Source: Halorubrum coriense DSM 10284
GTDB lineage: Archaea > Halobacteriota > Halobacteria > Halobacteriales > Haloferacaceae
Length of the DNA stretch: 48,322 nucleotides
Direction of reading: 5' to 3'
Assembly (NCBI RefSeq): GCF_000337035.1
Contig: NZ_AOJL01000024.1
Span: 1-48,322, forward strand
The first letter of the stretch is position 1; the number at the start of each line of letters is the position of its first letter. Made by a program: the position numbers and the translations under genes. Shown here piece after piece: positions 1 to 48,322 of the stretch. Under the pieces are notes generated by a model. It had not been told where the DNA came from. It ran no database searches and saw only the letters and a list, made by a program, of their open reading frames with translations.

Positions 1-155
1 ATACAACTGCTATCGCCGCTGAGGCGGTCGAAGTTGAGCATAGAGCACTCGATCTTTTGACCGCCTCATTCCTTATCGCAACGCTACCGGCGGCGCGAAA
101 CGAAAGGTTCAATTACGTCCCACGGAAACAACGAGATGCGTCAGTAAGCCCCTGC
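1..155. other. Region upstream of the tRNA, no convincing gene
   Basis: This left edge is less GC-rich than its surroundings. One forward frame stays open from base 3 to about 170, but it runs into the tRNA and resembles no family I recognise, so I do not call a gene. It holds an inverted repeat (separate entry) and an AT-rich stretch near 105-118 that could be part of the tRNA promoter. A gene ending just left of the window cannot be excluded. Confidence 0.4.
21..67. repeat. Inverted repeat / hairpin upstream of tRNA-Val
   Basis: The arms GAGGCGGTC (21-29) and GACCGCCTC (59-67) are perfect 9-bp complements. Pairing can continue inward through a G-T wobble and two A-T pairs, giving a stem of about 12 bp around a loop of about 23 bases. 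It could be a terminator or processing structure of an upstream transcript. No T-tract follows directly, so its role is unknown. Confidence 0.5.
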
Positions 156-230
156 GGGTTGGTAGTCTAGTCCGGTTATGACACCTCCTTGACATGGAGG
201 AGGCCGGCAGTTCAAATCTGCCCCAACCCA
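156..230 (+). tRNA. tRNA-Val (anticodon GAC)
   Basis: A full cloverleaf can be folded by eye. The acceptor stem pairs GGGTTGG (156-162) with CCAACCC (223-229), followed by discriminator A230. The anticodon stem pairs CCTCC (184-188) with GGAGG (196-200) around the loop TTGACAT, placing GAC at 191-193. The T arm is GGCAG-TTCAAAT-CTGCC. The terminal CCA is not encoded, as usual in haloarchaea, and there is no intron. I looked for a second copy of the tRNA 3' end, which would mark an integrated element, and found none nearby. Confidence 0.96.
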
Positions 231-340
231 CTTTCCTGCGACCGAAACCGTACGACGCCGAGCTGATTCTGTTCTAGCGAATTCGGGTTCAATCCACGGC
301 GGGTACCAACCTATATGCGAGCAGCTGATAGTATCGTATC

Positions 341-1123
341 ATGACGGATCGAACCCGGAGGGACGTCGTCAAGATCGGGGCGACCGGACTCGTCACGGGC
401 GTGGCCGGTTGTAGCGGGGCGATACCGGAAGACGTCGCCCGACGGGCGGTCGATGGGAGCGCGCCGAGCGCCGAGCCGCCGGAACTCGGAGATTTCTCGG
501 ACGCGAAGCTGGACCGGGCCAGATCGGTGGGAGAGGCGGCCCGAGCGGCGGTCGCGGTGATCAGGGGCGAGAGCGGACAGGGCGGGACGGCGTGGTTCCT
601 CGACGACGGGAGGCTCGTCACGAACAGCCACGTCGTCGCCGGCAGCGATTCGTTCGAGGCGTGGCCGATGGACGGCGAGAAGTTCGAACCCGAACTCGTC
701 GGCACGTCGGACTACCGGAATGACCCGTATCACGACGTGGCCGTCCTCGAAACCGATGTTTCGCCGGCGAACCGGCTCTCTCTCGGCGAGTCGGACTCGG
801 TCGAAGTGGGGCAGCCGCTCGTTCAGGTCGGCCATCCGTTCGCGATCGGCAACTGGGTGGTGTCGATCGGGCGGTACGTCGAGCCCGGGAACGGGGAGAC
901 GCTGCTCACCTCAGTTCCCACCCTCAGCGGCAACAGCGGCGGTCCGCTGCTTACGCTCGACGGCGACGTCGTCGGGATCACGACCGGTGCCGTGCCCCGC
1001 GACCGACTCGGCTCGACGCGGCCGGAGCCGGTCGACCTCACGGTCCACGAGGAGTTCACCGACTACGAGTGGACGACCCACGACGACACCTCGGTCGTCA
1101 GGCGGTACGTCGAGGAGTTCTAA
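341..1123 (+). CDS. Trypsin-like (S1) serine protease, exported lipoprotein
   Basis: This 260-residue protein is probably a secreted serine endopeptidase anchored outside the membrane. The N-terminus carries an Arg-Arg pair followed by a hydrophobic stretch and a lipobox-like VAGC (Cys24), suggesting Tat export and lipid attachment. The catalytic triad is visible: His97 in TNSHVV, Asp132 in HDVAVL and Ser199 in GNSGGP. This order fits the HtrA/DegP-like branch of S1 peptidases, but no PDZ domain follows, so it is shorter than classical HtrA. The start is supported by a TATA box (CTATATG, 311-317) centred 27 bases upstream, implying a leaderless transcript. It stands alone after the tRNA. Substrates are unknown. 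Confidence 0.88.
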   Translation: MTDRTRRDVVKIGATGLVTGVAGCSGAIPEDVARRAVDGSAPSAEPPELGDFSDAKLDRARSVGEAARAAVAVIRGESGQGGTAWFLDDGRLVTNSHVVAGSDSFEAWPMDGEKFEPELVGTSDYRNDPYHDVAVLETDVSPANRLSLGESDSVEVGQPLVQVGHPFAIGNWVVSIGRYVEPGNGETLLTSVPTLSGNSGGPLLTLDGDVVGITTGAVPRDRLGSTRPEPVDLTVHEEFTDYEWTTHDDTSVVRRYVEEF

Positions 1124-1207
1124 CCCGACAAGAAACGCGTCCGTGCGCCGTCGGTCGGGGTTGCCGATGCGAAGTTTCTTTTACCTCACTCGGGAGATTA
1201 CGGCTAG

Positions 1208-1894
1208 ATGAGTGACCGAGGCGGTCGATCGCGGGACCGGGGCGAATCGCCGACTTCGAACGGTGACGCGGCGGATGCGCTCGCTCCGGAGCCGCAGACT
1301 TCGTCCGCCGCGGTCGACGACGAGGGGGCGACGACCGGGCGACTGGTCGTCGTCTGCGGGCTCCCCGGCGTCGGCAAGACCACCGTCGCCGAGCGGATCG
1401 CCGCCCACGTCGACGGGCGGGTCCGCCGGACGGACGTGATACGCAAGGAGCTGTTCGACGACCCCGAGTACACCGACGACGAGACGGAGGCCGTCTACGC
1501 GGAGCTTCTCGCGCGCGCCCGCGAGGACGTCGCCGACGGGGAGGCGGTCGTCCTCGACGCGACGTTCGCGGACGCTCGGTTCCGGACTGACGCCCGCGAG
1601 GCGGCCGCGGCGGCCGCGGCCGAGTTCGACCTCGTCGAGGTGGCCTGCGACGAGGCGGTCGTCGAGCGCCGGATCGAGCGCCGGGACGGGATCAGCGACG
1701 CCGACTTCGAGATCCACCTCCACTTCAAGGAGCTGTTCGACGACGTCGAGACGGACCGCGTCCTCGTCGACAACTCCGGCACGGAGGCGGAGACGTTCGC
1801 GCAGGTCGACGCGGCGTTCGGCGGGCCGGCGGCGAGCGAGGAGGGGTCCGACAGTCGCGGCGACCGCTCTACCGCGGTCACCGACGCGGAGTGA
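1208..1894 (+). CDS. P-loop kinase-like ATP-binding protein (AAA_33 type)
   Basis: This 228-residue cytosolic protein has a Walker A motif, GLPGVGKTT, at residues 51-59, followed by a nucleotide-kinase-like fold with an acidic LDATF strand around residues 116-120. This resembles the AAA_33 / gluconate-kinase-like family of small-molecule or RNA-end kinases; the substrate cannot be read from sequence. The first 43 and last 25 residues are acidic, low-complexity extensions typical of haloarchaea. The start at 1208 is preceded by a TTCTTTTACC stretch about 27 bases upstream, consistent with a leaderless message. It is transcribed alone, with an 84-base gap to the protease. Confidence 0.78.
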   Translation: MSDRGGRSRDRGESPTSNGDAADALAPEPQTSSAAVDDEGATTGRLVVVCGLPGVGKTTVAERIAAHVDGRVRRTDVIRKELFDDPEYTDDETEAVYAELLARAREDVADGEAVVLDATFADARFRTDAREAAAAAAAEFDLVEVACDEAVVERRIERRDGISDADFEIHLHFKELFDDVETDRVLVDNSGTEAETFAQVDAAFGGPAASEEGSDSRGDRSTAVTDAE

Positions 1895-1964
1895 GCGCCG
1901 TCGGCCCCGGCTTAGTGCCGTGCGAACACGTCTCGTGACGGGGGCACACACGCGTCTCCCATCA

Positions 1965-1970
1965 CTTATA
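1965..1970 (+). promoter_or_regulatory. TATA box of aIF-1A gene
   Basis: CTTATA is centred 27 bases upstream of the aIF-1A ATG, which therefore probably is the transcript's 5' end (leaderless). Confidence 0.6.
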
Positions 1971-1993
1971 CGGGCGAGCGCACTACGGGTTGT

Positions 1994-2278
1994 ATGAGCG
2001 AAGAATCCGGGCGGAAGAACCTCCGCATGCCCAACGACGACGAAGTGTTCGCCGTGGTGACGGAACACCTCGGCGGCAACCACGTTCAGCTGCGCTGCGC
2101 CGACGGCGAAGAGCGACTCGGTCGGATCCCCGGCCGAATGAAGTACCGGACGTGGATCAGCGAGGGCGACGTCGTCCTCGCCGAACCGTGGGATTGGCAG
2201 GACGAGAAGGCGAACGTCGAGTGGCGGTACTCGGACGAGGACGCCGACCAGCTCCGCCGCGAAGGCCACATCCAGTAG
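1994..2278 (+). CDS. eif1A: Translation initiation factor aIF-1A
   Basis: This 94-residue protein is the archaeal homologue of eIF1A, which binds the A site of the small ribosomal subunit and promotes scanning or initiator tRNA placement. The S1-like OB fold is recognisable from the family stretch around [16 protein letters not shown], the GRIPGRMK segment and the WISEGDVVL strand, ending in the [10 protein letters not shown] portion. Length matches the archaeal family, without the long C-terminal helix of eukaryotes. The start is fixed by a TATA box at 1965-1970. It is monocistronic by spacing (about 100 bases from its left neighbour and 256 from the next gene). Confidence 0.97.
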
Positions 2279-2534
2279 TCGGACCGGACACGCGGTCGAC
2301 GCCGCCGTCGGCCGCCTGCGAACCGTCTCTTCTCTCTCTTTCGGACGCGAACCCCGACGAGCCTTCGCTCGGCCGAACGCCGCGGAGATCGAGCGCCGGA
2401 GAGATCCGAACGCCGAGCGCGGCCACACCGGCCCGCATCGCGGCCCGGCCGCCCGAACTGCGCCGTTCCGATCTGGCGTGGTATTGTGTTATCTATCCAA
2501 AACCGTTATTACGGCGAGGCGCATACCCGGTAGT

Positions 2535-2876
2535 ATGAGTTCGACAGAAGCCGCCCCGGCAGAGCCGATTCAGCTGGCCGACACCGACGCGTTCGACGCG
2601 CACGTCGCGGACCACGACGTGGTCCTCGTCGACTTCTACGCCGACTGGTGCGGCCCGTGTCAGATGATGGAGCCGGCCGTCGAGGCGGTCGCGAACGACA
2701 CCGACGCGGCGGTGTTGAAGGTCGACGTCGACGTTCACCAGGGGCTCGCCGGCGAGTACGGCGTCCAAGGGATCCCGACGCTGCTCGTGTTCGCCGACGG
2801 CGAGCCGGTCGAGCGGATGGTCGGCGCACAGACCGAGCAGGCACTGACGGACGCGGTCGCCGACGCCGACGCCTGA
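2535..2876 (+). CDS. Thioredoxin
   Basis: This 113-residue protein is a small cytosolic thiol-disulfide oxidoreductase. The active site WCGPC has redox cysteines at 39 and 42, preceded by VLVDFYAD and followed by the cis-proline region GIPTLLVF, so all core thioredoxin motifs are present. I chose ATG 2535 instead of the upstream in-frame start at 2478, because the extra 19 residues lack thioredoxin similarity and an AT-rich CGTTATTACG lies about 26 bases upstream of 2535. The aminotransferase gene begins 41 bases downstream on the same strand and may be co-transcribed. Which of several haloarchaeal thioredoxins this is cannot be told. Confidence 0.93.
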   Translation: MSSTEAAPAEPIQLADTDAFDAHVADHDVVLVDFYADWCGPCQMMEPAVEAVANDTDAAVLKVDVDVHQGLAGEYGVQGIPTLLVFADGEPVERMVGAQTEQALTDAVADADA

Positions 2877-2917
2877 ACCGGGAGGCGCGACCCGCGGTCC
2901 TCGCGGAAACCGACACC

Positions 2918-4060
2918 ATGAGAACGATCCAACTCGACGCCGACGGTATGACCCCGAGAGAGCTCCGCGCGGACGTCCCCGCCCTCGGCGACGCGGCGTA
3001 CTTCAATTTCGGCGCCCACGGGCCGAGCCCCGAGTACGTCGTCGAAGCGGCCGCGTCGTTCATCGAGGAGCATGAGTTCGGCTCCGCGACGACCGACCCG
3101 TACGGACACGCCTTCGAGACGTACGACCGGGTGCGCGAACGGATCGCGGCGTTCGTCGGCGCGGAGCCCGCGGAGATCGCGCTGACCGAGAGCACGACCG
3201 ACGGGATCAACCGCGTCGCCGGCGCGATCGACTGGGAGCCGGGCGACGTGGTCGTCCGGACCGACCTCGAACACCCGGCCGGCGTCCTCCCGTGGAAGCG
3301 CCTCGAACGCGAGGGGGTCGAGGTGCGCGTCCTCGAGACGGAGGACGGCCGCCTCGACCGCGACGAGTACGCCGAGGCGGTCGCGGACGCCCGGCTCGTC
3401 TGCTTCAGCGCGATCACCTGGACGCACGGCACCCGCCTCCCCGTCGCCGACCTCGTCGAGGTCGCGAACGACGCCGGCGCGTTCACCCTCGTCGACGCGG
3501 TCCAGTCGCCCGGACAGATGCCGATGGACGTGGACGAGTGGGGGGCCGACGCGGTCGCGGCGGCCGGCCACAAGTGGACGCTCGGCCCGTGGGGGGCCGG
3601 CTTCCTCTACGTCGACCGCGACGCCGCGGAGGGCCTCGAGCCGCGCGTGGTCGGCTACCGGAGCGTCGCGGACCCGACCGGCGACGAGATCGCGTTCAAA
3701 CCCGCCGCGGGGCGGTTCGAGGTCGGGACGACGACCGCGGCCGCGCACGTCGGCCTCGCCGAGGCGCTCGATGCGATCGACGCCGTCGGCGTCGACGCGA
3801 TCGAGTCCCGGATCGCGTCGCTCACCGACCGGCTGAAGGCGGGCGTCCCCGAGGGGCGGCTCCTCAGCCCGCGGTCCCACGAGTCGGGACTCGTAACGGT
3901 CGACGTCGACGACCCCGAGGCGACCGTCGAGCGGCTCGCGGCCGACGACATCGTCGTCCGGTCGCTGCCGCACCCGGACGGGGTCCGCGTGTCGGTCCAC
4001 GCCGTCTCGACGGAGGCGGAGATCGACCGCCTCCTCGACGCGTTGGAGCCGGAGTGGTGA
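2918..4060 (+). CDS. Class V aminotransferase (cysteine desulfurase / isopenicillin-epimerase-like)
   Basis: This 380-residue PLP enzyme belongs to fold type I, class V. The Schiff-base lysine lies in GHKWTLGPWG, the cofactor-binding Asp in LVDAVQSPG, and the N-terminal substrate loop reads YFNFGAHGPSP. The overall pattern resembles the CsdA/isopenicillin N epimerase branch. I see no extended catalytic-cysteine loop typical of IscS, so a housekeeping desulfurase role is not established. The start at 2918 is the first suitable ATG after the thioredoxin stop; ATG 2948 (MTPRELRA) is an almost equal alternative. Linkage to thioredoxin might hint at persulfide chemistry, but this is inference only. 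Confidence 0.85.
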   Translation: MRTIQLDADGMTPRELRADVPALGDAAYFNFGAHGPSPEYVVEAAASFIEEHEFGSATTDPYGHAFETYDRVRERIAAFVGAEPAEIALTESTTDGINRVAGAIDWEPGDVVVRTDLEHPAGVLPWKRLEREGVEVRVLETEDGRLDRDEYAEAVADARLVCFSAITWTHGTRLPVADLVEVANDAGAFTLVDAVQSPGQMPMDVDEWGADAVAAAGHKWTLGPWGAGFLYVDRDAAEGLEPRVVGYRSVADPTGDEIAFKPAAGRFEVGTTTAAAHVGLAEALDAIDAVGVDAIESRIASLTDRLKAGVPEGRLLSPRSHESGLVTVDVDDPEATVERLAADDIVVRSLPHPDGVRVSVHAVSTEAEIDRLLDALEPEW

Positions 4061-4147
4061 GCCGCGGCGCGCGGTCTCCCGGTCCCGGCTCGGCGGCGGA
4101 CGCCGCTCGACCGGACGCGTTTTAGCGCTCGACGCGCAAGACCGCGC

Positions 4148-4705
4148 ATGGGATTCCACACCTTCGACGCCGACCAGGCCGACGGACTGGAGCGACCCGG
4201 GCGCTATCGCTGGGTGTCCGCCGAAGAGCTGATCGGACCGCTGGTCGAGGCCGACGCCGCGGTCGTCGCCGACCTCGGCAGCGGAACTGGGTTTTACACC
4301 GACGACGTGGCACCGCACGTCGAGACCGTCTACGGCGTCGACGTCCAGTCCGAGATGCACGAGTACTACCGCGAGAAGGGCGTCCCGGAGAACGTCGAAC
4401 TCGTCGCGAGCGACGTCTCGGACCTCCCGTTCGCGGACGGCGAGCTCGACGGGGCCCTCTCCACGATGACGTACCACGAGTTCGCGAGCGACGCGGCGCT
4501 GGCGGAGCTCGCCCGCGTCGTGCGGTCGGGCGGCGTCGTCGCGACGTTCGACTGGAGCGGCGACGGCGCGGGCGAACACGGACCGCCGGTCGACGAGCGG
4601 TTCTCGGCCGAAGCGGCGGCCGCGGCGTTCGAGGCGGCGGGGTTCGAGGTCGTCTCGGCCGCGACCCGCACCGAGACGTTCGGCGTCGTCGCGAGAGCGC
4701 CGTAG
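4148..4705 (+). CDS. Class I SAM-dependent methyltransferase
   Basis: This 185-residue protein has a Rossmann methyltransferase core. The SAM-binding glycine motif ADLGSGTGFY is at residues 41-50, followed by an acidic strand end (GVDVQ) and a post-II segment DLPFADGELDGALS typical of the Methyltransf_11 group. Substrate is unknown; small size suggests a small-molecule or quinone-like acceptor, but this is a guess. The start at 4148 is supported by a TTTTA element (4120-4124) 26 bases upstream, implying a leaderless transcript. It is a single gene between the aminotransferase and the DoxX-like gene. Confidence 0.85.
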   Translation: MGFHTFDADQADGLERPGRYRWVSAEELIGPLVEADAAVVADLGSGTGFYTDDVAPHVETVYGVDVQSEMHEYYREKGVPENVELVASDVSDLPFADGELDGALSTMTYHEFASDAALAELARVVRSGGVVATFDWSGDGAGEHGPPVDERFSAEAAAAAFEAAGFEVVSAATRTETFGVVARAP

Positions 4706-4802
4706 TCGGCCGGCATTCGAAACCGCGAAACGACCGCCTCAGAGTCGGAGGCGAACGTTCGTGAAGAAATAGCGTTAGGTGTGTGCGGCTCGTAGGATCG
4801 GT

Positions 4803-5903
4803 ATGTCCGTCCGTGTTCGACCGACCGTCGTCGCCGCGCTCGCCCTGTTCGCGACGCTCGTCGCGCGACCGGCCGCGGCCCACGTCGACTACGTCACCGA
4901 GGACTCCGGTGACCCGCTCGACGCGGTGGCGTTCACCGCTGAGGTGCTCTCCGAGCCGTTCAACGCGGCGCTGTTCGCGGGGTCCGGGATCCTCGCGCTC
5001 GCCGGACTGGCGGTGTACCTCTGGGTGCGTCCCACCATCGTCGACATCGTCGTCCTCCGCGAGAAGCTCGCCGGCTACGGCGACCTCGTTCCGTGGATGC
5101 TGCGCCTCGCCGTCGGGCTTCCCCTCGTCGGAGCCGGCTTCCAAGGGTACTTCTTCGCGCCGACGCTCGCGTTCGACACCGCGGCGAGCCCGTTCCTCCG
5201 GGTGCTGTTCATCGGGCTCGGCTTCCTCCTGCTGTTCGGGCTGGCGACGCGGATCACCGCGGCGGTCGGCCTGCTGACGTACGCCTGGGTGTTCTTCGCG
5301 GTCGACAGCCTCGTCTTCCTCGCCGTGGAGTACGTCCCGGTGTTCCTCGCGCTGCTGATCCTCGGCGGCGGCCGCCCGAGCGCCGACGACATGCTGCTTG
5401 CGGTCGCGAGCACGCCCGGGTCCTACTACGGCCGGGTCGACCCCGTCCAGTACCTGAAGTCGTTCCTCGACCGGACGACCGCCCCGCTGCGGCGCTACGT
5501 CCCGACGGTGCTCCGGGTCGGGATGGGCGTCTCGTTCGTCTACCTCGGTCTCATCCAGAAGCTGGCCGACCCCGCCAGTGCGCTCCAAGTGGTCGAGAAG
5601 TACGACCTCACGTCGGTCGTCCCGGTCGACCCCGGCCTGTGGGTCGTCGGCGCTGGGGTGACCGAGATCGCCGTCGGGATCGCGCTGATCGCCGGGTTCT
5701 TCACCCGCGGCGCGGCCGCGCTCTCGTTCGTGCTGTTCACGACGACGCTGTTCGGGCTCCCGGACGACCCGGTCCTCGCGCACGTCGCGCTGTTCGGCAT
5801 GGCGTCGGCGGTGTTCACGCTCGGCTCCGGGCCGCTCGCGTTCGACTACTGGTTCGGCCGCCCCGCGCTCGGCGACGAGGAGTCGGCGGTCGCGGCCGAC
5901 TGA
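4803..5903 (+). CDS. DoxX-family integral membrane protein
   Basis: This 366-residue membrane protein starts with a signal-like segment (residues 7-26, ending ARPAAAH) and has about eight hydrophobic helices. The C-terminal half shows DoxX/DoxD features, including FVYLGLIQKLADP and a helix beginning VVGAGVTEIAVGIALIAGF. The family includes quinol-oxidase-associated and thiosulfate:quinone oxidoreductase subunits, but many archaeal members have no proven activity. The internal similarity between the two halves suggests a duplicated DoxX unit. ATG 4803 was chosen over the in-frame 4779 because the hydrophobic signal begins right after it and a GCGTTAGG element lies about 28 bases upstream. Confidence 0.78.
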   Translation: MSVRVRPTVVAALALFATLVARPAAAHVDYVTEDSGDPLDAVAFTAEVLSEPFNAALFAGSGILALAGLAVYLWVRPTIVDIVVLREKLAGYGDLVPWMLRLAVGLPLVGAGFQGYFFAPTLAFDTAASPFLRVLFIGLGFLLLFGLATRITAAVGLLTYAWVFFAVDSLVFLAVEYVPVFLALLILGGGRPSADDMLLAVASTPGSYYGRVDPVQYLKSFLDRTTAPLRRYVPTVLRVGMGVSFVYLGLIQKLADPASALQVVEKYDLTSVVPVDPGLWVVGAGVTEIAVGIALIAGFFTRGAAALSFVLFTTTLFGLPDDPVLAHVALFGMASAVFTLGSGPLAFDYWFGRPALGDEESAVAAD

Positions 5904-5988
5904 CGGCGGCGACCGCGACTGCGGTCGGCGGGCCGCCGACCCCGCCCCGCCGGCGGTTTTTAAGTGACTCTCGCGCGGTGATGGAGGT

Positions 5989-7275
5989 ATGCGAGTGGAC
6001 CTCGGCAACGCCCTGGAGACGACCCCGGGGCTCACGACGGAGACGCTGGACGGGCTCGACGACCGCGTCGCGGCCGCGCACGACCGGATCGCGGCCGGGA
6101 TGGCCGACGACGAGTTCGGGTACGCCGCCCTCACCCTGCCCGAGACCGCGGACCCGGACGCGATCCGCGCCGCGGTCGACGGGTTCGACCGCCCCGAGGC
6201 GGTCCTGACCGTCGGGATCGGCGGCAGCGCGCTCGGCGCGGCGACGCTGTCGAACGCCTTAGAGAGCGACGTCGACGCGTACGTCCTCGACAACGTCGAC
6301 CCCGACGACGCCCGGGCGCTGCTCGCCGACCTCCCGCTCGGCGAAACCGTCGTCAACGTGGTTTCGAAGTCGGGGACGACCGCGGAGACGCTCGCGAACT
6401 TCCTCGTCGTGCGCGAGGCGATGACCGACGCGGGCGTCGACTGGACCGAGCGCACCCTCGTCACCACGGGCGAGGAAGGGAACCTCCGCGAGCTGGCCGA
6501 CCGCCACGACCTCCCGTCGCTCCCGGTCCCCGACGGCGTCCCCGGGCGGTTCTCGGCGCTGTCGACGGTCGGACTCGCGGTCGCCGCGCTTCAGGGCCAC
6601 GACGTCGAGGCCGTCCTCGCGGGCGGCCGGGACGGGATGGACGCGCTCGCCGGGTCGCTGTACGAGTCGCCCGCGTACGCCTACGGGGCGGCGACGTACG
6701 CGCTCGCGGAGCGCGGCGCGCTCACCAACGCCGTGATGCCGTACGCGGAGTCGCTGGAGACGTTCGCGGAGTGGTTCGCCCAGCTGTGGGCCGAGAGCCT
6801 CGGGAAGGACGGCCTCGGACAGACCCCGGCGCGCGCGCTCGGTGCGACCGACCAGCACTCCCAGCTCCAACTGTACCGCGCCGGCCCGCCGGACAAGCTG
6901 GTGACGCTCGTCCGCCCGACGGAGCGCGCCGACGTGTCGATTCCGCAGACGGACCTCGACGGCCTGGCGTACCTCGGCGGCTCGTCGCTGGGCGGGCTGC
7001 TCGACGCCGAGTTCGAGGCGACGGAGGCGAGCCTCGCGGCGGCCGGCGTCCCCAACGTGCGCGTCGAGATCGACCGCGTCGACGAGCGGGCGCTCGGCGA
7101 GCTCCTGTTCGGCATGGAGGCGGCCTGCGTGCTGTACGGCGAGCTCGCGAGCGTCTCGACGTTCACGCAGCCCGCCGTCGAGTGGGGGAAGAAGGCGGCT
7201 CGCGGACTCCTGGGCGGCGGCGACTTCGCGGAGGCCGAGGCGGTCGCGGAGAAGCGGGAGCTCCGGATCGACTGA
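5989..7275 (+). CDS. pgi: Glucose-6-phosphate isomerase
   Basis: This 428-residue enzyme interconverts glucose 6-phosphate and fructose 6-phosphate in gluconeogenesis and sugar breakdown. Family motifs include TVGIGGSALGA (phosphate binding), VVSKSGTTAETLANF, the catalytic-glutamate region LWAESLGKDG, GATDQHSQLQLY and the C-terminal lysine region EWGKKAARGLL. It belongs to the bacterial-type PGI superfamily, not the archaeal cupin type. A TATA box (TTTTTAAG, 5957-5964) is centred about 28 bases before ATG 5989, so the message is probably leaderless. It is monocistronic by spacing, with no pathway genes adjacent. Confidence 0.95.
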   Translation: MRVDLGNALETTPGLTTETLDGLDDRVAAAHDRIAAGMADDEFGYAALTLPETADPDAIRAAVDGFDRPEAVLTVGIGGSALGAATLSNALESDVDAYVLDNVDPDDARALLADLPLGETVVNVVSKSGTTAETLANFLVVREAMTDAGVDWTERTLVTTGEEGNLRELADRHDLPSLPVPDGVPGRFSALSTVGLAVAALQGHDVEAVLAGGRDGMDALAGSLYESPAYAYGAATYALAERGALTNAVMPYAESLETFAEWFAQLWAESLGKDGLGQTPARALGATDQHSQLQLYRAGPPDKLVTLVRPTERADVSIPQTDLDGLAYLGGSSLGGLLDAEFEATEASLAAAGVPNVRVEIDRVDERALGELLFGMEAACVLYGELASVSTFTQPAVEWGKKAARGLLGGGDFAEAEAVAEKRELRID

Positions 7276-7356
7276 GCCCCGCCCCGCGCGGTCGAGCCCG
7301 GACGGTCGCCGACCCCTTCCGGTGCGTCTAAACCCCCGCGAGCCGTACCGCCGACG

Positions 7357-8091
7357 ATGAGCGACGACCCCCTCGCGAGCGCGGTCGGCGAGCGGCTGTT
7401 CCGCGTCGCGAGCGCGCTGTTCGCGATCGTGTTCGCCCTCCTCGTCGCCAGCGCGATCACCGCCCCGGGCGCGGACCTCGCCGCCTCTCTCGGCTTAGTG
7501 TCGGAGGGCACGACCGGCTACCGGCTGCTCCGGACGCTGCTCCAGTTCGCCGGGTTCGCGCTCGCCGCCGTCGGCTACCTCGCGATCACCGGCGAGTGGG
7601 GGCTCGCCCGCGCCTCCCGGCCGGACGCCCGAGAGGCGGCGATCATCGTCGGGGGCGGCGTCGTCCTCTTCGCGTTCCAGTACGGCGCCCTCTTCGCGCT
7701 CGATCAGGTCGGGCTCTCGACCGGGCAGAACCAGGCGGTCGTCCCCTCCGGCGACCCGGTGACCTACTACCTCGCGATGATCGCGGTGTCGCTCGCGGTG
7801 GTCGGTCCGGTCGAGGAGCTGCTGTTCCGCGGCGTCGTTCAGGGCGGCGTCCGGCGCGCGTTCGACGCGGTCCCCGCGGTGCTCATCGCGAGCCTCGCGT
7901 TCGGGCTGATCCACCTCCCCTCGGTCTCGGGGACGATGGTCGAGCAGTGGGCGTACGTCGGCGTCGTCGTCGTCCTCGGGTCGGTCCTCGGCGCGCTCTA
8001 CGAGTGGACGGACAACGTGGTGGTGCCGGGGCTGGTCCACGGCATCTACAACGCGATCACCTACGCGGTCCTGCTGTCACAGGCTCTGTGA
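7357..8091 (+). CDS. CPBP-family intramembrane metalloprotease (CAAX-protease/Abi family)
   Basis: This 244-residue protein has about six membrane helices and the signature of CPBP (Abi) glutamic/metallo-proteases. It carries EELLFRG at residues 153-159, a histidine in FGLIHLP (His186) and a third motif LVHGIYNAI (His228) in a C-terminal helix. The family includes eukaryotic Rce1 CAAX proteases and bacterial bacteriocin-immunity proteins; haloarchaeal members probably process membrane substrates that are not known. A GTCTAAACC stretch lies about 28 bases upstream of the ATG. It converges on nurA with a 200-base gap holding a repeat remnant. Confidence 0.88.
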   Translation: MSDDPLASAVGERLFRVASALFAIVFALLVASAITAPGADLAASLGLVSEGTTGYRLLRTLLQFAGFALAAVGYLAITGEWGLARASRPDAREAAIIVGGGVVLFAFQYGALFALDQVGLSTGQNQAVVPSGDPVTYYLAMIAVSLAVVGPVEELLFRGVVQGGVRRAFDAVPAVLIASLAFGLIHLPSVSGTMVEQWAYVGVVVVLGSVLGALYEWTDNVVVPGLVHGIYNAITYAVLLSQAL

Positions 8092-8291
8092 GAGAGGCCG
8101 AGGCCGTTCTGCGGACAGTTGGTTCTCACACGGCTTTGCGGTGGCGCGTGCCTGCGAGGCCGCCTCGCGGCCGGGGCTTTGGAACTGTTCTGCGCGGATC
8201 CGGAGTCAACGATTTATAACCGAACAACTGAGACGGCAGCGGTGTTCTCCGCAGGGTCACCGAGAGATAGTTATAAACAACCAGCCGCGGA
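8092..8291. other. Intergenic region with repeat remnant, between convergent genes
   Basis: This 200-base gap separates the convergent CPBP and nurA genes. It contains a short remnant of the repeat seen in full near 34.6 kb (separate entry). It also holds TTTATAAC (8213-8220) and its inverse GTTATAAA (8270-8277), a pair of AT-rich sites 49 bases apart in otherwise GC-rich DNA. A forward reading frame here is open, but it has no family resemblance and I do not call it. Confidence 0.55.
8138..8186. repeat. Deleted copy of the structured repeat found near 34.6 kb
   Basis: The 15 bases GCGGTGGCGCGTGCC (8138-8152) are identical to 34622-34636. CTCGCGGCCGGGG (8164-8176) matches 34848-34860 at 12 of 13 positions, in the same order and strand. 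The roughly 210 bases between these blocks in the large copy are replaced here by 11 bases. The junction forms a perfect palindrome: GCGAGGC (8154-8160), one base, then GCCTCGC (8162-8168). The inverse pair ACAGTT (8115-8120) and AACTGT (8183-8188) flanks the remnant. Confidence 0.55.
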
Positions 8292-9593
8292 TCAGTACGT
8301 CTCCTTCCCCCACCTGAGGTCGTCGTAGGTCGCCTGCTGGTCGCTGCCGAGTCGCTCCTCGAACTTCCGCCGGAGCGCCGCCTTCTCGCTGGCGGAGATG
8401 CGCGCCAGCTCGTCCGCCTTCGAGACCGGTTCCGGCGGGCCGCGGGTCGCCGCCACCTCCGCGATCACCTGCCGGGTGAGCCGGTCGCGGGTCGCCGCGT
8501 CGCGGGTGAAGGCGTAGGGTGCCTCCAGCTTGTACGTCACGTCGGTCCGCGGGTCGTAGACGACCATGAACGTCGGCTCGTACAGCTCGGGGTCGAGCTC
8601 GCGGTCGACGCCCAGCGCGTCGCCGTCGGCGGCCATCGGCGCGTCCGCGCCGCCCCGGCTCCGGAACCACGTGGTGAACGTGAGGTCGCCGTCGAGGCGC
8701 GCGCCGCGGTCGCCGGGATCGCCGTCGCGGTCGGCGGTCGCGCCGCCGGCGACTCCCGGGCCGTCCGACTCGCGCCGCTCCAACAGCCGCGTGAACAGCG
8801 CGGTGTCGTCGGGCCACGGCGACTCGACGCCGGCACGGGAGAGCGCGCGGGTCGCGGTCGCGCTCGCGGGGTTCTTGACGAACCCGGCCAGCGGCACGTC
8901 GCGCTCGACGAACCGCTCGACGAGCCGGACGTACTTCTCGACGACCGCTCGGGGTTTCGCCTCGCGGGCGAGCGCGCCGAGTTCCGGGTCGCGGTCGGCC
9001 CACGTGAACAGCTCCTTCGGGTAGACGGGCCCGTCGAGGACGAGGAGGTCGTCGACGCGGTCGGCGTGGTCGAGCGCGTGGGTCCCCTCGGCGAGGTACA
9101 AGGCGAGCGCGTGGACGACCCGCTCCGCGTAGCGGTTCACCCGCGGGACGTGGAGCACGCGCTGTTTGGTGTGGCCCTCGTCGCGGCGGGTCCACTCGCT
9201 ATCGAAGCCCGCGGTCGAGTCGCCCGCGTGGACCGTGGCGACGATGGTCCGGTCGCGGTGGAGGTCGAGGTCGGTCGGCGAGCTCGCCATCGCCGCGTGC
9301 GCGACGTCGACGACGAGGCCGTTCTTAAACGTCGTGGGGTTGATCGTCCCCGAGTCGAGGCCGTGGACCGTCTCGAACGGGCGCTCCGCGAGCGCCACGT
9401 CGTCGATGGCGGCCCGGCGGCGCTCGTGGTCGCCGAGCGCTTCGAGCACGACTCGGCCGTCGCGGCGCAGTTCGGGGAGCCACTCCCGCCAGACGCGCTC
9501 GGCGAGGTCGTCGTGGTCCGTCGCGTCCACGTCGCCGCCGATGCCGTACGCGAGCTGGGCGATGTTCTCGACGTGGATCGGATCGAGCGTCAC
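8292..9593 (-). CDS. nurA: DNA double-strand break repair nuclease NurA
   Basis: This is a 433-residue protein of the NurA family. NurA is a single-strand endonuclease and 5'-3' exonuclease that works with the HerA translocase and Mre11-Rad50 in end resection. The N-terminal catalytic region includes VHGLDSGTINPTTF, with the metal-binding aspartate, and the C-terminal part contains YKLEAPYAFTRDA, typical of haloarchaeal NurA. I chose GTG 9593 over the upstream in-frame ATG 9749. A strong TATA box (9614-9624, minus strand) is centred 26 bases upstream of the GTG, and the extra 52 residues are low-complexity. No herA, mre11 or rad50 is in the window. Confidence 0.87.
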   Translation of the reverse strand: MTLDPIHVENIAQLAYGIGGDVDATDHDDLAERVWREWLPELRRDGRVVLEALGDHERRRAAIDDVALAERPFETVHGLDSGTINPTTFKNGLVVDVAHAAMASSPTDLDLHRDRTIVATVHAGDSTAGFDSEWTRRDEGHTKQRVLHVPRVNRYAERVVHALALYLAEGTHALDHADRVDDLLVLDGPVYPKELFTWADRDPELGALAREAKPRAVVEKYVRLVERFVERDVPLAGFVKNPASATATRALSRAGVESPWPDDTALFTRLLERRESDGPGVAGGATADRDGDPGDRGARLDGDLTFTTWFRSRGGADAPMAADGDALGVDRELDPELYEPTFMVVYDPRTDVTYKLEAPYAFTRDAATRDRLTRQVIAEVAATRGPPEPVSKADELARISASEKAALRRKFEERLGSDQQATYDDLRWGKETY

Positions 9594-9613
9594 GACCGTA
9601 GGGCGGACCGGAC

Positions 9614-9624
9614 GGATATAAAAG
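9614..9624 (-). promoter_or_regulatory. TATA box fixing the nurA GTG start
   Basis: On the minus strand the sequence reads CTTTTATATCC, centred 26 bases before GTG 9593. That predicts transcription starting at or within two bases of the GTG, and excludes the ATG at 9749 from the main transcript. Confidence 0.65.
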
Positions 9625-9807
9625 TCGTCGGCCGCGCGCTCGCTGGTGTCACCGGTCGACGGTGCCGCGCGCTCGCTGGTGCCGCCAGTCGGCGGCCAGC
9701 GGTTCGCCGGGTCGGAGCGGCCGGATCGACGAACGTGTTCGATTTCCATCGAAGAAGCAGCAAAATCGACTGGTTAGGGAAGGCGACCGGTGAAGCGTCG
9801 TTCGAGT

Positions 9808-9853
9808 TATTATCACGTCAAGGGGTCGCTAAACGACGGTATCACGGATAATA
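9808..9853. repeat. Inverted and direct repeats upstream of the transducer promoter
   Basis: TATTATC (9808-9814) and GATAATA (9847-9853) are perfect inverse copies, and TATCACG occurs directly at 9811-9817 and 9840-9846. They lie 16-60 bases upstream of the transducer TATA box, in AT-rich DNA unlike its surroundings. A regulator-binding site is plausible but unproven. Confidence 0.4.
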
Positions 9854-9868
9854 CTCGGAGGCGACGTG

Positions 9869-9876
9869 CTTTTAAG
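9869..9876 (+). promoter_or_regulatory. TATA box of the transducer gene
   Basis: CTTTTAAG is centred about 25 bases before ATG 9897 and supports that start with a leaderless transcript. Confidence 0.6.
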
Positions 9877-9896
9877 CCATACCACAATCAGCGGGT

Positions 9897-11804
9897 ATGG
9901 CAGAGACTGTGACCGAGAGAGACTCGGGGGGATCGGGCGGGCTGGCGGAGAGCGTGCGGGACGTGATCCGCTACATCCCGGACGGCACCTCGATGCCGGA
10001 AGAGATGTGGAACCCGCGGCACCGGAACATCCTGATAGCCATCGCGGTCCAGGTGCCGTTCCTCGTCGCGATGGGGCTGTACAGCGGGACCGAATCGATC
10101 ACGGGCGCGGAGATTCCGGCGACCCCGCTGTGGATGCTCGGCGCGTTCGTCGCCGTCATCCTCGCCACGGGCGCGCTGGCGAGCTGGTCGCGGCTCGCCC
10201 GCCGCCAGCGGACGGTGCTCGCGGCGTTCAGCCTCATGACCGTCTCGATGGCGTTGGTGAAGCTGTCGGGCGGGTACATCGAGGCGCACTTCAGCTTCTT
10301 CGTGTTCGTGGGCGTGCTCGCGCTGTACGAGGACTGGCTCCCGTTCGCCGTCGGCGTCGGGTACGTGGCGGTCGGCCACGGCGCGTTCAGCCTCATCGAC
10401 TCGAGCCTCGTCTACAACCACGCCGCGGCGATCGAGAACCCGGTGATCTGGGGCGGCATTCACGCGTTCTTCGTCCTCGCGCTCGTCGGCGCGCTGATGG
10501 TCAACTGGTACTCGATCGAGAAGTCTCGCGAGGCGGCGCGCGAGCAGCTCGCGCTGGCGGAGCAGAAGCAGTCGGAGATACAGGACGTCGAGGCGGCGAA
10601 GGCGGAGGTCGAGGAGCGCCGCGAGGAGGTCGAGCGGCTGAACAGCCACCTCGAGACGAAGGCGGACGACTACAGCGCCGCGATGAACCGGGCCGCCGAC
10701 GGCGACCTGACCGTTCGGCTCGACGCCGAGAGCGAGAGCGAGGCGATGGCGCAGATCGGCGCGGCGTTCAACGGCATGATGGACGACATCGACGACGCGA
10801 TGGGCGAGGTCCGGTCGTTCGCCCAGCAGGTGTCGGCCGCGAGCGAGAACACGGTCGACGGCGTCGAGACCGCGGCCGACCGGAGCGAGGCCGTGAGCCA
10901 GTCGGTCGGCGAGATCGCCGAGGGCGCGGACGAGCAGCGCGAGATGCTCCGACAGGTGTCCGACGAGATGAACGACCTCTCGGCCACCATCGAGGAGGTG
11001 GCCTCCTCGACGCAGACCGTCGTCGAGGTCGCGGAACAGACCGCCGACATCGCCGACGAGGGGGAGGAGACCGCCGACGCCGCGATCGAGCGCGTCGAGG
11101 AGTCCCGCGAGGCGCTCGACTCCGCCGCGGGGACCGTCCAAGAGCTCGACGAGCGGATGGAGGACATCGGCGAGATCGTCGACCTCATCGGCGACATCGC
11201 CGAGCAGACGAACCTGCTCGCGCTCAACGCGAACATCGAGGCCGCCCGCGCGGGCGGGAGCGGCGGCGGGAGCGACGGCTTCGCGGTCGTCGCCGACGAG
11301 GTGAAACAGCTCGCCGAGGAGACCCAAGACGCCGCCACTGAGATCGAGGAGCTCATCGGCGCGACGCAGTCGCAGACCGACGGGACGGTGAAGGCGGTCC
11401 GGAGCGCCGAGGAGAACATCGCCGCGGGCGCGGACGCCGTCGACGACGCCGCGGACGCGTTCGCGCGGGTGTCCGACAACGCCGCGGAGGCCGGCGAGGG
11501 GATCCGCGAGATCAGCCGAGCGACCGACGACCAGGCGGCCAGCACGGAGGAGACCGTCTCGATGGCCGAGGAGGTCGCGGACATCAGCGGGTCGACGGCC
11601 GACGAGGCCGACGCGGTCGCCGAGGCCGCGGACGAGCAGCTGACCGCGATGAACGCGGCGACGACGGAGGCCGGCTCGCTCGCGAAGCAGGCGGAGCGGC
11701 TCGGCGCGCTCGTGCGCGACTTCGATGTCTCCGGCGAGGGGGTCGACCCGGACGGCTCGCCCGGACCGAACGTCGCGGTCGGCGACGGCGGGCAGCCCGA
11801 GTAG
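9897..11804 (+). CDS. Membrane methyl-accepting transducer (Htr family) with multi-helix input domain
   Basis: This 635-residue protein feeds signals to the CheA/CheW chemotaxis machinery. Residues 40-205 form about six closely spaced membrane helices with no large extracellular sensor domain. Then come a charged linker and coiled coil (205-255), a HAMP-like segment, and a long signalling region with the hairpin tip NLLALNANIEAARAG near residue 440. The C-terminal Ala/Glu-rich coiled coil holds likely methylation or deamidation sites (for example EEVASSTQT). The input probably comes from the membrane itself or from a partner protein; the stimulus cannot be read. No che genes are nearby, so it is an orphan transducer. 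The tail after residue 610 is Gly/Asp-rich. Confidence 0.88.
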   Translation: MAETVTERDSGGSGGLAESVRDVIRYIPDGTSMPEEMWNPRHRNILIAIAVQVPFLVAMGLYSGTESITGAEIPATPLWMLGAFVAVILATGALASWSRLARRQRTVLAAFSLMTVSMALVKLSGGYIEAHFSFFVFVGVLALYEDWLPFAVGVGYVAVGHGAFSLIDSSLVYNHAAAIENPVIWGGIHAFFVLALVGALMVNWYSIEKSREAAREQLALAEQKQSEIQDVEAAKAEVEERREEVERLNSHLETKADDYSAAMNRAADGDLTVRLDAESESEAMAQIGAAFNGMMDDIDDAMGEVRSFAQQVSAASENTVDGVETAADRSEAVSQSVGEIAEGADEQREMLRQVSDEMNDLSATIEEVASSTQTVVEVAEQTADIADEGEETADAAIERVEESREALDSAAGTVQELDERMEDIGEIVDLIGDIAEQTNLLALNANIEAARAGGSGGGSDGFAVVADEVKQLAEETQDAATEIEELIGATQSQTDGTVKAVRSAEENIAAGADAVDDAADAFARVSDNAAEAGEGIREISRATDDQAASTEETVSMAEEVADISGSTADEADAVAEAADEQLTAMNAATTEAGSLAKQAERLGALVRDFDVSGEGVDPDGSPGPNVAVGDGGQPE

Positions 11805-11821
11805 TCGCGACCGCCGGAGGA

Positions 11822-11828
11822 CTTTTTC
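11822..11828 (+). terminator. Possible T-tract terminator after the transducer
   Basis: A run of five T residues (11823-11827) follows the transducer stop by about 19 bases, just before the convergent neighbour. T-rich stretches serve as archaeal terminators; there is no strong preceding hairpin and none is required. Confidence 0.35.
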
Positions 11829-11870
11829 AGATCGGTACGCGCGTCGAGCGCCGCGGCGCGGCTCGGCGCG

Positions 11871-12284
11871 TCACTCGCTCTGCGGTCCGCGCCGGACCGC
11901 TTCGAGGACCGCGAGCGCGCGCTTCACCTGCGCGCCGTCCTCCACGAACACCAGCGTCCGGGGCGGGCGCGTCGCCTTCGGGCGGGCGCGGAGGTCAGCG
12001 TCCCTCGCCGCCGTCGCGGCCGCGTCCGCGGCGACCGTCGCCTCGATCCGGACGCGGTCCGGCTGGACGTACACCTCGGCGACGGGGTCGCCGCGCTCGT
12101 TCCCGTCGTCCGAGTCGTCGCGCTCGCGGGCGATCCGGTACGCCAGCGCGCCGTCGGCCGTGGGCTCGACGTCGCGGTCGGCGTCGACGACGGTCAGCCC
12201 GCGGAGGCGGCTCTCGTTGCCGGTCACCTCGGAGGCGAGCAGCTGCGCGAGCCTGACGCCGTCGGTGAGGCGGTCCGTCACCAT
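11871..12284 (-). CDS. Conserved haloarchaeal protein of unknown function
   Basis: This 137-residue soluble protein has no motif I recognise. It has an acidic middle (DDSDDGNERGD) and a C-terminal segment PRTLVFVEDGAQVKRALAVL resembling a small alpha/beta domain. It lies directly downstream of the DUF2240 gene on the same strand, with one base between the two open frames, so the pair almost certainly shares a transcript and may act together. No signal peptide or membrane segment is seen. Confidence 0.6.
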   Translation of the reverse strand: MVTDRLTDGVRLAQLLASEVTGNESRLRGLTVVDADRDVEPTADGALAYRIARERDDSDDGNERGDPVAEVYVQPDRVRIEATVAADAAATAARDADLRARPKATRPPRTLVFVEDGAQVKRALAVLEAVRRGPQSE

Positions 12285-12285
12285 C

Positions 12286-12825
12286 TCACGCCACCTCCGG
12301 GTCGTCGGCGTCGGGCAGATCGCTCCCGTCGTCGGCCGGATCGGTCCCGTCGTCGGCCGGATCGCCTCCGTCGACGGTCGCCGCGGCGAGCTCCTCGCGC
12401 ACGTCGGCGGCGAGGCGGTCGACCGCGGCCCCCTGCTCGCGGGCGTAGAGGACCGCGGCCGCCTCGATGGTTATCGCCAGCGCGCGCTGGCGCTCGTTGA
12501 TCGCGGCGACCGCGCGCTGCTTCTCGACGCCCGCGGCGACGATGGCGTCGAGCGCGCTCTCGAACGTCGACTGCTCCCGGAGGACCGACTCGTCGGGGAC
12601 GAAGCCCTCGGGGACGGTCACCTCGGCCGGGTCGAACTGGAGGAGGAGGTCCCCGTCCTCGGACGCGAGCAGGCCGCGCCCCACCGCGACGTCGACGAGC
12701 CGCTTCGCCTGATCGGGGGAGAACCACTCCCGCTCTAACGACAGCGCGACGACGAACTCCCCCTGTCCGAGCCGGTCCTGGGCTCGGGTCTTGAACGGGG
12801 CGGCGACGGCGACCTCCAGACTCAT
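12286..12825 (-). CDS. DUF2240-family protein
   Basis: This 179-residue protein matches the haloarchaeal DUF2240 type as I remember it: an N-terminal segment MSLEVAVAAPFKTR, a FSPDQAKRLVDVAVGRGLL helix pair resembling a small winged-helix unit, and a middle helix with EKQRAVAAINERQ. The function is not known; the helical start could bind nucleic acid. The last 30 residues are an acidic run built on the repeated unit DPADDG, encoded by an imperfect 21-bp direct repeat near 12320-12365. It starts a two-gene unit with the 137-residue protein immediately downstream. Confidence 0.65.
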   Translation of the reverse strand: MSLEVAVAAPFKTRAQDRLGQGEFVVALSLEREWFSPDQAKRLVDVAVGRGLLASEDGDLLLQFDPAEVTVPEGFVPDESVLREQSTFESALDAIVAAGVEKQRAVAAINERQRALAITIEAAAVLYAREQGAAVDRLAADVREELAAATVDGGDPADDGTDPADDGSDLPDADDPEVA

Positions 12826-12892
12826 GTGAAACGGACGGATCGGCGGGCGCGTAAACGTGTCGAACGCGGGGGCGACCGGGTGGTCTCGAGGA

Positions 12893-14359
12893 TCAGTCGT
12901 CGCCGCCGGGGGTCGTGGCGGCGGTCTCCGCCGGGTCGGCGTCGGCCGAGGCCGGGTTCACGTCGATCGTGAGGCCGGTCCCGGCCATGACGAACAGCAC
13001 GAACGGCGAGAGGAACGCGAACAGGTAGTACGGCGCGTACTCGATGGTCGGCACGCCGGTGGCGGTCGACATGAAGACGGCACCCGCGTGCCACGGCATC
13101 AGGGCACCGGTCGGCGTCCCGGCGGCCTCGACCGCGCGGGAGAGCTGGTCGGTGTCGAGGCCGAACTCGTCGTAGGTGTTCCGGAGCGTGACGCCGGGCA
13201 GGACGATGCTCATGTACTGTTGGGCCGTGAGAGCGTTGATGAAGACGGCGGAGATACCGGTTCCGGCGACGAGCGCGCCCGGACTCCGCACGGACGAGGT
13301 GAACGCGTGGGCGATCACCGCGAGGACGCCGGTCCGTTCCAAGATGCCGCCGAGCGACAGCGCGGCGACGACGACCGTGATCGTCCACGCGGAGCCGGTG
13401 AGTCCGCCGGTCGCGAGGAGCTCGTTCACGGTCGCCGAGGCCGATTCAGGCGCGGTGCCGTACATGAACGTCTCCCACGCGGCGACGAAGCCGGCCCCCT
13501 GGAGGAGGATCGTCGTGAACGCGCCGGCGAAGACGCCGGCGACGAGGGTCGGGAGCGCGGCGTACCCGCGCAGCGCCAAGCCGAAGGTGACGACGAGCGG
13601 GACGAAGGCGACGACGGTGATCGCGTAGGTCTCGGTGAGGCCGCCCTGGATCGCCGCGATCTCGCCGGCCGGGATGTCGCCGCTCGTGCGGAGACCGAGC
13701 GCGGCGAACCCGAGGACGGCGAGACCGAAGGCGATGGCGGTCCCGGTCCGCATCCGGCGGATGTGCGCGTACAGGTCGGTGTTGGTGACGCCGGCGGCGA
13801 GGTTCGTGGTGTCGGAGAGCGGCGACTGCTTGTCGCCGGCGTACGCGCCCGAGAGGACCGCGCCGACCGTCATCGGTGCCGGGACGCCGAGTCCCGTGCC
13901 GATGCCGACGAAGGCGACGCCGAGCGTCCCGACCGTGGTCCACGAGGAGCCGATGGCGAACGCGACGATCGCCGCGAGGACCGCGGCCGCGGGGAGGAAC
14001 GTCGTCGGCGAGAGGATCTCCAACCCGTAGTACATCATGCTGGGGATCGTGCCGGCGCTGACCCACGTCGCGATCAGCCCGTAGATGGTGAAGATGATGA
14101 GGATCGCCTGGAGCCCCATCACGAGGCCGTTCGCGATCCCGTCGAACAGCTCGTCCCAGTCGTAACCGAGCCACAGACCGAACGCGCCGACGAAGGCGAT
14201 GCTCCAGAGGAGCGGCGGATGCGGGTCGAGGCCGAGGACGGCCGAGCCGATGCCGAGGAACGCCACGACGGCGAGGACCGGAACCAGCGCCGCCGCGAGG
14301 CTCGGGCGGCGGTCCGGGTCCAGGTCGTCGTACGCCGTCGGGGTGAACGAGCGTGCCAT
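12893..14359 (-). CDS. Na+/H+ antiporter, NhaC family
   Basis: This 488-residue membrane protein exchanges Na+ for H+ across the cell membrane. About twelve helices are visible. NhaC-type motifs include IGSSWTTVGTLG and SGAYAGDKQSPLSDTTNLAAG, a conserved acidic/Ser-Thr ion pathway segment, and TPTGALMPWHAG near the end. The C-terminal 25 residues are acidic and cytosolic. The start ATG 14359 has a minus-strand TACTTATG element about 27 bases upstream. It is divergent from the NOG1-like GTPase gene across 193 bases. It could contribute to pH or Na+ homeostasis, although haloarchaea keep K+ as their main cation. Confidence 0.88.
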   Translation of the reverse strand: MARSFTPTAYDDLDPDRRPSLAAALVPVLAVVAFLGIGSAVLGLDPHPPLLWSIAFVGAFGLWLGYDWDELFDGIANGLVMGLQAILIIFTIYGLIATWVSAGTIPSMMYYGLEILSPTTFLPAAAVLAAIVAFAIGSSWTTVGTLGVAFVGIGTGLGVPAPMTVGAVLSGAYAGDKQSPLSDTTNLAAGVTNTDLYAHIRRMRTGTAIAFGLAVLGFAALGLRTSGDIPAGEIAAIQGGLTETYAITVVAFVPLVVTFGLALRGYAALPTLVAGVFAGAFTTILLQGAGFVAAWETFMYGTAPESASATVNELLATGGLTGSAWTITVVVAALSLGGILERTGVLAVIAHAFTSSVRSPGALVAGTGISAVFINALTAQQYMSIVLPGVTLRNTYDEFGLDTDQLSRAVEAAGTPTGALMPWHAGAVFMSTATGVPTIEYAPYYLFAFLSPFVLFVMAGTGLTIDVNPASADADPAETAATTPGGDD

Positions 14360-14552
14360 TGTCCGCTGTATTCGTTTGAAGCATAAGTATGGCTCGGAAT
14401 ATGCGTGTGATAGATACCGATAGATCTTGCCGGTTGCGGTCGGCGGCTTCGGCGGCTCCCGCGGCAGTCGCCGCGTCGGACCGTGTGCCGCCGTGTCGCG
14501 GGAGTCCGCGAACGGACGCTCTTATACGCGTCGGCGGCGAAGCCGGTGTAAC

Positions 14553-15536
14553 ATGATATTTGAGGGCCTCCCGACGACTCCGCGCTCCGAGGAGCTCGTC
14601 GACAAGGCGTTCTCGCGGGCGGCGCGGGCCGGCCGCGCGAAGCGCGGCCACGAGGCGCAGGAGTCGATGTTACGGACCGCCGGCAACGTGCTCTCGGACA
14701 ACTTGGAGAACGTCGTCACGTCGTGGCCCGACTTCGGCTTCGACGTCGACCCGTTCTACTACGAGCTCGCGGACGCGCTCGTCGACGTCGACCGCCTCCG
14801 ACAGGCGCTCTCACAGGTGATGTGGGCGAGCCGCCAGATCGAGGACCTCCGCGACGAGTACACGACGAAGATCCGGAACTCCGACGTCGACACGGCGCGG
14901 AAACACCGCAAGCAGGCGTTCGCCCGCATGGCGGACATCATGGACCAGATCGAAGACGACCTGCGCTACATCGGCGACTCCCGGGACCAGCTGAAGGTGC
15001 TGCCGGACGTCCAGCCGGACGAGCCGGCCGTCGTCGTCGCCGGCTACCCCAACGTCGGGAAGTCGTCGTTCGTCAACCGGATCACCCGCGCGTCGAACCA
15101 GATCGCGGAGTACCCGTTCACCACGAAGGGCGTCCAGATCGGCCACTTCGAACGCGACCACGTCCGGTACCAGATCGTGGACACGCCCGGGCTCTTGGAC
15201 CGCCCGGCGGACGAGCGCAACGACATCGAGCGGCAGGCGGTGACCGCCCTCGAACACCTCGCGGACGCCGTGATATTCGTGATCGACCCCTCCGGCGACT
15301 GCGGCTACCCGCTCGACGTCCAGCTCGAACTCCGCGAGGAGGCCCGCGAGCTGTTCGGCGCGGCCGTGCCGCTGCTCACGGTGGCGAACAAACACGACCG
15401 CTTCGAGGCCGTCAGGGCGGAGTCCGTCGACGCGACGATGAGCGTCACGGAGGACGAGAACGTCGAGGGGGTCCTCGACATGGCCGTCGACGCGGTCGGC
15501 TACGAGCCCGACCTCCCCACGCGCGACGGGGAGTAG
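14553..15536 (+). CDS. NOG1-like GTP-binding protein
   Basis: This 327-residue GTPase belongs to the Obg/NOG1 superfamily. An N-terminal helical domain (residues 1-155) is followed by a G domain with G1 GYPNVGKSS, the switch I region EYPFTTKG, G3 DTPGL and G4 NKHD. In eukaryotes NOG1 joins late 60S ribosomal subunit assembly, so a role in large-subunit biogenesis is likely. I took ATG 14553 because TTATA (14522-14526) lies about 29 bases upstream and the earlier in-frame start at 14427 adds 42 residues without family character. Confidence 0.9.
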   Translation: MIFEGLPTTPRSEELVDKAFSRAARAGRAKRGHEAQESMLRTAGNVLSDNLENVVTSWPDFGFDVDPFYYELADALVDVDRLRQALSQVMWASRQIEDLRDEYTTKIRNSDVDTARKHRKQAFARMADIMDQIEDDLRYIGDSRDQLKVLPDVQPDEPAVVVAGYPNVGKSSFVNRITRASNQIAEYPFTTKGVQIGHFERDHVRYQIVDTPGLLDRPADERNDIERQAVTALEHLADAVIFVIDPSGDCGYPLDVQLELREEARELFGAAVPLLTVANKHDRFEAVRAESVDATMSVTEDENVEGVLDMAVDAVGYEPDLPTRDGE

Positions 15537-15589
15537 TCGGTCGACGCGTTCGACGACCCCGAATCGAAGAGGAGAGCCTTCTCGCGGCG

Positions 15590-16333
15590 TTACGCCGGAA
15601 CCGCTTCGTACACGACGTTCACCGTGACGCGCACGCTCACGTCGGCGCTCTCGACGGCGGTCGAGGCCCTGGCGTCGCCGCCGGCCGCCGCGTCGTACGA
15701 CTCGGCCACGTACGGGCTCGACCGCGACTGCGCCGTCGACACCTCGTAGACGCCGGAGACCTCCAGCCCGCTCGCGTTGGCGAGCGCGGCCGCGTCGTCG
15801 TCGGCGTTCGACATGGCCTTCGAGATCGCCTCCTCGCGGACCTCCCGCTCCGTCTCCTCGGTCAGCCCGAACTGGATCCGCTGGACTCGGTCCGCGCCCG
15901 CGTCGACCGCGACGTCGATCACCTCGCCGACGGCGTCGACGTCGTCGACCTCGATCGCGTACTGGTGGACGCCCTCGTACCGCGTCCGGTTCGGGTCGTC
16001 ACGGGTCTCGTAGCTCTCGCGGACGTCGTACCGCTCGGTGCGGATCGCGTCGTCGGCGAGCCCCCACTCCGCGAGGGCCGCCCGAAGCTCCTCGTCGCCG
16101 GCGGCCAACTCGTCGCGGACCGCCTGCGCGTCGGAGCCGGTCGCGGTGACCCCGACGCGGAGCGTGGCGCGGTCCGGTGCCGACGTCGCCTCGCCGGCGG
16201 CCGTCACTTCGATGCTCCGCTCCAGTTGCGCCTCGCCGCCGTCCGTCGGGCTCGCGGTCCCCGCGAGCCCCGAGCAGCCGGCCAGCGCGACGAGCGCCGC
16301 GATGCCGATGAGCGCCGTCAGTCGTCTGTCCAT
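15590..16333 (-). CDS. SIMPL-domain (DUF541) lipoprotein
   Basis: This 247-residue exported protein has a hydrophobic signal ending in a lipobox-like ALAGC (Cys20), so it is probably anchored to the outer face of the membrane. The mature part is a SIMPL/DUF541 domain, recognised from VTAAGEATSAPDRATLRVGV, the repeated beta segments and NADDDAAALANASGLEVSGVYEV. Family members form oligomeric beta-rich assemblies of poorly known function. It lies 60 bases downstream of the channel-UspA fusion on the same strand and might share its transcript by read-through. Confidence 0.83.
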   Translation of the reverse strand: MDRRLTALIGIAALVALAGCSGLAGTASPTDGGEAQLERSIEVTAAGEATSAPDRATLRVGVTATGSDAQAVRDELAAGDEELRAALAEWGLADDAIRTERYDVRESYETRDDPNRTRYEGVHQYAIEVDDVDAVGEVIDVAVDAGADRVQRIQFGLTEETEREVREEAISKAMSNADDDAAALANASGLEVSGVYEVSTAQSRSSPYVAESYDAAAGGDARASTAVESADVSVRVTVNVVYEAVPA

Positions 16334-16393
16334 ACGCGACCGTTCGTCGGCGGACCTCTATAAGACGACGATAGCACAAAGAGCCGCTTTCGC

Positions 16394-18607
16394 TTACCGG
16401 TCGCCGTCGCGCTCGGCGGCCGCGTCCCTCTCGTGCGTCTCCTCCTCGGCCGCTTCCTCCTCGGCCGCCTCTTCCTCGGCCGCCTCCTCGTCGGCGTCGT
16501 CGTGGTCCGCGATGAACGCGTCGTCGAGGTGCGGCTGCTCGTCGACCGGGCCGTCCTCGTCGAAAGAACGGGCGTGAGCGTCGTCCGCGTCTCCGGTGTC
16601 TTCCCCGTTTCCGATGTCGCTCGCGTTCGCGAGGTCGGAGCCGTCGGCAGCGCGGGCGTCGTCGCCGTCGATACCGGCGTCGTCGCGGGCGCGCTCGCGG
16701 TTCTCGACGGACCGTACGTCCGTCCCCTCCGACCGCTCCCGGTCGCGCTCGACGCCGCCCGCCATGTCCGTGGCCCGCCGACCCGATCCGAACAGCCGCT
16801 CGCGAAGCGACCGGCTGCTGGGCCGCTCGGTGAGCAGCACCGCGGCGTCGACGTCGTGGATCACGTCGAGGTGGAGCGAGTTCGAGACGAGCCGGGAGAG
16901 CAGCCCCTTCTCCGTGGCCCCGATGATGACGAGGGTCTTGTCGTCGGCCGCCCGGCAGATGCCGTCCTCCACGTCGCCGCCGTCGTCGACGACGAGCTCC
17001 GCGTCGTCGAGGTCGTGTTCGGCCGCCCAGTCCGCGAGGAACGCCTCGCCGCGCCCCCTGCCTTCCGGCCCGTCGACCACGTGGAGCAGCGTCACCTCGG
17101 CCCCGGCGGTCTCGGCGAGCACCTTCGCCACCTCCGCGCTGAGGTCGGAGTCCGGGCCGCCCGAGGTCGGGATGAGGATCCGCGAGGTGTCGAGCTCGTG
17201 CTCGTTGAGGATGAGGAAGTCGCAGGGGAGCTGGTTGGTGAGCTCGTCGATCGGCCGCTCGGCGCGGGCGGCGCTCCAGAGCTGGTCGTCGCCCCAGCCC
17301 ATCAGCACGGCGTCCGGACGGGTCCGGCGCGCCGTGTTGAACACCTCCTCGAACGAGCGGTGCGAGACGACCGTCGACGTCGACACCTCCACGTCGTAGT
17401 CGGCCGCGGTCGAGCGCAGGTTCGCCATCCCCTCGGCGGAGACGCTCGCGATGCGCCGCCCGGCGTCGCCCGAGGACAGCGACATCCGCTCGGGCGCTTG
17501 GACGACGTGGACGATGTGGACGACGCCGTCCTCGTGGCTGCTCGCGAGCCGCGCCGCCAGCTCGACTATCGGGGCGTCGGTCCGGGGGTTCGTGATCGGC
17601 ACCATCACCCGGTACCCCTCGCCCGCGAACAGCGTCGCCTCGGTGGCGTCCAAGATCGGGACGTACGAGCGGCCGGCCGCGCGGCCGAACACCCACTCGG
17701 GGACCGTCAGGCGGCGGCTCACGCCCTCGAAGCGCGCCTCTTCGAGGCGCTCCTCGCTGGTCTGGAAGTAGTTGACGAGCGTGACGAGGACGACCCCGCC
17801 GATGGTGTTCCCGAGCAGGACCGGGAGGACGAACCCGACGAGCCCGGAGAGGAGGCTGATCTCCGCGCCGTACACCGGGATGCTGTGCTGGAAGAACAGG
17901 TACAGGACCTCGGTGAAGGAGACGACCACGTGGAACAGGTCGCCGAGCGGGATGGCGAGGAACGCGAGGTAGACGACGAGCATCCGGCTGACGGAGTCGG
18001 TGGAGGCGAAGCCGACCCAGACGACGCCCGCGACGATGAGCCCCGCCATCGCGGCCTTGAAGAACAGCGGCACGAACGCGACGCCGAACCCGCCCTCGGA
18101 GATGTACCGCGCCGCGTCGACGGTGTCGCCGGTGAAGACGCCGCCGTACGACAGCACGAGCGCGCCGATCCCGCCGCCGACGAAGTTGCCGGCGAGGACG
18201 ATCGTCCAGTGGCGGAGGAGCGTTGGGAGGCTCGCGAGGCGTTCGAGCGTGAGCGCCACCGGCGGGAGGGTGTTCTCGGTGTACAGCTGGTAGCCGCCGA
18301 TGATGATGTAGATGAAGCCGAGCGGGTACAGCAGCACGCTCAGGATGGGGTTCGAGTCCGTCGCCGCCGTCAGCGACGCGTACAGCATGAACGTGATGGT
18401 GATCGCCAGCCCGGCGGCGAGCCCGCTGAAGAACAGCTCGCGGCTCCCCGAGGTCACCTCCTCGTCCGCGGCCGCGATGATCCGCTGGAACACCTCGTCG
18501 GAGGAGAACCGGTCCCGGACGGCCTCGCCGACCGCGGGCGCGCCGCTCCGGGACCGCTCGACGACCTCCCGCATCGAATCGTCGTCGGGTCGCGTGGAAT
18601 CCGTCAC
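16394..18607 (-). CDS. Formate/nitrite-type channel fused to two UspA domains
   Basis: This 737-residue protein joins a membrane channel to stress domains. Residues 40-285 form six helices of the FNT (FocA/NirC) family, with the central-histidine region FFQHSI (His241) and GNTIGG. Residues 330-470 and 474-595 are two consecutive UspA-like domains, the second with VVIIGATEKG and the first with VLMGWGDD, which resemble nucleotide-binding loops. The C-terminal 140 residues are disordered and acidic with EEAAEEE repeats. GTG 18607 is chosen because a minus-strand TATA (CTTTTTA, 18631-18637) is centred 27 bases upstream. The substrate could be formate, nitrite or another small anion. UspA domains may gate or regulate it. 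Confidence 0.83.
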   Translation of the reverse strand: MTDSTRPDDDSMREVVERSRSGAPAVGEAVRDRFSSDEVFQRIIAAADEEVTSGSRELFFSGLAAGLAITITFMLYASLTAATDSNPILSVLLYPLGFIYIIIGGYQLYTENTLPPVALTLERLASLPTLLRHWTIVLAGNFVGGGIGALVLSYGGVFTGDTVDAARYISEGGFGVAFVPLFFKAAMAGLIVAGVVWVGFASTDSVSRMLVVYLAFLAIPLGDLFHVVVSFTEVLYLFFQHSIPVYGAEISLLSGLVGFVLPVLLGNTIGGVVLVTLVNYFQTSEERLEEARFEGVSRRLTVPEWVFGRAAGRSYVPILDATEATLFAGEGYRVMVPITNPRTDAPIVELAARLASSHEDGVVHIVHVVQAPERMSLSSGDAGRRIASVSAEGMANLRSTAADYDVEVSTSTVVSHRSFEEVFNTARRTRPDAVLMGWGDDQLWSAARAERPIDELTNQLPCDFLILNEHELDTSRILIPTSGGPDSDLSAEVAKVLAETAGAEVTLLHVVDGPEGRGRGEAFLADWAAEHDLDDAELVVDDGGDVEDGICRAADDKTLVIIGATEKGLLSRLVSNSLHLDVIHDVDAAVLLTERPSSRSLRERLFGSGRRATDMAGGVERDRERSEGTDVRSVENRERARDDAGIDGDDARAADGSDLANASDIGNGEDTGDADDAHARSFDEDGPVDEQPHLDDAFIADHDDADEEAAEEEAAEEEAAEEETHERDAAAERDGDR

Positions 18608-18630
18608 TGGCGGAGGCCACGGCGGCCCGG

Positions 18631-18637
18631 TAAAAAG
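18631..18637 (-). promoter_or_regulatory. TATA box fixing the GTG start of the channel-UspA gene
   Basis: The minus strand reads CTTTTTA, centred 27 bases from GTG 18607. This gives the gene a promoter of its own in the 95-base gap after the DUF389 gene and rules out longer upstream starts. Confidence 0.6.
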
Positions 18638-18702
18638 CCCTTGCTCTTCCGGGCACGCGGCCGCGAGACGCCGGACCGCGGCGAGGGGGCGGCGGACCGA
18701 AC

Positions 18703-19995
18703 TCAGGCTCGCTCGACGGTCACCGCCCGGACCTCGACGCGGACCGACCCCCCGACGACCGCCTCGATCCGGCCGTCGAGCGCGGGGGCGATCCCCTCGA
18801 CGGTGCCGCCGGGCGGCGCGCCGACCGTGACCACCACCCGGTCGGTCTCGAGGGGCGGCACCGTCCCGGAGCGCTCCACCGTGAGTTCGAGCAGTTCGAA
18901 CTCCGAGTCCAGCGCGGTCAGCTCGTCGGTCGCGGCGGCGCGGATGTCGGCCTCGGTGGTCGAGGCGACGTAGGAGTCGTAGGTGACGCCGCCGAGGAAC
19001 ACCGACAGCAGCGCGATGGCGGCCGCCAGGACGGCGGCGCGCTTGAGGAAGGCGGCGCGGGCGTCGTCCTCGCGGAACCACCGCTGCGGACGATACCCCT
19101 CGTACCACAGCATCACCAGCGCGGAGAGGTTGATCGAGAGGACGTTCACCGCGACGATGATGCCCGCGCCGAGCACGAGCCGCGGGATCCGGAAGGCGAC
19201 CCCGATGCCGACCGCGGCCGCCGGCGGGATGAGCGCCACCGCGATCATCACGCCGACGAGGGTCGCGGAGACGCCCGTCATCAGCGAGACGATGCCCGCG
19301 ACGCCGGCCCCGACCGCGACGACCAACACGAGGACGTTCGGGGCGAGCCGCTCGGACACCTCCGCGAGTTCGAGCGGGTCGAGCCCGGGCGGGACCAAGG
19401 CGAGCGAGCGCAGCGCGAGCGCGAACAGCGTGGCCGCGAACACCGCGACGACGACGCCGATGACCTGCATCCGCACGCCGCGGCGGAACAGCGCCTCGTC
19501 GTCGACGACGGTGCCGATGGCGGCCGACATCGCCGGCCCGATGAGCGGCGCGATCACCATCGAGCCGACCACGGTGGCGGCCGAGTCGAGCAGCAGTCCC
19601 GCCGTGGCGATCACGGCCGAGATGACGGTCATGAGCACGTACGTCCCCAGCCCGGAGGCGAGGTCGTCCGCCTTCGCCTGGAGCTCCTCGCGCGAGATGC
19701 GGTCGCCGCTCCCCTCGGCGTCCTCCTCGTACTCCGCTTCGAGCGCCTCGAACCGGCGCGAGATGACCGTCTCGGCCGCGACGATGACGGTGTAGGTGCT
19801 CTCGTCGATCCCCGCCTCCCGCAGTCGGTCGAGGACCGGCTCGACGGCGGCGGTCGGCAGCGGGAACGTCGCGACCGCGGTGTACTCCCGACCGCTCGTC
19901 TCGTCGGTGACGACGTAGTCGACTCCCTCGTCGTCGAGCGCGCGGACGACCGCCGCCCGCTTGCCCGCCGGAATCATGACCTGAACGAGTCGCAC
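18703..19995 (-). CDS. DUF389 / TIGR00341 family membrane protein
   Basis: This 430-residue protein has an N-terminal soluble domain (1-80) resembling small alpha-beta regulatory folds, then a charged linker, then about eight membrane helices with the family-typical GSMVIAPLIGPAMSAAIGT. The C-terminal 115 residues form a predicted extracytoplasmic domain after the last helix. No activity is known for the family; the first domain may sense a ligand. The start GTG 19995 is 26 bases downstream of a TATA element that is itself a perfect palindrome (CCTTATAAGG). It is upstream of the channel-UspA gene on the same strand. Confidence 0.84.
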   Translation of the reverse strand: MRLVQVMIPAGKRAAVVRALDDEGVDYVVTDETSGREYTAVATFPLPTAAVEPVLDRLREAGIDESTYTVIVAAETVISRRFEALEAEYEEDAEGSGDRISREELQAKADDLASGLGTYVLMTVISAVIATAGLLLDSAATVVGSMVIAPLIGPAMSAAIGTVVDDEALFRRGVRMQVIGVVVAVFAATLFALALRSLALVPPGLDPLELAEVSERLAPNVLVLVVAVGAGVAGIVSLMTGVSATLVGVMIAVALIPPAAAVGIGVAFRIPRLVLGAGIIVAVNVLSINLSALVMLWYEGYRPQRWFREDDARAAFLKRAAVLAAAIALLSVFLGGVTYDSYVASTTEADIRAAATDELTALDSEFELLELTVERSGTVPPLETDRVVVTVGAPPGGTVEGIAPALDGRIEAVVGGSVRVEVRAVTVERA

Positions 19996-20017
19996 GGTGG
20001 CCGGTCGCGCCGACGGC

Positions 20018-20027
20018 CCTTATAAGG
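20018..20027 (-). promoter_or_regulatory. Palindromic TATA box of the DUF389 gene
   Basis: CCTTATAAGG is a perfect 10-bp palindrome, centred about 27 bases upstream of GTG 19995 on the minus strand. Being symmetrical it could also be read rightward, though the rightward gene at 20103 has its own ACTTTAATG element near 20066-20073. Confidence 0.55.
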
Positions 20028-20102
20028 TCGGCACGCCGCGACCCGCCCGGGCCGGGAGAAACGGAACTTTAATGCGCGAATCGCTCGCACCTCCAGCCAA
20101 GA

Positions 20103-20351
20103 ATGATCTCGCCGCTGGTCATCGACACGTTCCTGCTCGACTACCACCTCGGGCACGTCATACTGTTCGGGCTCGTCGTCTCGCTTCTGGGAGCCGCGCC
20201 GCTGAAGTCCCAGAAGACTATCGCGTCGATCTTGGCCGTGTTCGGGGTCGTCTTCCTGATGGCACCGTACACGACGATGCCGCCGACGTTCATCCTCCTC
20301 GGCATCCCGCTCGTCCTCATCGGGACGCTGCTGTGGACGATGTCCCGCTGA
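20103..20351 (+). CDS. Small membrane protein of unknown function
   Basis: This 82-residue protein has three hydrophobic helices (about residues 17-32, 38-55 and 60-78) and no recognisable catalytic residue. The coding frame is supported by an ACTTTAATG element 30-37 bases before ATG 20103 and by high third-position GC. It is divergent from the DUF389 gene and 143 bases before homoserine kinase. Function is unknown. Confidence 0.7.
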   Translation: MISPLVIDTFLLDYHLGHVILFGLVVSLLGAAPLKSQKTIASILAVFGVVFLMAPYTTMPPTFILLGIPLVLIGTLLWTMSR

Positions 20352-20477
20352 GACCGCCGAACGGAACGCCCGACCGAACCGCGCTCGACGCGCCCGCTCG
20401 CTCCATTCCTCTCGCCGACCGCGACCGACGCCGCCGTCGTCCCGCTATCTGTGCGATCCCGCTCCTTTTTGACCCGC

Positions 20478-20492
20478 CGGGGACACTCCCCG
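20478..20492. repeat. Short hairpin between TATA box and thrB start
   Basis: CGGGGA (20478-20483), a three-base CAC loop and TCCCCG (20487-20492) form a perfect 6-bp stem. It ends two bases before the ATG and starts just after the CTTTTTGAC promoter element (about 20464-20471). It therefore sits over the predicted transcription start. Confidence 0.4.
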
Positions 20493-20494
20493 CC

Positions 20495-21376
20495 ATGGTA
20501 ACGGTACGGGCCCCCGCGACGAGCGCGAACCTCGGGAGCGGCTTCGACGTGTTCGGGGCGGCCCTCTCGCGGCCCGCCGACGTCGTCACGGTCGAGCGGG
20601 CGGCCGAGACGACGATCGAGGTCACGGGCGTCGGCGCGCAGTACATCCCGGAAGACCCCGAGAAGAACACGGTCGGCGCCGTCGTCGAGGCGCTCGACGC
20701 GCCGGCGCGCATCCACATCGACAAGGGCGTGCGCCCGGCGTCCGGACTCGGCTCCTCCGCCGCGAGCGCCGCGGGCGCGGCCGTCGCGCTCAACCGACTG
20801 TACGACCGCGGGCTCTCTCGGGAGGAGCTGGTCCCGATCGCCGCGGAGGGCGAGGCCGTCGTCTCGGGGGTCGCGCACGCGGACAACGTCGCCCCCTCGA
20901 TCCTCGGCGGCTTCACCGTGACGACGGCCGAGGGGACCCACTCCGTCGACGCCGCCGTCCCGCTCGTCGTCTGTCTGCCCGACGTCGCGGTCTCGACCCG
21001 CGACGCGCGCCGGGTCGTGCCCGAGACCGCCTCGATAGAGGACCTCGTGGAGACGGTCGGGAACGCGGCGACGCTGGCGGTCGGGATGTGCCGCTCCGAC
21101 CCCGACCTCGTCGGGCTCGGGATGACCGACCCCGTGGTCACGCCCGAGCGCGCCCGCCTCATCACCGGCTACGACGACGTGCGCGAGCGCGCCTTCGACG
21201 CCGGCGCGACGGGCGTCACCGTCAGCGGCGCGGGTCCCGCGGTGATCGCGGCCTGTCGCGAGCGCGACCGCCGCGACGTCGCCGCCGGGATGATCGACGC
21301 CTTCGCCGGTGCCGGGATCGAGGCGCGCGCGTACCAGACCCGGATCGGCCGCGGCTCGACGGTCCTCGACGACTGA
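20495..21376 (+). CDS. thrB: Homoserine kinase
   Basis: This 293-residue GHMP-family kinase phosphorylates homoserine in threonine biosynthesis. The start VTVRAPATSANLGSGFDVFG is a family signature, the ATP loop is RPASGLGSSAASAAG around residues 80-95, and the third motif is TGVTVSGAGPAVIA near 245. Length is typical. The chosen ATG begins exactly at the family N-terminus; longer in-frame starts read through unrelated sequence. A promoter element lies about 27 bases upstream. No other threonine gene is adjacent. Confidence 0.93.
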   Translation: MVTVRAPATSANLGSGFDVFGAALSRPADVVTVERAAETTIEVTGVGAQYIPEDPEKNTVGAVVEALDAPARIHIDKGVRPASGLGSSAASAAGAAVALNRLYDRGLSREELVPIAAEGEAVVSGVAHADNVAPSILGGFTVTTAEGTHSVDAAVPLVVCLPDVAVSTRDARRVVPETASIEDLVETVGNAATLAVGMCRSDPDLVGLGMTDPVVTPERARLITGYDDVRERAFDAGATGVTVSGAGPAVIAACRERDRRDVAAGMIDAFAGAGIEARAYQTRIGRGSTVLDD

Positions 21377-21461
21377 CCCTCGCACGCTCGTCATCGACCG
21401 AGCCGGCGGTTCGGCCCCTGCGTCCGTGTTTCCGCGGAGCGGCAGCGCCGGGTGCGGAAGA

Positions 21462-21502
21462 GATATATGAGCAGGGAAAACATAGGTTTAGACGAGTCAA
21501 AC
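21462..21502 (+). promoter_or_regulatory. Promoter and candidate operator of the metal-transport operon
   Basis: A TATA box (GATATAT, 21462-21468) predicts transcription starting near 21491, leaving a leader of about 33 bases before ATG 21524. Across the start point lies GTTTAGAC-GA-GTCAAAC (21486-21502), an imperfect dyad whose GAC/GTC core is exact. Its position is right for a repressor of the MntR/DtxR type, such as the one encoded at the end of this operon. The symmetry is only partial. Confidence 0.4.
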
Positions 21503-21523
21503 AATTGGATGTGATCTCTGTTT

Positions 21524-22603
21524 ATGACACCTGAGAGCGACGACGGACGAGCGGTGACGCGGCGCGACGCGATACGCGCCGGGGCGGCGACGGCGCTGGC
21601 GGGCGTCGCCGGCTGTTCGTCGCTTCCCAGCGCGCCGGTGGGGACCGGGGGCGCGGGGAGCGACGACGGGGGACCGGTCGCCGTGGCCTCCTTCTTCAGC
21701 TTCTTCGACTTCGGGCGGAACGTCGCCGAGGGGACCCCGCTGACCGTCGAGAACCTCGTTCCGACGGGGCTCCACGGCCACGGCTGGGACCCGAACTCGA
21801 GTATCACCCGACGGATCATCGAGGCGGACGCGTTCGTCCACGTCGGCGAGGACTTCCAACCGTGGGCGGACCGCGCCATCGAAACGATCCGGGCCGACGG
21901 CGCGGACACCGCGCTGCTGAACGTCCGCGAGGGGATCGAACTCGTCGACCTCGCGGCGTCGCTCGACCGCGACGAGGAGGGCGTCGGCGCGCAGCGCGGC
22001 AAGGACCCGCACTTCTGGCTGGACCCGCGGCGCGCGAAGCGCTCGGTCGACAACATCGCGGACGGGTTCGCGGAGCTCGTCCCCGACCACGCCGATCGGA
22101 TCCGGCAGAACGCGGAGGCGTACAAGACCGACGTCCTCGACCGCATCGACGCGGACTACGAGGCGATCTTCGACCGGGCCGAGCGGGACGTCGTCCAGCT
22201 GGCCGCCCACAACGCCTTCCAGTACATCGGCGAGCGGTACGGGGTCCGGATGCGGCCGCTCGTGACCAACCTCGCCGCGAGCGGCGACGTCAAGCCCGCG
22301 GACGTCCGCGAGGCGACGCGCGTCATCCGCGAGAACGACATCCGCTACATCGCGAACGGCGTCTTCGAGTCGCAGCGACCGGCCCAACAGCTCCTCCGGG
22401 AGACCGACGTCGAGGCGTACTTCCCGGTCACGCCGTACGCCGGGGTGCGCGACGAGTGGGTCGCGGAGGACTGGGGGTACGAGGAGATCGCGTACAACAT
22501 CAACATGCCCACGTTCAAAATCGTCCTCGGTACCGAGACGCCCGAGGCCGCGGCGCCGACCGACGGGTGGGTCGAACAGTGGCGGAACTTCGAACCGGTA
22601 TGA
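21524..22603 (+). CDS. znuA: Metal ABC transporter substrate-binding lipoprotein (ZnuA/TroA family)
   Basis: This 359-residue cluster A-I binding protein captures Zn2+ or Mn2+ outside the cell. It has a twin-arginine signal (TRRDAIRAG) and lipobox-like VAGC (Cys31). Probable metal ligands are His86 in HGHGWDP, His163 in DPHFWLDP and His229 in AAHNAFQY. A histidine at the third site is the Zn-type pattern, where Mn-type PsaA-like proteins have Glu. It lacks the His-rich loop of bacterial ZnuA. Homologues in Halobacterium are called YcdH. It starts a four-gene operon; its stop overlaps the ATPase gene start (ATGA). The metal is not settled. Confidence 0.85.
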   Translation: MTPESDDGRAVTRRDAIRAGAATALAGVAGCSSLPSAPVGTGGAGSDDGGPVAVASFFSFFDFGRNVAEGTPLTVENLVPTGLHGHGWDPNSSITRRIIEADAFVHVGEDFQPWADRAIETIRADGADTALLNVREGIELVDLAASLDRDEEGVGAQRGKDPHFWLDPRRAKRSVDNIADGFAELVPDHADRIRQNAEAYKTDVLDRIDADYEAIFDRAERDVVQLAAHNAFQYIGERYGVRMRPLVTNLAASGDVKPADVREATRVIRENDIRYIANGVFESQRPAQQLLRETDVEAYFPVTPYAGVRDEWVAEDWGYEEIAYNINMPTFKIVLGTETPEAAAPTDGWVEQWRNFEPV

Positions 22604-23490
22604 GCGCGAACGAGACGGACCCCGCGACCCGTGCGAGCGCGGCGTCCGACCCCGAGGCGGGCGGTCCGGTCGTCGACCTCTCCGGCGTCACGTTCGGCTA
22701 CACGGCGACGCCGGTCGTCGAGGACGTGTCGCTGACCGTCGACTCCGGCGAGTACGTCGCCGTCGTGGGGCCGAACGGCTCGGGGAAGTCGACCCTGATG
22801 CGGCTGATGCTGGGCCTGCTCGCCCCCGACGCCGGAGCGGCGCGGCTGTTCGGTGAGGACGCGGCCCGGTTCGACGACGGCGAGCGCGTCGGCTACGTCG
22901 CGCAGCAGGCCACCGCCGCGGAGGAGATGCCGATCACCGTCCGCGAGGTGGTGAAGATGGGTCGGTTCCCCTACGTCGCGGTGGGGAACCTCCCCGCCGG
23001 GAGCGGCGGGGTCGTCGATGAGCTGTTCGACGACCCGGTCGGCACGGCGCGCCGGACCGCCAACGCCGTCTCGGGGCGGCTCACCGCCGCCGACTGGCGG
23101 ATCGTCGACGACGCGCTCGCGACGGTCGGCATGAGCGCGTTCGCCGACCGGCGCATCGGGCAGCTCTCCGGCGGGCAGCGCCAGCGGGTGTTCATCGCCC
23201 GGGCGCTGGCCGGCGAGGCCGACCTGCTCGTCCTGGACGAGCCGACCGTCGGCGTCGACGCCGAGTCGGTCGACGCGTTCTACGACCTGCTCGACGCGCT
23301 CAACGCCGCGGGGATCACCGTGCTCCTCATCGAGCACGACCTCGGCGCGGTCGTCGAGCACGCCGACCGCGTTGTCTGTCTGAACCGCGAGGTGTACTTC
23401 GACGGCCCGGCCGACGAGTTCGTCGAGAGCGACGCGCTGGCGCGGGCGTTCGGTGCCGGGGCGCGCTTCCTCGCGGGGGGTGGCGAATGA
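22600..23490 (+). CDS. znuC: Metal ABC transporter ATP-binding protein
   Basis: This 296-residue ATPase powers the metal importer. It has Walker A GPNGSGKST, the Q-loop in YVAQQA, the signature LSGGQRQRVFIARALA and Walker B LLVLDEPTVGVD, with the H-loop in LIEHDLG. The region from about residue 130 to 165 is an insertion of about 30 residues relative to typical ZnuC/MntB proteins. It overlaps both neighbours: its ATG shares ATGA with the binding-protein stop, and its stop overlaps the permease ATG. This implies translational coupling and fixed subunit amounts. Confidence 0.92.
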   Translation: MSANETDPATRASAASDPEAGGPVVDLSGVTFGYTATPVVEDVSLTVDSGEYVAVVGPNGSGKSTLMRLMLGLLAPDAGAARLFGEDAARFDDGERVGYVAQQATAAEEMPITVREVVKMGRFPYVAVGNLPAGSGGVVDELFDDPVGTARRTANAVSGRLTAADWRIVDDALATVGMSAFADRRIGQLSGGQRQRVFIARALAGEADLLVLDEPTVGVDAESVDAFYDLLDALNAAGITVLLIEHDLGAVVEHADRVVCLNREVYFDGPADEFVESDALARAFGAGARFLAGGGE

Positions 23491-24572
23491 GCGACCCGCT
23501 GACCGCCGCGCTCGCCGCGTGGCTGTTTACCGCGGCGAACCAGTCGGCGGCGCTGGCGCTTCAGGGCGGCCTCGTCGGCGTCGGCGAAACCGTTTTCGGC
23601 GCGCTCCTCTGGGTGTTAGACCAGTGGTACTGGCTGATGGACTGGGCGCACTACCTCACCGGTCTGGAGATGCTGAACCCCCGCTATCGGTACATGCAGC
23701 GGGCGGTGCTGGTCGGGCTCTGTATCGGCGTGATGGCGCCGCTCATCGGTACCTTCCTCGTCCACCGACAGCTCGCGCTCATCGGCGACGCGCTGGCGCA
23801 CACGGCGTTCGCGGGGGTCGCCGTGGGGCTGTTCCTCAACGCCGTCATCGACCTGGGAGTGTCGCCGTACCTCACCGCCGTCGTCGTGGCGATGATCGCG
23901 GCGCTGTTCATCGAGCTCATCTCCGAGACGACGGACGCGTACAACGACGTCTCGATGGCGATCGTCCTCTCGACGGGCTTCGCGCTGGGGACGACGCTCA
24001 TCAGCATCAACGCCGGCGGGCTCGCGGTCGGGGTGAACCAGTTCCTCTTCGGGAGCCTCTCGACGGTGTCGCCCCAGAGCGCGGGGATCTTGCTCGCGCT
24101 GTTCGTCGTCATCGTCGGCACGGTGGCGGTGACGCGCAACCAGCTCCTCTACGTGACCTTCGACGAGACCGCGGCCGCCGTCTCCGGGATCTCCGTCAAC
24201 TGGTACAACCGCGTGATGGTGATGCTGACGGCGATGGTCGTCGTGGGCGCGATGCAGATCATGGGCGTCATCCTCGTCGCGGCGATGCTCGTCGTGCCCG
24301 TGGCGGGCGCGACGCAGGTCTCGCGCAGCTTCACCGAGTCGCTCGTCGTCTCGGTCGTGCTGGCGGAGCTCGCGGTCCTCCTCGGGATCGGCGTCGCCTA
24401 CTACGGCGGCGTCACCGCCGGCGGGGTCATCGTCCTCGTCGCGGTCGGGATCTACGTCTGCGCGGTCGGGGTCGGGAAGCTCCAGTCCGTTCGCGACGAG
24501 GCGGAGACCCCCGAGATGGGGAGCATCGAGACCGACGGCGTCGAGGGCGACGCCGGAGCGAGGGGTGACTGA
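23487..24572 (+). CDS. znuB: Metal ABC transporter permease (ZnuB/MntC family)
   Basis: This 361-residue membrane protein forms the import channel of the Zn/Mn ABC transporter. The first 70 residues are an unusual amphipathic and hydrophobic extension; the family core starts near FLVHRQLALIGDALAHTAFAGVAVG, the typical permease signature. Eight or nine helices follow, ending in an acidic cytosolic tail. The start ATG overlaps the ATPase stop (ATGA), and the regulator gene follows after only three bases. Homologues in Halobacterium are called ZurM. Confidence 0.9.
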   Translation: MSDPLTAALAAWLFTAANQSAALALQGGLVGVGETVFGALLWVLDQWYWLMDWAHYLTGLEMLNPRYRYMQRAVLVGLCIGVMAPLIGTFLVHRQLALIGDALAHTAFAGVAVGLFLNAVIDLGVSPYLTAVVVAMIAALFIELISETTDAYNDVSMAIVLSTGFALGTTLISINAGGLAVGVNQFLFGSLSTVSPQSAGILLALFVVIVGTVAVTRNQLLYVTFDETAAAVSGISVNWYNRVMVMLTAMVVVGAMQIMGVILVAAMLVVPVAGATQVSRSFTESLVVSVVLAELAVLLGIGVAYYGGVTAGGVIVLVAVGIYVCAVGVGKLQSVRDEAETPEMGSIETDGVEGDAGARGD

Positions 24573-24575
24573 GCC

Positions 24576-25319
24576 GTGACCGACGACGAAGGCGGCGACG
24601 CCGACCCGAGCGACGAGCCCCCCAAGCGGAGGGCGTCCTCGGAGGTGATCAGTGCGGTCATGGAAGACTACATCAAAGCGATCTACGCGATCGAGCGCGA
24701 CACCGGCGAGCGGGTGTCGACCTCCGCGCTCGCCGACTACCTCGACGTCACCGCGCCGACCGTCTCCTCGATGATCAAGAAGCTGGAGGAGCGCGGGCTG
24801 GTGGACCGGGAGGAGTACAGAGGCGTGACGCTCACCGACGAGGGCGAGGTTGTGGCCCTCGAGATCCTCAGGCACCACCGGCTCCTGGAGGCGTTCCTGA
24901 CTGAGCAGCTCGACTACAGCTGGGTCGACGTCCACGACGAGGCCGACCGGCTCGAACATCACGTCTCCGAGAAGCTGAGCGACCGCATCGCCGAGGCGCT
25001 CGGGAACCCGCCGGTCGACCCCCACGGCGACCCGATCCCCGACGCCGACCTCTCGCTCCCCGAGGCGGGCGACACCGTTCGCCTCGTCGACGCGGAGGAG
25101 GGCGACCGAGTCGTCGTCCAACGCGTCCGGCACCAGGGAGACGCCGAGTTGCGCTACCTCGCCGACGCGGGGGTCTGGCCGGGCGCGGAACTGGTGGTCG
25201 TCGACGTCGCGCCGTTCGACATGCTCACCGTCGAGACGCCGTCGGCCGAGCAGAGCCTCCCGGCCGAGGTCGCACGCCTCATCGAAGTCGAGCCCGCGAC
25301 CGGCGAGGAGGCGTCCTAA
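24576..25319 (+). CDS. Metal-dependent transcriptional regulator (MntR/DtxR/SirR family)
   Basis: This 247-residue repressor has a winged helix (about 28-92), a metal-binding dimer domain (93-145) and a C-terminal FeoA/SH3-like domain (162-235). By comparison with my memory of Bacillus MntR (MEDYIEQIY), Asp31 matches Asp8, but Glu11 is Lys34; His101 matches His77; Glu99 corresponds to Asp124, and Glu102-His103 to Glu127-His128. Aspartate at the first site favours Mn over Fe. GTG 24576 is the start, three bases after the permease stop. It very likely represses its own operon in response to metal. Confidence 0.9.
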   Translation: MTDDEGGDADPSDEPPKRRASSEVISAVMEDYIKAIYAIERDTGERVSTSALADYLDVTAPTVSSMIKKLEERGLVDREEYRGVTLTDEGEVVALEILRHHRLLEAFLTEQLDYSWVDVHDEADRLEHHVSEKLSDRIAEALGNPPVDPHGDPIPDADLSLPEAGDTVRLVDAEEGDRVVVQRVRHQGDAELRYLADAGVWPGAELVVVDVAPFDMLTVETPSAEQSLPAEVARLIEVEPATGEEAS

Positions 25320-25438
25320 CGGGGGTCTCGCCGGAGTCGGTCGGCTCTGTCGGAGCGCCGGCCGGCTCCGTCCGAGCGCCGATCGGCGACCGGGCGACCG
25401 GAATCCTGAACAGCGCAGCGCCGTAAAGAGGATACGAG

Positions 25439-25855
25439 ATGGACCGGGAGATACCGGAGGACGCGGCCGTCGTGCTCTTCGACGGCGTCTGTAACCTCTG
25501 TAACGGGTTCGTACAGTTCGTCCTCCCCCGTGACCCGGACGGGAAGTACCGCTTCGCCTCGCTCCAGTCGGACGTCGGCGGGGCGCTGCTCGCGGAACAC
25601 GACCTGCCGACCGACGAGCTGGAGTCTATCGTCCTGATCGAAGACGGGGAGGCCTACGTGAAGTCGGCGGCGGTCCTCCGCATCGCGGCCGGCCTCGGCT
25701 GGCCGTACCGGCTGCTCTCGCCGTTCCGGTACGTCCCGGCCGCGGTCCGGGACGGGGTGTACGACTTCGTCGCCGACCACCGGTACCAGTGGTTCGGGAG
25801 GAAGGACCAGTGTATGCTGCCGTCGGGCGACGTCGAGTCGCGCTTTCTAGAGTGA
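25439..25855 (+). CDS. DCC-family thiol-disulfide oxidoreductase (DUF393)
   Basis: This 138-residue protein has the family signature FDGVCNLCNGFVQFVL, with a CNLC redox-type pair near residues 19-22, followed by RFASLQSDVG and the C-terminal RYQWFGRKDQC. Members of DUF393/DCC are predicted thiol oxidoreductases, but few have been tested. The upstream gap (25320-25438) is short and shows CGTAAAG near 25421, too close for a standard TATA box. It could therefore be transcribed from the metal operon or have a weak promoter. Confidence 0.85.
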   Translation: MDREIPEDAAVVLFDGVCNLCNGFVQFVLPRDPDGKYRFASLQSDVGGALLAEHDLPTDELESIVLIEDGEAYVKSAAVLRIAAGLGWPYRLLSPFRYVPAAVRDGVYDFVADHRYQWFGRKDQCMLPSGDVESRFLE

Positions 25856-25913
25856 CTCGCGCTCTCCGGAGTGAGTCGCGGCCCGAAGGCGAGCCGCGTC
25901 CCGGCCTCGGTCA

Positions 25914-26489
25914 CTACGCCTCGTCTCGTCGGTCGTAGGTGACGAACGCGAGGTCGCCGTCCGTCTCGCGCCCCCGCTCGACCCACGCGTCGGCGTCCCA
26001 CTCCGGGAACCGCGTGTCGCCCGCCGGCCGCTCGGGGATCTCGGTGAGCACCATCCCGTCGGCGCGGTCGAGGAACGCCTCGTAGACGGTCGCCCCGCCG
26101 ATGACGTAGACGGTCTCGACGCCGCGTCGGGCCGCGTCCGCGGCGGCGCGGGAGACCGCCGCCTCGACGCCGCCCGCGACGACCGCGCCGTCGGGGAGAT
26201 CGGCGTCGTCGAGCGACCGGGTCGTCAACACGACGCTGGTCCGGTCGGGGAGGGGGCCGCCGAGCCGGTCGGCGATGCCCTCGTACGTCTTCCGGCCGAC
26301 GATCACCGGGTGGCCGGTCGTGAGCCGCTTGAAGTGCGCCAGGTCCGCGGGGTAGTGCCACGGCATCCCGTCGTCGCCGCCGATCACGCCGTTCTCGGCG
26401 ACCGCGGCGACGAGGACGAGGTCGGGATCCCCGGAGCCGCGCTCGCCGGGGGCGTCGGCCGCACCGCCGGGCGGGTCGCCGTCGGTCAT
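25914..26489 (-). CDS. folA: Dihydrofolate reductase
   Basis: This 191-residue enzyme reduces dihydrofolate to tetrahydrofolate with NADPH. Motifs include ENGVIGGDDGMPWHYPADLAHFK, GRKTYEGI and YVIGGATVYEAF, all DHFR hallmarks; the catalytic acidic residue is in the DLAHFK helix. The first 20 residues are a Gly/Pro/Asp-rich extension. The start ATG 26489 overlaps the thyA stop (ATGA), so the genes are coupled, thyA first. This matches the thymidylate cycle, where ThyA oxidises methylene-THF to DHF and DHFR restores it. Confidence 0.93.
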   Translation of the reverse strand: MTDGDPPGGAADAPGERGSGDPDLVLVAAVAENGVIGGDDGMPWHYPADLAHFKRLTTGHPVIVGRKTYEGIADRLGGPLPDRTSVVLTTRSLDDADLPDGAVVAGGVEAAVSRAAADAARRGVETVYVIGGATVYEAFLDRADGMVLTEIPERPAGDTRFPEWDADAWVERGRETDGDLAFVTYDRRDEA

Positions 26490-27517
26490 CACTCCGCGAC
26501 CGCGAACGAGATGCCGTCCGCGGAGTCGTAGTCGACGACCGAGACGTCGTCGTACGTGAGTTCGTCGAGCGGCCTGTCCGCGATCTCGATCCGGGGGCGG
26601 TCGCGCGGCGTCCGCGAGAGCTGTTCGAGCAGGCCGGGCACGTGGTCGTACCCCTCCTGTCCGTCGGGCTCGTCGGGCGCGGTGCGCTCGACCCAGCTCT
26701 TCACGTCGAGGTAGTCGTCCTTGCTCTCGACGCTCGCGAGCCGCTCTTGAACGTAGCGGAGGTTGTTCGCGTACCACTTCCCGCGGTCGCCGCGGCCGCA
26801 GTAGACGTGGGCGTCGACGACGGTGTGGCCGAACTCGCCGACCTCGAAGCCGGTCCGCTGGGCGAGCGCGTTCGCGAGCAGCGCGTACGCCGCGATGTTG
26901 AACGGGACGCCGAGCGCGATGTCGCCCGAGCGCTGGGTCAGGTGGAGGTTGAGCCGGCCGTCCTGGACGTTCACCACGAACGTGTAGTGGCAGGGCGGCA
27001 GCGTCGAGACGGCGGCGTTCGCCGGGTGCCACGCGTTCACGACCATCCGGCGGGAGTGGGGGTTCTCGTCGAGGGTGTCGAGGACGTACCCGATCTGGTC
27101 GAACGTGCGGCGCGTCGTCCCGTCGGCGTCCTCCTCGACGGTGACCCAGCGGTCCGCGTCGTCCGGCCACGTCTCGCCCGGGAGTTCGGCGGCCGCCTCG
27201 GGGACCGGGTAGCGACGCCAGAAGCGCCCGTACGCGGTGTCGAGTTTCCCCTCCTCGTCGGCCCACGCGTCCCAGATCTTCGTCTCCTCGCGGAGGTTGC
27301 GGATGTGCTCCTCGCCGGAGAGGTACCACAGCACCTCGTGGATGAGCGAGTTCCACCGGTAGCCGTCCATCTTCTTCGTCGTCAGGAGGGGGAACCCCTC
27401 CGCGAGGTCGACGGTGTACTGTCCGCTGAACGTCGCGATGGTGTCGACGCCGGTTCGGTTCGGCTTGTACGTGCCCGTCGAGAGCGCGTCGTCGACGAGG
27501 TCGAGGTACTGTTGCAT
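26489..27517 (-). CDS. thyA: Thymidylate synthase (ThyA type)
   Basis: This 342-residue enzyme makes dTMP from dUMP and methylene-tetrahydrofolate. The catalytic cysteine is Cys176 in LPPCHYTF; other motifs are PLLTTKKMDGYRWN, RRMVVNAWHPAN, QRSGDIALGVPFNIA and HVYCGRG. At 342 residues it is longer than the E. coli enzyme (264), mainly through acidic additions around 103-140 and in the C-terminal third, as in other haloarchaea. The start at 27517 has a GATAACAG element about 40 bases upstream and GGGGAG close before the ATG, so it may be leadered. It is the first gene of the thyA-folA pair. Confidence 0.95.
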   Translation of the reverse strand: MQQYLDLVDDALSTGTYKPNRTGVDTIATFSGQYTVDLAEGFPLLTTKKMDGYRWNSLIHEVLWYLSGEEHIRNLREETKIWDAWADEEGKLDTAYGRFWRRYPVPEAAAELPGETWPDDADRWVTVEEDADGTTRRTFDQIGYVLDTLDENPHSRRMVVNAWHPANAAVSTLPPCHYTFVVNVQDGRLNLHLTQRSGDIALGVPFNIAAYALLANALAQRTGFEVGEFGHTVVDAHVYCGRGDRGKWYANNLRYVQERLASVESKDDYLDVKSWVERTAPDEPDGQEGYDHVPGLLEQLSRTPRDRPRIEIADRPLDELTYDDVSVVDYDSADGISFAVAE

Positions 27518-27620
27518 TGGGAGTGTCTCCCCGCCGGAACCGTCCGGTCCGGCGCGGACTGTTATCGACTGGTACGGGGCGGAGAAAGTAAGCGCTTGGT
27601 TCCCGGATTCCGCCGACGCG

Positions 27621-28220
27621 TCACCGATACCGCTCGGGGAGATACGGGTCGACCGCCGACGGCAACAGCGGGATCACGGCCGCCGCGATCTCCGCTAGTC
27701 GACGCCGGAGGACGGTGTACACGACCGCGACGGCCAGCGTGCCGATCACGACCTGCCGGAGCGGCGGATCGACTAAGAGGAGCAGCGGGACGGCCAGTCC
27801 GACCGAGAGCGCGAGGTCCTCGACCGCTCCGTCGTACCGCACGCCGCGCCGCGGGGCGATCCACCCCTCCCGGTAGTGGTCGTACACCGCCCGGTCGGAG
27901 TTCCCCTCCCACGGGCGAAGCTCCAGCCCGCCGCCGTACATGTCGGCGACGCTGTGGAGGGCCGCGCCGAGGAGCAGGAACGCGATCCCGACGGTGAGTG
28001 CGGAGGGGGCCGCGAGCGCCGCGAGGGCCGCCGGGGCCGCGAGCGCGGCGTAGTAGACCGGGTAGTGGAGCGTCTTGCGGTGGCCGACGTACATGTCGAG
28101 GTCCGGAACCAGTCCGCCGAGGAAGCCGGCGGCGAGCCCGACCGGGGCCAGTTCCGGCGCGACGCGCACCAGCGGGGCCGCGAGCAGCATCCCCGCCAGC
28201 ACGTGGGTCGGAAGCATCAT
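27621..28220 (-). CDS. YdjM-like membrane-bound metal-dependent hydrolase (DUF457)
   Basis: This 199-residue membrane protein has about five helices and the family motifs: LPTHVLAG at the N-terminus, GGLVPDLD around residue 40, HRKTLHYP and ALHSVADM. These Asp/His residues are proposed metal ligands, but catalysis is unproven; some family members affect DNA-damage responses or membrane homeostasis. I chose ATG 28220 (or 28217) over the longer in-frame start at 28358. TCATAAGTTT (28243-28252, minus strand) is centred about 28 bases upstream, and the longer form overlaps the neighbour's promoter. Confidence 0.83.
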   Translation of the reverse strand: MMLPTHVLAGMLLAAPLVRVAPELAPVGLAAGFLGGLVPDLDMYVGHRKTLHYPVYYAALAAPAALAALAAPSALTVGIAFLLLGAALHSVADMYGGGLELRPWEGNSDRAVYDHYREGWIAPRRGVRYDGAVEDLALSVGLAVPLLLLVDPPLRQVVIGTLAVAVVYTVLRRRLAEIAAAVIPLLPSAVDPYLPERYR

Positions 28221-28331
28221 CGTACCGGAACGCAGGCGACAGAAACTTATGAGCGTGTCGCCGCGCCGAGCGCGGTCGGTCACCCGTAGAGCGGCCTCCT
28301 GACGCGGCTGGACGGCCGCCCTCGCGGTCGG

Positions 28332-28339
28332 TTTATATA
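28332..28339 (+). promoter_or_regulatory. TATA box of the alanine-glyoxylate-type aminotransferase gene
   Basis: TTTATATA is centred 26 bases before ATG 28361, supporting a leaderless transcript. Confidence 0.65.
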
Positions 28340-28360
28340 CCGGCGGCCGATCTGACACGT

Positions 28361-29458
28361 ATGCTCATGACGCCGGGACCGACCGCGGTCCCCGAGCCGG
28401 TGCGCGAGGCGATGTCACGCGAGCTGATCAACCCCGACGTGGACCCCGAGTTCCGAGCGATCTACGACCGGGTCACGGAGCGCCTGGCGACGGTGTACGG
28501 GATCGACGCGGACGGTTCGGGAGGGGAAGCCGGTCCGGGCGGCGCGCGCGACGTCGTCGTCCTCGGCGGCGAGGGGATCCTCGGGCTGGAGGCGGCGGTC
28601 GCGTCCCTCGTCGAGCCCGGCACCGAGGTGCTGTGTCTGGCGAACGGGCTGTACGGCGAGGGGTTCGCCGACTTCGTGGAGTCGTACGGCGGCGACCCGA
28701 CCGTGGTCGCCGCCGGACACGACGAGCCGCTGCCGCTCGACGCGCTCGACGAGGCGCTGGCGGCCGACGACGCCGACTTCGACGTCGCGACGATGGTCCA
28801 CTGCGAGACGCCGACCGGCGCGCTCAACGATGTCGACGCCGCGCTCGACCGTATCGAAGCGGCCGACGCGGAGGTCCTCACGGTCGTCGACGCCGTCTCC
28901 TCGCTCGGCGGCGTCTCGGTGCCGACGGAGCGGATCGACGTGTGCCTCGGCGCGTCCCAGAAGTGTTTCAGCGCGCCGCCGGGACTCGCGACCGCCGCGG
29001 TGAGCGAGCGCGCGTGGGCCGCGATGGCGGCGCGCGACCCGCACTCGCTGTACGCGAACTTCCTCCCGTTCCGCGACGTGAGCGACGGGTTCCCGTACAC
29101 CCACCTGACGACCGAGGTCGTCGCGCTCGACGCGGCGCTTGGACTCCTCGTCGACGAGGGGCTCGACGCGGTCCGGGAGCGCCACGAGGCGGCCGCGGCG
29201 CGGTGTCGCGAGCGCGGCGCGGCGCTGGGGTTGGAGACGGTTCCCGGCCCCGAGCGGAGTTCGCCGACGGTGACCGCCTTCGAGACGCCCGGGCGGGCCG
29301 AGACGCTTCAGGAGCGGCTGCGCGAGGACCACGACGTCCTGCTCGCGACCGGGCTGGGCGACGGCGCGGCGGACGTCCTCCGCGTCGGCCACATGGGCCA
29401 CAACGCCCGGATCGAGCGCGTGGACGAGGCGATGGACGCGCTCGCGGCCGTGCTGTGA
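28361..29458 (+). CDS. Class V aminotransferase, alanine-glyoxylate / serine-pyruvate type
   Basis: This 365-residue PLP enzyme starts with LMTPGPTAVPEPVREAM, the signature of alanine-glyoxylate and serine-pyruvate aminotransferases. The cofactor lysine lies in GASQKCFSAPPG, preceded by the pyridine-binding Asp in VVDAVSSLGG. It is a different branch from the class V enzyme at 2918. In archaea these enzymes may act in serine/glycine interconversion. Substrates are not proven. The start is fixed by the TATA box at 28332-28339. It is monocistronic by spacing. Confidence 0.88.
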   Translation: MLMTPGPTAVPEPVREAMSRELINPDVDPEFRAIYDRVTERLATVYGIDADGSGGEAGPGGARDVVVLGGEGILGLEAAVASLVEPGTEVLCLANGLYGEGFADFVESYGGDPTVVAAGHDEPLPLDALDEALAADDADFDVATMVHCETPTGALNDVDAALDRIEAADAEVLTVVDAVSSLGGVSVPTERIDVCLGASQKCFSAPPGLATAAVSERAWAAMAARDPHSLYANFLPFRDVSDGFPYTHLTTEVVALDAALGLLVDEGLDAVRERHEAAAARCRERGAALGLETVPGPERSSPTVTAFETPGRAETLQERLREDHDVLLATGLGDGAADVLRVGHMGHNARIERVDEAMDALAAVL

Positions 29459-29547
29459 CGGAGGGGTGAGAACGCGGCGCGGACCGGCGGGATTTCCGAC
29501 GGTCGCGCCGCGGTGCGTTCGCCCGTGCTTCGCCGCGCGAGGCGGCG

Positions 29548-29757
29548 TCAGTCGACGGAACGCCGCAGCAACAGCGCGACCCCGGTGAGCGACACCGACA
29601 CCCCGAACAGGATCACGCCGAGGTATCCGACCGCGATCGATCCGATGTCTCGGATCGCCGAGTGGTACCTGTTGGTCACGTGCGCGTAGAGCAGGAGGGT
29701 GCCGACCGCGCTGAGCAGGAGACCAACCGCGTTCACCGCCAGTCCGAGCTTCGCCAT
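29548..29757 (-). CDS. Small two-helix membrane protein of unknown function
   Basis: This 69-residue protein has two hydrophobic helices (about residues 4-24 and 41-63) separated by a short polar loop, and ends in LLRRSVD. No family is recognised. The start ATG 29757 and the stop are clean, and codon use is like that of its neighbours. The divergent aldo/keto reductase gene begins 112 bases away. I saw no strong TATA box for it. Confidence 0.62.
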   Translation of the reverse strand: MAKLGLAVNAVGLLLSAVGTLLLYAHVTNRYHSAIRDIGSIAVGYLGVILFGVSVSLTGVALLLRRSVD

Positions 29758-29868
29758 GCGACACGCGACGTCGCGGGATCCAGTTAAACATACGCGGTGA
29801 GCCGAGGCGTCGCGGCCTCGCCGCCTCCGGAACGCCCTTGCGTTCGCCGCGATCAGTAGGGGACGATC

Positions 29869-30855
29869 ATGAACCACCGCGAACTCGGCGGGGTCGGCGA
29901 GGTCAGCGAGGTCGGCTACGGCGCGTGGCAGATCGGGAGCGACTGGGGCGAGGTCACGGAAGACGAGGCGGTCGCGGCGGTCGAGGCCGCCCGCGAGGCC
30001 GGGGTCGACTTCTTCGACACCGCGGACGTGTACGGCGACGGCCGTTCCGAGCGGATCCTCGGCGAGACGCTCGCCGACGACATCGCGCGCGGCGACGTGA
30101 CCGTCGCGACGAAGGCCGGCCGCCGGCTCGACCCCCACGAGCCCGACGGGTACACGGAGGCGAACCTCCGCCGGTTCGTCGACCGCTCGCGGGAGAACCT
30201 CGGCGTGGAGACGCTCGATCTGGTCCAGCTCCACTGCCCGCCGACGGACGTCTACTACCGACCGGAGACGTTCGACGCGCTCGCGACGCTCGAGTCCGAG
30301 GGCCGGATCGACGCCTCCGGCGTCAGCGTCGAGCGCGTCGAGGAGGGGCTGAAGGCGATGGCGTACCCGGGCGTCGAGACGGTCCAGATCATCTTCAACC
30401 CGTTCCGCCAGCGCCCCGCGGAACTGTTCCTCGACGAGGCCGCCGCGCGCGACGTCGGCGTCATCTGCCGGGTGCCGCTCGCCTCGGGGCTCCTGACGGG
30501 CGCGCTCTCGCGCGACGACGAGTTCCCCGAGGACGACCACCGGAACTACAACCGCGAGGGCGACGCCTTCGACGTCGGCGAGACGTTCGCCGGCGTCCCC
30601 TTCGCGGCCGGCCTCGACGCGGTCGACGCGCTGGACGAGCGCCTCCCGGACGACCGGCCGCTGCCGGAGTTCGCGCTGCGGTGGATCCTCGACCACGACG
30701 CCGTCTCGACGGTGATCCCCGGGTCGACGACGCCGGCCCACGTCCGGGCGAACGCGGCCGCGAGCGAGGCCGCCCCCCTCGACGCCGACGAGCGCGAGGC
30801 CGCGGCCGACGTCTACGACGAGCACGTCCGCGAGCACGTCCACCAGCGCTGGTAG
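29869..30855 (+). CDS. Aldo/keto reductase
   Basis: This 328-residue NADPH-dependent oxidoreductase has the AKR tetrad: Asp and Tyr in FFDTADVYGDGRSE, Lys in VTVATKAGR and His in DLVQLHCPP. The cofactor-binding C-terminal part includes VSTVIPGSTTPAHVRAN. The substrate is unknown; family members act on sugars, aldehydes or ketoacids. No convincing TATA box is visible at the standard distance from ATG 29869. It is followed by the flippase gene after 91 bases. Confidence 0.9.
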   Translation: MNHRELGGVGEVSEVGYGAWQIGSDWGEVTEDEAVAAVEAAREAGVDFFDTADVYGDGRSERILGETLADDIARGDVTVATKAGRRLDPHEPDGYTEANLRRFVDRSRENLGVETLDLVQLHCPPTDVYYRPETFDALATLESEGRIDASGVSVERVEEGLKAMAYPGVETVQIIFNPFRQRPAELFLDEAAARDVGVICRVPLASGLLTGALSRDDEFPEDDHRNYNREGDAFDVGETFAGVPFAAGLDAVDALDERLPDDRPLPEFALRWILDHDAVSTVIPGSTTPAHVRANAAASEAAPLDADEREAAADVYDEHVREHVHQRW

Positions 30856-30946
30856 GCCGCGGCCGCGGGACCGCGAGTCCGGCCGGGTCGGCCGCGAAAC
30901 GCGTCCCTTTTTTCGCGCGACCGCGACCCGATCGACAGAGACGACC

Positions 30947-32518
30947 GTGGAGAGCGAACGCGAAGGGAAGGTCGCGGAGTCCGACGAGGAGCGCGAGCCC
31001 GGCGAGATTCCCGACGACGAGCGCGAGGCGTTAGAGACCATCGCGCACGGCGCGGTGCTCACCTCCGGCGGGGTCGCCGGCCAGCGCGCGCTGATCGCGG
31101 CGGCCGAGTTCGCGCTGACCCGCGGGCTCGGGCCGACCGCCTACGGCGTGTACGCGCTCGCGTGGCGGATCGCCCAGCTGTGCTCCCGGCTCGTGACGTT
31201 CGGCAGCGTCCCCGCAATCCAGCGCTACCTCCCGGAGTACGCCGACGACGCGGGGCGGCGGGGCGCGGTCGCCGGCCTCGCGTACGCGACGACGATCGGG
31301 TTCGGGGTCGCCATCGCGGCCGGCGTCTGGCTCGCGGCCCCGGCCATAAACGCCCGCACCGTCACCGAGCCGGCGTTCGCGGGGACGATGCGCGCGTTCG
31401 GCGGCCTCGTCGGGCTGCTCGGGGTCGTGATGGTCGCGTCCGCGCTCTTCCGCGCGGTCGGGTCGGCCCGCGGCGAGATCCTGTTCAACAAGCTGCTGCG
31501 CCCGGGCGTCCGGCTCGTCGGCGCGCTCGGCGCGCTCGCGCTCGGCTACTCCGTCGTCGGCGTCGCCGGGGCCATCGTCGCCGCGACCGGTCTGCTCGCC
31601 GCGGCCGCCGTCCCCCTCTCCGCGTCCGTCACCGGCGTTCGACCGTCGCTCCGCGGCGCGCGAGCGGAGGCGCGCCGCTTCTACGACCACGCCGCCCCCG
31701 TCGCGATGAGCAGCCTCGGGAAGGTGTTCCAGAACCGCGTCGACGTGCTGCTGGTCGGCGCGCTGCTGACGGCGACCGCTGCGGGCGTGTACAACGTCGT
31801 CCTCGTGGTGATCGCGGTCGCGTGGATCCCCCTCCTATCTTTCAACCAACTGCTCCCGCCGGTCGCCTCGGAGCTGTATGCAGACGACCGGACGGCGACG
31901 CTCAACGCGGTGTACGGCTCCGTCACGCGACAGATCGTCACCGCGGTCGTCCCGATCCTCGCCGTGTTGATCGTCTACGGGCGAGCGATCCTCGCGCTGT
32001 TCGGCGACACGTACGTCTCGGGGTACGGCCCCCTCGTCGTCTACCTCGGCGGCGTCTTCGTCGGGAGCGCCGTCGGCGCGACCGGCTGGCTCCTGATGAT
32101 GACCGACCACCAGTACGCGCGGATGGCGCTCGACTGGCTGCTCGCGGTCCTCAACGTCGGACTGACCTACGCGTTCGTCGTCCGGTACGGGCTCGTCGGA
32201 GCCGCGCTCGGCACGTCCCTCGCCATCGCGGTCCAGAACGGGATCCAGGTGGTCCTGCTGCGCCGCTTCGAGGGGCTGTGGCCGTTCGACCGGACCTTCC
32301 TCACGCCGCTCGCGGCCGGCGTCGTCGCCGTCGCCGCGATGTACGCGGTCAGAGAACTCCTTCCCGGGGGGACGGCGGTCCTCGTCGGAAGCGCGGTCGG
32401 GCTCGCGGCGTACGCCGGCGCGCTCCGGGTCCTCGGCGTGGACCCCCGGGACCGCTTCGTCGCGCGGCGGCTGGCGCGGCGGTACCGGGCCGCGCTCGCT
32501 GAGCGCCTCGGCCGGTGA
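30947..32518 (+). CDS. Polysaccharide flippase / MATE-like lipid-linked oligosaccharide exporter (Wzx-like)
   Basis: This 523-residue membrane protein has about fourteen helices and the layout of the MVF/Wzx superfamily. It has a soluble acidic N-terminus (1-35), then GGVAGQRALIAAAEFALTRGLGPTAYG, the usual first-helix signature, and a central cytosolic loop near RAEARRFYDHAAP. Such proteins flip lipid-linked glycans for S-layer or archaellin glycosylation or polysaccharide export. No glycosyltransferases are adjacent, so its pathway is unclear. The start is GTG 30947; a CTTTTTTC stretch sits about 37 bases upstream, slightly too far for a leaderless mRNA. Confidence 0.83.
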   Translation: MESEREGKVAESDEEREPGEIPDDEREALETIAHGAVLTSGGVAGQRALIAAAEFALTRGLGPTAYGVYALAWRIAQLCSRLVTFGSVPAIQRYLPEYADDAGRRGAVAGLAYATTIGFGVAIAAGVWLAAPAINARTVTEPAFAGTMRAFGGLVGLLGVVMVASALFRAVGSARGEILFNKLLRPGVRLVGALGALALGYSVVGVAGAIVAATGLLAAAAVPLSASVTGVRPSLRGARAEARRFYDHAAPVAMSSLGKVFQNRVDVLLVGALLTATAAGVYNVVLVVIAVAWIPLLSFNQLLPPVASELYADDRTATLNAVYGSVTRQIVTAVVPILAVLIVYGRAILALFGDTYVSGYGPLVVYLGGVFVGSAVGATGWLLMMTDHQYARMALDWLLAVLNVGLTYAFVVRYGLVGAALGTSLAIAVQNGIQVVLLRRFEGLWPFDRTFLTPLAAGVVAVAAMYAVRELLPGGTAVLVGSAVGLAAYAGALRVLGVDPRDRFVARRLARRYRAALAERLGR

Positions 32519-32543
32519 CGCCACGGCGACCGCGGATCGCGAC

Positions 32544-32550
32544 GATTTAT
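32544..32550 (+). promoter_or_regulatory. TATA box of the aspartoacylase-like gene
   Basis: GATTTAT is centred about 28 bases before ATG 32576, separating this gene's transcript from the upstream flippase. Confidence 0.55.
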
Positions 32551-32575
32551 GGGCTGACCGCGCCGTACCCACGGT

Positions 32576-33529
32576 ATGCAGACGATCGATCGCGAGTCGG
32601 CGGGGTCGGCTCGCGTCGCGATCGTCGGCGGGATCCACGGCGACGAGCCCGCCGGCGAACGGATAGTGCGGCGGATCGCGGACGAACTCCCGGCGCTCGA
32701 CGGTGGGAGAGAGGGCGGCGGCGGGACCGGGCCCGAGGGGCTCGTCCGGCTGATCGTCGCCAACGAGCCGGCGCTCGCGGCCGAGACGCGCTACACGGAC
32801 GCGGACCTGAACCGGGCGTTCCCGGGCGACGTCGACAGCGACGAGTACGAGCGCGCGCTCGCGCCGCGGCTCACCGCCGCGTTGGAGGGGTTCGACGCCG
32901 TCCTCGCGCTCCACACCTCCCACAGCGCCCCGCCGCCGTTCGCCATCTTCAGCGACCTCACGGAGTCGGTCCGCCGCACCGTCACCGGGCTGCCGCTGGA
33001 CCACGTCGTCGACGCGAGCGGCCTGCGCTCGACCACGCTCGACTCGACGGTCCCGCACACCGTCTCGATCGAGGTGGGTCGACAGGGGAGCGAAGCGGCC
33101 GTCGAGTACGGCCACGAGGCGTGTCTCGCGTTCCTCCGCGTCCACGGCGCGCTCGCGGACGAGCCCCCGACGTTCTCGGAGACGACCGTCGTGGAGGGCC
33201 GCGAGGAGGTGCCGAAGGGCGGCGGGGAGCCGCACGTCTACTACGCGAACTTCGAGGCGATCCCGGAGGGCGCGGTGTTCGCGGAGGACGACGTCCGCAC
33301 GCACCGCGTCGAGGAGCCGGGGCTGGTCCCGGTCCTCGCGAGCGAGACGGGGTACGACGACATCTTCGGCATGTACGGCCGCGTCACCGGCGTGTTGAAG
33401 CCGCCGGGCGAGGGCGACCTCCGGGTGTATCCCTCGGACGACCGCGACGAGGCCGGCGGGCGTCGCGACTCGATGGGGGAGGGAGGCGGCGAAGAGAACG
33501 GCACAGACCGGTCGGGGCGGTCGAACTGA
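32576..33529 (+). CDS. Succinylglutamate desuccinylase / aspartoacylase family zinc hydrolase
   Basis: This 317-residue protein belongs to the M14-like AstE/AspA family. Metal ligands are visible in GGIHGDEPAGE near residues 18-28 and in ALHTSHSAPP near 107; an arginine-bearing DLNRAFPG is the substrate-binding signature. The reaction is amide hydrolysis of N-acyl amino acids, but the substrate (N-acetyl-aspartate, N-succinyl-glutamate or other) cannot be read. The last 30 residues are low-complexity. The start is supported by a GATTTAT element about 28 bases upstream. It converges on the DUF5811-like gene with a 16-base gap. Confidence 0.85.
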   Translation: MQTIDRESAGSARVAIVGGIHGDEPAGERIVRRIADELPALDGGREGGGGTGPEGLVRLIVANEPALAAETRYTDADLNRAFPGDVDSDEYERALAPRLTAALEGFDAVLALHTSHSAPPPFAIFSDLTESVRRTVTGLPLDHVVDASGLRSTTLDSTVPHTVSIEVGRQGSEAAVEYGHEACLAFLRVHGALADEPPTFSETTVVEGREEVPKGGGEPHVYYANFEAIPEGAVFAEDDVRTHRVEEPGLVPVLASETGYDDIFGMYGRVTGVLKPPGEGDLRVYPSDDRDEAGGRRDSMGEGGGEENGTDRSGRSN

Positions 33530-33545
33530 GCGCGCTAACCGGGGC

Positions 33546-33923
33546 TCACTTCGCGGTCGGCGTGATGTCGCCGACGGCGTCCATCACCTGAACCGCCGCG
33601 CTGGCGGCCAGCCCGCGGGCGACCTCGTCGGTGTCGGACTCGGCGATGCCGGCGTCCAAGTCCTCCGGGTCGGGAGTGAAGCCGGCCGAGACGGGGTGAC
33701 CGGCCGGCGGGTTGACCGCGACGGTCGCCTGCGGGCCGTTCGAGCCCACGGAGAGCTCGGAGCCGACGGCGTAGCTGTCGGGGAGATACGATTCCGTGCG
33801 CGATACGATGCCGGCGACCGCGTGCCGAAGCTGTCGTTCCTGGTCCGGAGAGAGGTCGACGGCCGCGGGCGAGCCCGCGTCCGTCACACCCGGTGCCCCG
33901 GCGTACGGGTTGTTGCCGTTCAT
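33546..33923 (-). CDS. Conserved haloarchaeal protein, probably DUF5811
   Basis: This 125-residue soluble protein begins MNGNNPYAGAPGVTDAG and has a helical middle with LSPDQERQLRHAVAGIVSR. The pattern is that of a haloarchaea-specific family I remember as DUF5811, without known function. ATG 33923 was chosen over an in-frame GTG at 33938, as the family N-terminus matches the ATG and a TTTTTGA element lies about 33 bases upstream, leaving a leader of a few bases. No membrane segment, cysteine pair or catalytic motif is evident. Confidence 0.7.
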   Translation of the reverse strand: MNGNNPYAGAPGVTDAGSPAAVDLSPDQERQLRHAVAGIVSRTESYLPDSYAVGSELSVGSNGPQATVAVNPPAGHPVSAGFTPDPEDLDAGIAESDTDEVARGLAASAAVQVMDAVGDITPTAK

Positions 33924-33995
33924 TCGAAGACACGACACGTACGCGGAGCCGAGTCAAAAAGGCGTCGGCGACGGCGACCGAGTCCCGGAAGTCCG

Positions 33996-34541
33996 CTACA
34001 GGATCGGCTCGGACTCCCCGTACGCGGCGATCACGACCGCGGTCGCGTAGCGGCCCGGCTCGGCGGGAACCGTCTCGACGCGCGTCTCGCGGGCGGGGAG
34101 CTCCCAGTCGCGGAGGTCGCTCCCGGCGTCGAGCCCCGCCTCGATCCGCTCGCGGACGTCCGCGGAGTCCTCGCCGGTCACCTCGTAGAAGAGCCCCGGC
34201 CCCGGGCCGGTCGCCCAGCCGAGCCCCGCGACCGCGTCGGGGTGGCGGCGGGGCGCGCGCTTCGATTCGGCGTCCTCTGCGCCCGAACGGCCGCCCTCGC
34301 GGAAGTCGACCTCGTCGTCCGGGCCGATCGTCCGGCGCGCCTCGACGACGGTGAGCCGGTTGCCCGCGGGGCCCAGCGGCGGCGCTTCCGCGACCGCCTC
34401 GACGGTCGCCTCGGCGGGGACGACCGAGGAGACTGCCACGAGGTTGTAGTTGTGGAGGTTCGCGTCCGCGAGCGCGGCGTCGTAGGAGGCCATCGCCGTG
34501 TCGGCGACCCCGACGCCCCCGGCGACGTGGATGGTGTTCAT
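33996..34541 (-). CDS. pdaD: Pyruvoyl-dependent arginine decarboxylase
   Basis: This 181-residue proenzyme would make agmatine, needed in archaea for polyamines and for the agmatidine base in tRNA-Ile2. The self-cleavage site is LVAVSSVVP, with the predicted cut between Ser38 and Ser39 to create the pyruvoyl group. The beginning, GVADTAMASYDAALADANLHNYN, is family-like. At 181 residues it is slightly long because of a polar insertion at about 83-100 (REGGRSGAEDAES). It is transcribed toward the DUF5811-like gene, with the structured repeat in the gap behind its start. Confidence 0.9.
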   Translation of the reverse strand: MNTIHVAGGVGVADTAMASYDAALADANLHNYNLVAVSSVVPAEATVEAVAEAPPLGPAGNRLTVVEARRTIGPDDEVDFREGGRSGAEDAESKRAPRRHPDAVAGLGWATGPGPGLFYEVTGEDSADVRERIEAGLDAGSDLRDWELPARETRVETVPAEPGRYATAVVIAAYGESEPIL

Positions 34542-34958
34542 TAACGGCGAATCGGCGACCCGAGAGGTAAGGGGTTACGAACCCAATCGTCGCCGGCGGC
34601 AGGTAAGTTGAAAATAAACAGGCGGTGGCGCGTGCCGACGAGCAGCCGTCAGGCTGCGAGTCGCACGCGCGAGGGAGTCGGCCGACCGAAGGGAGGCCGA
34701 CGAGGCTGGGGAGGTGTGTGGTGCCGTGCGGTCGCGATGCGGGGCGGGACTCGAAGGGGCAGCCGCGAGGGCGAAGCACGGTGTAGTAACACCGCAGTGA
34801 AGGAGCGATAGCGACCGAACGAGGAGCACAGCGAACCGCGCGAGTCCTCGCGGCTGGGGTTTCGGCGGTGTTCGCCGCCAAATTACAGGCAGCTAGTTAT
34901 GAGTGGTTCGTCGGAAATCCCATAGATTCGACGACCGTATCAGAACCACTCTCCGTCG
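34542..34958. other. Intergenic region between pan and pdaD, mostly structured repeat
   Basis: This 417-base gap holds the pdaD promoter region next to 34541, with CCTTACC on the minus strand near 34570 as a weak TATA candidate. About 250 bases of strongly folding repeat follow (separate entry), then AT-richer DNA (34881-34958) that would contain the end of the pan message. I see no gene; short frames on both strands do not resemble any protein family. Confidence 0.6.
34621..34880. repeat. Long structured repeat, possible ncRNA or non-autonomous element
   Basis: The segment is full of perfect stems: GCGCGTGC (34628-34635) with GCACGCGC (34663-34670), enclosing GCAGCC/GGCTGC (34642-34647/34652-34657); GTCGGCC (34677-34683) with GGCCGAC (34695-34701); CGGTGT/ACACCG (34779-34784/34789-34794); GCGAG/CTCGC (34841-34845/34848-34852); and GGCGG/CCGCC (34865-34869/34876-34880). 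Its two ends are shared with a deleted copy at 8138-8186. I think I recognise it as a dispersed Halorubrum-type repeat, but that is memory, not a search. There is no transposase. Confidence 0.55.
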
Positions 34959-36182
34959 TCAGTACTGGTAATTGATGACCTGCTCGTCCTCCTTGTCGGC
35001 GTCTTGGAGCTTGTCGCGGGCCTGCTCGAAGTCCTCCTGCGCCACCTCGGTGCGACCGTCGCGGATGGCGAACATCCCGGCTTCGGTCGCCAGCGACGCG
35101 ATGTCCGCGCCGCTGTACCCGTCGAGGTCGGCGGCGACGACGCCGAGGTCGATGTCGGCCGCGACGTTCATGTCCTGCGTGTGGATCTCGAGGATGCGCT
35201 CGCGGCCCTCGGGGCCGGGCTCGGGCACCTCGATGAGCCGGTCGAAGCGGCCCGGGCGCAGGATCGCCTCGTCGAGCATGTCGAAGCGGTTGGTCGCGGC
35301 CATGATCCGGATCTCGCCGCGGTCGTCGAAACCGTCCATCTCCGAGAGCAGCTGCATCATCGTCCGCTGGACCTCGGCGTCGCCCGAGGTCTTCGAGTCG
35401 GTCCGCTTGGCGGCGACGGCGTCGATCTCGTCGATGAAGATGACGGCGGGCTCGCGCTCGGCAGCGAGCTCGAAGAGGTCGCGGACGAGCCGCGCGCCCT
35501 CGCCGATGAACTTCCGGACGAGCTCCGAGCCGGCCATCTTGATGAACGTCGCGTCCGACTCGTTGGCGACGGCCTTCGCGAGCATCGTCTTCCCGGTGCC
35601 CGGCGGACCGTGAAGCAGGACGCCGCTCGGCGGTTCGACGCCGACTTTCTCGAACTGCTCGGGGTTTTCGAGGGGGTCTTCGACGGCCTCGCGGACCTCG
35701 CGGATCTGGTCGTCGATGCCGCCGATGTCGGCGTACTCGACGTCCGGGGACTCGGTGACCTCCATCGCCTGCGCTCGCGAGTCGGTCTCGTCGTCGAGCA
35801 CCTGCTGGACCGCGAAGGAGTCGTTGATCGCGACGCGGTCGCCGGGGCGGAGGTCCTCGTCGAGGCGCGTGGCGGCCTGCGTGAGGACCTCCTGGTTGTT
35901 GCCGTGCTGTTTGATAACGACGCCGTCGTCGGTGATCTCTTCGACCGACGCGATGTACAGCGAGGAGGTCTTCAGCACCTCGTTCTCGCGTTTCAGCTGC
36001 TCGACGTCGTCTTTCAGATCGCCGCGGCGACCCTCGGCGTCCGCGAGCCGGGTTTCCAGTTCCTCGTTCACCTGGACGATCCGTCGGAAGTGCTGGCGGA
36101 TCGCCTCCAGCCGCTCCGCGTCGCTCATCTCCGGGTCGAGCTCCAACCGCGGGCGGTCGGGCAGTGAGGGGCTGTGAGACAT
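34959..36182 (-). CDS. pan: Proteasome-activating nucleotidase (PAN)
   Basis: This 407-residue AAA ATPase forms the hexamer that unfolds proteins and feeds them into the 20S proteasome. An N-terminal coiled coil (about 25-75), an OB domain (75-140) and the AAA domain follow. Walker A is GPPGTGKT, Walker B is FIDEIDAV, and the second region of homology is ATNRFDMLDEAILRPGRFDR. The C-terminus ends NYQY; a canonical HbYX tail would need Tyr as the second-last residue, which here is Gln. A minus-strand CATTTACG element lies about 31 bases upstream of ATG 36182. Confidence 0.96.
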   Translation of the reverse strand: MSHSPSLPDRPRLELDPEMSDAERLEAIRQHFRRIVQVNEELETRLADAEGRRGDLKDDVEQLKRENEVLKTSSLYIASVEEITDDGVVIKQHGNNQEVLTQAATRLDEDLRPGDRVAINDSFAVQQVLDDETDSRAQAMEVTESPDVEYADIGGIDDQIREVREAVEDPLENPEQFEKVGVEPPSGVLLHGPPGTGKTMLAKAVANESDATFIKMAGSELVRKFIGEGARLVRDLFELAAEREPAVIFIDEIDAVAAKRTDSKTSGDAEVQRTMMQLLSEMDGFDDRGEIRIMAATNRFDMLDEAILRPGRFDRLIEVPEPGPEGRERILEIHTQDMNVAADIDLGVVAADLDGYSGADIASLATEAGMFAIRDGRTEVAQEDFEQARDKLQDADKEDEQVINYQY

Positions 36183-36336
36183 TCGTTGTGCGGGATAGGA
36201 TGCGGGCGTAAATGTGCCTTTGGGTCACGGAGAGACCGTTGGATCGGCGAGACGAGCGAGCGCCCGTCCGCGCCGCGAAGCGCGCGACGACCGCGTGCGT
36301 CGCGACGGTATCAGCGCTGATAAACGGGTGTCAACG

Positions 36337-36343
36337 TTTTAAA
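36337..36343 (+). promoter_or_regulatory. TATA box upstream of the leader ORF and response regulator
   Basis: TTTTAAA is centred 27 bases before ATG 36367, the start of a 26-codon ORF, and 104 bases before the response-regulator ATG. The main transcript is therefore expected to start at 36367 and to carry the regulator gene as a second cistron. Confidence 0.55.
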
Positions 36344-36366
36344 CCGGGGCGAACGGACGACAGCGT

Positions 36367-36447
36367 ATGGACGCACGAACGGCGGGCGGCCGCGCCGGTC
36401 CGGCGCTCGCAGATCGCGAGACGAGGACCCGGAGGCCCCTCCGATGA
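36367..36447 (+). CDS. Predicted 26-residue leader ORF overlapping the HalX regulator start
   Basis: The ATG at 36367 lies exactly where transcription is predicted to begin (27 bases from the TATA centre), so it could be translated as a leaderless cistron. The frame runs 26 codons, giving an Arg-rich peptide beginning MDARTAGGRAG, and stops at TGA 36445-36447, overlapping the regulator ATG as ATGA. A Shine-Dalgarno-like GGAGG (36431-36435) lies 8 bases before the regulator ATG. The peptide matches no family I know and contains rarer AGG codons, so translation is inferred only. Confidence 0.42.
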   Translation: MDARTAGGRAGPALADRETRTRRPLR

Positions 36448-37001
36448 CGGAAACTCCGGACGCGACCGTGCTCGCGGTCGACGACGAGCCGGACCTCGCG
36501 GAACTGTACCGGGTCTACCTCGACTCGGCCTACGACGTTCGGATCGCGACGGGCGGCGACGAGGCGATCGACCTGATGGACGACGAGGTCGACGTGGTCC
36601 TCTTGGACCGCCGGATGCCCGACATGTCGGGCCACGAGGTGTTAGACGAGATCCGCGGCGAGGGGTACGACGCCCGCGTGGCGATGCTGACCGCGGTCGA
36701 GCCCGACGTCGACATCGTCGAGATGCCGTTCGACGACTACAAGACGAAGCCCGTCACCAAAGAGGACCTGCTCACGCTCGTGGAGGTGCTCCTCCACCGC
36801 GCCGCCTTCGACGAGCGGAGCCAGGAGTTCTTCGCGCTAGCCTCGAAGAAGGCCGCGCTGGAGGCCGCCGGCACGACCAACTCCGACGAGTACGAGGAGC
36901 TCATCGACCGGATGGAGGCCGTCCGCCTCGAAGTCGACGACACGCTCGATCACCTCTCCGCGCGGGACGCGTTCGTCGAGGTCCCCGGAAAAGTCCCGTA
37001 A
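36444..37001 (+). CDS. Response regulator with HalX domain
   Basis: This 185-residue two-component protein has a receiver domain (1-115) and a C-terminal HalX helical domain (about 120-185). The receiver has the acidic pair DDEPD (13-14), phosphoacceptor Asp55 in LLDRRMPDMSG, the Thr of MLTA and the Lys in YKTKP. HalX is restricted largely to haloarchaea and is thought to pass the signal to partner proteins, as it is not a known DNA-binding fold. No histidine kinase is adjacent. GGAGG 8 bases before the ATG indicates a leadered message, consistent with the upstream ORF. Divergent from pan across 261 bases. Confidence 0.9.
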   Translation: MTETPDATVLAVDDEPDLAELYRVYLDSAYDVRIATGGDEAIDLMDDEVDVVLLDRRMPDMSGHEVLDEIRGEGYDARVAMLTAVEPDVDIVEMPFDDYKTKPVTKEDLLTLVEVLLHRAAFDERSQEFFALASKKAALEAAGTTNSDEYEELIDRMEAVRLEVDDTLDHLSARDAFVEVPGKVP

Positions 37002-37023
37002 CGCGGGAGGCGACCGCCGGCGA

Positions 37024-37308
37024 CTACTCGATTCTCAGATCGCCGTCGGCGCTCGCATCGCCGCCGTCCTCGTCCCACTCCAGTTCGAACTCGACGCTCA
37101 ACTCGCCCGGCCCCTCGGCGGGGCCCTCGCGCTCCGCTTTCACCTCGAAGGTCGGTCTCGCCGGCGGCTCCAGCGTCGTCGACTCGTCGCCGCGCGTGAG
37201 CGTGATCGCGTTCCCCGCGTCCAGCGAGTCCGCGACCGTCCGCAGGTACGCGGCGATCTCTTCCCGGCTCCGGCGGCTCTCGGACTCGAAGAGGACTTCT
37301 TCTGGCAT
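37024..37308 (-). CDS. Amphi-Trp domain protein
   Basis: This 94-residue protein resembles the small amphi-Trp family: VLFESESRRSREEIAAYLRTVADSLDAG at the N-terminus, then beta strands with FEVKAER and LSVEFELEWDEDG. The family is short, acidic and of unknown function. The start ATG 37308 has a GTTTATGTG element on the minus strand about 27 bases upstream. It converges on the response regulator with a 22-base gap. Confidence 0.78.
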   Translation of the reverse strand: MPEEVLFESESRRSREEIAAYLRTVADSLDAGNAITLTRGDESTTLEPPARPTFEVKAEREGPAEGPGELSVEFELEWDEDGGDASADGDLRIE

Positions 37309-37419
37309 GCGTCGACGTACGAGCCCTCAGCACATAAACACCGCCGCGGGTACCGCGGCGCGGGGCGTCGCCGGGACCGCCCCCGATCGTTTTGTGCCGC
37401 GCCGCCGAACGCACACCTC

Positions 37420-37815
37420 GTGTCACTCCCCGACTCGCTCCGCACCGTCGTCGCCGTCGCCGTCTACTGGGCGGCGATCGCGCTCGGCGGGAGCGTCCTC
37501 CTCGCCGATCCGACGAGCCCGCTCGTCGCGGTCCCGGTCGTGGGCGGCGGCGCGGTCGTCGCGCACGCCGCGCGGACCGACGGGCTCGTGCCGCTCGGCT
37601 ACGCCGTGGGGACGATGTGGATCGCCGTGCTCGCGCTGTCTGTCGGCACCGGCGTCGTCGACGTGTTCGTGCTGCCGGCAGGGGCGATCGCGCCGCTGGC
37701 CGACTACCCGGGGATCGCCCCGATCGGCACGGTCGGGCTGTTGGCCGTCCTCGTCGCCGCGTACGCGGCGTTCATTCGGAGGACCGCGGAGCGCGGCGGG
37801 GAGGGGCCGGAGTGA
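37420..37815 (+). CDS. Small four-helix membrane protein of unknown function
   Basis: This 131-residue protein has about four hydrophobic helices, the first around residues 8-25, and a charged C-terminus (RRTAERGGEGPE). No catalytic residues or family motif are recognised. The start is GTG 37420, supported by a TTTTG element (37390-37394) about 28 bases upstream. It converges on the aminopeptidase gene with a 24-base gap. Confidence 0.68.
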   Translation: MSLPDSLRTVVAVAVYWAAIALGGSVLLADPTSPLVAVPVVGGGAVVAHAARTDGLVPLGYAVGTMWIAVLALSVGTGVVDVFVLPAGAIAPLADYPGIAPIGTVGLLAVLVAAYAAFIRRTAERGGEGPE

Positions 37816-37839
37816 GCGCGAGCGGAACCGAGCGGGTCG

Positions 37840-38919
37840 TCAGAACCCGTCCTCGAAGACGAAGGTGCCGTCGCGCTGGACGACCTCGCCGTCGACCTCG
37901 ATGACCGAGTCCTCGCTCATGTCGACGATCATGTCGACGTGCTCGGCGGACTCGTTGACCGCGTTCTCCTCGCCGACCGTCTCCGGGTACGCGGAGCCGA
38001 CCGCCATGTGGACGGTGTCGCCCATCTTCTCGTCGAACAGCATGTTGTAGGTGAACCGGTCGATCTGGCGGTTCATCCCGATGCCGAGTTCGCCGAGGTG
38101 ACGCGACCCCTCGTCCGTGTCGAGGATGCCGGTGAGGAGGTCCTCGTTGCGCTCGGCGGAGTGCGAGACGACCTCGCCGTCCTCGAACCGGAGGCGGACC
38201 CCGTCGATCTCGCGGCCGTAGCGGTACAGCGGCAGGTCGAAGTGGACCTCGCCGTCGACGCCGTCGCGCGTCGGCGCGGTGAACACCTCGCCGCCGGGGA
38301 GGTTCGCCTCGCCGTAGTCGTTGAGCGTGGAGTTACCGGACACGTCGAGCGTGAGGTCGGTCTCCTCGCCGGACACGATCCGCACCTCGTCGGCCGCGTC
38401 GAGGATCTCGACCATGTTCGACTGGAACTCGCGCTGTTCGTCCCAGTCCAGCGAGACGGCGTCCCAGACGAAGTTCTCGTACGCCTCGGTGCTCATCCCG
38501 GCGAGCTGCGCGTGGCTCGCCGTCGGGTACTGCGTGAGACACCACGTCTTCGAGAGCCGCGTCCGCTTGACGTCCTCCATGGCCCGGTTGTACGCGGCGT
38601 TCGTCTCGGGGTCGACGTCGGCGTCCTCGGTGGCGTTCGCGCCGCCGCGCGCGATGACGAAGACGTCGGCCTCCTCGTAGAGCGCGCGCCGGTGGCTCGG
38701 CTCCGTGAACTCCTCCGAGGAACGCTTGAAGGCGCGCTGCGCGCGCTTCGAGTAGTTGAGGTAGACCGGGTTCGCCCCGCGGTCGCCGCAGACCTCGTGG
38801 AGCGCGACCGCGAGGTCCTCGGCCTCCTTCGGCATCTGGATGACCACGTCGTCGCCCGACTCGATGCCGGTGGAGTGGTCGGCGATGGTCTCGGCGTGTT
38901 CGCGTACGCGTGCGTCCAT
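37840..38919 (-). CDS. M29-family aminopeptidase (AmpS/AmpT-like)
   Basis: This 359-residue metallo-aminopeptidase belongs to the M29 (thermophilic aminopeptidase) family. Metal ligands are expected in VVSHSAERNEDLL, HLGELGIGMN and the late segment GDTVHMAVGSAYPE; a LFDEK motif is also present. It probably trims peptides from proteasome or protease digestion in the cytosol. I chose ATG 38919 (MDARVREHAETI), where the family starts, instead of the longer in-frame start at 39039. The gene is divergent from the HtpX-like gene across about 150 bases. Confidence 0.88.
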   Translation of the reverse strand: MDARVREHAETIADHSTGIESGDDVVIQMPKEAEDLAVALHEVCGDRGANPVYLNYSKRAQRAFKRSSEEFTEPSHRRALYEEADVFVIARGGANATEDADVDPETNAAYNRAMEDVKRTRLSKTWCLTQYPTASHAQLAGMSTEAYENFVWDAVSLDWDEQREFQSNMVEILDAADEVRIVSGEETDLTLDVSGNSTLNDYGEANLPGGEVFTAPTRDGVDGEVHFDLPLYRYGREIDGVRLRFEDGEVVSHSAERNEDLLTGILDTDEGSRHLGELGIGMNRQIDRFTYNMLFDEKMGDTVHMAVGSAYPETVGEENAVNESAEHVDMIVDMSEDSVIEVDGEVVQRDGTFVFEDGF

Positions 38920-39071
38920 GACTACCGGTTTCGCGGCCGGGGAATTACCGCTTTTCCTTCCGGCGGGGCGGGCGGGGGAGCCCGGCCTCCGAGAGCGGAC
39001 GCGGGACGCGCCATCGACCGCCGGAACGGCCGGCCGCAACGCGTTTGCCCCGTCGGCGCGTAGCTTCGACC

Positions 39072-40058
39072 ATGTCTCGGCTCGCGTTCCGCGCGGCCGC
39101 GGCGGCCGTCGGCGTCGCCCTGCTCGCCGTCTCCCTGACCGCGGCGCTGTTCGTCGCCGACCTGCTGCGCGCGGTCTGGGCCGCCCGCCCGGACCTCCCG
39201 GTCCTCCTCGCGCTCCTCGCCGCGACCGCGCTCGCGTCGGCGTACCTCAGCTACCGGCTCGGGACCGCGCAGATCCTCGCGAACCTAGAGGGCGACCGCG
39301 TCCCCCGGAAGCGGGCCCCGGACCTCCACCGGCGGATCGATTCGCTCGCGGCGCGGATGGACGTCGAGCGCCCGGACCTGTACGTCACCGACGCCCGCGC
39401 GCCGAACGCGTTCGCGGTCGGGGGCGGGAGCGACGGCGGCGCGCTGGTGATCGACCGGTCGCTCTTCCGGCTGCTCGCCCCGCGCGAGGTCGAGGCGATT
39501 TTCGCGCACGAGCTGGCGCACTTGGAGGGCAACGACGGCCTCGCGATCGCGATGGCCGACGGGGTCGGCCGCTCGGTGGTCGGCTTCGCCACCGTGGCCG
39601 CGCTCCCGGCCCTGCTCGCGCTGTCGGGGCTCGCGGCCGCCTCGGCGTGGATCCGCGGGCGACCGGGCGACCGGTCCGGCCCCTTCGCGCGGCTCCACCG
39701 GGCGCTCGCGGGCGGGCTGTTCACCGGGTTCGTCCTCGCGACCCTCGTCGCGCGGTCGCGGTCGCGCCGGCGGGAGTTCGCGGCTGACACCCGCGCGGCC
39801 GAGGTGACCGGCGACCCGATAGCGCTCGCGCGGGCCCTGCGGCGGATCGAGCGCGCGACCGACCCGACGTGGCCGTTCGCGCCCTTCTCGACGAACAAGG
39901 GGACCGACGAGGCGGCGGAGCGCTGGCTGTCGACGCACCCCTCGACCGACGACCGCGTCGAGCGCCTGCGGGAGATGGCGGAGTCGCAGGGGCCGACGCG
40001 TCGGATCCCGGCCGGACCGTCGAGGGCGATCCCTGGACGCGGCCGACCGCCGCGGTGA
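39072..40058 (+). CDS. M48-family (HtpX-like) membrane metalloprotease
   Basis: This 328-residue membrane zinc protease has two N-terminal helices (about 5-28 and 40-58), then HELAHLEGND with the zinc-binding HExxH near residue 143, two more helices, and the third ligand Glu in RREFAADTRAAEV. HtpX-type proteases degrade misfolded membrane proteins. The C-terminal 30 residues are Arg/Pro-rich. The chosen ATG 39072 begins directly before the first helix; the longer in-frame start at 39045 adds only nine charged residues. A GCGTTTGCC element lies about 30 bases upstream. Confidence 0.87.
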   Translation: MSRLAFRAAAAAVGVALLAVSLTAALFVADLLRAVWAARPDLPVLLALLAATALASAYLSYRLGTAQILANLEGDRVPRKRAPDLHRRIDSLAARMDVERPDLYVTDARAPNAFAVGGGSDGGALVIDRSLFRLLAPREVEAIFAHELAHLEGNDGLAIAMADGVGRSVVGFATVAALPALLALSGLAAASAWIRGRPGDRSGPFARLHRALAGGLFTGFVLATLVARSRSRRREFAADTRAAEVTGDPIALARALRRIERATDPTWPFAPFSTNKGTDEAAERWLSTHPSTDDRVERLREMAESQGPTRRIPAGPSRAIPGRGRPPR

Positions 40059-40077
40059 ACGCACGGCCTCGTCGCCG

Positions 40078-41385
40078 CTACAGCCCGTAGTGGTCGCGCG
40101 TCACGTCGTCGAGGCCGGACGCCTCGAGCACGTCCGCCGGCACGAGCATGTCGAGCTGAACGACGCCCGGGAGCCGGCCGATCTGGACGCCGCCGGTGAA
40201 CGTACACCGGGCCCGGACCTCGCCCTCGCTCATGTCGAGGAGCGTCCCGGCGCGGTCGAAGGCGTTCTGCGTGGCGTCGTTGACGGTCGCGCCGGAGCCG
40301 ATCACCTGGATCGGGGCGGCGTCGGTGTCGACGTCGACGCCGTGTTCCGCGCCGAGCGCCTCGCCCGCCGCGGCCTCGTCGTCGCTGTACGGGGCGCTGA
40401 TGAACGGGAGGTCCTCCTCGTTCGGGAGGAGGACGGGCCCGTCGAGGTCGACGTCCTCGATCACCTCGACGTCCATCGTGACGGTCCCGCTCACGTCGGT
40501 AGTGTGTAAGGAGAGCTCGCCGTCGCCCTGGTTCGCGTGGAGGTCGCCGACGTAGATCCCGCCGCCGTCGACGACGACCGGGCAGATCAGCGTCGCGCCC
40601 GCCCGGACCTCGGGGACGTCCATGTGGCCGTCGGTGCGCAGGTCGAGGTCGGCCTCGGTCTCGACCCCGTAGTCGTGGTCGGCCCCGACGAGGTTCTGCC
40701 CGAAGTCGCCGGCGTTGTGCGAGTCGGGCATGGTGACCGGCGGCGTCGTACCGATGTTCCCGACGAACGGCCGGAGGCGACCGAGCGTGCCGGGCATCCC
40801 GTCCGGCTCGTACAGCAGGATCGGGTGCTGTCGGGCGTTCTCGGGGATGTCCATCACGCGCTCGGCGTCGGTCGCGAGCTCGTGCGCCCCGTCCTCGTCG
40901 AGCGTGATCCCGACCGCGTTCTCGTGGTCGAACGCGACCGTGTAGCCGTACTCGAAGCCGAACGAGGAGGCGTTCGCGCCGCACTCCGCGCAGCGGATCG
41001 CGTCCTCGCCGGTCCCCTCGACGACGGAGTCCGGCCACGTCGCGCCGCACTCGGGACAGCGGTGGTCGACGAACGGGTCGTCGCCGAACGCCTCGTCGCG
41101 CTCCGCCATCGACCCCGTGCTGGTCGCCATGCTCGTCACCTCCACGTCGCGGATGTGGATCGCGACGGCGTCGCCGACCGCCGCGCCCTCGACGCGGATC
41201 GGTCGGGTCACCTCGTGGCCCCCGCGGAACGACGGCGTCACCATCGGTCCCCAACAGCCCGGCGGCGTGTACGTCGTCACCGTCCCGCCGTCGGCGACCG
41301 TGCCCGCCCACTCCTGATCGGGCCCGACGAGGCCGAGCGTGTACTGGTCGACGTACAGCTCCTCCTGAACGCCTTGCTGTGACAT
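40078..41385 (-). CDS. Acetamidase/formamidase family protein with zinc-ribbon insertion
   Basis: This 435-residue amidohydrolase belongs to the FmdA_AmdA family, which releases ammonia from acetamide or formamide. Family motifs include GPMVTPSFRGGHEVTRPI, VTMPDSHNAGDFG, DLHANQGDGEL and TQNAFDRAGTLL. Residues 110-135 hold two CxxC pairs, CPEC (110-113) and CAEC (132-135), forming a likely zinc ribbon inserted after the first domain. ATG 41385 (MSQQGVQEE) was chosen because a minus-strand GATTATGCC element lies about 28-30 bases upstream; the longer start at 41580 adds basic, non-family sequence. Confidence 0.88.
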   Translation of the reverse strand: MSQQGVQEELYVDQYTLGLVGPDQEWAGTVADGGTVTTYTPPGCWGPMVTPSFRGGHEVTRPIRVEGAAVGDAVAIHIRDVEVTSMATSTGSMAERDEAFGDDPFVDHRCPECGATWPDSVVEGTGEDAIRCAECGANASSFGFEYGYTVAFDHENAVGITLDEDGAHELATDAERVMDIPENARQHPILLYEPDGMPGTLGRLRPFVGNIGTTPPVTMPDSHNAGDFGQNLVGADHDYGVETEADLDLRTDGHMDVPEVRAGATLICPVVVDGGGIYVGDLHANQGDGELSLHTTDVSGTVTMDVEVIEDVDLDGPVLLPNEEDLPFISAPYSDDEAAAGEALGAEHGVDVDTDAAPIQVIGSGATVNDATQNAFDRAGTLLDMSEGEVRARCTFTGGVQIGRLPGVVQLDMLVPADVLEASGLDDVTRDHYGL

Positions 41386-41633
41386 ATCGTGTGTTGCTAC
41401 GCCGTGGCACGGCATAATCGTGCCGCCCGCGGCCCCGAGCGCCGGAACGGAGCGCCGGCGGCTCGCGGGTATCGGTCGCGGTGCGCGGTCGCGGCATCCC
41501 CGTGTCCGCCGCTGAGACGGCCGAAGCTCAACGCTCCGAGCGGCCCTCGGCCCGCCGAGGAGATCCTGAGAAAGCGTCACAAAGGCGATTCGATATCCGT
41601 CAGTACGGTACTTTCCTCAATCACCGGGAGTTA

Positions 41634-41654
41634 TTGAAGACAAAATGTTTTCAA
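41634..41654. promoter_or_regulatory. Candidate operator: near-perfect inverted repeat upstream of nadA
   Basis: TTGAAGAC (41634-41641) and GTTTTCAA (41647-41654) are inverse copies at 7 of 8 positions around AAAAT. The site ends nine bases before the nadA TATA box, covering the BRE and adjacent upstream DNA, so a bound protein could block or help TBP/TFB. It is the best dyad in this gap and is AT-rich in GC-rich DNA. Confidence 0.5.
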
Positions 41655-41662
41655 CACGGGCT

Positions 41663-41668
41663 CATATA
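41663..41668 (+). promoter_or_regulatory. TATA box of the nadABC operon
   Basis: CATATA is centred about 28 bases upstream of ATG 41694 and predicts a leaderless operon transcript. Confidence 0.6.
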
Positions 41669-41693
41669 GATCAGAGTACGAAGGTATTCGACT

Positions 41694-42824
41694 ATGCCAG
41701 CAATGGAAACCGCTGAGTTCGACACCGATCTTAGCTTGTTCAAATACGACGATCTCGAACAGCTTCCGCCCGAGTATCGCACGCTCGAAGAAGACGAGCG
41801 AACGGAGCGCATCGAGGCGGCGCTGGAGACGCTGGGCGACGACGTGGTGATCCTCGGCCACAACTACCAGCGGCGGGAGATCGTCGAACACGCGAACTTC
41901 GTCGGCGACTCCTACCAGCTGAGCAAGGAGGCCGCGAACGCCGACGCGGAGTACGTGATCTTCGGGGGCGTGACGTTCATGGCCGAGTCCGCCGACATCA
42001 TCACCGACGACGACCAGCGCGTCATCCTCCCGAGCATGGAGGCGTCCTGTCCGATGGCCGGGATGGCCGAGGCACTTCAGGTCGACGCGGCGTGGGCGGA
42101 GCTCACCGCGGCGACGGACGCGGACATCGTGCCCGTCACGTACATGAACAGCTACGCCGATCTCAAGGCGTTCTGCGCGGAGCAGGGCGGGCTCGTCTGT
42201 ACGTCGTCGAACGCCCACGACGCGTTCGAGTACGCCCTCGACGAGGGCGACAAGGTGCTGTTCCTCCCCGACAAACACCTCGGGGAGAACACCGCCCACC
42301 GGCTGGGGCTGGAAGACGAGATCGCCGAGTGGGACCCGTGGGACGCCGCGTCGGCGGACGCGGGCGACGTCGTCGAGAGCGACGTGATCCTCTGGGACGG
42401 CTACTGCCAGGTCCACGAGCGCTTCCGCGCGTCCCACGTCGAGCAGGTCCGCGAGCGACACGACGACGTCAGCGTCGTCGTCCACCCCGAGTGCCGGCGC
42501 GAGGTCGTCGAGGCGGCCGACGTGGTCGGGTCGACGGCGACGATCTGCGAGACCGTCGCGGACGCCGACCCCGGCGACACGTGGGCCATCGGGACCGAGA
42601 TCCACCTCGCGCAGCACCTCCAGCGCTGGCACCCGGAGGTGAACGTCGTCCCGCTCTGCGGCGACGCCTGTATGGACTGTAACGCGATGCGCCAGATCGA
42701 CCCCAACTACCTGGCGTGGGTCCTCGAGGAGCTGGTCGCGGGTCGCGAACCGAACGTCGTCGAGGTCGCGCCCGAGGAGAAGGAGCTCGCGCGGGTCGCG
42801 CTCGACCGGATGCTGGAGATCTGA
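41694..42824 (+). CDS. nadA: Quinolinate synthase A
   Basis: This 376-residue iron-sulfur enzyme condenses iminoaspartate with dihydroxyacetone phosphate to quinolinate, the second step of de novo NAD synthesis. It shows VVILGHNYQRREIVEHANFVGDS, the family start, and cysteines in EASCPMAG, GLVCTSSNA and the late CGDACMDCNAM. The spacing suggests one 4Fe-4S cluster from conserved cysteines. The start at ATG 41694 is supported by the CATATA box. It is first in nadA-nadB-nadC; the nadB ATG begins three bases after its stop (two intervening bases). Confidence 0.95.
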   Translation: MPAMETAEFDTDLSLFKYDDLEQLPPEYRTLEEDERTERIEAALETLGDDVVILGHNYQRREIVEHANFVGDSYQLSKEAANADAEYVIFGGVTFMAESADIITDDDQRVILPSMEASCPMAGMAEALQVDAAWAELTAATDADIVPVTYMNSYADLKAFCAEQGGLVCTSSNAHDAFEYALDEGDKVLFLPDKHLGENTAHRLGLEDEIAEWDPWDAASADAGDVVESDVILWDGYCQVHERFRASHVEQVRERHDDVSVVVHPECRREVVEAADVVGSTATICETVADADPGDTWAIGTEIHLAQHLQRWHPEVNVVPLCGDACMDCNAMRQIDPNYLAWVLEELVAGREPNVVEVAPEEKELARVALDRMLEI

Positions 42825-42826
42825 CG

Positions 42827-44404
42827 ATGACGGGACACGAGACCACCGACGTGCTCGTCGTCGGGGCCGGGATCGGCGGGCTGGCCGCCGCGCTCGCCGC
42901 GGCCCGCGAGGGCCGAGACGTGCTCGTCGCGACGAAGTCGACCCGTCCGGAGGGCGCGTCGTCGTGGTGGGCGCAGGGCGGGATCGCGGTCGCCCGCGAC
43001 GACCGGGCGCAGTTCCGGCGGGACATCGTCGCGGCCTCCGACGGGACGGCCGACCTCGACGCCGTCGAGACGCTCGTCGAGAACGCGAACGAGGCGGTGT
43101 CCGACGTGCTCGTCGACACGCTGGGCGTGTCGTTCGACGGCGACGCCGCCGCGAGCGACGGGTCGACCGAAACCAGTCTGACCGCCGGCGACGGCGACGG
43201 CGGCTTCGACTTCGGCCGCGAGGCCGCGCACAGCGAGGACCGGATCCTCCACGTCGGCGCGGCGACGGGCAAGCACGTCCACGTCCCCTTCCTGAACCAC
43301 CTCGACGACCGGGACGGCGTCGAGATCCGGACCGACGCCGCCGCGCTGGAACTGATCCGCCACGAGGGGCGAGTTCACGGCGCAGTCGTCGAGTCCGGGG
43401 GCGAACGCGCCCCCGTCTACGCCGGCGCGACGGTGCTGGCGACCGGCGGGATCGGCGACCTGTTCCCCCGCTCGACGAACCCCGCCGGGGCCACCGGCGA
43501 CGGCATCGGGATGGCCGCGCTCGCGGGGGCGGACGTGACGGACATGGAGTACGTCCAGTACCACCCGACCGCGTACGCGGCCGACGGCGACGAGGACGGC
43601 TTCCTCGTCAGCGAGGCGGTCAGGGGCGAGGGCGCGGTCCTGCGGAACGGCGACGGCGAGCGGTTCATGCCCGCATACCACGAGGACGCCGAGTTGGCTC
43701 CCCGGGACGTGGTCTCGCGGGCGGTCGCCGCCGAGCGACGGGCCACCGGGGAGGTGCTGCTGGACGTGAGCCCCCTGGACTTCGCCGGCGAGTTCCCCGG
43801 GCTCGCCGAGAAGTGCGCGGACCGCGGCGTCGACCCGACCGACGGGATCCCGGTCGCGCCGGCCGAGCACTTCCTCTGCGGCGGCGTCGCCGTCGACGAC
43901 CGCGGGCGGACGAGCCTCGACGGGCTCTACGCCGTCGGCGAGTGCGCGTGTACCGGGCTCCACGGCGCGAACCGGCTCGCGTCGACGAGCCTCCTCGAAG
44001 GGCTGGTCTGGGGGCTCCGCGCCGGCGCGGACGCGTCCCGCGGCGACGGCGACGATCCCGAGCGCGTCGCGCCGCCGGAGCTTTTGGATCGGGACCCCGC
44101 CCTCCCCGACGACTTCGCTCGACAGAAGTTCCGGCGGCTGCGGCGCGTGACGGACGAGTGCGTCGGCATCGAGCGCGACCCGGACGAGCTGCGGCGGGCG
44201 CTCGGCGTCCTGCGGCGGCTCAAGGGCGAGGTCGACTCCTACGTCCGGACCCGGACCTCCCGCTCGCTGTACGAGCTCCGCAACGCGACCGTGACGGGGC
44301 TGCTGGTGACCCGGCACGCGCTGGCGAACGACGAGAGCGTCGGGACGCACTACCGGCTCGACGAGGGCGAGGCGACGGAGCCCCGCCCGACGGCGGACGA
44401 CTGA
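42827..44404 (+). CDS. nadB: L-aspartate oxidase
   Basis: This 525-residue flavoenzyme oxidises L-aspartate to iminoaspartate, the substrate of NadA. The N-terminal FAD-binding motif is VLVVGAGIGGLAAALAA, followed by the family-typical SSWWAQGGIAVA. Later elements are YVQYHPTA, ERFMPAYHEDAELAPRDVVSRA and HGANRLASTSLLEGLVWG, all in the succinate dehydrogenase/fumarate reductase/NadB flavoprotein family. It starts two bases after the nadA stop and its own stop overlaps the nadC start, indicating a coupled operon. Confidence 0.95.
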   Translation: MTGHETTDVLVVGAGIGGLAAALAAAREGRDVLVATKSTRPEGASSWWAQGGIAVARDDRAQFRRDIVAASDGTADLDAVETLVENANEAVSDVLVDTLGVSFDGDAAASDGSTETSLTAGDGDGGFDFGREAAHSEDRILHVGAATGKHVHVPFLNHLDDRDGVEIRTDAAALELIRHEGRVHGAVVESGGERAPVYAGATVLATGGIGDLFPRSTNPAGATGDGIGMAALAGADVTDMEYVQYHPTAYAADGDEDGFLVSEAVRGEGAVLRNGDGERFMPAYHEDAELAPRDVVSRAVAAERRATGEVLLDVSPLDFAGEFPGLAEKCADRGVDPTDGIPVAPAEHFLCGGVAVDDRGRTSLDGLYAVGECACTGLHGANRLASTSLLEGLVWGLRAGADASRGDGDDPERVAPPELLDRDPALPDDFARQKFRRLRRVTDECVGIERDPDELRRALGVLRRLKGEVDSYVRTRTSRSLYELRNATVTGLLVTRHALANDESVGTHYRLDEGEATEPRPTADD

Positions 44405-45219
44405 TGCTCACCGACAGCGACGTCGAGCGGTGGCTCCGCGAGGACGTGGGCCACCACGACGTGACAAACGACGTGCCGGGCGAGACGACCGGCCGGCTCG
44501 TCGCCAAGGAGTCCGGCGTCGCGGCGGGGGTCGACGCCGCGAGCGCGGTGTTCGACTACCTCGACGCGACCGTGACCGAGCGCCTCGCGGACGGCACGGA
44601 CGTCGCCCCCGGCGACGCCCTGTTGCGCGTGCGGGGGCCGGCGACGGCGGTCCTCCGCGGCGAGCGCGTCGCCGTGAACGTCGCGGCCCACGCCTCGGGC
44701 GTCGCGACGGCGACCGACGCCGCGGTCGCGGCCGCCCGGGAGGTCGACGGCGAGGTCCGGATCGCGGCGACCCGCAAGACGACGCCGGGGCTGCGCGGGG
44801 TCGAGAAACGCGCGGTCGCGGCCGCCGGCGGGGACACCCACCGGCTCGACCTCTCGCACATGGTCATGGTGAAGGACAACCACGTCGCCGAGATGGGGTT
44901 GACTGGCGCGATCGAGCGCTTCCGGGAGCGCGCCTCGTTCGCGACCGCGCTCGACGTGGAGGTCGAAGCGCCCGGCGACGCCGCGCGCGCGGCCGAGGCG
45001 GGCTCGGACGTCGTCCTCCTCGACAACATGACGCCCGCCGAGACGGCGGACGCGGTGGACCGCGTGGCGGCCAGCGACGCCGACGCGCTGACCGAGGCCT
45101 CGGGCGGGATCACCGTCGAGACCGTCCCCGACTACGCCGCGACCGGCGTGGACGTGATCTCGATGGGCGGGCTCACGCACTCCGCGCCGGCGCTTGACCT
45201 CTCCTTCCGGACGGGGTGA
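44404..45219 (+). CDS. nadC: Nicotinate-nucleotide pyrophosphorylase (quinolinate phosphoribosyltransferase)
   Basis: This 271-residue enzyme converts quinolinate and PRPP to nicotinate mononucleotide. Motifs include REDVGHHDVTND, RGERVAVNVAAHASGVAT, ATRKTTPGLR and a lysine in VMVKDNH, with EVEAPGDA and LLDNMTP later. The start ATG 44404 shares its A with the nadB TGA stop (TGATG), suggesting reinitiation. The reading frame is also open far upstream inside nadB, but family homology begins only at this ATG. Confidence 0.95.
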   Translation: MLTDSDVERWLREDVGHHDVTNDVPGETTGRLVAKESGVAAGVDAASAVFDYLDATVTERLADGTDVAPGDALLRVRGPATAVLRGERVAVNVAAHASGVATATDAAVAAAREVDGEVRIAATRKTTPGLRGVEKRAVAAAGGDTHRLDLSHMVMVKDNHVAEMGLTGAIERFRERASFATALDVEVEAPGDAARAAEAGSDVVLLDNMTPAETADAVDRVAASDADALTEASGGITVETVPDYAATGVDVISMGGLTHSAPALDLSFRTG

Positions 45220-45302
45220 CGCCGGCCGGCGCTCGCGGCGGTCTCGCCCGGCCGGAACTCGGGGGAGTCCGCCCGCCCGCGCCGCGAGCCGACAGAGCGT
45301 GG

Positions 45303-45312
45303 TTTTTATAAA
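45303..45312 (+). promoter_or_regulatory. TATA box of the HFX_2341-type regulator gene
   Basis: TTTTTATAAA is centred 26 bases before ATG 45334 and gives this gene its own leaderless promoter downstream of nadC. Confidence 0.65.
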
Positions 45313-45333
45313 CGCCGCCACGTCGTCGGACGT

Positions 45334-46287
45334 ATGCAGACCCACATCGTTCCGGTCGGGTTCGACTACGACCGGATGATCGCCCCGCTCATCCGGGACC
45401 AGTTCGACGTGGACCGGGTGATCCTGCTGGAGGGGACGGTCGGGAGCGAGGCCAACGTCGAGTACTCGCGGAACATCGCGCGCAAGCTCGAACAGGACTT
45501 CCGGAACCTGCTCGGCGCGGAGACGGTCCGCGAGCGACTGGACGACGTGTACGACTACGACGCCGCCTTCGAGCGCGCCTTCGACCTCATCAACGCCGAG
45601 CTCGACCGTGACGAGGGCGTCGACGACGCCGACGAGCGCGAGGTGTGGGTGAACCTCTGTTCGATGCCCCGGCCCGTCTCGTTCGCGTTCGCGACCGCGG
45701 CCCACTCGATCATGGTCGAGCGGCAGACCGACCGCGACCGCATTCACACCTACTACACGGCCCCGGAGAAGTACCTCGAGACCGAGCTCGCCGAGGAGCT
45801 GCGCGCGACGCGGGACCTCCTGCGCGACCTCGACGACGGGAGCGACGCCGAGGCGCTGGCGGACGCGGGCGTCGACGCCGACCGCGTCGCGGACCGGCTC
45901 GCGAGCACGACGGACCTCCTCGCGGAGTTCGACGAGCGCGGGACCACCATCGGGGCGAAGCGCATCGGCGACCGCCACGTCATCGAACTCCCGGTGGCCT
46001 CCTTCCAGAACGTCAAGCCGTTCGAGGAGCTTGTGCTGTTCACGCTCGGCGAACACGGCGAGTTCGAGTCCGTCTCGGAGCTGGCCGAGACCCTCGCGGC
46101 CGAGCTCAACGAGGAGTACACCGACTCGTTCCGCTCGAAGGTTATCTACAACGTCGACCGGCTCGGCCCGGGCGGCAAGGGGTACATCGAGCGCGAGGAG
46201 CACGGGAAGTCCTACCGGACGAGCCTCTCGCGGATCGGGCAGCTGTGGGTGCGCGCGCACGCCGACGAGGATCGCGACGTGGCGTGA
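45334..46287 (+). CDS. HFX_2341-family (DUF6293-like) transcriptional regulator
   Basis: This 317-residue protein begins MQTHIVPVGFDYDRMI and includes WVNLCSMPRPVSFAFATAAH, a pattern I recall for the haloarchaeal HFX_2341 family. The N-terminal part (1-140) resembles a Rossmann-like CARF-type ligand domain; the C-terminal third (about 225-317) has helices and a KVIYNVDRLGPGGKGYIEREEHGKS segment like a winged helix. Role and ligand are unknown. It lies 114 bases after nadC with its own promoter. Regulation of NAD genes is a neighbourhood-based guess only. Confidence 0.7.
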   Translation: MQTHIVPVGFDYDRMIAPLIRDQFDVDRVILLEGTVGSEANVEYSRNIARKLEQDFRNLLGAETVRERLDDVYDYDAAFERAFDLINAELDRDEGVDDADEREVWVNLCSMPRPVSFAFATAAHSIMVERQTDRDRIHTYYTAPEKYLETELAEELRATRDLLRDLDDGSDAEALADAGVDADRVADRLASTTDLLAEFDERGTTIGAKRIGDRHVIELPVASFQNVKPFEELVLFTLGEHGEFESVSELAETLAAELNEEYTDSFRSKVIYNVDRLGPGGKGYIEREEHGKSYRTSLSRIGQLWVRAHADEDRDVA

Positions 46288-46356
46288 ACAGACCCTGGCG
46301 AATCGGCTGTTGATCGATACAGTAGGTCTAGCGGAGCGCCGACGGGCAGCGTCGAA

Positions 46357-46407
46357 CCCCCGGCCGCGCCGACCCCCCGACCGCGCCGACCCCCCGGCCG
46401 CGCCGCT
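46357..46407. repeat. Tandem 17-bp repeat, three units
   Basis: Three consecutive units begin at 46357, 46374 and 46391. The first is CCCCCGGCCGCGCCGAC; the second differs at one base and the third at the last two. The array is non-coding and its role is unknown; replication slippage of a GC-rich block would explain it. Confidence 0.75.
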
Positions 46408-46415
46408 CGCGGGCA

Positions 46416-46465
46416 CGCGACACCGTCCGACACGATTGATCACTTCTCGCTCGATCGGTGTCGCG
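46416..46465. repeat. Perfect 10-bp inverted repeat upstream of cofH
   Basis: CGCGACACCG (46416-46425) and CGGTGTCGCG (46456-46465) are exact complements separated by 30 bases, ending just before the cofH TATA box. It may be a paired protein-binding site or a hairpin ending the upstream transcript. Confidence 0.5.
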
Positions 46466-46505
46466 ACCCGCCCGTTTATCACGATGGAACCGGGATCGTT
46501 AGGGG

Positions 46506-47951
46506 ATGAGTTCGGGGGGCGATTCCGGCGCGAACGGGCCGGACGAGCGCGGAGACGGGAGAGCGGAGAGCGGTGCGAACGAGTTCGACTTCGCGACGCC
46601 CGCGACCGACCAGTCGTTCGAGAACGCGCTCGCGAAGGCCCGCGACGGGGTTCGCCTCACCGTCGACGACGCGACGGAACTGCTCGCGACCGGCACGGAG
46701 GCGTCGGGGATCGACCCCGTCCGCAAGGAGGCGGTGTTGGAGGCCGCCGACCGGCGGCGGCGCGAGGCGGTCGGCGACGAGGTCACCTTCGTCGCCAACC
46801 TGAACAACAACGTCACCACGGCGTGTAACACCGGCTGCCTGTTCTGTAACTTCAAGGACTCCGCGCACGCGTTCGAGGCCGACAGCGACGTCGAACACGC
46901 GGGGTTCACCAAGCCGCCCGCGGAGTCGCGCGCGGTCGTCGAGGACGCCCTCGACATGGGGGTCTACGAGGTGTGCTCCGTCTCGGGGCTCCACCCCGCG
47001 TTCGCCCTGAACGAGGAGCATCACGAGACCCTCGCCGGGTACGACGACCCCGCGAGCGAGGTGAACTACAAGCCGCCCGAGGCGTACGCGACCGACCCCG
47101 GCACCTACGTCGAGCAGATGGACGCGATGTCGGTCGGCGGCGTCCACCTCCACTCGATGACCCCGGAGGAGGCGTACCACGCCTCCCGGGGCACCGACTG
47201 GGAGTACGAGGCGGTGTACCGCGAGCTGGCGGCCGCCGGGCTCGACTCCGCGCCGGGCACCGCCGCCGAGATCCTCGTCGACGAGGTCCGCGACGTGATC
47301 TGCCCGGGGAAGATCCGCACGGGCGACTGGGTGGCGGCGATGGAGGGCGCGGCCGCCGCCGGTCTCGACGTCACCTCGACGATGATGTACGGCCACGTCG
47401 AGACGGTGGCGCACCGCGCGCAACACCTGAAGGTGATCCGCGACCTCCAGGACCGCACGGGCGCGGTCACGGAGTTCGTCCCGCTCTCTTTCATCCACCA
47501 GAACACGCCGCTCTTCCGGCGCGGCGTCGTCGACTCCGGGCCCTCGCGCGCCGAGGACGAGCTCGTCGTCGCGGTCGCGCGGCTCTTCTTGGACAACGTC
47601 GAGCACGTTCAGGCCTCGTGGGTGAAGTCGGGCGACGCCCACGGGCTCAAGCTGCTCAACTGCGGCGCGGACGACTTCATGGGGACGATCCTCTCGGAGG
47701 AGATCACCAGCCGCGCGGGCGGCGAGTACGGCGAGTACCGGTCGTTCGACGACTACGTCGAGATGATCACGGCGATCGGCCGGACCCCGGTCGAGCGGTC
47801 GACCGACTACCGGACCCGCCGCCGGATCGACCCCGACGACGGCCCGCACGGCCCGCGGCTCGGTCCCCGCGCCGACGGGACCCCGCTGCTGTCGAACCGC
47901 CGACCGGGCGGCGGCGCGGTCGGGACGCCCCCGGCCGACGCCGACGACTGA
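46506..47951 (+). CDS. cofH: FO synthase subunit 2, CofH
   Basis: This 481-residue radical-SAM enzyme, with CofG, makes the deazaflavin chromophore FO of coenzyme F420. The Fe-S motif is CNTGCLFC (CxxxCxxC), within the family stretch LNNNVTTACNTG. Later elements include GLHPAF, SMTPEEAYHASRG, GLDSAPGTAAEILVDEVRD and HVQASWVKSG. The first 35 residues and last 60 are low-complexity additions. No cofG is in the window; it could be to the right or elsewhere. A GTTTATCA element lies about 28 bases upstream of ATG 46506. Confidence 0.93.
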   Translation: MSSGGDSGANGPDERGDGRAESGANEFDFATPATDQSFENALAKARDGVRLTVDDATELLATGTEASGIDPVRKEAVLEAADRRRREAVGDEVTFVANLNNNVTTACNTGCLFCNFKDSAHAFEADSDVEHAGFTKPPAESRAVVEDALDMGVYEVCSVSGLHPAFALNEEHHETLAGYDDPASEVNYKPPEAYATDPGTYVEQMDAMSVGGVHLHSMTPEEAYHASRGTDWEYEAVYRELAAAGLDSAPGTAAEILVDEVRDVICPGKIRTGDWVAAMEGAAAAGLDVTSTMMYGHVETVAHRAQHLKVIRDLQDRTGAVTEFVPLSFIHQNTPLFRRGVVDSGPSRAEDELVVAVARLFLDNVEHVQASWVKSGDAHGLKLLNCGADDFMGTILSEEITSRAGGEYGEYRSFDDYVEMITAIGRTPVERSTDYRTRRRIDPDDGPHGPRLGPRADGTPLLSNRRPGGGAVGTPPADADD

Positions 47952-48055
47952 GTCCGCGTCGCCCGCCGAGTCCGCGCCGAGCCGACCTGTTCGACGCCGA
48001 ACACGTTCCGCCCGACGGCCGGCGACTCTCATCGAGTGAGAACCCCCGGCACCCC

Positions 48056-48063
48056 CTTTATCA
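48056..48063 (+). promoter_or_regulatory. TATA box of the terminal repressor-like gene
   Basis: CTTTATCA is centred about 27 bases before ATG 48087, predicting a leaderless transcript starting inside or just after the inverted repeat. Confidence 0.6.
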
Positions 48064-48066
48064 TGG

Positions 48067-48084
48067 CACACGTCCCCACGTGTG
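48067..48084. promoter_or_regulatory. Candidate operator: perfect 7-bp inverted repeat between TATA box and start
   Basis: CACACGT (48067-48073), CCCC, ACGTGTG (48078-48084) is a perfect dyad. It fills the space between the TATA box and ATG 48087, where a bound repressor would block RNA polymerase. As the gene encodes a winged-helix repressor-like protein, autoregulation is the obvious hypothesis. Confidence 0.6.
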
Positions 48085-48086
48085 AA

Positions 48087-48322
48087 ATGACCGCACCCGA
48101 CGCACAGCCGGCCGGCCGTCAGAGAGAGAGCGACCGCGACGACCGCGGGGAGAGCCTCGACGCGCCGTCGCTCACGCGCTCCGACGAGCGGCTGTTGGCG
48201 TACCTCGACGACGTGGGGACGGACTACCCGGCCTTCGTCGCGGGCAACACGGGACTGTACGCCGACCACGTCGAGTCGCGGCTGGAGGCGCTCGCGGCCG
48301 CGGGGCTCGTCGAGCGGGTGAC
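48087..48322 (+). CDS. PhiH1-repressor-like winged-helix protein (3' end beyond the window)
   Basis: Only the first 78 residues are inside the window. After an acidic start, the segment SDERLLAYLDDVGTDYPAFVAGNTGLY and VESRLEALAAAGLVERV resembles winged-helix repressors of the phage PhiH1 type, common in haloarchaeal chromosomes. The start is supported by TATA at 48056-48063. The upstream dyad suggests control by itself or a relative. Whether the protein is a domesticated phage repressor or a general regulator cannot be decided from the fragment. Confidence 0.75.
   Translation, partial: MTAPDAQPAGRQRESDRDDRGESLDAPSLTRSDERLLAYLDDVGTDYPAFVAGNTGLYADHVESRLEALAAAGLVERV

Follow-up and report, generated by a model that had tools for sequence, protein, structure and literature searches.

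What does a 26-codon open reading frame (ORF) do when it sits at the predicted 5' end of a signalling gene's message and closes on that gene's start codon? The locus that raises this question lies in the window, here the whole analysed stretch of 48,322 nucleotides from Halorubrum coriense DSM 10284, and encodes a HalX-type response regulator, a member of a family without known output function (PMC5847659). Because most haloarchaeal mRNAs are leaderless, it is poorly known how the yield of one message is tuned by its 5' end. The reading that best accounts for the data, to which we give a probability of roughly three in four, is that a leaderless upstream ORF feeds ribosomes to HalX by termination-reinitiation. 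The parts of the locus are as follows, in window coordinates.

34959-36182, minus strand: divergent neighbour, a proteasome-activating (PAN-type) AAA ATPase (Pfam AAA, AAA_lid_3, Prot_ATP_ID_OB_C).
36309-36322, no strand assigned: palindrome TATCAGCGCTGATA, which agrees with the CsmR motif TATCA(N4)TGATA of the literature and is predicted to serve this promoter as operator/UAS.
36337-36343, plus strand: TATA box TTTTAAA.
36367-36447, plus strand: predicted leaderless upstream ORF of 26 codons, stop included.
36431-36435, plus strand: GGAGG, Shine-Dalgarno-like, inside the upstream ORF and clade-specific.
36444-36447, plus strand: ATGA, the stop/start overlap of the upstream ORF and the HalX gene.
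36444-37001, plus strand: HalX-type response regulator (REC-HalX) of 185 amino acids (Pfam Response_reg, HalX).

The upstream ORF, with ATG at 36367-36369 and TGA at 36445-36447, would encode MDARTAGGRAGPALADRETRTRRPLR. A preliminary description made from the letters alone had placed the TATA box, the 26-codon frame, its overlap with the ATG at 36444 and the GGAGG 8 bases 5' of that ATG, and all of these positions are correct to the base. It had also named the downstream gene a HalX response regulator, which Pfam bears out, with Response_reg (2.7e-18) and HalX (1.9e-15) both above cut-off.

A HalX search of 97 genomes, complemented by region fetches, yielded 51 same-genus orthologues (L001-L050 and L054) from 52 same-genus genomes, that of the window being counted among them; one genome (G010) was without a close match. 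The group is Halorubrum by its named records, one record being labelled Halobellus captivus. Within the genus the PAN gene marks the locus, adjoining HalX in all 51 loci, and none of 35 PAN genes from other genera has a HalX gene upstream within about 1.7 kb. Two orthologues are unusual in themselves. In L038, from G027, the HalX match begins at residue 28 (near position 1498), a short deletion apparently shifts the start frame, and the gene is perhaps broken or misread. In L054 (1504-1824, from G014) only residues 8-114 match, in a longer open frame whose C-terminal part differs.

The geometry of the promoter indicates where the message would begin. Measured from the putative leaderless ATG, the first base of the best TATA-like hexamer falls at -30 in 43 orthologues and between -29 and -32 in all 51, so that every locus has an ATG about 30 nt past the first T of the box, and the spacing expected of a leaderless transcript, with TATA some 26-30 nt before the start codon, is found in 51/51. 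A looser TATA pattern precedes the upstream ORF in 48/49 loci and the HalX start in 0/49. The earlier prediction that the mRNA begins at 36367 thereby gains support from every orthologue. Data from Haloferax volcanii, where 72% of protein-coding transcripts are leaderless, make a transcript start on the first codon the usual case (PMC4983044).

The ORF that would open this message is widely retained. An upstream ORF that begins with ATG and closes over the HalX start is present in 49/51 orthologues, a figure inflated by the fact that ORFs were chosen by their closure at the HalX start, a bias that touches the 51/51 for promoter spacing to a lesser degree. The preliminary description had said that its idea would fall if relatives did not keep the ATG/TGA frame; they do keep it, with exactly 26 codons and ATGA in 40 of the 51. 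The nine remaining ORFs measure 22, 24, 25, 25, 27, 28, 39, 41 and 45 codons. By the analyst's own count, six of seven independent length changes preserve the frame (binomial P 0.007), and the seventh still leaves the stop 8-11 bases inside HalX; in L045 and L048 a one-base frame shift puts the stop at +5 and +8 past the HalX start. The overlap or near-contact of stop and start that is typical of coupled pairs occurs in 49/51, mostly as ATGA. Three loci (L023, L030 and L031) carry lengthened ORFs of 41, 45 and 39 codons that have kept their closure at the HalX start. As a control for chance, 448 kb of the same genome were scanned; among the 335 genes that a script predicted there, 9 have a comparable upstream ORF; two of these are HalX genes, leaving 7/333. 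The upstream ORF is thus beyond chance expectation, since 7 of 333 other genes have one as against 49 of 51 orthologues.

An alternative is that the 77 bases between the predicted mRNA start and HalX are an ordinary untranslated leader, with HalX initiated de novo and the 5'-terminal ATG incidental. In its favour, the window has GGAGG 8 bases before the HalX ATG; the motif recurs, however, in only 15/40 orthologues, all in the window's clade, which sets aside the Shine-Dalgarno sequence as a conserved element and limits to one clade what the preliminary description had noted as a property of the locus. An ATG at the leaderless position in 51/51 further argues against this explanation, as does the finding that de novo starts are not supported by Shine-Dalgarno motifs in H. 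volcanii (PMC6728339), and we regard an untranslated leader as very improbable.

A second question is whether selection acts on the peptide, as it would if the ORF specified a small functional protein that is co-produced with HalX and, for instance, partners or inhibits it. Codon-position counts were made on 38 sequences, with L038 and L054 left out. Parsimony changes at positions 1/2/3 number 127/127/138 over codons 2-26 of the upstream ORF versus 25/18/96 in HalX, so that third positions of the ORF show no excess in these 38 sequences (138 of 392, P 0.23). The signal of purifying selection is confined to codons 2-6, with changes of 10/11/22 (P 0.012) and pN/pS of 0.26-0.38 in three clades, compared with 0.87-0.95 for codons 13-25. 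Specifically, Arg4 of the M-x-x-R start is kept in 46/49 peptides through five different Arg codons. This constrained start favours a small protein, as does the observation that overlapping pairs often link partners (PMC10666635). Against it stand the absent third-position excess, the near-neutral codons 13-25, the tolerance of lengths from 22 to 45 codons and two natural losses of the ORF, so that a small protein seems unlikely. Conservation of the peptide as the main constraint is not supported over codons 2-26, although codons 2-6 look constrained, which lends a role of the peptide some weight against the ribosome-delivery reading. The Arg-rich peptide of the preliminary description likewise does not hold as a conserved trait, with net charge across orthologues running from -3 to +6.

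The constrained first codons, together with the signalling function of the downstream gene, would also suit an ORF that acts as a sensor, in which stalling caused by the nascent chain or by particular codons alters ribosome flow to HalX in the manner of an attenuator. In mycobacteria, leaderless short ORFs with poly-cysteine runs precede genes and exert codon-specific attenuation; the present ORF resembles them in being a leaderless short ORF ahead of a gene and differs in that the orthologue peptides show no comparable, conserved run of one codon. Neither is there a shared RNA fold: the consensus of 22 sequences reaches -0.55 kcal/mol with 4 pairs, and six of seven single-sequence folds are no better than shuffles, the exception being L003 (z -2.33). 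On these sequences RNA structure is set aside as the conserved element, and an attenuator-like sensor has, in our estimate, about the same small chance as the small protein.

Comparison of the orthologues thus shows a promoter geometry, retention of the ORF, its closure at the overlap and a near-neutral peptide. That evolution has preserved the start, the stop and the length but little of the peptide suggests that the ORF delivers ribosomes to HalX. Under termination-reinitiation, the mRNA would begin at the ATG of the 26-codon ORF, transcribed from the promoter of the HalX gene; a ribosome would start on the 5'-terminal AUG, read the short ORF, halt at UGA and reinitiate on the overlapping HalX AUG. 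Selection would keep start, stop and the distance between them and leave the peptide mostly free to vary. HalX protein would then come only from ribosomes that had passed through the upstream ORF, which may set or damp its dose. Apart from the Arg-richness and the GGAGG, the interpretation first offered for this locus, a leaderless leader ORF coupled to the regulator, is supported at the level of sequence comparison.

Known systems offer several parallels, each with limits. Strict coupling is known for the ATGA pairs of H. volcanii, where 9/9 tested pairs need upstream translation and the Shine-Dalgarno motif is helpful rather than essential (PMC6728339). The HalX locus shares the 4-base overlap and, as we infer, the dependence of the downstream gene on upstream translation; the upstream ORFs of those pairs are native genes, whereas here a mostly neutral peptide is encoded by 26 codons at the predicted mRNA 5' end. 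Other uORFs of H. volcanii are similar in being haloarchaeal, 15-31 codons long and placed before a normal gene, but they lie within 5'-UTRs of 150-250 nt and have low isoelectric points, unlike an ORF at the predicted mRNA start that overlaps its gene (PMC4983044). The uPPE2-ppe2 AUGA pair of Mycobacterium tuberculosis combines a short out-of-frame uORF with an overlap and a downstream gene that requires it, as would be the case here, yet it is riboswitch-controlled, leadered and bacterial (PMC11260477). In Corynebacterium glutamicum, a leaderless promoter, a short fore-cistron and then the target gene form a similar bicistronic design, which is engineered and reportedly needs a Shine-Dalgarno motif (PMC10367133). 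A review describes short uORFs whose function is to bring ribosomes to the gene that follows (PMC12548453), and the present case fits that class, with the difference of place that this ORF would open a leaderless message. No report of an upstream ORF of HalX genes was found in the literature searched, which covered few subscription papers.

Two species have dispensed with the ORF. In L020 (H. salsamenti) and L024 it is absent, and the HalX ATG occupies exactly the place of the lost ATG, at -30 from the TATA box; the two fall into separate clades of a HalX + PAN tree, judged by topology alone. Most of the relatives compared carry ATGAG at both starts, the pattern expected of a deletion between short repeats. 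The absence in 2/51 indicates that the upstream ORF is not indispensable, yet 49/51 retain it. A conserved uORF together with natural deletions in two species thereby provides a ready test of reinitiation as a means of archaeal dose control.

The promoter furthermore bears a palindrome, TATC-N6-GATA at 36309-36322, and nowhere else in the window does TATCN6GATA occur, the number expected by chance being 0.00. Of the 51 orthologues, 40 match it at best in 8/8 positions, 9 in 7/8 and 2 in 6/8; counted from the leaderless ATG, the 49 loci with at least 7/8 have it starting at -58 in 43 cases and at -57 or -59 in the others. Genome-wide, this assembly has 32 such sites versus 5 for a reversed control, and the combination of palindrome, TATA and ATG on both strands of four genomes occurs 10, 12, 10 and 5 times versus 0, 1, 0 and 0 for the control. 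The motif TATCA(N4)TGATA was described for CsmR of H. volcanii, in 50/65 peaks and upstream of BRE and TATA, with ChIP in H. volcanii only (PMC13286277); a match lies here just upstream of BRE/TATA at a conserved position. Since the palindrome matches the CsmR motif, this HalX gene can be predicted to belong to the targets of CsmR. Among the genes that follow the palindrome are those for a type IV pilin, for transducers of the chemotaxis type and, scoring below the Pfam cut-off, for a DUF7521-like protein; in 6/6 Halorubrum genomes the first archaellin gene likewise has the box before it, with at least 7 of 8 positions matching. The CsmR-type site, as a prediction, suggests a place for the HalX regulator in the motility network.

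How far does the arrangement extend among HalX genes? Two Halorubrum paralogue groups have a short upstream ORF in all 22 loci examined (L134, L135 and L203-L222), which in 15 loci has 12 codons, opens with GTG and ends at +5, and in 7 has 15 codons; those of L135 and L205 were read by eye, the L135 gene also being found by script. Among the five HalX-like genes of this genome, the more distant L136 and L137 have none. In other genera, 10/23 HalX loci have an upstream ORF (7 by script, 3 more by eye). An unselected set from five genomes gives 6/19 HalX genes versus 2/30 TrmB-family genes (one-sided P 0.03), and 6/19 compares with 7/333 ordinary genes at P 1.5e-5, although genes that overlap were filtered in the latter scan and its limits differed slightly. 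The upstream ORF is common among HalX genes and not universal; a family-wide rule holds only in part, given 6/19, 10/23 and the two genes without one. A broader proposal, tentative and in our view somewhat short of even odds, is that haloarchaeal HalX genes have repeatedly come under tiny leaderless uORFs whose length is fixed within each subfamily, at 26, 12 and 15 codons in Halorubrum and at other values elsewhere. They would form a natural archaeal bicistronic device for dose control, selected for length and closure rather than for the peptide, and at this locus the CsmR motility regulon would drive it.

A second HalX paralogue, L135 (1501-2025; G000 C60 224483-225007), which has a 15-codon upstream ORF, lies a few kb from archaellin genes (G000 C60 220350-221539), and a DUF7521-like gene carrying the palindrome is also within a few kb of it.
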